From the IMG/VR virus record IMGVR_UViG_3300031918_000136, positions 1-25,535 of that record: DNA of 25,535 nucleotides. The stretch is one strand, 5' to 3'. Source of the stretch: a virus. Each line of letters starts with the position of its first letter. The first letter of the stretch is position 1. Of the stretch, positions 1-25,535 are shown piece after piece. A model generated the notes under the pieces. That model ran no database searches and had not been told where the DNA came from. It saw only the letters and a list, made by a program, of their open reading frames with translations. A program made the position numbers and the translations under genes.

Positions 1-951
1 CGGCGCGCCCCCGGCCGGCCGGCCCGCCGGCCCCCGGCGGGCGGGGGGGGCGGGCGGGGCGGGGGGCGCCGCCCCCCCCCCGCTGCTTCCCCCCCCCACT
101 CCTCCTACGCCTCCATTCGCCTGAACGATGGACGTTCCAGAGAATCTGGTGGTCCTGGCGGCGATAAGCAGCACGCCACCGCCGCCACCGCCGCCACCAC
201 CAGTTGCGCCGCCGCCGGAACCCTGTCCACCGCCGCCTCCAACGCCCCCTTGGATCGGAGACACGCCGCCCGAACCGAACAGAAGTCCGGTATCCAGCGA
301 GTCGGGTACATGGATGGACCCCTGAGCAGCGGTGGCAGCGGTGGCCGTCGACGTTCCTGGGGCCCCGCCCCCGAGTCCGGTTCCGCCTATCCCGCCGGCT
401 GCCCCAAGCACCGTCGCCAGGGTCGCGCTTCCTCCCCCGTTTCCACCGCCCGTCGCGCCCGCGCCGCCACTGAGGGCTCCAAGGATCCCACTGGCGCCGG
501 GTCGGGTTCCGCCGGCTCCACCTGATAGACCAGTTGCCCCCGCACCGCCATTGCATTTGATGGCCGGCGCCGCGCTGCTCATGTCGAGCGTGTCGTTGAT
601 GTAGAGCCGGAAGCCCGCCATGTTCAGGACGACGGCAGCCGAGAAGGTCGCCGTGGTATAGAACAGATCCCGCGTCGCAGTGTAAGGCCCCGTACCGCTA
701 CAACCAGTTACGGAACCTACCCCATCGAACACCGCCGCGCCGTCGGAGCCATCGCCGAAGATACCGCCGTAATTGATCTGTTGGCGCAGGTATTCGATCG
801 CATTCGCATCCGCCTGAAACCCCGTCTTGGGCGTCGTCCCGCTGTCAGAGATGCTGGCCGAATTGAGGCTATCCCCGTCGGCGGGGACCTTGAGCGTGAA
901 GGTGGTAGCCGGGTTGAACGACGCGGCAACTCCGGTGATGGTCGTTGGCAT
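1..951 (-). CDS. Glycine-rich tail fibre protein (3' end beyond window)
   Basis: The frame opens at ATG 951 and stays open through base 1, giving 317 residues with no stop, so the C-terminus is outside the window. AGGAG lies about 8 bases before the ATG. Residues 1-130 look like an ordinary fibre or appendage N-terminus (mixed beta, GFQADANAIEYLRQQI near 44-59). From about residue 134 the protein becomes glycine-rich, with many GGAG, GATG and GGGG runs, broken by a short non-glycine stretch near 210-224 and another at 260-275. It is the last gene after the gp48-like protein, where Mu-type phages carry their tail fibre, so a receptor-binding role is inferred. Glycine-rich fibre domains in other phages form polyglycine-II bundles; whether this one does is unknown. 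The last 28 or so codons lie in G/C-only DNA and read as proline, arginine and glycine, so that part is unreliable. Confidence 0.72.
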   Translation of the reverse strand, partial: MPTTITGVAASFNPATTFTLKVPADGDSLNSASISDSGTTPKTGFQADANAIEYLRQQINYGGIFGDGSDGAAVFDGVGSVTGCSGTGPYTATRDLFYTTATFSAAVVLNMAGFRLYINDTLDMSSAAPAIKCNGGAGATGLSGGAGGTRPGASGILGALSGGAGATGGGNGGGSATLATVLGAAGGIGGTGLGGGAPGTSTATAATAAQGSIHVPDSLDTGLLFGSGGVSPIQGGVGGGGGQGSGGGATGGGGGGGGGVLLIAARTTRFSGTSIVQANGGVGGVGGGSSGGGAAPPAPPAPPARRGPAGRPAGGAP

Positions 952-962
952 TGGTCAATCTC

Positions 963-1754
963 CTACGGGTAATAGTCCGTGGCGCTCCACTGGTACGTCA
1001 CGCCGCCCCACACCCCGTCATCCCATTGGAGCGACGGCGGCCACCCCCACATCTTCCCCGAGTAGATGAGTTTCACCCACTCAAAGGTCACCTTGGCCGG
1101 CTTCCATTTCTGGACGGTCCCGATGATGTTGTTGATCTCGTTCGTCGAGGGGGCGGAGACGGTGGACGGCGGCACGGCGGGAGCATTCCAGTTCGTCGGG
1201 ACGTTGGGAAACAAGAGCCCCGCGCGCGACCAAAAACCCTCGGACGGGGGAAGCCCGCTATTGTCGTCGAATGACCAGCCCGGTTCTCCGCGCACGGGCA
1301 TCAGCGCGGTCCGCACAAGCCGCGTCTCGGGAGCGACGGGAGGGATCGTCGGATCAATCGCGGTGAGGGACCACGCATAGCCGGCCTGCTGGATGATGTG
1401 GGGATCGCCGTTGTTCTGATCGTACCCCTGTGTTTCGAGCGCGAGGAGGATGCCGAGCGGAGTCCCGGCCCATGGCCACAGATCCCACGCGAGCCGCAGC
1501 CGGTTTCCGTAGTGCGCGGCTGTCTCTCCGGGTCCGCGAGGCATGCCCATCTCGCCACCGAGATAGCCAAGCGCCAACTCATCGCCGTTGGCGCCGGCAA
1601 TCGATGGAAACGCCGCCTTGGTTCCGTCCTTGTACCACGTCACGCATTGATCGAGCGTGGCCCCGATGGCGCCAAGGTACCGGACGCCGTTCGGCTGTTG
1701 TAGCCACGTCGGGCCAGCGGTGGCGAGATACGACTGGTACCCGCCCGCGATCAC
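963..1754 (-). CDS. Baseplate/tail protein, Mu gp48 / P2 gpI-like
   Basis: A 263-residue protein. I take GTG 1754 as the start because it overlaps the stop of the J-like gene in a GTGA junction; the frame stays open further upstream, but that sequence lies inside the J gene. The N-terminus (YLGAIGATLDQCVTWYKDG, about 26-44) and the segment at about 69-103, with GMPRGPGE, YGNRLRLAW and WPWAGTPLGIL, resemble tail proteins of the Mu gp48 / P2 gpI group, which sit between the J wedge protein and the tail fibre and help attach fibres to the baseplate. Position agrees: it follows baseplate J and precedes the fibre. The C-terminal 150 residues are tryptophan- and proline-rich with no motif I recognise. 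Family assignment is by pattern and order only. Confidence 0.72.
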   Translation of the reverse strand: MIAGGYQSYLATAGPTWLQQPNGVRYLGAIGATLDQCVTWYKDGTKAAFPSIAGANGDELALGYLGGEMGMPRGPGETAAHYGNRLRLAWDLWPWAGTPLGILLALETQGYDQNNGDPHIIQQAGYAWSLTAIDPTIPPVAPETRLVRTALMPVRGEPGWSFDDNSGLPPSEGFWSRAGLLFPNVPTNWNAPAVPPSTVSAPSTNEINNIIGTVQKWKPAKVTFEWVKLIYSGKMWGWPPSLQWDDGVWGGVTYQWSATDYYP

Positions 1755-3193
1755 GGAACCACCGTCCACGTGAGAGACGATGCGAGCGTACTTGTGGCCG
1801 ATGCGATCTGGTTCGAGGCGAGCGCGATGTTCACCACGGCGCCATTGACCAAGAGGCCCGTGCAGTCGATGATCCCCACCACGTCCATGAGGGTCTGAAG
1901 CACCTCCGCCCACCGCACCGTATCGGCGATTCGATAGCCGGACATCAGCACCTCGTACGCCTGCTGTGCGTCCGTCTGTGCCTGCGCCAGCGTGGACAGG
2001 GACAGTTTCACCGTGACCGTGGCGCCCGTGAGCGAGATTCCAAGCGCGGACGCGAGGGACACCACGGGGAGGTCAGACACCGGAGTACGCGGCTCAATGT
2101 AGTTCTCGACCACCGTCTTCTCCGCATTGGTCACTACGGCACCGTCACCGGCAATGACAATGTTCACCGTGGCCGCCGTGGCGGGATCCGCCGACACCTT
2201 CACCTGACGCACGTTCGGCGATGCAGTGAGCGCCCACAGCGCGTACTTGTCTTGGGTGGGGACATCGGCGAGCGATGGCCACCGCGCCTTGTCCCGGATG
2301 CGCAATTCGGTGTCCGACTCTTCGTCCGCGCCCGTGGTCGTGTACCAGACATCGGGCGTCGTGAAGGCGAAGCGGTCGCCGGCCACAAACGACGGCGTGA
2401 CCGTGGCGTTGTTGGTCCACACCAGGGTGAGACCGGTCCCGTCCACGTTGTTGACGGTGCCGCCAATGGGCGATGTGTGGTTCGCTCCGAAGGTCGCCCC
2501 GCCGTTGTTCGATAGCTGGTACTGCGCCGTCCCTCGCTGACCCGAGAGTGTGATCAGCACGATCCACGTTGCTGCCGCGACGGTGCCCGACGGGGCGATC
2601 GTGCCCTGCGACGTGCCATCGACCACCACGGCAGAGAACGCCGCTGCGGGATTGGTGCACGTCACGCCTGGGAGCGGGGTTGCGATCGTGGTGATGGTGT
2701 CGGCGGGGACGTTGTAGGCCGCGCCGGGCGACTCGGCGGTGATGGTGATGCGGTTGGCGTTGGTGCCGTTTTGCGCCGTGTTGATCGTTGGGCTTGCCCC
2801 GGTTGGTCCGGTGAATCGCTTGCCCGACGCGGAGAGGAATTGCATCGTGCCAGCGGTGAGCGGGTATGGCCCTGCGCCTGCCGCGACGGTCAATTGCAGG
2901 TAGCCGACGGTGGTGACGGCCTCGGTGCGGTCGAGGTTGTAACGCTCGTGTGAGTTGAGCGTGAGCCATGTCCCGGTCGCCGTATCGACGAAGCCTCCAC
3001 CGACGATGACGGGGCGGACGGAGGTGACCAGATCATTGACCACCTGCGCGACCATTTCCATGATCTGAAGTTCGGGCGATCCCGGCTCCCAGTCGGTCGT
3101 AGCGAGCCCGAGCGTTTGCGCCTGCCCGATGAGCAGCGCGAGCACGTCATTCTCTGTGGTGGTCGCGAGTAGGTCGGTGAGCGAAGTAGCCAT
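1751..3193 (-). CDS. Baseplate J-like wedge protein (Mu gp47-like) with inserted beta module
   Basis: A 480-residue protein; ATG 3193 overlaps the stop of the gp25-like gene by one base (TGATG), and the frame continues upstream only as a shadow. Baseplate J features are clear: WEPGSPELQIMEMVAQVVND near 35-54, SPGAAYNVPADTITTI near 155-170, a PLPGVTCTNPAAA segment near 173-185 and EESDTELRIRDKARW near 291-305. In ordinary J proteins the NPxAa segment runs almost straight into the ESDxELRxR segment. Here about 100 residues intervene, including a beta-rich module (about 207-282) that also occurs twice in the tail sheath. The protein should form the baseplate wedge around the hub with the gp25-like partner. 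It is coupled by overlap to both neighbours. Confidence 0.9.
   Translation of the reverse strand: MATSLTDLLATTTENDVLALLIGQAQTLGLATTDWEPGSPELQIMEMVAQVVNDLVTSVRPVIVGGGFVDTATGTWLTLNSHERYNLDRTEAVTTVGYLQLTVAAGAGPYPLTAGTMQFLSASGKRFTGPTGASPTINTAQNGTNANRITITAESPGAAYNVPADTITTIATPLPGVTCTNPAAAFSAVVVDGTSQGTIAPSGTVAAATWIVLITLSGQRGTAQYQLSNNGGATFGANHTSPIGGTVNNVDGTGLTLVWTNNATVTPSFVAGDRFAFTTPDVWYTTTGADEESDTELRIRDKARWPSLADVPTQDKYALWALTASPNVRQVKVSADPATAATVNIVIAGDGAVVTNAEKTVVENYIEPRTPVSDLPVVSLASALGISLTGATVTVKLSLSTLAQAQTDAQQAYEVLMSGYRIADTVRWAEVLQTLMDVVGIIDCTGLLVNGAVVNIALASNQIASATSTLASSLTWTVVP
2348..2575 (-). repeat. Beta module copy 3, inserted in baseplate J-like protein
   Basis: Residues about 207-282 of the J-like protein carry the pattern hydrophobic strand (IVLITLSGQRG), GTAQYQLSNNGG, a GLTLVWTNNATV strand and a closing FVAGDRFAFTT strand. 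The same order (V-I-x-x-T-x-G, ATAxFxY, short loop, LxFxxG, GDxWxF) is found twice in the tail sheath protein. It lies between the two halves of the J core. Boundaries are approximate and similarity was judged by eye. Confidence 0.5.
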
Positions 3194-3585
3194 CAGGGAG
3201 ACTCCACGATTGCGACGGTGATCTCGCTCACGGCGAGCACGAGCGAAAAAGGACCATCGGCCGTCGACAGATCGAAGCGCGCCGTCAGGACGGAAGTGAT
3301 CGTCGAGAACATGAAGGTGCACACGCACCGCTCGATGCGTTCGTCCTTTTCCACCTCGCGCGCGAACTGCTGTTCCGCCGTGCGAAGGGCAAGCGCTGTG
3401 ATGGACTCACCGAGGAGATCGCGAATGTCTAAGCCGTAGTCGGGATGGCGCGCGAGGGATCCACGTGGCGTCGAGACGCGCCGATAGACCGCGTTCGAGA
3501 GGTTGCGCAATCCCGTCGCGTAGGACCACCGCCCCGACGGAAGGTCAGTCGATAGGTTCACTCCCTGACCGTAATCGGTAGCCAT
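3193..3585 (-). CDS. Baseplate wedge protein, T4 gp25 / P2 gpW-like (Mu gp46 position)
   Basis: A 130-residue protein with ATG 3585 overlapping the preceding stop by one base. The segment TPRGSLARHPDYGLDIRDLL (about 39-58) is the hallmark of the gp25/gpW family: a conserved glycine-rich turn, then a DYG before the helical region. The middle (about 60-85) is helical (ALRTAEQQFAREVEKDERIERC) and the C-terminus a beta sheet with the ending SEITVAIVESP. Family size is usually 100-140 residues. The protein starts sheath polymerisation by bridging wedge and sheath in contractile tails. Its place just before the J-like gene is the standard pairing. Confidence 0.88.
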   Translation of the reverse strand: MATDYGQGVNLSTDLPSGRWSYATGLRNLSNAVYRRVSTPRGSLARHPDYGLDIRDLLGESITALALRTAEQQFAREVEKDERIERCVCTFMFSTITSVLTARFDLSTADGPFSLVLAVSEITVAIVESP

Positions 3586-4115
3586 CAGGTCGCCACGCTG
3601 GCGAGGATCCAGAAATCAACGGATCCCGTGGTGGCTGCGTTGAGGTTCGCGCCCGTGCAGATCGCCTCCGCTCGGATGGAGGCGTTCGTCGACTGGCTCT
3701 CCCCTCCGACCAATGACGAGAGTTGATACACGGTGCCTCCTACGGCCTGGAACACGTCAAATGCGGTGGCGTACTTCGTCAGGGTGCCGGTGATGCCCAC
3801 GCTCACCGTGTACGTAGCGATGGCGCCGCCCGAGAAGGCTACCGAGTGCTTCGTCTTGACCATGTGAATCACGCCACCCGCCGGCAGCGTGTAGATCACG
3901 ATGTTGCGATTGGGCGCCGCGGTGGAGAAATCGGCGTACGTCTTGGTGATCTTCTTCCACGTGGGCGATGACGTGGTGACACCCGACGCGCCGGGGTCGA
4001 TTATGGGAAGAGCGATGGCCTGCCAGCACTTGAGCGCGATGGCTTGGTCGCTCGCCGACAGCGCCGTAATGGCCGCGTCCATCGCCGTACCGAGTGCATC
4101 GGATTGAGTCGACAT
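3585..4115 (-). CDS. Unknown virion-associated protein between spike and gp25 genes
   Basis: A 176-residue protein with ATG 4115 overlapping the spike gene's stop by one base. The first 35 residues are helical (DALGTAMDAAITALSASDQ); the rest is beta-rich and small-residue-rich, with strands such as NIVIYTLPAGGVIHMVK near 70-86, and ends SVDFWILASVAT. No catalytic motif or membrane segment is evident. It lies in the middle of the baseplate operon, in a slot where Mu has no extra gene, so a small baseplate ornament or a part of the spike/fibre apparatus is a reasonable guess. I do not recognise the family. Confidence 0.78.
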   Translation of the reverse strand: MSTQSDALGTAMDAAITALSASDQAIALKCWQAIALPIIDPGASGVTTSSPTWKKITKTYADFSTAAPNRNIVIYTLPAGGVIHMVKTKHSVAFSGGAIATYTVSVGITGTLTKYATAFDVFQAVGGTVYQLSSLVGGESQSTNASIRAEAICTGANLNAATTGSVDFWILASVAT

Positions 4116-4705
4116 CAGCCGTTCTTTCCGAGTGAACTATCGTACGTTCCATTCCCGAGCGCCGTGCGAAAGTTGGAGATGGCGATCTGAATCGCGGCAA
4201 GCGCGACGAGTTGCTGAGCGACCGGCGATCCCGAGGTTCCACTTGCAAGCCCCGTCGAGATCGAGAGCAGGCAAGACGATAGCGCGGCCTCGAACGTATC
4301 GAACTTCGGCAGCGGGTGGTCGGTGCCGTTGATGGCCACGTAGGACGACGCGCCGATGTTGGTGATGGTGACCACCGCTCCCTGTTCCCAATCGGCGATG
4401 TAGGGGCGATCGGGATCGCCTTGCTCAAAGCCCACCATGCAGCGCGCCGTGTTCTTGACTTCGACGGTGACGCCGGGGACACCGAGACGGATTGACACCT
4501 TCGACGGCGACGGCATGCGGCGCGGATTGCCGTCGGTGTCGAGATCGAGAAGAACGTCGATCGTGGACAGGTCGCCAGACTGCGCCACCACGCGGCCGGG
4601 ATAGCGCGCGAGGTAGTCGACCGGACCGGCGACGCGGTACCCGAAGATAGACCGGATCGCGTCGATGAACGCCGCGAACGGGCGCGCGATGACGGGGGCA
4701 CTCAT
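4115..4705 (-). CDS. Baseplate spike / assembly protein, gpV-like (Mu gp45 position)
   Basis: A 196-residue protein. ATG 4705 overlaps the previous stop in an ATGA junction; the frame extends upstream to 4891 but only as a shadow of the hub-like gene. After an N-terminal segment (FAAFIDAIRSIFGYRVAGPVD) it shows an OB-fold-like run: YPGRVVAQSGDLSTIDVLLD near 35-54, VSIRLGVPGVTVEV near 72-85 and CMVGFEQGDPDRPYIADW near 90-107. The GFxxGDPxRPYI signature is typical of phage baseplate spike/gpV proteins. The C-terminal third is small-residue-rich and probably fibrous or helical. The protein should form the trimeric needle tip under the hub, and its order after the hub-like gene agrees. Confidence 0.82.
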   Translation of the reverse strand: MSAPVIARPFAAFIDAIRSIFGYRVAGPVDYLARYPGRVVAQSGDLSTIDVLLDLDTDGNPRRMPSPSKVSIRLGVPGVTVEVKNTARCMVGFEQGDPDRPYIADWEQGAVVTITNIGASSYVAINGTDHPLPKFDTFEAALSSCLLSISTGLASGTSGSPVAQQLVALAAIQIAISNFRTALGNGTYDSSLGKNG

Positions 4706-5361
4706 GCCGCCTCCAGCCAACACACTTCGCGGATGCGCGACTCTTCCACGATGGACTCGACGCGCGAGATACGGCGCCCGTCGATCACGGTGCCCGGTAG
4801 CAGGTTGCCCGGCGCGGTCACGCCGTAGGTCACGCGGTCCTCGGTGGGCGTCTCGTCGATCAAGACGCGCTCCGGGTCGGTGGTGGGCCATTCTTCGGAG
4901 CCGAAAAAGATCGTGCCGTCATCGAGCACGCGCCAGACCGCTCCAGCGTAGCCCGAGAGCATCGAGAGCGACGCGCCTACGTCTATCGCCCCGACGGACC
5001 AGAAGTCCAACTGCGTCGAAAGCACGGCGCTTGTAGACGTGCTCGACAGGGACTCGCCACCCGCGGCCAAGATGTCGGCGAGCACGGTGCGAACTTGGAT
5101 CGTCCGGTAGAAGCGGGCGCGCGAGGTGGCATGCAGGCCCCCAGCGCCGCCAACGATGCGGCAGTGGAACGTGTCGAGGAAGACGCGCGAGCGGCTGGCC
5201 ACCACGAAGCCCGCCATGGTTGGTCCGTCGTCGATCACGATCGACGCGGCGCCCGTGACGGCATCGCTCGACGCCACCACGAAGTCACCCCACCATGCCC
5301 CGACGCGAGGGCGCACGAGGCGACAAGAGACGACGGGTTGAGCGTTGATGGTGACAGGCAT
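4702..5361 (-). CDS. Probable baseplate hub protein (Mu gp44/P position)
   Basis: A 219-residue protein with ATG 5361 directly abutting the stop of the previous gene. Mostly beta: PVTINAQPVVSCRLVRPRVGAWWGD at the start resembles the first strands of gp27-type hub proteins, followed by a central AVLADILAAGGE-like helix (near 93-103) and a C-terminal WRVLDDGTIFFGSEEW strand pair. Hub proteins of Mu and P2 phages are usually longer (350-400 residues), so this is a compact version, or the hub role is shared with the 197-residue upstream protein. Assignment rests on order (tape measure, inner tail protein, this gene, spike) and on fold impression; no decisive motif. Confidence 0.7.
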   Translation of the reverse strand: MPVTINAQPVVSCRLVRPRVGAWWGDFVVASSDAVTGAASIVIDDGPTMAGFVVASRSRVFLDTFHCRIVGGAGGLHATSRARFYRTIQVRTVLADILAAGGESLSSTSTSAVLSTQLDFWSVGAIDVGASLSMLSGYAGAVWRVLDDGTIFFGSEEWPTTDPERVLIDETPTEDRVTYGVTAPGNLLPGTVIDGRRISRVESIVEESRIREVCWLEAA

Positions 5362-5955
5362 CTAGGGGGCCGTGAATCCGAATTGCTCCGAGGGGAGCGG
5401 CTGTACGGAATTGAGCGGGCCAAGTACCGTCGCGCCATCGGCTGCAACCTGTGGCTTCTTGAACTCCTCGCGCACGGCCACGCTGCCAGCTGGCCGCTTC
5501 GTCGCGGACTTCTTTCCGGTCGCGACGAACTCCAACCACTTCACTTTCATAATCCCGATCTGCCCGATGATCTGCGGCCCGACAACGGACTGACAGATCG
5601 CCGAACGAATCCCCGCGTTGGCGAGGTAGGGATGCGCGATGTCAACGGCCTTGACCAAGCCTGCGCCGGCCTTGGGCCAGAATGCATCTTGGATCCCCTG
5701 CCATTGATCCCACTGCGGCGCGGTCCATATCTTCGTCGTCGTCTCGAATGTGACCGGCTTGCGGCCATGCAGCACGGGAGCACCGCCCGACTTGCCCGCG
5801 GGCGATTGCTTGTCGGCTTTGCGCTCGGGCGCACCGCTGCATTCCGTGAGGCCGGCGACGCCCACGCCCTCGACGAACAGAATATCCCACGCCGTCGAGG
5901 CGTAGAGTTCGCCGTCCTGCCCGCCGTCGGGAAGCCAGAAAGGGATTCCGCCCAT
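5362..5955 (-). CDS. Tail protein after the tape measure (Mu gp43/N position), unknown fold
   Basis: A 197-residue protein; ATG 5955 overlaps the tape measure stop (TAATG). The first 50 residues (GGIPFWLPDGGQDGELYASTAWDILFVEG) are beta-rich; residues about 70-150 contain tryptophans (TKIWTAPQWDQWQGIQDAFWP) and a hydrophobic IIGQIGIMKVKWLEF strand; the C-terminus is lysine- and proline-containing and probably extended. By position it corresponds to the Mu gp43-type protein that joins tape measure, tube and hub, but I see no signature to prove that. It could also be a tail-tip adaptor. Confidence 0.72.
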   Translation of the reverse strand: MGGIPFWLPDGGQDGELYASTAWDILFVEGVGVAGLTECSGAPERKADKQSPAGKSGGAPVLHGRKPVTFETTTKIWTAPQWDQWQGIQDAFWPKAGAGLVKAVDIAHPYLANAGIRSAICQSVVGPQIIGQIGIMKVKWLEFVATGKKSATKRPAGSVAVREEFKKPQVAADGATVLGPLNSVQPLPSEQFGFTAP

Positions 5956-7559
5956 TACGCGGCCTCCGTGGCGAACTGCTCCATGGCGCTGTAGACGGCT
6001 TCGCGGATGTCTTCCTTCGACATGCCGCCGTTACCCTCTCCGACAGCGCCGTTGATGTTCACCTCGACGCTGTAAGACGCGGAGCCACGTCCGCCTCCCT
6101 GCCCCGCTCCGTCGTTCCCATAGGCCGCCGAGAGCATGTCGCCGCGATTGCCCCGCGCGCCGATCACGGTGTCGGACGGGTCGAACTTGATCGCCTCCCC
6201 GCCGCGCCACATGAAGTCGTGAGCTTGGGGGAGCGAGGAGTCGGCCGCGCCAAGTAGCCCCGCCTGTGCTGCGGCTCCCGCCGTGGTTCCGTTGCCCTCT
6301 GCGATCGATCGGTAGGCCATGCGCAGGAACGGCACGTGGTAGATTGCGCCCTCGATGCCGCCCGCGTCCTTCTTCGATTGGTTGAAGTCGTCATTCTTGG
6401 CGATGGTTCCGATCGCGTGGGCTACCGCCTCGATCGCCTTGGCCGTCGCACTCACGACCACAAGGAAGTCATGGAAGGCCGCCTGCACCGCTGGAATCGA
6501 ATCGCGGATGTAGTCGAGCGCGTCTTTGATCTTCGTCTGGAACTTCCCGATCCCGTCCGGTCCGCTGAGATCGCCGAATAGCGTCTTGAGCGTGTCGCCG
6601 AAGATGGCATCGAGGGAATCAATGATCGACTTGCCGAATTCGCTCGACGGGTCCATTGACGTGAGGATATTCGACAGGAACGACTTGAACTGGCCGATTG
6701 CCTTCCCGTCGGCGAGCCCTTCAAAGAGGTTGTCTTTGATCTGGCCGACCTTGTGCATCAGCGAGTCAAGTGACTGCGACGACTTCACGGCACCATCTCC
6801 GATCAGTCCGCCCTTTCTTGTCGTCGCACGCTGCAAGGCATTTATCAGGATGGTCGGGTCAACGCCGCCCTCCGTGGCCTTTTTTTGGGCTTCCTTGGCG
6901 CTTATCCCGAGGTCTCTCCCCAAGTCCTCAAAGAACGGCTTGAACTTGATGCTCAGTCCACGAAGCGAGCGCGGGTTTAGCATGCCAGAGAGATTGATCT
7001 TCTCAAGGACATCGGTCGATGCAAGGGCCGCACCGATCCCGCCGCCTGCCCTATTGGCAAGGTCGGCAATGAACGGGAGTGTATCTGGTATTTGCTCTGC
7101 TGCGTATCCAGCTCTGCCCAACTCAGCAGTGATCATGCGAAGTTCGCTATCGTCGAATTCCGTGAACTTCTGCACCTTCTCCAGATGTTCTAGGAGATCG
7201 CTTCCCTCGGACTCTCCGAATAACAATTTGATCGAATCGGCGCTACGCTCGGCACCGGCTGCCGCGTGGATGGCTTCCTTGCCCACGTCGAGGAAGGTGT
7301 CAACCAATCGCTCGCCGATTTCAAATCCGCGGTGCGCGATCTCGGCCCACTCAAACAGACGATGGCGAAATGACTCCGACTCCTTGCCCGCGCTGCCTTG
7401 CGCCTTGCCGAGATTGTCGGTGGCCTTCTCTAGTTTGTCGGTCGCGTCCGTGGCCGCATCGGTGGCCAGAGTCTCGCCCTTCAGGCTCTTGGCCATCTTG
7501 TCGGCTGGCCCAGAGAGTTTGTCGAACAGCTTGAATACCCATTCCAGGGGCGATGCCAT
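5955..7559 (-). CDS. Tail tape measure protein
   Basis: A 534-residue protein. ATG 7559 is preceded by AGGAGGTGA, a strong ribosome site that overlaps the end of the chaperone frameshift frame. N-terminus (about 1-60) is a lysine/alanine-rich helix with KLEKATDNLGKAQG typical of tape measures; residues 60-350 are helical; a hydrophobic stretch near 363-388 (FLVVVSATAKAIEAVAHAIGTIA) is the usual membrane-like segment; the tail ends in a SYSVEVNINGAVGEG-type strand and a final helix, also common in this family. The length sets tail length, and 534 residues suggests a short contractile tail. The gene follows the frameshifted chaperone and precedes baseplate genes. An A-rich run within codons 225-227 and a stretch with lower GC (about 6780-7330) are discussed as findings. 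Confidence 0.9.
   Translation of the reverse strand: MASPLEWVFKLFDKLSGPADKMAKSLKGETLATDAATDATDKLEKATDNLGKAQGSAGKESESFRHRLFEWAEIAHRGFEIGERLVDTFLDVGKEAIHAAAGAERSADSIKLLFGESEGSDLLEHLEKVQKFTEFDDSELRMITAELGRAGYAAEQIPDTLPFIADLANRAGGGIGAALASTDVLEKINLSGMLNPRSLRGLSIKFKPFFEDLGRDLGISAKEAQKKATEGGVDPTILINALQRATTRKGGLIGDGAVKSSQSLDSLMHKVGQIKDNLFEGLADGKAIGQFKSFLSNILTSMDPSSEFGKSIIDSLDAIFGDTLKTLFGDLSGPDGIGKFQTKIKDALDYIRDSIPAVQAAFHDFLVVVSATAKAIEAVAHAIGTIAKNDDFNQSKKDAGGIEGAIYHVPFLRMAYRSIAEGNGTTAGAAAQAGLLGAADSSLPQAHDFMWRGGEAIKFDPSDTVIGARGNRGDMLSAAYGNDGAGQGGGRGSASYSVEVNINGAVGEGNGGMSKEDIREAVYSAMEQFATEAA
6879..6885 (-). other. In-phase A AAA AAG slippery heptamer inside the tape measure gene
   Basis: Codons 225-227 of the tape measure read CAA AAA AAG, so the heptamer A AAA AAG lies in the phase needed for -1 slippage. 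A shift would add seven codons and end at TGA (6859-6861), giving a truncated protein of about 234 residues. Seven A residues in a row also make this a place where sequencing or polymerase slippage could occur. Biological use is unproven. Confidence 0.3.
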
Positions 7560-7562
7560 CGG

Positions 7563-7739
7563 TCACCTCCTAGAGCGGATTACACGCGCGGCTACTTCGG
7601 CAAGCAGGAGCGCGCCCACTTGCTCATCTTCGTCATTCCCACCGCGTAGCACTGCGCGGATTGCGACCGCTGCCCCGTCGAGCCGGTAATTGCTCTTGCG
7701 AGTCAACTGCGCGGCGATCTCGGCGTAGCGGTCTACAAC
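7563..7739 (-). CDS. Frameshift-only C-terminal extension of the tail assembly chaperone
   Basis: This -1 frame encodes 58 residues after the slip site (VVDRYAEIAAQLTRKS then LDGAAVAIRAVLRGG and ending VIRSRR) with no plausible start of its own. It opens exactly where the chaperone's zero frame stops (TAG 7733-7735) and closes just before the tape measure. Composition is coding-like: helical, charged, no stops. The layout is that of the lambda G/GT and Mu gp41 chaperone pairs, where a few percent of ribosomes make a longer protein that binds the tape measure. The longer product would be about 168 residues from ATG 8068, or 223 from ATG 8233. The extension's stop codon lies in the ribosome site of the tape measure gene. 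Confidence 0.75.
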   Translation of the reverse strand, partial: VVDRYAEIAAQLTRKSNYRLDGAAVAIRAVLRGGNDEDEQVGALLLAEVAARVIRSRR

Positions 7740-8233
7740 TTTTTTGAGGCGATGGACTCCTGGATCCCAGCGAACTCGGCGAGCTTGTTGCCCCACGTCT
7801 CGACGCGCGCCGGCATCCGATCGACGATGGCCTTGAGCCCCGCCGCCTCGGGGTGCACGGTGCACACCTTCACCAGCCACCACGTCGCATCCATGGCCTT
7901 CGCCTTGTTCTCGTCGCGCGCCATGGCTTTGAACGTCTTCCACTCGGCCAGTGACGGGGTGCGCACGATGATCGCATCTTCGGCGTCGTCTTCACCGAGT
8001 TGGTGAAGGTCGCAGCCGGGGTGCTTTGACTTGAGGGAGAGGATCAGGGATTCGTCGATGATCGACATGGGGCCGTGCTCCTTGAGGGAGAGCAGGAGAT
8101 CGCGCGCTCGCGTGATTGCCAGTGCGGACTCGTGCGGGTTCGTGCTGCCGGCCAGCGCCCGCAAGCGCTGGAGTCGTCTACGCCACCGCTCGGACGGGCG
8201 CGGCGTGAGACACCGCACCGCGAGGTGGCGCAT
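7733..8233 (-). CDS. Tail assembly chaperone (zero frame), with possible DUF2786-like N-terminus
   Basis: Between the tail tube and tape measure genes, the place of the frameshifting tail chaperone in nearly all long-tailed phages. The frame from ATG 8233 gives 166 residues; this start lies 2 bases after the tube stop, matching the tight packing elsewhere. An internal ATG at 8068 (MSIIDESLILSLKSKH) has AAGGAG 9 bases upstream and would give 111 residues. The downstream part (LAEWKTFKAMARDENKAKAM, then a WWLVKVCTVHP segment) suits a chaperone. The upstream 55 residues read as coding, with LQRLRALAGSTNPHESALAI (about 21-40) resembling the DUF2786 motif. The start is therefore uncertain: either a fused protein, two nested products, or only the shorter form. 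The frame ends at TAG one codon after the slippery heptamer. Confidence 0.75.
   Translation of the reverse strand: MRHLAVRCLTPRPSERWRRRLQRLRALAGSTNPHESALAITRARDLLLSLKEHGPMSIIDESLILSLKSKHPGCDLHQLGEDDAEDAIIVRTPSLAEWKTFKAMARDENKAKAMDATWWLVKVCTVHPEAAGLKAIVDRMPARVETWGNKLAEFAGIQESIASKKL
7739..7745 (-). other. Programmed -1 frameshift site A AAA AAG
   Basis: The zero frame reads TCA AAA AAG TTG TAG, so A AAA AAG is exactly in the X XXY YYZ phase, the most slippery bacterial heptamer known (as in E. coli dnaX). A -1 slip joins the zero frame to the 58-residue extension (7563-7739). The stop codon one codon further would favour pausing. I did not identify a confident downstream stem. Confidence 0.8.
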
Positions 8234-8235
8234 TG

Positions 8236-8694
8236 CTAGATGGTCGGGGCGTCGTTGATGATGGCCACCTGCGCGGAGCCGCGGAGGATGGGCTTCATCA
8301 GGAAGAGATCGAACTTGCACTTGCTGGCGTCGCTGCCGCCGCCGGGGGAATCGGCCGCCTTCATGAAGCGCACGGCTGGGAGCGTGTGAAGTACAACGCT
8401 GTCCATTTCCTCGTACTTCACTTGCACGGAGAAGGTGACCAGCCCCCATGAGTCGCCGAGATTCTGGATCAGGGTGTTGGCGTCGTTCTCGGTGAACTCC
8501 AGCGAGGCCGAGCCGTCCCACTCGCCGCGCGTTGAGCCGGCCGGGATCGCGCTGCCGGACTTCTTGACGCGACCGGGGGTAAGGCTGTCCTCGTAGTCGA
8601 TCGCAGTGGGGTAGTAGTCATCCCCGTCGATCGTGGCGGTGATCGACGCGAACGACTTTTCGACGCCGTTGACGTAGGGGTATCCGCTGGCCAT
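8236..8694 (-). CDS. Tail tube protein (Mu gp40/M position)
   Basis: A 152-residue protein between the sheath and chaperone genes. It is beta-rich, starting with GYPYVNGVEKSFASITATIDGDDY, and contains SASLEFTENDANTLIQNLGDSWG near 62-84 and VTFSVQVKYEE near 86-96, then a closing strand CKFDLFLMKPIL near 125-136. Alternating strands with an alpha helix between are as expected of the tube fold that stacks in hexameric rings inside the sheath. ATG 8694 begins 11 bases after the sheath stop. Assignment is from order, size and strand pattern. Confidence 0.85.
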   Translation of the reverse strand: MASGYPYVNGVEKSFASITATIDGDDYYPTAIDYEDSLTPGRVKKSGSAIPAGSTRGEWDGSASLEFTENDANTLIQNLGDSWGLVTFSVQVKYEEMDSVVLHTLPAVRFMKAADSPGGGSDASKCKFDLFLMKPILRGSAQVAIINDAPTI

Positions 8695-8705
8695 GGTCGT
8701 CGCTC

Positions 8706-10487
8706 CTACGCTGCCGCCGTGGTGGCCGCAGTCTCGATGGAATAGCCGATGGTGACGGCGATGGTGTCGAGCGTCCCGAGCGGGATGATCTTCACGCTGA
8801 TATTGATGGTCGAATCGGCCGCGATGTTGTGCGTCCGGTCCACGGTGACGTACTGACCCGAGGCACTACGCGAGGCGTCGCCCGCGTCGATGATGGACGC
8901 GACCACCTTGCTATTGATGTTCGACTCGATGACTTGCGCGGCGCCCTCCTGAATCGTGCCGTTGGAGTTGAGCGGCACCGACTCGCCGATCAGGTCACCG
9001 GCCGCGGCGACCACCACGCGGCAGGTTTCATCCATCACGCGGCGGTGCATGAAGTTGGAGAAGTCGCTGGTGTTGTCCGCCAGCGTGCGCCCGCGGGTGA
9101 TGTAGTACCCGCCCTTGCCCGGCACGGTGCGAAGCGTGATGAGGCGCGCGGCGTCGAGTGCCTGCGTGCTGTTCTCGTTCCGGTAGAGCTTCACGACGAA
9201 CGGCAGAGCGCCGTCAAGCACGCGCTGGAGGTTGTGCGAGATACCCACGGCGCCGGCACGCGCGGACGCCAGCCACGCGGCAGGACGCCGGCAGAGGCGC
9301 CCGTTGATGGGCGACGAGATGAGCGCGTCGCCCGCGCCCGTGCACGTGCGCAGGTAGGTGGTCGACACAAACGCGGCAGCGACCACGGAATCGGTGTCGG
9401 CCGTGTCGGCGATGGGTAGGCCACCCGAGAGGATGCGCGAGCCGACCGTCGGGGTATCGGTCATCCACCAGATGAACTTCTTCGCCGCAAGCGCCGTGGT
9501 CATGTTGCCGTCCACGGTGGTCGCCATGGTAGCCCCGCCGCTCGACGACACGGGCATGGCCGCAAGGTGCCCGCCGCCGTAGTCCGTCGAGAGCGCGAGC
9601 AGTGCCGTGAATGCCGCCGTCACATTGCCCGTGCTGAAGCCCGAGGCGATCGACGTGAAGGTGAAGTAGTCGCCGCTGGTGTAGCTCGAATTGACGAAGA
9701 TCAGATAGATCCCCGTGTTCGGGAGCGCGTACTTGTAGGGCGATCCGGGGATGACGATCGACGAACTCCAGTTGCTCAGGTCGGTGCCGTCGTCGGCGTA
9801 GAAGTTGTCCGTGGCGAACTTGAACGTCCCGGTTGCCGGCGCCCCCGTCGCGGTGCACTGGACTCGCACGGTGTAGTCATCGAACGGCTGCGAGGTCTGC
9901 GAGGAAATCGCGCCCGTCTTGCTGCCACTGGTGACCGTGTGGGTGATGACGCCGATATTGGAGATCGTCCACGTGTCGGTCGCGTCGAATCCGTTGCCAG
10001 CGGTGAAGATCAGCGTGGTCAGCGTGCCGGGAATCAGCCAGCCCGTCGAGGTGTACGCGGCAGCCGAGAGCACGGGCGAGGACACCGAGCCGCTGCCGAT
10101 CTGATAGGTGAACGCCGCCGTTGCGAGCGCGCCCGTGGTGGTACAGACGATCGTGATGGTCGATGCCGGCGCCATCGCGACGGTCATCGTACCCGCGCCG
10201 CTCGCGACGGTGGTCACGGCGGAGAGCGCGCCGTCATAGGTGGGCGTCGGCATCATGAAGTAGTGCGGACCGCCGCCGTTGGCCACCTTGAGCGCCAGCG
10301 CTTCGACGCCGGGGCCGTAGCCGAGATCCGTCGAGAGTTGGGTGAGGTTGCCCTGATACCCGCCGTACAGGGTATTCGGGACGGCCTTCGACGACATGCC
10401 GAAGGTGATCGTCGAGTTGCCGACCGACGGCGTGACGATGCCGATCTGCCCGTCGAGGATGGAAACGGAAGCGCCTGGGATCGCCAT
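8706..10487 (-). CDS. Contractile tail sheath protein (DUF2586-like, Mu L position)
   Basis: A 593-residue protein; ATG 10487 has AGG about 8 bases upstream. The C-terminal half carries sheath features: NGRLCRRPAAWLASARAG near 395-412, DGALPFVVKLYRNENSTQAL near 425-444, LRTVPGKGGYYITRGRTLA near 452-470 and a TINISVKIIPLGTLDTI strand near 560-576 of the type that knits sheath subunits together. The N-terminal half contains two copies of a beta-rich module (about 108-180 and 203-282) placed before the conserved core; a third copy is inserted in the baseplate J protein. Sheath contraction drives the tube through the envelope. Most sheaths of this family are shorter, consistent with insertion of the modules as surface domains. 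Confidence 0.9.
   Translation of the reverse strand: MAIPGASVSILDGQIGIVTPSVGNSTITFGMSSKAVPNTLYGGYQGNLTQLSTDLGYGPGVEALALKVANGGGPHYFMMPTPTYDGALSAVTTVASGAGTMTVAMAPASTITIVCTTTGALATAAFTYQIGSGSVSSPVLSAAAYTSTGWLIPGTLTTLIFTAGNGFDATDTWTISNIGVITHTVTSGSKTGAISSQTSQPFDDYTVRVQCTATGAPATGTFKFATDNFYADDGTDLSNWSSSIVIPGSPYKYALPNTGIYLIFVNSSYTSGDYFTFTSIASGFSTGNVTAAFTALLALSTDYGGGHLAAMPVSSSGGATMATTVDGNMTTALAAKKFIWWMTDTPTVGSRILSGGLPIADTADTDSVVAAAFVSTTYLRTCTGAGDALISSPINGRLCRRPAAWLASARAGAVGISHNLQRVLDGALPFVVKLYRNENSTQALDAARLITLRTVPGKGGYYITRGRTLADNTSDFSNFMHRRVMDETCRVVVAAAGDLIGESVPLNSNGTIQEGAAQVIESNINSKVVASIIDAGDASRSASGQYVTVDRTHNIAADSTINISVKIIPLGTLDTIAVTIGYSIETAATTAAA
9642..9881 (-). repeat. Beta module copy 2 in tail sheath
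   Basis: Sheath residues about 203-282: strand YTVRVQCTATGAPATGTFKF, loop with DDGTDLSNWSS, strand IVIPGSPYKYALPNTGIYLI and closing YTSGDYFTFTSI. Same order of elements as copy 1 and as the insert in the J protein. Limits are approximate. Confidence 0.6.
9948..10166 (-). repeat. Beta module copy 1 in tail sheath
   Basis: Sheath residues about 108-180: strand ITIVCTTTGALATAAFTYQI, a GSGSVSS loop, strand TLTTLIFTAGNGFDATDTW, ending ISNIG. The strand order V-I-x-C-T-x-T-G-A-x-A-T-x-x-F-x-Y recurs in copy 2. Limits are approximate. Confidence 0.6.
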
Positions 10488-10489
10488 GC

Positions 10490-10690
10490 TCAGAGCCTCG
10501 CGTGAGCCGTGGTGTGCACGGCATCGTCATAGGTGGATTCGTCACACTCCGACGGCTGCACTTGCGGATCGGTGACCCACCCGACCCGGATGCACGTCGA
10601 GGCAAACACGATTCGATCGGTGCCCTTGCGTCGCTTCCAATCGAGCACGCTGCGGAGCACGACGGGGGCGGGGGCGGATTCGTCCGGCAT
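10490..10690 (-). CDS. Small unknown protein before the sheath gene
   Basis: A 66-residue protein with ATG 10690 sharing one base with the preceding stop (TGATG). Sequence is polar with no membrane segment (VLRSVLDWKRRKGTDRIVFAST), ending VHTTAHARL. Its place between the tail-completion genes and the sheath suggests the Mu gp38 slot, a small protein of unknown role. Residues C33 and C49 do not form an obvious metal site. A longer in-frame opening upstream (to 11119) is a shadow of the neighbouring gene. Confidence 0.65.
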   Translation of the reverse strand: MPDESAPAPVVLRSVLDWKRRKGTDRIVFASTCIRVGWVTDPQVQPSECDESTYDDAVHTTAHARL

Positions 10691-11229
10691 CACGGCACCA
10701 CGATCAGCGGCCCGTCTTGCGCCGCGGCTGGGGGTTGCTGAATCTGCATTTGCGCGCGCACGCCTGCGATGGTGGCCGCGTCGGAGGTCGCATCGACGAT
10801 CGGGATCTTGAAGGTCACCGGCAGCACGTAGCCGACGCCGAACGTCACGATCCCGCCCGTCTGCCACTGACCCGAGTTGCCGTCGATCTGATACCCGCCG
10901 AACGTGAACGCGGCTTGCAGCGCTTGCACGAGGATCGCAAGCATCGCCTCGGCTGCCGCGATGTGGTCCCTCAGATCCGCGTTGGGGTCCGGCTGGCCAT
11001 CGGTGAACGCTGCCGCCCACAAGTGCGCGTACACCAGCGAACGGCGCTCCCAGAGCGTGCGGGGGACGCCCTGCTTCGCCTTGAGCGGGGGAGTGAGCGC
11101 CTCGTTCTGCGGCACCCACACCAGACGCAATGGCTGCCCCTGGTAGGCGAGATCGCTGTCACCCGTGAGAATCTCCCACGTGCTCGGCAAGCGCGCGTCT
11201 ACGTCGTCGAGAATGTCTTTGAGGCCCAT
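10690..11229 (-). CDS. Neck or tail-terminator-like protein (Mu gp37 position)
   Basis: A 179-residue protein starting at ATG 11229, directly after the gpG-like stop. Residues 1-20 (MGLKDILDDVDARLPSTWEI) form a helix; LRLVWVPQNEALTPP (about 34-48) is the first strand; then LRDHIAAAEAMLAILVQALQ (about 86-105) is a long helix, followed by FGGYQIDGNSGQWQ and a VTFGVGYVLPVTFKIPIVD strand pair. The helix plus C-terminal GVGYVLPVTFKIPI pattern is reminiscent of tail-terminator proteins, which cap the tube before head joining. Order supports it. Family is not proven. Confidence 0.68.
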   Translation of the reverse strand: MGLKDILDDVDARLPSTWEILTGDSDLAYQGQPLRLVWVPQNEALTPPLKAKQGVPRTLWERRSLVYAHLWAAAFTDGQPDPNADLRDHIAAAEAMLAILVQALQAAFTFGGYQIDGNSGQWQTGGIVTFGVGYVLPVTFKIPIVDATSDAATIAGVRAQMQIQQPPAAAQDGPLIVVP

Positions 11230-11814
11230 CTACTTCGGCGCCTTGAAGTGCAGCCGCACGACGACATCGGCCGCTTTGTTCATCGCCGTTCCCCACAGAT
11301 CGCCGACGCCGCCCGTGTCCACTTCGGGCACCATCTGCCGGCGCGGAACCGTGATGCCGCTCGCGTATGTGGCGTGCCCCAACCACGCGCTGACGATCTT
11401 CGCGCGCCCCGCCTTCGTGCGCGTCGACAGGAACCGCCCCTTCTTGTCGAACACCAGCGCGCGATTGAGGCGCGTGTGCGGGGCGATCTTCGCGCCGTAC
11501 TGGTGCACGCCCGCGTACTCGGTGCGGGTGCCGATCTGGAATCCGTCGGGCACCGGCTGCGAACTGTAGCCGTTCTTGAGGATGCCGCGATCGACGAGGG
11601 GCTTTGCGGTGTCCCCGCCGCGCCGCTTCGACGGGTGGCGCAGTGGCTTCCACGCTTCGCCGTAGGGATTGCGCGACTTGGTGAATTCGTCTTGCAGTTG
11701 CTTCAGTGCAGCAGCACCGGCCACTTTGGCGATCTGCTGCTGCAATTGAGGGAACGAGGACAGTTGATTGACCAGTGCCCCCGCTGCCTTGAAGTCACCG
11801 GAGACGGGCATCAC
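11230..11814 (-). CDS. Virion morphogenesis protein, Mu gpG / P2 GpS-like tail completion
   Basis: A 194-residue protein. ATG 11814 overlaps the Mu gp36-like stop (ATGATG). Family features: SRNPYGEAWKPLRHP near 47-61, LVDRGILKNGYS near 73-84, TEYAGVHQYGA near 98-108, and an R-rich VPRRQMVPE segment near 156-164. The YxxVHQYGA motif is the mark of the Phage_tail_S/gpG family. Such proteins complete the tail or the head-tail neck. In Mu the G gene follows F; here it lies after the gp36-like gene, as in P2-type neck clusters. Confidence 0.86.
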   Translation of the reverse strand: MMPVSGDFKAAGALVNQLSSFPQLQQQIAKVAGAAALKQLQDEFTKSRNPYGEAWKPLRHPSKRRGGDTAKPLVDRGILKNGYSSQPVPDGFQIGTRTEYAGVHQYGAKIAPHTRLNRALVFDKKGRFLSTRTKAGRAKIVSAWLGHATYASGITVPRRQMVPEVDTGGVGDLWGTAMNKAADVVVRLHFKAPK

Positions 11815-12278
11815 GTATCCTCGGAGATGGCATCGACGAACGGGCCTGCTTCGTTGCCGCCGTTCTGCGAGTAGCCCCGGAGCGGTGCCGTGTAGACCGT
11901 CGGGCCGGCGGCTTGCGTGACGCCCGCCGTCGATCCGCTGTAGGAGTCGACCACGCCGGGCGTCAACTTGCCCGCGTTGGCCCGTTCCAACTGCGAGATC
12001 GCGTCGTCGTAGCGCATGCGCGTCACAACGTCATTGGCCGCCGTCGGGTTGTAGCCCCGGTGGCTCATCAGGTCGTAGTCGGTGAGCTTGCATACCCACC
12101 CGGTCACCAGCGAATCCCACGACAGGAGCGGCAATTTCCATTGCGCGCGCATGTAGCCATCGACGAGGCGCGAGTTTCCTTCGAGTGCCGCCGTCACGTC
12201 GGCATCGGGGATGGACGCGAACGCGCGAGAGAGAACCCCGCGCGCTCGGTACTCCGCCAGTGTGGCGTAGGAAGCCAC
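11811..12278 (-). CDS. DUF1320 / Mu gp36-like head-tail connector protein
   Basis: A 155-residue protein starting with GTG 12278, 3 bases after the preceding stop. It begins SYATLAEYRARG, the common opening of Mu gp36-type proteins, then SIPDADVTAALEGNSRLVDGY near 22-42 and RAQWKLPL near 44-51, matching the helical core in which alpha helices pack around a turn. The C-terminal third is glycine- and serine-rich, probably disordered. Family function: connects capsid portal to the tail (neck ring). Located right after the capsid genes, as in Mu. Confidence 0.82.
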   Translation of the reverse strand: MASYATLAEYRARGVLSRAFASIPDADVTAALEGNSRLVDGYMRAQWKLPLLSWDSLVTGWVCKLTDYDLMSHRGYNPTAANDVVTRMRYDDAISQLERANAGKLTPGVVDSYSGSTAGVTQAAGPTVYTAPLRGYSQNGGNEAGPFVDAISEDT

Positions 12279-12281
12279 GTG

Positions 12282-12743
12282 CTACGCCTTGGGCCGCCCG
12301 TTCACTTGGGCTTCGAGCCGCTTGATCTTCTCGCTCATGCCCTCGCGCGCCCTGACGTGCTCGGCATTCGCGGCATTCGCGGCGGCAAGCTTCGCCTCGG
12401 ACTCCTTCAGTCGCGCTTCGGCGATCTCGGCGCGCGCCACGGCACCGGCCAGCGCGTCGGGATTCGGGGCCTCGGGCGCCTTGCCATCGACCACCTTGAT
12501 CGACAGGCGCGGGTCACGCTCCAACTCGCGGAGGGTGACGCGGCTCATCATCTCCGGGTGGCGGATCTCGCCGACCTTGTTCGCAGTCAGTTCGGCCGGC
12601 ACGGGCGGCTCCTCGTCGGAGTCGAGCACCGTCATCACGGTATCCTTGCCGACGGGGAATCCACGGCCCGGCGTCCAGATGAATCCGCCATCGGCGCCGA
12701 GGCCACGGACGGACACCTTGCAGACTTCCTTGTTCGCTTCCAT
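12282..12743 (-). CDS. Unknown coiled-coil protein after the capsid gene (Mu gp35 position)
   Basis: A 153-residue protein starting at ATG 12743, with AGGAG near the start. The first 80 residues are mixed (CKVSVRGLGADGGFIWTPGRG) and may form a small beta domain; the rest is a clear coiled coil, ALAGAVARAEIAEARLKESE then KLAAANAANAEHVRAREGMS (about 98-137), with heptad-like alanine and leucine. Ends NGRPKA. It lies directly downstream of the major capsid and could be a scaffold-related or head-stabilising protein, or the Mu gp35 equivalent. I do not recognise the family. Confidence 0.75.
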   Translation of the reverse strand: MEANKEVCKVSVRGLGADGGFIWTPGRGFPVGKDTVMTVLDSDEEPPVPAELTANKVGEIRHPEMMSRVTLRELERDPRLSIKVVDGKAPEAPNPDALAGAVARAEIAEARLKESEAKLAAANAANAEHVRAREGMSEKIKRLEAQVNGRPKA

Positions 12744-12832
12744 TTGCTGCTCCTATGAGGGCTCGGAGTGAATCCGCCCCCGGCCTCGCCGCAGACCCTC
12801 AATCCGCAGTCCGGCCGGTGGCGAAAGGGTGA

Positions 12833-13765
12833 CTACGCCTGCGCGCAGGCGGCGAGCTGGGGGATGGTGTACCCGACGTTATCGCGCATGTCGATCCCGT
12901 AGCGGAAGGTGTTGTTCTCGAACACCGACGGATCGGCCGGGTTCTCGCGGGCGACGAGTTCGGCCGGCTTGCGGGTCTGGTAGATGAGCGGCTTGATCGG
13001 GGTGCCGGTCGAGAGGAGATACCACGTCGAGGATGAGCCGGTGAGGTACTCCGACACGATCAGGTCACAGGTTCCGCGCAGCGGGTTGGACTGGACCACC
13101 GAGGCGACCGAACCGCCGACGCCCGCGGCCGGGGCGATGAACTCGTTGTTGAGGATGCCGAACGCGGTGGTTTCCAGCGCGGGCGGCACGACGAGGGTCA
13201 GCCGGCCACGCACGAACGGCTGGTTGCTGTCATTGACGTAGGAGCGCATCTGCGTCCGCACGTAGTCGAGATTCGCCGGGGTGAGCCCGCGGCCGGTGAA
13301 CAGGTTGGAGAAGGTGCCGAATCCGGCATTGTCGATGTTGACGGGGTGCGCGTTGTAGAAGAAGGGATTGCCGTCGTAGCAGAGATTCGTGGTGCCGGCC
13401 TGGAGCACGGAGAAGGTGAGCAGGTCGGGGTGAATCGCGGCCTGCTGACCGAGCATCGTGGTCGACATCGAATAGAGGCCGAGCTGGTCATCCTCGATGT
13501 CGTCGCGGTTCACTTCGACGGCCGCCTGCCAGTGGCGGTTGATCAGCGAGTAGCTGCGGCTGGAGAGGTTCTGGTACTGGCGCGGCCCCACCCACTCGGC
13601 GAGCGCCGGCAGGGTGGCGAGCCACGGGTAGCGCCCTTCCTTCGTGGTGCTCGCGACGGGCGTGGTGATGCTCTTGTAGTAGGTGACCGTCGCATCGAAC
13701 GCCTGCCCGTAGAGCAGCTTGAGCTGGTAGAAGATGCTCTGGAGGTTTGAATTGTTGATGATCAT
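12833..13765 (-). CDS. Major capsid protein, Mu gpT-like
   Basis: A 310-residue protein starting with MIINNSNLQSIFYQLKLLYG, the characteristic opening of the Mu gpT family. Further features are GRYPWLATLPALAEWVG near 44-60, NRHWQAAVEVNRDDIEDDQL near 76-95 and a C-terminal NTFRYGIDMRDNVGYTIPQL near 285-304. All fit the HK97-like fold of Mu capsids. AGAGGA precedes the ATG by 9 bases. The gene has its own leader: 121 bases of non-coding sequence, with a terminator-like hairpin at the far end and strong stem-loops, separate it from the decoration-like gene upstream. Stops at 12833. Confidence 0.92.
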   Translation of the reverse strand: MIINNSNLQSIFYQLKLLYGQAFDATVTYYKSITTPVASTTKEGRYPWLATLPALAEWVGPRQYQNLSSRSYSLINRHWQAAVEVNRDDIEDDQLGLYSMSTTMLGQQAAIHPDLLTFSVLQAGTTNLCYDGNPFFYNAHPVNIDNAGFGTFSNLFTGRGLTPANLDYVRTQMRSYVNDSNQPFVRGRLTLVVPPALETTAFGILNNEFIAPAAGVGGSVASVVQSNPLRGTCDLIVSEYLTGSSSTWYLLSTGTPIKPLIYQTRKPAELVARENPADPSVFENNTFRYGIDMRDNVGYTIPQLAACAQA

Positions 13766-13780
13766 CGGACTTGTCCTCTT

Positions 13781-13831
13781 GGGGCGATTGCCCCCGAATG
13801 GCCGCTAGTGCGGCGGTTAACTTCCGGGGGC
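13781..13831 (-). promoter_or_regulatory. Branched stem-loop leader of the capsid gene
   Basis: Between the terminator-like hairpin and the capsid ATG the DNA is packed with inverted repeats: an outer 7-bp stem (13790-13796 with 13825-13831), an inner perfect hairpin GCCGC-4 nt-GCGGC (13801-13814), and a competing hairpin GGGGC-4 nt-GCCCC (13781-13794) that shares bases with the outer stem. Competing structures of this kind could tune or time capsid synthesis or protect the transcript. No clear promoter hexamers were found. Function is inferred from structure alone. Confidence 0.4.
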
Positions 13832-13851
13832 GTGCCCCGTGTGGGCCTGCG

Positions 13852-13880
13852 AAAAGGGAGCGGGTGAGGAACCCGCCCCC
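13852..13880 (-). terminator. Rho-independent terminator-like hairpin between decoration and capsid genes
   Basis: On the minus strand a 10-bp GC-rich stem (arms 13871-13880 and 13856-13865, one G-T pair) closes a 5-base loop and is followed immediately by TTTT (13852-13855). It starts 6 bases downstream of the decoration-like gene's stop codon. This would stop or reduce transcription entering the capsid gene, unless antiterminated, or define the 3' end of an upstream message. Confidence 0.65.
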
Positions 13881-13886
13881 GTGGGA

Positions 13887-14741
13887 CTAGTTCGGCTGGA
13901 TCGCGAGGTACAGGTTGACCGCGCCCTCGACGAAGGTGGTCACACCCGAGCCGACGATCGTGATCTCCTGCGCGCTGGTGAACTGGTTGAGCGCAGTGAT
14001 GGCCGAAGCGGCGATGCCGGCACCGAGCGGGGTGCAGTTCGCCGAGGTGAGCGCGAGCGCGCCGCCCGTGGTGGCCACTGTGGCGATGGCCGGGGTGAGG
14101 GTCGCGAGCTTCGCGGCGGTGGTCGCGACGGTGGTCACGCTCGCGGCGAGCGAAACGATGCGCCCCTGGAAGCCGGGGGTGAAGCGCGCCACGACGCCCG
14201 CATTCGCGATCAGCGACAGGGTGACCGGCACGTTGACGATGGAGATCGGCTGCGCGGTGAGATCCGCACTGGATCCGGCGACCACGATGCCGGTCTGGAT
14301 GATCGCCTGGGTGCCGACCACGTTGATGAGTTTGCCGGCCGAGACGCGGGTGGCCGCGCCGTCGGTGAGGTTCACCGTATTGTCATCGCTGGCGTAGACG
14401 GTCGCGCCGATGTTGGCGATCGTCATCGCGTCGCCGCCCGCGCCCATGTTGAAGTTGAAGGCGCCCTGGTTCACCGAGACGAGGAAGGCATTCGCCGCGC
14501 CGCCGGTGTTGTCCGCGGTGCCCTGCCCGTAGAGGTTGGAGACGGGGCCACCCGAGACGCCGGTATAGACGCCGACGATCTTGATGCACGTCGCGGCGAG
14601 TGCGGCCGGGATGGCGTAGCCGCTGGAGTTGAGCCCGACGAGGGCGCCGGGGAAGATGACGGTGTTGGCAGCGATGCCGAACTGCGCGAGGCCAACGCCA
14701 TACTCGGTCGTCAGCGTGCGGGGGGCGGTGAGTGCACTCAT
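13887..14741 (-). CDS. Capsid decoration-like structural protein
   Basis: A 284-residue protein starting MSALTAPRTLTTEYGVG, with AAGGG upstream of the ATG. It is alanine-, glycine- and threonine-rich, mostly beta, for example FPGALVGLNSSGYAIPAAL near 30-48, KIVGVYTGVSGG near 54-65 and FLVSVNQGAFNFNMGAGGDA near 86-105; then a C-terminal part ending FVEGAVNLYLAIQPN. Position between protease/scaffold and capsid is where Mu-type phages place decoration or head-stabilising proteins. The first 120 residues resemble the small beta folds used by such proteins, and the C-terminal half may be an additional beta domain. No specific family recognised. It ends just before the terminator-like hairpin. Confidence 0.78.
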   Translation of the reverse strand: MSALTAPRTLTTEYGVGLAQFGIAANTVIFPGALVGLNSSGYAIPAALAATCIKIVGVYTGVSGGPVSNLYGQGTADNTGGAANAFLVSVNQGAFNFNMGAGGDAMTIANIGATVYASDDNTVNLTDGAATRVSAGKLINVVGTQAIIQTGIVVAGSSADLTAQPISIVNVPVTLSLIANAGVVARFTPGFQGRIVSLAASVTTVATTAAKLATLTPAIATVATTGGALALTSANCTPLGAGIAASAITALNQFTSAQEITIVGSGVTTFVEGAVNLYLAIQPN

Positions 14742-14811
14742 TGGTTTTCCCTTTGCTGTGAATGGTCAAAGGGGCGTTGAGGGCGCCCGCGTTGAACTGC
14801 GATCGGTTGGA

Positions 14812-15498
14812 CTACTTGCGGGCTTCGGGCGCGGGCGACGGGCGCCGGGCGCCGTTGTGGGCGCGCATGTAGGCGAAGTCGTCGGGGTCGGTGCCGAGTT
14901 GGCGGCACAGCATCATGTCCGACTCGGACAGGGTGACCGGCTCCGTGGTCGGCCTCTTCTCGCCCTCGGTGGCGACCTTGGGCGAGAGGGCGCCGAGGTA
15001 CGCCGCGAGCGCATCGGAGCCCGCCTGACCCATCGCGCGCAGCGTGGCGATGTACTTCGCGGGCTTCGCATCGGCCGCCATGTCGGCGGGAGAGAGCAGC
15101 ATGTCCGCCTTGGCCTTCTCGATGGCAGCGTCGAACTCCCCGAGGCGCTTGGCATCGGCGAGCTTCGCGAGGTCCGCGGCGGCGGTCTTGCCCGACTCGG
15201 CGCCCTGCTGCCACGCACGGGCCACGGCGACGGCCTCCCCGAGAGTGGCCTTGCCGGTGAGCGCGAGGATCTCGGCCTGCCCGCTGCGAAGGGTGCCGAT
15301 GCTGGTGAGCACGGACACCTCGTCGGCAGCGCACCCGAGAACACCGCTCATCTTCTTCATGGGCTTGTCGTCCTCGTCGGGCTCCATGTCGGCCTCGCCG
15401 AATGCCATCTTCATCGCCTTCTTCATGGCGGCGGGCGACTCATAGTCACCATCCATCGCGGCCAGAAACGCCTTGCGGCCCTTGTCGCTCATCTTCAT
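14812..15498 (-). CDS. Nested scaffold protein (Mu Z-like), internal start in the protease gene
   Basis: Within the protease gene, ATG 15498 (residue 191, MKMSDKGRKAFLAAMDG) follows CGGAGACACGAACC, a good ribosome site, and gives a 228-residue in-frame product sharing the C-terminus of the protease gene. In Mu the scaffold gpZ is made from an internal start within gene I, so the same arrangement is expected here. The region is helical and charged (KAMKMAFGEADMEPDEDDKP, and later KAKADMLLSPADMAADAKP), fitting a scaffold that is removed on maturation. The start is inferred from ribosome site and family precedent. Confidence 0.6.
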   Translation of the reverse strand: MKMSDKGRKAFLAAMDGDYESPAAMKKAMKMAFGEADMEPDEDDKPMKKMSGVLGCAADEVSVLTSIGTLRSGQAEILALTGKATLGEAVAVARAWQQGAESGKTAAADLAKLADAKRLGEFDAAIEKAKADMLLSPADMAADAKPAKYIATLRAMGQAGSDALAAYLGALSPKVATEGEKRPTTEPVTLSESDMMLCRQLGTDPDDFAYMRAHNGARRPSPAPEARK

Positions 15499-16068
15499 GG
15501 TTCGTGTCTCCGGTGGGTTGTCGGTGAGTCGCGCTCCATCGGAGGCTGCGACGAGTGCGGGGAGGTTCTTTGCGGCCGGGTCATTCACCAGACCGAAGTT
15601 CAGGTATCGGGTCACGGCGTTGGACTTGCGGTCAAACAGGAAGGCATTCGAGGTGTATCGGTAGTCCCGATTCGTGACGTACTTCAGAGCGTCGGGAGTC
15701 CACTTGATCCCGACGGCCCACAGTTCCGGCGCATCGGAGGGTCCGCGCAATTCGAGGTGATACCAGCAACTCGCGCGGCCTTCCTCGGCAGTCGGCGGGC
15801 GCTCCGTCCCGTCGTCGCGCACCTGGGGAATCGAGGCGTGGTTGTAGTCCGCCATCTTCTCGACGCCGCGCGCCGTGAATTCAGCCATGATCGAGGCAGC
15901 GGATTCGGCGGTGAAGTGATACACGCCCTTCGTGGTGTCGTTGGCGCCCGCGTGGAAAAGGCGCATCTCCGTCGGCGGCTCGCCAGTGGCCGAGACGGGG
16001 AGCGGGATGATGACCCGGATCCCGCCGTCGGGCGTCGAGTAGGCATCGAGTTTTACGGGGGCGTTCAT
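14812..16068 (-). CDS. Prohead protease with C-terminal scaffold (Mu gpI-like)
   Basis: A 418-residue protein with ATG 16068 overlapping the previous stop in an ATGA junction. The N-terminal 180 residues fit the Mu I protease: ARGVEKMADYNHASIPQVRD near 66-85 with the DYNHAS motif, GRASCWYHLEL near 97-107, then LWAVGIKWTPDALKYV near 116-131 and RDYRYTSNAFLFDR near 134-147. The C-terminal part is the charged, helical scaffold. The protease cleaves scaffold and itself during prohead maturation. An internal start for the scaffold alone is annotated separately. The histidine of DYNHAS is the best candidate catalytic residue; I cannot assign the serine with certainty. Confidence 0.86.
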   Translation of the reverse strand: MNAPVKLDAYSTPDGGIRVIIPLPVSATGEPPTEMRLFHAGANDTTKGVYHFTAESAASIMAEFTARGVEKMADYNHASIPQVRDDGTERPPTAEEGRASCWYHLELRGPSDAPELWAVGIKWTPDALKYVTNRDYRYTSNAFLFDRKSNAVTRYLNFGLVNDPAAKNLPALVAASDGARLTDNPPETRTMKMSDKGRKAFLAAMDGDYESPAAMKKAMKMAFGEADMEPDEDDKPMKKMSGVLGCAADEVSVLTSIGTLRSGQAEILALTGKATLGEAVAVARAWQQGAESGKTAAADLAKLADAKRLGEFDAAIEKAKADMLLSPADMAADAKPAKYIATLRAMGQAGSDALAAYLGALSPKVATEGEKRPTTEPVTLSESDMMLCRQLGTDPDDFAYMRAHNGARRPSPAPEARK

Positions 16069-16250
16069 CGCGGGAATCGGTCCTCATTCGGAGAGGCGGT
16101 GACGGGCGACGTGGACTTGACGACGCGCGGATTGATCAGCGGGTATTGCACGACGCATCCGCATTCGAGAAAGTAGCCATCACCTCCGGCATGACGCATC
16201 GGCGCGGGCGACGGAGCGAGGCGGTGCTTGCTTGGATCTTTGCAGTTCAT
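16065..16250 (-). CDS. Small unknown protein between Mu F-like and protease genes
   Basis: A 61-residue protein whose ATG 16250 overlaps the F-like stop and whose own stop overlaps the protease start, both as ATGA, so it is almost certainly translated. Sequence MNCKDPSKHRLAPSPAPMRH followed by a LECGCVVQYPL segment; three cysteines (C3, C30, C32) but no standard zinc motif. No membrane helix. Role unknown; the setting inside the head operon suggests a small head accessory protein. Confidence 0.68.
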   Translation of the reverse strand: MNCKDPSKHRLAPSPAPMRHAGGDGYFLECGCVVQYPLINPRVVKSTSPVTASPNEDRFPR

Positions 16251-16975
16251 CGCCGTTCCTTTCCGTCGAGCACGTCTTTGATGGCCGGTGAGTAACCGGA
16301 TTCGTCGGGGCGCCCAACGGCCGACATGCCGTGAGGGGAGCGGCCGAAACCCTGCATCGCGTCTACGTCGGGCGGAGGGTCGGTGATGCCTTCATCCGTC
16401 GCTTCTTCCTCGGACAAAGACACCTGCGATCTTCTGCATCCATAGTGAAGTGGACTCCAATGAGTTCGCCACCACGGATGGTCAGCCGGAAGAATCACCG
16501 TCCCGATCGGCTTGCAGATGTTCTTAGTCTCGCGGTCATCCTCAACGCCCACGCTGCGGATGTACGGGCGCGCTGCCTTGACTGCGGGATCCTGAATCTG
16601 CGCCCACTGGCCGACGCCGAAGTTCGTTTGTAGGTTCGTCCGAAAGATCGTCTCGACGCGCCAAGCCGGATTCGCCACCGAACCAGCCCACGCATCCATC
16701 AACTCCGGCTGAACTTCGGCTTTGAATGTGTCGAGCGAAGTCCCGTACTCAATCGCCGCGTCGATACGGTCGAACGTGAACTGGATCACGTCGGCCTGCG
16801 CGGTGCCGGCGATGGTGAATGCCCGCTGCCGCTGGTCCGCGTCGAGCCGGTCGAACTGCTCGCGCGTCATCGGTGAGCGCACGCGGAAGGCGTCTACCGC
16901 TTCCTGAAACGCCTGCGCGTCGGTCAGTGCGCGGAGGTCGAATGCGTCGCGCTCACTCGGACGGCGGCGCTTCAT
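16247..16975 (-). CDS. Minor head protein, Mu F-like head morphogenesis domain
   Basis: A 242-residue protein. The Mu F domain is clear in the C-terminal half: WRVETIFRTNLQTNFGVGQW near 105-124, then PYIRSVGVEDDRE near 137-149 and a putative metal-binding set, C154, H166, H172, H177 and C180, in the TKNIC...THWSPLHYGCRR segment. F-like proteins associate with the portal and prime head assembly. The gene begins 23 bases within the end of the preceding 99-residue gene. N-terminal 100 residues are helical. Mu gpF is larger (about 430 residues), so this is the compact form common in F-like phages. Confidence 0.88.
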   Translation of the reverse strand: MKRRRPSERDAFDLRALTDAQAFQEAVDAFRVRSPMTREQFDRLDADQRQRAFTIAGTAQADVIQFTFDRIDAAIEYGTSLDTFKAEVQPELMDAWAGSVANPAWRVETIFRTNLQTNFGVGQWAQIQDPAVKAARPYIRSVGVEDDRETKNICKPIGTVILPADHPWWRTHWSPLHYGCRRSQVSLSEEEATDEGITDPPPDVDAMQGFGRSPHGMSAVGRPDESGYSPAIKDVLDGKERR

Positions 16976-17252
16976 CGTTCGGTAGCACCACGTCGTAGAC
17001 GCTCACGATGTCGGGATTCGGTGCCGGCGCGCGGCACATCGCCTTGAACTTCACGACGGCATCGGCGAGCGAATCGGCCGCGCCCATCGGGGAGAAGGTG
17101 ACCGGGTGGTTGTTGCTCTCGCGCTTGGCCGCGAACATCATCTGCCCATGCAGCGCACCGATCAGCGTCTCCAACTCGCAGCCCTCTACTTCGGCGGCAA
17201 CGTAGACGTGCTGGAGCGGGCCCTGCTGGTCACGGATGCGGATGACGGCCAT
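16953..17252 (-). CDS. Unknown small protein between portal and Mu F-like genes
   Basis: A 99-residue protein starting at ATG 17252, where it overlaps the preceding stop (TGATG), although the frame stays open further upstream as a shadow. Sequence begins AVIRIRDQQGPLQHVYVAAE (a beta start), then an ALHGQMMFAAKRESN segment and MGAADSLADAVVKFKAMCRA, which looks helical. No motif recognised. Part of a block of three unknown genes downstream of the portal; such genes may encode portal-associated or internal head proteins. Confidence 0.7.
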   Translation of the reverse strand: MAVIRIRDQQGPLQHVYVAAEVEGCELETLIGALHGQMMFAAKRESNNHPVTFSPMGAADSLADAVVKFKAMCRAPAPNPDIVSVYDVVLPNDEAPPSE

Positions 17253-17494
17253 CAGTGCGCCTCTCCGACAATCGCGCGGCGTTCGCGCGGGTCCATGTCG
17301 ATCGGGAGGTCGTCGGCGGTGCCTTGCGTCTTTCCGACCACTCCGACGACGCGCGCAGGCTCCGGTATGTACCCCGCCACCTGCGTCAGCGCTGCGGCAA
17401 GCGTGGCGACAAGCGGACCGGGCGTCAGGTGCGAGGCGACGGTGACCTTGCCTGTTTCGTCGATCTCGATGCGGGCGAGGGTTCGGTTTGCCAT
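17252..17494 (-). CDS. Small unknown protein downstream of portal
   Basis: An 80-residue protein with ATG 17494 overlapping the preceding stop by one base and its own stop overlapping the next start. Begins ANRTLARIEIDETGKVTVAS (two strands), then a hydrophobic LVATLAAALTQVAGYI segment near 28-43 that is helix-like but short for a membrane anchor, then a charged tail DPRERRAIVGEAH. Function unknown. Coupling to both neighbours argues that it is translated. Confidence 0.7.
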   Translation of the reverse strand: MANRTLARIEIDETGKVTVASHLTPGPLVATLAAALTQVAGYIPEPARVVGVVGKTQGTADDLPIDMDPRERRAIVGEAH

Positions 17495-18063
17495 CAGCGC
17501 GCTGAGGCTGAGCGCAAAACTTCGTCATCCGACATGGCGATGTCATGCGGCAGTTTCTCGCCGATCGGCATCTCCATCAGGCGTCCACGGAAGGAGCAAC
17601 CAATCATCAGGCTCCATCCGCGATTGAGGAACTGGACATAGGGGCCGCTGCGATCTTGGTAGACGGCATTCACCGGATCAATCCCCGCGGCGCGGGCGGC
17701 TTCGTCGGGCCAGAGAACAGCACCCCGCGCGAGTTCACGGATCGCGGTGGCGCACTCCTCCGAGAAGATCTCGGCCAGTGCGAACTTGATCGATGACTCG
17801 TAGGACTTGTTATTTACTTCGCGGATACTACCGTCGGGCTGGACGTATTTCTCCGATTTCTTCCACGCACGATCACGCTTCACCTTTGTCTCGGCGAGGG
17901 CGTCGGCGGCAGCGGACTTGAAGGCCTCCTCAAGTTCATCCAACCGGCGCGCGTATTCCGCAGGAGCAGCACTCGCCGTATCTCCGAGGCCACCGGTGGC
18001 AAGCGACGGGCGGCAGTGCGAATCGGAATCCCACTCCTGAAAGGTGACGGTCTTCGGTTCCAT
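17494..18063 (-). CDS. Unknown protein downstream of portal, helical middle
   Basis: A 189-residue protein. ATG 18063 is preceded by AGGAG. Sequence opens EPKTVTFQEWDSDSHCRPSL, then a charged helix (YARRLDELEEAFKSAAADAL, about 37-56), an AWKKSEKYVQPDGSIREV segment (about 66-83), and a C-terminal part with FLNRGWSLMIGCSF near 144-157. No enzyme motif seen. It is the first gene downstream of the portal and is transcribed with it. A role in the head vertex is possible but not shown. Confidence 0.72.
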   Translation of the reverse strand: MEPKTVTFQEWDSDSHCRPSLATGGLGDTASAAPAEYARRLDELEEAFKSAAADALAETKVKRDRAWKKSEKYVQPDGSIREVNNKSYESSIKFALAEIFSEECATAIRELARGAVLWPDEAARAAGIDPVNAVYQDRSGPYVQFLNRGWSLMIGCSFRGRLMEMPIGEKLPHDIAMSDDEVLRSASAR

Positions 18064-18090
18064 GCTTTGTTCTCCTGTTGAGGGCAGGTA

Positions 18091-19803
18091 CTACTTCCGC
18101 GCCGCGTCATGCCCAGCGAGTGCCGCGAGCATGTTGGCCCGGTACAGCAACGTCTCTAGCGCCTTCGGATCCATGCGCTTGAAGTCGTGAAGGAGCCGCG
18201 CCTTGATCTCGTCGAAGGTGCCACCCTGCCGAATGGTGGCGAGCACGGCTGCAAGGTCGGGCGCGAGGGCATCGGCAAACACCCGGCGCCCCTTGGCGTG
18301 CAACTTGTCGAGATACTTGTGGCCTTGTGCTGCGGCGCCTCTGCCAACGGCCACGATCGACGATAGAGCGGCTAGCGCCTGTTCGTCCGTGACCGGGGCA
18401 TCGGGCGCGCCTGCGTCAACGGGTGGCGTCGTGGGCAGCATAGCGGCGGCTTCCTCTTGCTCCGACTCGAATTCCGCCCGGTCAACCATGGGCAATCCTT
18501 CGTCCTCGCACAGCGCATAGGTGTCAACGCCAGCGGCTTCGAGGTTCGGGAGCGCAGTAGACAGCGATGCACGCCCCGTGTTGCGCGCGTTCTCGTCCTC
18601 GGGCGGTTCCACCTGATAATCGATGATCGGGGCCATGTCGCCGTCCCCGAAGTTGTGGACGGCCCACCAGTAGAGCACCTGTTCACGGATCGTCGAGGCC
18701 CATGACTGCGCGTCGGCCTTGGCCAGATCGTTGCGGATCTTCTCGTCGGCCTGCTGGCGGCCTTGCGTCAAGCCCTCTTCCTTGCCCGCGGGGGCTTGTC
18801 CAAGGATGAGGGTTGCGATATCGGCGTCGTCGAGGTGAAGCCCCGCCAGGATGCCCTCGTAGACCTTGGCATCGGCTTGGAGCAACTGGACGCCCCATGA
18901 GGTCGAGGCGTCCGCGCCCTTGGGCGTCTCGATGACGCTGTTGCTTCCGAGGTTGCCGAGTTTGCGGATGAACGGCTTCTTCTCGTCGCTGCTCGCGCCG
19001 GCGGGCGTCTCGGCGAGCCACACGCCCTGCCCCAACACCTCGGAATGCCGCGCCAGGTCGCGCCGGCCCCATCGACGGGTGAGGTACATCTCGCCGAGCG
19101 CCGTAATCAGTCCGCGCCGCCAGCCGTACTCGTAGCCGTCGGGGCAGAACAGCACCCAATGGCCGTCGCTGTGCACGTTGCGCGTGAGGTTGGGCAGTTC
19201 GATCAGCCCCTGCCCCATGGTGACCACCCAATACGACTGAGTGTCGATGCGCCAGTAGGTGAATTGCGGGTGCCACCAACGGAGGCGGGGGATCCACATC
19301 TCGACGCCCGCGAACGTCTCGCGCGCCCAAATCAACTCAGCGAGCGCAAACCCGAGCATCCGCTGCCAGCGCCCGAGTTCCGTCAACTGCGACGGGGGGC
19401 ACATGCGGCCATAGAGCGCCGGTTGCGTATCGGAGCCGCGCAGGAGGTCGGCCGCCTTGCGGGCCTTGGCCTTCCCGTTGCCCGGCTGGAAATCGAGCGG
19501 CGAGCACAGCACGCCACCGACGCGCGTATCGAGGCACCCACGAATGCGGCCAACGCGCAGCATGCCGTCCACCAGCCGCGCCGAGTTGGTGAACATCCCG
19601 AGATCGTGGGATGCCAGCGTTGAGGTGATGAGCCCGAGCTTGTCGAGTTCAAGGACGTTCCCGACGGGGAGTTGCTGCGTGCCTTCCTCGGGACGAAAGC
19701 CGATGTCACCGAGGACAGGTGCGCCCGACGTGGCCGGACTCACTGCGGCGGGGTTGGTTCCTAGCGACGCCCCAAAGGCGAGCGCTTGTGTCTGCTCTGC
19801 CAT
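18091..19803 (-). CDS. Portal protein, Mu gp29-like (DUF935)
   Basis: A 570-residue protein, within the size range of Mu-type portals. Features of the DUF935 family: an N-terminal segment PVGNVLELDKLG, a core with GFALAELIWARETFAGVEMW, PRLRWWHPQFTYWRID, GRRDLARHSEVLGQGVWLAET and an ILAGLHLDDADIATLILGQ helix, then a GRQQADEKIRNDLAKADAQS segment that precedes the tunnel-loop region, and a C-terminal extension of about 100 residues that is acidic and helical. Portal rings of twelve subunits form the DNA gate at one head vertex. Located just upstream of the other head genes, 30 bases from the tRNA-like element on its upstream side. Start ATG 19803. Confidence 0.9.
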   Translation of the reverse strand: MAEQTQALAFGASLGTNPAAVSPATSGAPVLGDIGFRPEEGTQQLPVGNVLELDKLGLITSTLASHDLGMFTNSARLVDGMLRVGRIRGCLDTRVGGVLCSPLDFQPGNGKAKARKAADLLRGSDTQPALYGRMCPPSQLTELGRWQRMLGFALAELIWARETFAGVEMWIPRLRWWHPQFTYWRIDTQSYWVVTMGQGLIELPNLTRNVHSDGHWVLFCPDGYEYGWRRGLITALGEMYLTRRWGRRDLARHSEVLGQGVWLAETPAGASSDEKKPFIRKLGNLGSNSVIETPKGADASTSWGVQLLQADAKVYEGILAGLHLDDADIATLILGQAPAGKEEGLTQGRQQADEKIRNDLAKADAQSWASTIREQVLYWWAVHNFGDGDMAPIIDYQVEPPEDENARNTGRASLSTALPNLEAAGVDTYALCEDEGLPMVDRAEFESEQEEAAAMLPTTPPVDAGAPDAPVTDEQALAALSSIVAVGRGAAAQGHKYLDKLHAKGRRVFADALAPDLAAVLATIRQGGTFDEIKARLLHDFKRMDPKALETLLYRANMLAALAGHDAARK

Positions 19804-19833
19804 GGGTGGGGACTCCGCTTGAAAATCAGCCCC

Positions 19834-19911
19834 TCACACGGTCGGGATTCGAACCCGCATCGGCCGCTGTTTTACGAGTGGCCGACTTGCCGTTAGCACG
19901 CACTTCGCGTG
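19834..19911 (-). tRNA. tRNA-like sequence (possible degenerate tRNA, anticodon uncertain)
   Basis: On the minus strand a canonical T arm (GCGGGTTCGAATCCCGA) is followed by an acceptor 3' strand pairing with the 5' end over about 6 bp, and the pairing continues 4 bp beyond the normal acceptor, making a 10-bp closing stem (19831-19840 with 19906-19915). Total length is 78 bases. The D arm is weak, and the expected anticodon arm is replaced by a 7-bp stem (GTCGGCC/GGCCGAT) closing a 14-base loop that contains CTCGTAA, which in a normal arm would give anticodon CGT (Thr). No CCA is encoded. It lies in a 242-base gap upstream of the portal. It could be a divergent phage tRNA, a tRNA relic or a tRNA mimic. 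Confidence 0.4.
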
Positions 19912-20045
19912 AGGGACTTGAACTTGTGGCGCGACTCTCGCCTTGGCTGCTCGATTGCTCCAAGCGTCACGCCTGCGGGTATCAATGCACGGGCGCGCAA
20001 TCGTCGCTAGGGGCGTGCGTGACACTTCCGACGGTACGGGCGCAC

Positions 20046-20288
20046 CTATCCGCGCGCTATTGTCGGCAGCCGATACGCGACGGAATCATCGACCACGCCG
20101 ATCGACGGTCCGGTGTCATCGACATTGAACACGCCGCGGGCGCGCGCTGCGGACCGCTTGACTGCGGCAATCATGCGGCAGACGCGGCACCAGTCGTAGC
20201 CGTATGCCTTGGCCGGCTTGCCCTTGGGGCCAGCGTCGCATCGCGGGTTTGTGCAGCGGTGGCGCGCGGCATCGCTGGCGGTACTCAC
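20046..20288 (-). CDS. Small putative zinc-binding protein
   Basis: An 80-residue protein. GTG 20288 overlaps the previous stop (GTGA), which is why I prefer it to the upstream GTG 20369, which would overlap by 85 bases. It contains HRCTNPRCDAG (C12, C17) and YDWCRVCRM (C34, C37), a likely four-cysteine zinc ribbon, followed by a basic helix (AAVKRSAARARG). A DNA- or RNA-binding role is plausible. Ends DDSVAYRLPTIARG. Located last in the small-gene cluster before the tRNA-like element. Confidence 0.72.
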   Translation of the reverse strand: MSTASDAARHRCTNPRCDAGPKGKPAKAYGYDWCRVCRMIAAVKRSAARARGVFNVDDTGPSIGVVDDSVAYRLPTIARG

Positions 20289-20521
20289 TCGCCGCGTCCA
20301 TTCCGGCGCATGCGTCGCGCCCAGTACTTTGTCATGGGCACCCATCGCCCCCGATAGCACATTCGCCACGGACCGCAGAATCCGAAACCGGCGGCGATGT
20401 AATACCGCGTCCCGAGGTGGACGGGAGTAGGCTTTTCCTCATACTTGAATGAGGTCACGGTGCCGAGCGGCTTGCCGTTGACGGTCAGTGTCACGTCGCC
20501 CATCGGATAGAACGCCGTCAT
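20285..20521 (-). CDS. Small unknown protein, beta N-terminus and basic tail
   Basis: A 78-residue protein with ATG 20521 overlapping the upstream stop (ATGA). Starts MTAFYPMGDVTLTVNGKPLG with two strands, then TPVHLGTRYYIAAGFGFCGP (about 32-51) and a basic C-terminus (WARRMRRNGRGE). No known motif. Tight coupling on both sides indicates translation. It belongs to a cluster of five small genes placed between large terminase and portal. Confidence 0.68.
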   Translation of the reverse strand: MTAFYPMGDVTLTVNGKPLGTVTSFKYEEKPTPVHLGTRYYIAAGFGFCGPWRMCYRGRWVPMTKYWARRMRRNGRGE

Positions 20522-20994
20522 CGCATCCCCCGCTTCATCTTCGCCCTCGCGAGTCGCATCGGCGGCACGTCATCGACCCCGAATGAGGCGAGAAAGGCGG
20601 CACGGTCCGCGCGCATCGCTGCCGCCTCCGAGATCCCGCGCTTGATCCGCGTTGCCTCGATGCTCCCCTCCCACACGGCGCCCTCGCACGGGATGGCGAC
20701 GCGGTTGCGCGGGGACCACCACCACGGGTCACCGGGGAGCGGCACACGTTCACCCGTCGGCGCCTTCCCGATCAGGCACTTCGACGAGATCACGCCCGCG
20801 ACATCGATCCCGAGCTGCTCCGACTTGCGGAACGTCTCGACGGCCTCGGGCGGGAATGGCCGCTTGTCGCGCGGAGGCTCGACGTACTCGGGTGCCGGCG
20901 TGGGTGGCATGCCCCGCTTCTCCGGCTCGCGGTCGGGGCGCGGGGAGGCGGAACGGACGGCAATGGGGCGGTGGAAGTCGACAATGGATTTCAA
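20518..20994 (-). CDS. Unknown basic protein in the terminase-portal gap
   Basis: A 158-residue protein starting at TTG 20994, which overlaps the previous stop as TTGA. The N-terminal third is proline-rich and charged (EPPRDKRPFPPEAVETFRKS), then a central GDPWWWSPRNRVAIPCEG (about 88-105) with three consecutive tryptophans, then a helical ATRIKRGISEAAAMRADRAA (about 112-131) and a basic end. I do not recognise it. The context, next to terminase, would fit a packaging or head accessory protein, but this is a guess. Confidence 0.68.
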   Translation of the reverse strand: MKSIVDFHRPIAVRSASPRPDREPEKRGMPPTPAPEYVEPPRDKRPFPPEAVETFRKSEQLGIDVAGVISSKCLIGKAPTGERVPLPGDPWWWSPRNRVAIPCEGAVWEGSIEATRIKRGISEAAAMRADRAAFLASFGVDDVPPMRLARAKMKRGMR

Positions 20995-21215
20995 GCGTCC
21001 CTCTCGAAGCGTGCGGGGTGAATCAGCATCAGCCCTGCCATGCGCGCGGCAAGCGACGGGTATGCACCGGACTCCTCAAGAAACGCCGCGTTGCACTTGG
21101 CTATGTTCGCCTTGTGCTGTTCGGCTGTGTGTACTCCGTCAAGCGCCGCGGCATGAAATAGCGCCACCTGATAGGCGTAGGCGTGTTCACGCGGCGTGAT
21201 TCGCCAGTCGCTCAC
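20991..21215 (-). CDS. Small unknown protein
   Basis: A 74-residue protein starting at GTG 21215 (GTGA overlap with the 53-residue gene's stop). Sequence MSDWRITPREHAYAYQVALF followed by a helical KANIAKCNAAFLEESG and PSLAARMAGLMLIHPARF. It is amphipathic, predominantly helical, and has no transmembrane segment. Function unknown. Ends with TTGA that begins the next gene. Confidence 0.68.
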   Translation of the reverse strand: MSDWRITPREHAYAYQVALFHAAALDGVHTAEQHKANIAKCNAAFLEESGAYPSLAARMAGLMLIHPARFERDA

Positions 21216-21373
21216 GACTTCACCTCCACCACGCGAATATCCGTCGCCCCCATCCCGAGCAGCACGTTCCGATCGTGCATGGCGCCCTCTGCGGGTTCGG
21301 GCGTGGTTTGCAGGATGACGCCGCGCATGCGGTAGGTGAGGCGCCAGAGAGTAACCGTCGATGCTGAATCCAT
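21212..21373 (-). CDS. Very short unknown protein after terL
   Basis: A 53-residue protein (MDSASTVTLWRLTYRMRGVI then LQTTPEPAEGAMHDRNVLL, ending VVEVKS). I include it because GGAGGT sits 5 bases before ATG 21373, a strong ribosome site, and its stop overlaps the next gene's start (GTGA). A competing frame from GTG 21414 (64 residues) is rejected because it lacks such signals. Alternating hydrophobic residues suggest a beta hairpin plus a short helix. Function unknown. Confidence 0.68.
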   Translation of the reverse strand: MDSASTVTLWRLTYRMRGVILQTTPEPAEGAMHDRNVLLGMGATDIRVVEVKS

Positions 21374-21410
21374 TCGTTACCTCCGATTGAGGGTCGGTGC
21401 GCGGACCATA

Positions 21411-23057
21411 TCACATCCTCCGCGCGTAGTCTTCATCGTCGCCGGAAAAGGTGGCTGGCCGGTTCCCTTCGAGGTGCGCGAACGCCTGGGACTGCGTGTC
21501 CACGTCATCATTCCCGAGGTGGCACGGGCCGGGGAATAGCGCGTGCTCAAGGATGTAGTCCGCGAGCCATGGCGCGTGCTCGGGCAGGTAGACGTTGCCG
21601 CCTCGCTGATAGGGGAGCATCGCGTTGGCGCATTGTTCCTTTGTCCCCTTGGCGATCGGCGACTCGATGAGGCCGACGACGCGATGCACGTCGCGCCAGC
21701 GGGTCACGAGGCCGGGTCCGTTCGCTGCCTTCTCGATGACCTTCTCGCGGGCAAGCGGCCAGCGCGCGAACAACCCGAGGCCCGCTTGCTCCGTCTGGTT
21801 GAAGTCCATTCTGTCCCAGACGCGCTCTAACAGGTAGCGGTCACCTCCGACGGCGCCCCACACATGGAAGGCCACGCGCGATGCCGTGCTTGACTTGCTG
21901 CCGAAGGTGGCATCGCACGAGATGATGATCCGCTCCATGCGCGGGAGCACACGGGCCGCGTCCTGATTCCATGACGGATCGCGCTTCGGTGGCGCCTCGG
22001 TCCGATCGGCCGCGCGCCAGAATCGCCAGTCACCCACCTTGAACATCCCGCCGCCTGGTGGCATGGGCGATTGCTGGTGCTGCGCGCTGAAGCCCTCGGC
22101 CCCCATCGAGTCGGCCGCCTTGAGCGAAGCGAGCACCTCGGGCGGGAATCGGCCCGGGCAAAGGATCTCGCCTTCCGTGGTTCGCGGGTCGCGCCAGAAC
22201 TCGACACGGGCCTTGTGCGCAGGGATGCCGTTCGCGGGCACGTCGATCAGTCGGTGGGTCACGCACTGCCGGCGCGGGTCGTACTCCGACGGCAAAATCA
22301 GGCACTCCGCATTGCCACCGTCAATCCACATCTGCGCCGGGTCTTTGACGTTCGCGCGCTGCATGATCATCAGCATGCGGCCCGTCTTCTGATCGTTGAG
22401 GCGCGGCGGCAGCACCTTGCCGACGATGCGCGCGGCTTCGTTCAGCGCCGCCTCGGAAAACGAATCCGTGATGGAGATCGGATCGTCGATGGCGACGAGA
22501 TCGCCACCGTGGCCCGTGATGCCGCCCGTCATGCCGATCGAGTAGCGATGCCCGCCGCGCGTGTTGGTGTAGTGGTCCTTCGCGTTCTGATCGCCTGCAA
22601 GCGCCCACTGCCCCGGCTCGCTGAACGAGGTCCGATACCAGTGGCTCTCGACGAGTTGACGGCAGAGGCGCGCGTGCTCGACGGCCAGCGATGCGGCATG
22701 CGAGACAAACAGCGAACGCCATTCGGGCGTGTGCGTCCAGATCCACGCGGGCCAGAGGATCGATACGATCAGCGACTTGCCGTGGCGCGGCGGGATGCAG
22801 ATCAGGAGGCGACGAATCTCGCCGCGGGTGACGGCCTCTAAGTGAGCGCAGATCGCGTCAACGTGCCAGCCGGCCACGAATGGCGACGGCTCGACGATTG
22901 GCCACGCTTGCCGGACGAACTCGGCGAGGTTGCTACGGGCTTTCTCCGCTGCCCGACGTGCCCGCTCCTCCTGCATCAACGGGCGCATCATCTCCAGCGT
23001 CCGCGCCGTCTGCAATCGCCTGCTGAAGCTGTCGATCGAAGGCGTCGAATTGCTCAT
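21411..23057 (-). CDS. terL: Terminase large subunit (ATPase-nuclease packaging motor)
   Basis: A 548-residue protein. ATPase motifs: Walker A PPRHGKS (89-95), Walker B DLVAIDD (186-192) and a coupling segment MLMIMQR (228-234). The nuclease domain starts near 377 with RIIISCDATFGS (D382 as a likely metal ligand), continues with YLLERVWDRMDF, and a late acidic segment with NDDVDTQSQAF lies near the C-terminus. It powers DNA translocation into the prohead and cuts the concatemer. ATG 23057 lies inside the small subunit gene, giving a 125-base overlap; AGGA 7 bases upstream supports it, though internal ATGs (residues 23, 24 and 28) are alternatives. Confidence 0.93.
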   Translation of the reverse strand: MSNSTPSIDSFSRRLQTARTLEMMRPLMQEERARRAAEKARSNLAEFVRQAWPIVEPSPFVAGWHVDAICAHLEAVTRGEIRRLLICIPPRHGKSLIVSILWPAWIWTHTPEWRSLFVSHAASLAVEHARLCRQLVESHWYRTSFSEPGQWALAGDQNAKDHYTNTRGGHRYSIGMTGGITGHGGDLVAIDDPISITDSFSEAALNEAARIVGKVLPPRLNDQKTGRMLMIMQRANVKDPAQMWIDGGNAECLILPSEYDPRRQCVTHRLIDVPANGIPAHKARVEFWRDPRTTEGEILCPGRFPPEVLASLKAADSMGAEGFSAQHQQSPMPPGGGMFKVGDWRFWRAADRTEAPPKRDPSWNQDAARVLPRMERIIISCDATFGSKSSTASRVAFHVWGAVGGDRYLLERVWDRMDFNQTEQAGLGLFARWPLAREKVIEKAANGPGLVTRWRDVHRVVGLIESPIAKGTKEQCANAMLPYQRGGNVYLPEHAPWLADYILEHALFPGPCHLGNDDVDTQSQAFAHLEGNRPATFSGDDEDYARRM

Positions 23058-23346
23058 CGCTCATCCTCGACAGACCGACGGCAGCACGAACAGCCACGTC
23101 GATCGGTCCACCGTCCTCGCCCGTGATCTCCTGCTGGGGCTTGCCGTAGCCGCGATCGAGGAGCGCAATCGCGGCTGGCACACTGGCCTTGTACTCGTCG
23201 GAGCGCATCCACGAGACGAGGCGCTCGATGGACTCCGGTCCGTACTTCCGCGCCTCGCGCGCAATCTCGGCCGTGAGCCTGCCCTTGGGCCGGCCGGCCG
23301 GGTTGCCGCTGACTCCTGCTTTCCATGGCGCTGCCGGTCCTGGCAT
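22933..23346 (-). CDS. Terminase small subunit-like protein (DUF5681 motif)
   Basis: A 137-residue protein. The N-terminus holds KAGVSGNPAGRPKG (9-22), the DUF5681 motif that is common in proteins encoded directly upstream of terL. Residues 25-75 are helical with RYGP/RLVSWMRSDEYK-type segments; a middle IDVAVRAAVGLSRMSDEQFD follows, and the end is glycine-rich. Expected role is to recognise packaging DNA and hand it to the large subunit. The terL start lies within its coding sequence. Upstream is a non-coding gap with repeats that could hold the recognition site. Start ATG 23346. Confidence 0.78.
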   Translation of the reverse strand: MPGPAAPWKAGVSGNPAGRPKGRLTAEIAREARKYGPESIERLVSWMRSDEYKASVPAAIALLDRGYGKPQQEITGEDGGPIDVAVRAAVGLSRMSDEQFDAFDRQLQQAIADGADAGDDAPVDAGGAGTSGSGESP

Positions 23347-23364
23347 CGTTCACCGTGTTACTTC

Positions 23365-23385
23365 ACCGCGCGCGTGCGCGCGTTC
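23365..23385. repeat. Left arm of a long inverted repeat upstream of terminase genes
   Basis: A purine-pyrimidine alternating run, core ACCGCGCGCGTGCGCG, then GTTC after one extra CG pair. It is the reverse complement of the arm at 23535-23553 apart from a two-base insertion. The arms are 149 bases apart and enclose most of the gap between the endonuclease and terminase genes. The alternating CG/GC steps could favour Z-DNA. Confidence 0.6.
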
Positions 23386-23386
23386 A

Positions 23387-23416
23387 AATCAACGCACACC
23401 AGCGACCACAAGTCAA
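23387..23416 (-). promoter_or_regulatory. Weak promoter candidate before terminase genes
   Basis: Minus-strand TTGACT (23411-23416) and TTGATT (23387-23392) are 18 bases apart and lie 41 bases upstream of the small terminase start. The -35 is good, the -10 poor (3 of 6 matches). It sits in the only sizeable non-coding gap on the packaging side, so a start point for the late operon is plausible. Confidence 0.28.
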
Positions 23417-23476
23417 GCCCTACCCGCATCGTGCGTGCAATCCGTGCGTGGTCAGAGTTAGGATTGCGAGTATTTT

Positions 23477-23500
23477 GCATCCTAAGAAAACGGAGGATGC
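23477..23500. promoter_or_regulatory. Perfect 7-bp inverted repeat in the pre-terminase gap
   Basis: GCATCCT (23477-23483) and AGGATGC (23494-23500) flank a 10-base AT-richer loop. On the minus strand it is followed by AAAA rather than T residues, so it is not a convincing terminator for the endonuclease gene. It could be an operator or a recognition site for a dimeric protein such as the terminase. Confidence 0.4.
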
Positions 23501-23534
23501 TTATACGCATTCCGCACGCCTTGCGCCCATAGTA

Positions 23535-23553
23535 GAACGCGCACGCGCGCGGT
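23535..23553. repeat. Right arm of the long inverted repeat
   Basis: GAACGCGCACGCGCGCGGT, the reverse complement (less two bases) of 23365-23385. It lies 21 bases downstream (minus sense) of the endonuclease stop codon. Confidence 0.6.
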
Positions 23554-23573
23554 CGGACGTAACGGACGGGTGG

Positions 23574-24116
23574 TCAGTCATCGCGCGGGATCTCCCTGCT
23601 GAGCTTCCCGAGCACGTCCGCGGCGCTCCAAACCAACTTCCCATCCAGCCGGGCAGCGCGGCGAGCCTCCACCGCCTCGCGACGTTCCTGATCGCGCGCC
23701 GACGCCCGAGACGCTTCCTTGCACCGCTCACATGTCAGCTTCGCCCCGCACCGTCGGCAATCTCCCTCGCCTCCCTTGCCACCGTCGAGGACGTTGTAGA
23801 TCGCGCCCAATCGGCGATAGAAGCGAATCCAGTAGCGTTCTTCCTCGCTGGCGTCGTGGTCGCTGCACCGGACGATCCCGCGCATCTTCGGTTGCAGGCG
23901 GGCGTCGTGAAGTTCGTTCACCCACTGCTTGATTCGGTAGTTGCAGGCGCTCGCCGCGATGCAGTGCGCCCGCAAGCGCTCAACCGGGTTGTGCGTCTGC
24001 CCAACGTAGTGCACCTCGGAAGTGCGAGGGTCGACGAGGGCGTAGATCAGAACGGGGAGCGAGCGATTCTCGCCGACAAGCGAGACGGAACGGAAGACGG
24101 GATGGTGAAACGACAT
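23574..24116 (-). CDS. GIY-YIG family free-standing endonuclease
   Basis: A 180-residue protein from ATG 24116 (AGGA about 9 bases upstream); the frame is open a further 40 codons but that stretch looks like promoter DNA. The GIY-YIG core spans about 22-110: LIYALVDP (Y25), then YVGQT (37-41), R47 in a NPVERLRAH context, an acidic EEERYW segment (E92/E93) and N108 in an AIYNVLDGGKGG loop, all at the usual positions of the tyrosine, glycine, arginine, glutamate and asparagine of the family. C120, C123, C129 and C132 form a zinc-ribbon-like DNA-binding element, and the tail is a charged helix. Probably a homing endonuclease or a nuclease aiding packaging or host degradation; it resembles mobile elements that sit beside late phage genes. 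Confidence 0.85.
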   Translation of the reverse strand: MSFHHPVFRSVSLVGENRSLPVLIYALVDPRTSEVHYVGQTHNPVERLRAHCIAASACNYRIKQWVNELHDARLQPKMRGIVRCSDHDASEEERYWIRFYRRLGAIYNVLDGGKGGEGDCRRCGAKLTCERCKEASRASARDQERREAVEARRAARLDGKLVWSAADVLGKLSREIPRDD

Positions 24117-24222
24117 GGGCGCGCGTCCTGCGGCGTCCGTTCGGATTGAACCTCGACGGGGCAACGGGACGCTTGACGTTGCCCATGGTCGGGTAGCTAG
24201 CCCGGTCACTGTCGAGATCCCG

Positions 24223-24250
24223 ACGATACACGTCACGGGCGCGCGGTCAA
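24223..24250 (-). promoter_or_regulatory. Sigma70-like promoter candidate for the endonuclease gene
   Basis: Minus-strand TTGACC (24245-24250) and TATCGT (24223-24228) with a 16-base spacer, in a 142-base gap between the 70-residue gene and the endonuclease start. The hexamers match consensus at 5 of 6 and 4 of 6 positions. This is the best promoter-like sequence in the window, and it would give the endonuclease an independent transcript. Confidence 0.38.
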
Positions 24251-24258
24251 CTTTTCAC

Positions 24259-24471
24259 TCACCACACCCACTCCCTCCGGTTGAACCGCCTCCGTGCCCA
24301 CTCCGCGCGACGGCGCCAGTAGCGTGAACCTCGCATGCAACCCGCAGCGATCTTGGCCGTGACTGCGAGCCGAAGAACGGCGCGTGTGAACTCGCGAACT
24401 CCCGTCACGCGAAACGTCATCGTGAACGGCGCCGCGCCTTCGTGGTTGGCAAACGTGTCGGCGGTGGTCAT
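24259..24471 (-). CDS. Small basic unknown protein
   Basis: A 70-residue protein. ATG 24471 overlaps the preceding stop (ATGA). The N-terminus (MTTADTFANHEGAAPFTMTF) is followed by RVTGVREFTRAVLRLAVTA and a strongly basic C-terminus with RRRAEWARRRFNRREW. Net positive charge suggests nucleic acid binding. A much longer open frame upstream (to 25017) is a shadow. Function unknown; last of the small-gene run before the promoter gap. Confidence 0.66.
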   Translation of the reverse strand: MTTADTFANHEGAAPFTMTFRVTGVREFTRAVLRLAVTAKIAAGCMRGSRYWRRRAEWARRRFNRREWVW

Positions 24472-24782
24472 GGCTCGCTCCCGCTTGCCCCAGGTTGCGC
24501 GCTGGCGGCTTCCCGCTCCCTCCGCCCCCTGTACGCCTTCTCGCGCCACGCACGGGCCGCGTGGATGCCGTAGGGGTCGGGTGGCGGCATCGCAAGGGCT
24601 TGCAGGTTCGCGCGCACTTCGGGCGGCAGGGCAGGCATGGTCTGCCCATCGTAGCACCACGGGCCATGGATGGGTTCGCCGGTTGGCGCGCGGCGGCACT
24701 GGCTGGAGTAGTGCGCGGGCGCAGTGCCGGTGTATGCCACGGTGTCCGCGTGAACGGTCATGGTCGGGGCGGGGTCGGTCAT
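24468..24782 (-). CDS. Small unknown protein
   Basis: A 104-residue protein starting at ATG 24782 (ATGA junction). Contains two parts: a strand-rich N-terminus (TVHADTVAYTGTAPAHYSSQ) with C29 and C43, and a proline-rich, helical C-terminus (LPPEVRANLQALAMPPPDPY, then a RAWREKAYRGRREREAA tail). No recognisable family. It is coupled to both neighbours, as all the genes in this cluster are. Confidence 0.66.
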   Translation of the reverse strand: MTDPAPTMTVHADTVAYTGTAPAHYSSQCRRAPTGEPIHGPWCYDGQTMPALPPEVRANLQALAMPPPDPYGIHAARAWREKAYRGRREREAASAQPGASGSEP

Positions 24783-25183
24783 GGATGCTCCTTCCATCGG
24801 TCGTAAGCGTCAAGCGCGGCCTCTGCCATCGGCAACGTGAGCGGAGTCGGCTGGTAGTCGACGATGGCCGTAGCGCCCGCTGTGTTGCCGCGTTGCTTGT
24901 ACCACGAGAGGACCACGAACCCGCTATGCCCTTCGTCGCCGTACTCTGGGAATCCGACCACGGCGCACGTATCCTCGTCGCCGTTGTAGGCGAGCGAATC
25001 CGTCTCACGCGCGGCATCCCGAAGTGCGTTCATCGTCGCGCAATTCCAGTTGTCCGCGTCGAACGTACCCGATGGGAAAGCGCACCTCGGGTCAGATCCG
25101 GGCCACGTCTTGCCGCGGGCGGCGCATCGGGGACATGCCATCCCCTCGATCGCCGCGAGGGTTTCGGGCGTGGGGCGGGTCAT
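24779..25183 (-). CDS. Unknown protein with CxxC motif
   Basis: A 134-residue protein. ATG 25183 overlaps the upstream stop as ATGA; the frame is open up to 25279 only as a shadow. Cysteines at C17, C20 (CPRC), C34 and C48 may form a zinc site in the first 50 residues. The middle has a GFVVLSWYKQRGNTAGATAI segment (about 88-107) of alternating strands, and the end, LTLPMAEAALDAYDRWKE, is helical. I cannot name a family. Cluster position suggests an accessory phage protein. Confidence 0.68.
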   Translation of the reverse strand: MTRPTPETLAAIEGMACPRCAARGKTWPGSDPRCAFPSGTFDADNWNCATMNALRDAARETDSLAYNGDEDTCAVVGFPEYGDEGHSGFVVLSWYKQRGNTAGATAIVDYQPTPLTLPMAEAALDAYDRWKEHP

Positions 25184-25401
25184 GGCTGCCCACCGATCGC
25201 GGCTTCGGCGGCGCGCTGGGCAGCCTTCAACGCCTCGCTGTGATACGTGATCTCGCCGTCGCGATCGGCCGTGCGCCATGTGCTCTGCGTGCCGTCGTCG
25301 GTGACGGTCACCTGCGCCACCACCGTCGCCCCTCCCTGCATCGGGTCACGGTCGAACCCGCAGAGCGCGTTGGCGATCGTCCAGTCGGGCCAGTGGATCA
25401 T
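25180..25401 (-). CDS. Small unknown protein
   Basis: A 73-residue protein (MIHWPDWTIANALCGFDRDP at the start, GEITYHSEALKAAQRAAEAA near the end). I choose ATG 25401 because it overlaps the stop of the partial upstream gene (ATGA), rather than the 33-codon longer opening at 25500. Central strands (VVAQVTVTDDGTQSTWRTAD) suggest a beta sheet followed by a helix. No family recognised. Confidence 0.66.
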   Translation of the reverse strand: MIHWPDWTIANALCGFDRDPMQGGATVVAQVTVTDDGTQSTWRTADRDGEITYHSEALKAAQRAAEAAIGGQP

Positions 25402-25535
25402 GGGGACACCTTGCTTCCCATCGCGCGCAATTCCGCGATCAGGACGGGCAACCTCGCTGCTGCCTTCTCGCAGTGGTCGATCTGAGCCTCCAGCGCGCAT
25501 CTACGGCACCATGCTGCCGCGCCGCCGTGATTGGC
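25398..25535 (-). CDS. C-terminal part of an upstream small gene (start beyond window)
   Basis: The frame enters from the right edge with no start and reads 45 residues to the TGA at 25398, where it overlaps the next gene as ATGA. It contains WCRRCALEAQIDHCEKAAAR, a CxxC followed by a helix, and ends LRAMGSKVSP. Likely a continuing member of the small-gene cluster. Too little sequence to assign function. Confidence 0.5.
   Translation of the reverse strand, partial: ANHGGAAAWCRRCALEAQIDHCEKAAARLPVLIAELRAMGSKVSP

Follow-up and report, generated by a model that had tools for sequence, protein, structure and literature searches.

A beta-sandwich module inserted in sheath, baseplate J and capsid proteins of contractile phages, and its probable flagellar kin

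The immunoglobulin-like domains of phages are C-terminal additions produced by frameshift, whereas the insertions of the module described here are internal and in frame. Both are beta-sandwiches carried by unlike virion proteins, and the promiscuous Ig-like domains of Fraser et al. (2006), as they are cited in PMC9230969, are likewise proposed to be exterior and auxiliary. Extra beta domains that interrupt the sheath core in the same manner are found as the lateral domains of type 2/3 sheath proteins, and similar side domains in sheaths are placed away from the tube (PMC9230969); the module differs from the lateral domains in that one sequence family reaches baseplate J, the major capsid protein and flagellar proteins. 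The insertion domain of the Vibrio phage XM1 sheath has a DALI likeness to domain D3 of FliD, and gene exchange with the host was suggested (PMC10457771). Compared by description, it is likewise a sheath insert with a relative in the flagellar cap, but it represents a fold match in one phage, whereas the module shows profile-level kinship over many phages and several flagellar proteins. The side domain of the sheath of phage Adele, which combines a seven-stranded sandwich and a helix, resembles domains of capsid, nozzle, FliD and flagellin proteins (PMC12846349); the published case is one of structural likeness only, and the PDB example given for it, the Mu sheath 9khy, is absent among the 50 PDB matches listed for the module.

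In flagella, the D2 domains of FlgK and FlgL are likewise beta-sandwiches inserted in a conserved core and exposed on an axial structure (PMC6155364; 4UT1), FlgL D2 being like that of FlgK (PMC6155364). The BNR/Asp-box repeat is a further point of comparison, as most modules share its hairpin, but with one box per module and no propeller. In the literature checked, promiscuous outer phage domains and the likeness of sheath domains to FliD are already published, mostly as fold likeness; no earlier description was found there of the present family, of its capsid and J insertions or of its flagellar link at the level of sequence.

Three copies of the module in a Mu-like phage fragment

The window, i.e. 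the whole stretch of DNA analysed, is a 25,535-base IMG/VR record that covers part of a Mu-like myophage genome; its minus strand encodes the virion proteins, namely terminase, portal, protease, major capsid protein, sheath, tape measure, J and further tail proteins. Two of these virion genes contain the module, a beta-sandwich of about 85 residues present in three copies (Table 1). The sheath belongs to the DUF2586 family by its Pfam and PHROG matches as well as by its sheath fold; its structure model matches the sheaths of T4, 812, KP1 and Mu, with a core that resembles known sheaths. The J protein has the Pfam core of Baseplate J, which the module interrupts. A 176-aa protein encoded at 3585-4115 (minus strand), between a GPW-like gene and the upstream tail gene, is without a PHROG match or a detectable module, and a likeness suspected between it and the C-terminus of the product of 13887-14741 was absent in BLAST.

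Table 1. Module-bearing genes and module copies in the window; bit scores are those of the 74-sheath HMM described in the text.
Feature	Position	Strand	Evidence and remarks
Baseplate J protein gene, one module inside	1751..3193	-	480 aa; PF04865 E 2.7e-17; phrog_6 baseplate wedge subunit E 9.8e-27
Module copy in baseplate J, site B, between NPAAA and ESDTELRIR of the J core	2354..2617	-	46.8 bits; site mapped with J core HMM
Tail sheath gene, DUF2586 family, two tandem modules inside	8706..10487	-	593 aa; PF10758 E 7.6e-21; phrog_907 tail sheath
Second sheath module copy, aligns with the single module of relatives	9645..9926	-	48.0 bits; sheath module alignment
First (extra) sheath module copy, placed in the tree with the first tandem copies from other phages	9954..10205	-	35.9 bits; module tree

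The initial annotation of this DNA had described a recurrent module, twice in the sheath and once in J, where it was said to split two conserved elements of the J core; all the three copies were recovered close to the span it gave by HMMs free of window sequences, and the position in J was confirmed. The motifs it had proposed fit in part. T-x-G-A-x-A-T is found in the sheath copies (TTGALATAAF, TATGAPATGTF) and not in J, which reads TLSGQRGTAQY, while G-D-x-F-x-F is matched by J and sheath copy 2 but not by sheath copy 1, which reads TDTWTI. Among 99 modules, the only nearly invariant residues are two glycines; most modules have one S-x-D-G-G-x-T-W-like Asp-box hairpin, degraded in both sheath copies of the window.

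Pairwise comparison gives marginal evidence for the relationship. In shuffle tests of pairwise alignments, the two sheath copies are related at P = 0.0015 and sheath copy 2 and J at P = 0.0025, whereas sheath copy 1 and J (P = 0.40) do not rise above the shuffles, and BLASTP of J against the sheath gave E 0.38 in the module region; the initial annotation thus saw something, namely the J copy, that BLAST would miss. Such scores would suit a chance likeness of low-complexity Thr/Ala/Gly-rich beta strands with no shared module at all, but this explanation is extremely improbable in view of the profile searches with the module alone. A small HMM trained on the sheath modules of only three relatives, namely Thermus phage Riverbug, Meiothermus phage MMP17 and Myxococcus phage Mx4, matched the sheath copies of the window with i-E values of 5e-7 and 2e-9 and its J protein with 1.7e-7; among 901 ORFs, the next one after the window copies and a copy in the Mx4 J protein stood at E = 0.9. 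A larger HMM, built from the sheath modules of 74 relatives and including no window sequence and no J protein, gave the scores listed in Table 1, and the J copy kept 30.2 bits with the Asp-box masked. No match to this HMM was obtained in the reversed window proteins, and no other window protein scored. Insertion exactly at the module boundaries and a confident fold, considered below, also speak against chance likeness.

Predicted fold and comparison with known domain families

The AlphaFold2 model of the window J module, computed with the 99 modules as input, is a confident beta-sandwich (pLDDT 93.5, pTM 0.84) made of strands only, save one short turn. Its best match among predicted viral proteins is a 472-residue entry (TM 0.87, 1.4 A), which its length suggests to be the MMP17 or MMP7 sheath. 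In the model of the full sheath (pLDDT 86.8), both module copies are predicted to match the J module in strand order, with similar spacing. The structural comparison proposed in the initial annotation therefore agrees with the profiles in placing one domain in two unlike contractile-tail proteins.

No PDB structure matches the J module at E <= 0.001. Among the 50 PDB matches listed, the sole one with TM above 0.5 is FlgK of Burkholderia pseudomallei (4UT1; TM 0.56, rmsd 3.6, probability 0.33), with an E of 3.7 that is not significant alone; the resemblance of FlgL D2 to FlgK D2 (PMC6155364) is consistent with this match. Designed Pizza propellers and sialidases, obtained as PDB sequence matches, were rejected as relatives, since only repeat or Asp-box stretches are involved and part of the module is covered. 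The BNR/Asp-box Pfam score is 15.1 bits against a cut-off of 27, and the fold is not a beta-propeller. Like the Ig-like domains, the module is an independent beta-sandwich occurring in several unrelated virion structural proteins; no Pfam match to the Ig family (I-set, BIG_2, FN3) above cut-off was found, nor a PDB match to it at E <= 0.001. Searches of Pfam and PHROGs revealed no family of the module's own, with one weak partial match to phrog_11830 (unknown function; E 9e-4).

Distribution, insertion sites and history of movement

Close relatives were not found when viral contigs were scanned with only the J protein or only the sheath of the window as query, and the entry point to the relatives was provided by the annotated phages Riverbug, MMP17 and Mx4, whose sheaths have one well conserved module each. 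Two viral-contig scans added 103 loci, some of which are overlapping stretches of one contig. A total of 158 module occurrences were identified in 108 loci, distributed over sheaths (122), J proteins (27), major capsid proteins (4) and other virion-region genes (5); the expectation that other virion proteins of related phages might carry the module was thus borne out, even for the major capsid protein. The mixed module alignments were too diverse for a pattern search, and tblastn with either of two module queries gave a match in 10 of the 50,697 annotated phage records.

The DUF2586 sheaths of the related loci carry one or two copies. Every sampled DUF2586 sheath has the module, but the sampling patterns lay partly inside it, and its dispensability in the sheath is read from the distant lotta8-2 sheath. 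A 670-aa sheath-like protein without a Pfam match (L140:76-2085) also carries the module, which may therefore occur outside the DUF2586 sheath family as well. Two Leptospira weilii plasmids (NZ_CP092208, NZ_CP092209), perhaps plasmid-like prophages, contain DUF2586 sheath genes that match the module weakly.

Insertion in J is confined to two sites of the J core model, A at about position 29 and B at about 177-180, the window copy being at the latter. The 60 J rows, which include fragments, comprise 43 without a module, 11 with it at site A, 4 with it at both sites and 2 with it at site B. The Mx4 J protein has a site-A copy, and those of Riverbug and MMP17 are module-free. On the best J tree, at least four changes are needed at site A and at least five at site B, one at each site being possibly accounted for by a fragment (L099). 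In a few loci (L028/L029/L030:18722-21649 and G004, the latter a 1061-aa frame) two complete J cores lie in tandem in one ORF, with a site-B module in each; judged by its sequence, this frame is a fused or duplicated baseplate wedge protein. Insertion in the capsid protein is clean, in that module-free relatives read ...SDRAPVITGTPTKYVTLFVLRGGLALWYN, and in module-bearing proteins SDR still precedes the module and TSLIVLPGALAFWYN still follows it; the four module-bearing capsid proteins match the major head families phrog_247 or phrog_544.

A tree of 113 modules, based on few columns and with many weak forks, clusters the copies by host protein and position (24 changes of label against a shuffle mean of 62), with the flagellar copies as one clade. 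The grouping of window sheath copy 1 with first tandem copies elsewhere indicates that the tandem is probably old. In one locus (L106), the capsid module and that of the adjoining gene are sisters (SH-aLRT 91), and these sequences likely reflect copying within one genome. Taken together, the clustering by host protein and the sister copies imply that movement between proteins is real and mostly ancient. The module-bearing genes of that locus (4679-5857, 5785-6546, 7628-8422 and 8438-9901) lie near one another in the virion region.

The module had also been suggested to be mobile or co-selected. Mobility holds to the extent that the module was gained or lost repeatedly at the fixed J sites, but only over deep time, most copies clustering by host protein and position. 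Co-selection fares less well: a J module is present in 11 of the 13 phages with tandem sheath modules against 5 of the 40 others (Fisher p 4e-6), an association which is strong when taken raw but inseparable from kinship, with too few independent pairs on the tree for a test.

Probable flagellar relatives and role

A scan of genome contigs yielded just two loci, which opened searches of whole phyla. In the phylum of a Myxococcales MAG, the phage profile matched in 27 of 284 genomes, the proteins being prophage sheaths, FliD (FliD_N + FliD_C) and one FlgL (Flagellin_N + Flagellin_C), and a profile of the flagellar modules, run on these genomes, added FlgK and further FlgL proteins. The flagellar profile was also applied to 300 genomes from the phylum to which a Firmicutes MAG belongs, where it reached DUF2586 sheaths (E 1e-9 to 1e-6). 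Two flagellins of this latter phylum (L193:700-2175 and L196:979-2520; Flagellin_N + Flagellin_C) match the module more weakly. The Myxococcota matches L144 (cadherin-like) and L145 involve the Asp-box only and were rejected as kin, and the solved D2 sequences of FlgK and FlgL gave no match with the module profiles.

The phage and flagellar modules could be non-homologous, with a convergent Asp-box hairpin placed on a generic beta-sandwich. Asp-box-only matches such as the two rejected above do occur, the flagellar modules carry a selection bias from having initially been picked out with the phage profile, and masking of the Asp-box cuts single flagellar modules to about 1-12 bits (at most 12.4 for FliD). 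The profiles, however, make this explanation unlikely: hhalign of the phage against the flagellar profile gave 98.6%, and still 97.3% with a score of 56 when the Asp-box columns were left out, whereas 200 column shuffles reached at most 7.8% and a score of 18. Moreover, the search works reciprocally, and FlgK has the top TM among the PDB matches listed. Sequence kinship with inserts of hook-associated proteins is indicated both by hhalign and by the reciprocal genome searches. On balance, it appears probable that bacterial flagella (cap, hook junction, filament) and contractile phage virions (sheath, baseplate, capsid) have exchanged members of one sequence-recognisable family that is absent from Pfam and PHROGs, so that unrelated kinds of extracellular machine would have an outer building block in common.

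The loop insertion in conserved cores, the absence from the J and capsid proteins of close relatives and the side-domain position in known sheaths (PMC9230969) suggest that the module is an accessory beta-sandwich, most likely a lateral knob outside large extracellular assemblies, to which we assign a probability of roughly 0.7. The module is a standing part of the DUF2586 sheath in this phage lineage, as one copy or two in tandem, has been gained or lost at the two fixed J sites and, in some relatives, occupies a capsid loop and other virion genes. The copies may each face outward from the core that contracts or forms the shell, and may stabilise the assembly through added bulk and lateral contacts, in the way that has been proposed for FlgL D2 at the hook-filament junction (PMC6155364). 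Since close relatives have J and capsid proteins without it, the module probably plays an auxiliary part outside the sheath.

A possible but more tentative alternative is that the module acts as an adhesin for glycans or surfaces, with numerous weakly binding copies on tail, baseplate and capsid that hold the virion on host or environmental polysaccharide. The high copy number per particle and the presence of the module in several exterior proteins would favour such a function, as would the weak binding of cell-surface carbohydrate proposed for Ig-like phage domains in the statement quoted in PMC9230969. However, the near-invariance of two glycines only argues against a conserved binding site, though not against weak adhesion; the degraded Asp-box of both window sheath copies also counts against adhesion, and searches of Pfam and the PDB matched no known carbohydrate-binding domain significantly.

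One profile traces the family from the sheath to baseplate, capsid and flagellar proteins, and module-free relatives serve as natural controls. The existence of J proteins with the module (Mx4) and without it (Riverbug, MMP17) in related cultivated phages makes the use of these domains for the virion testable. If the flagellar link is true, phage tails and flagella would share an outer part by descent and not by mere likeness.
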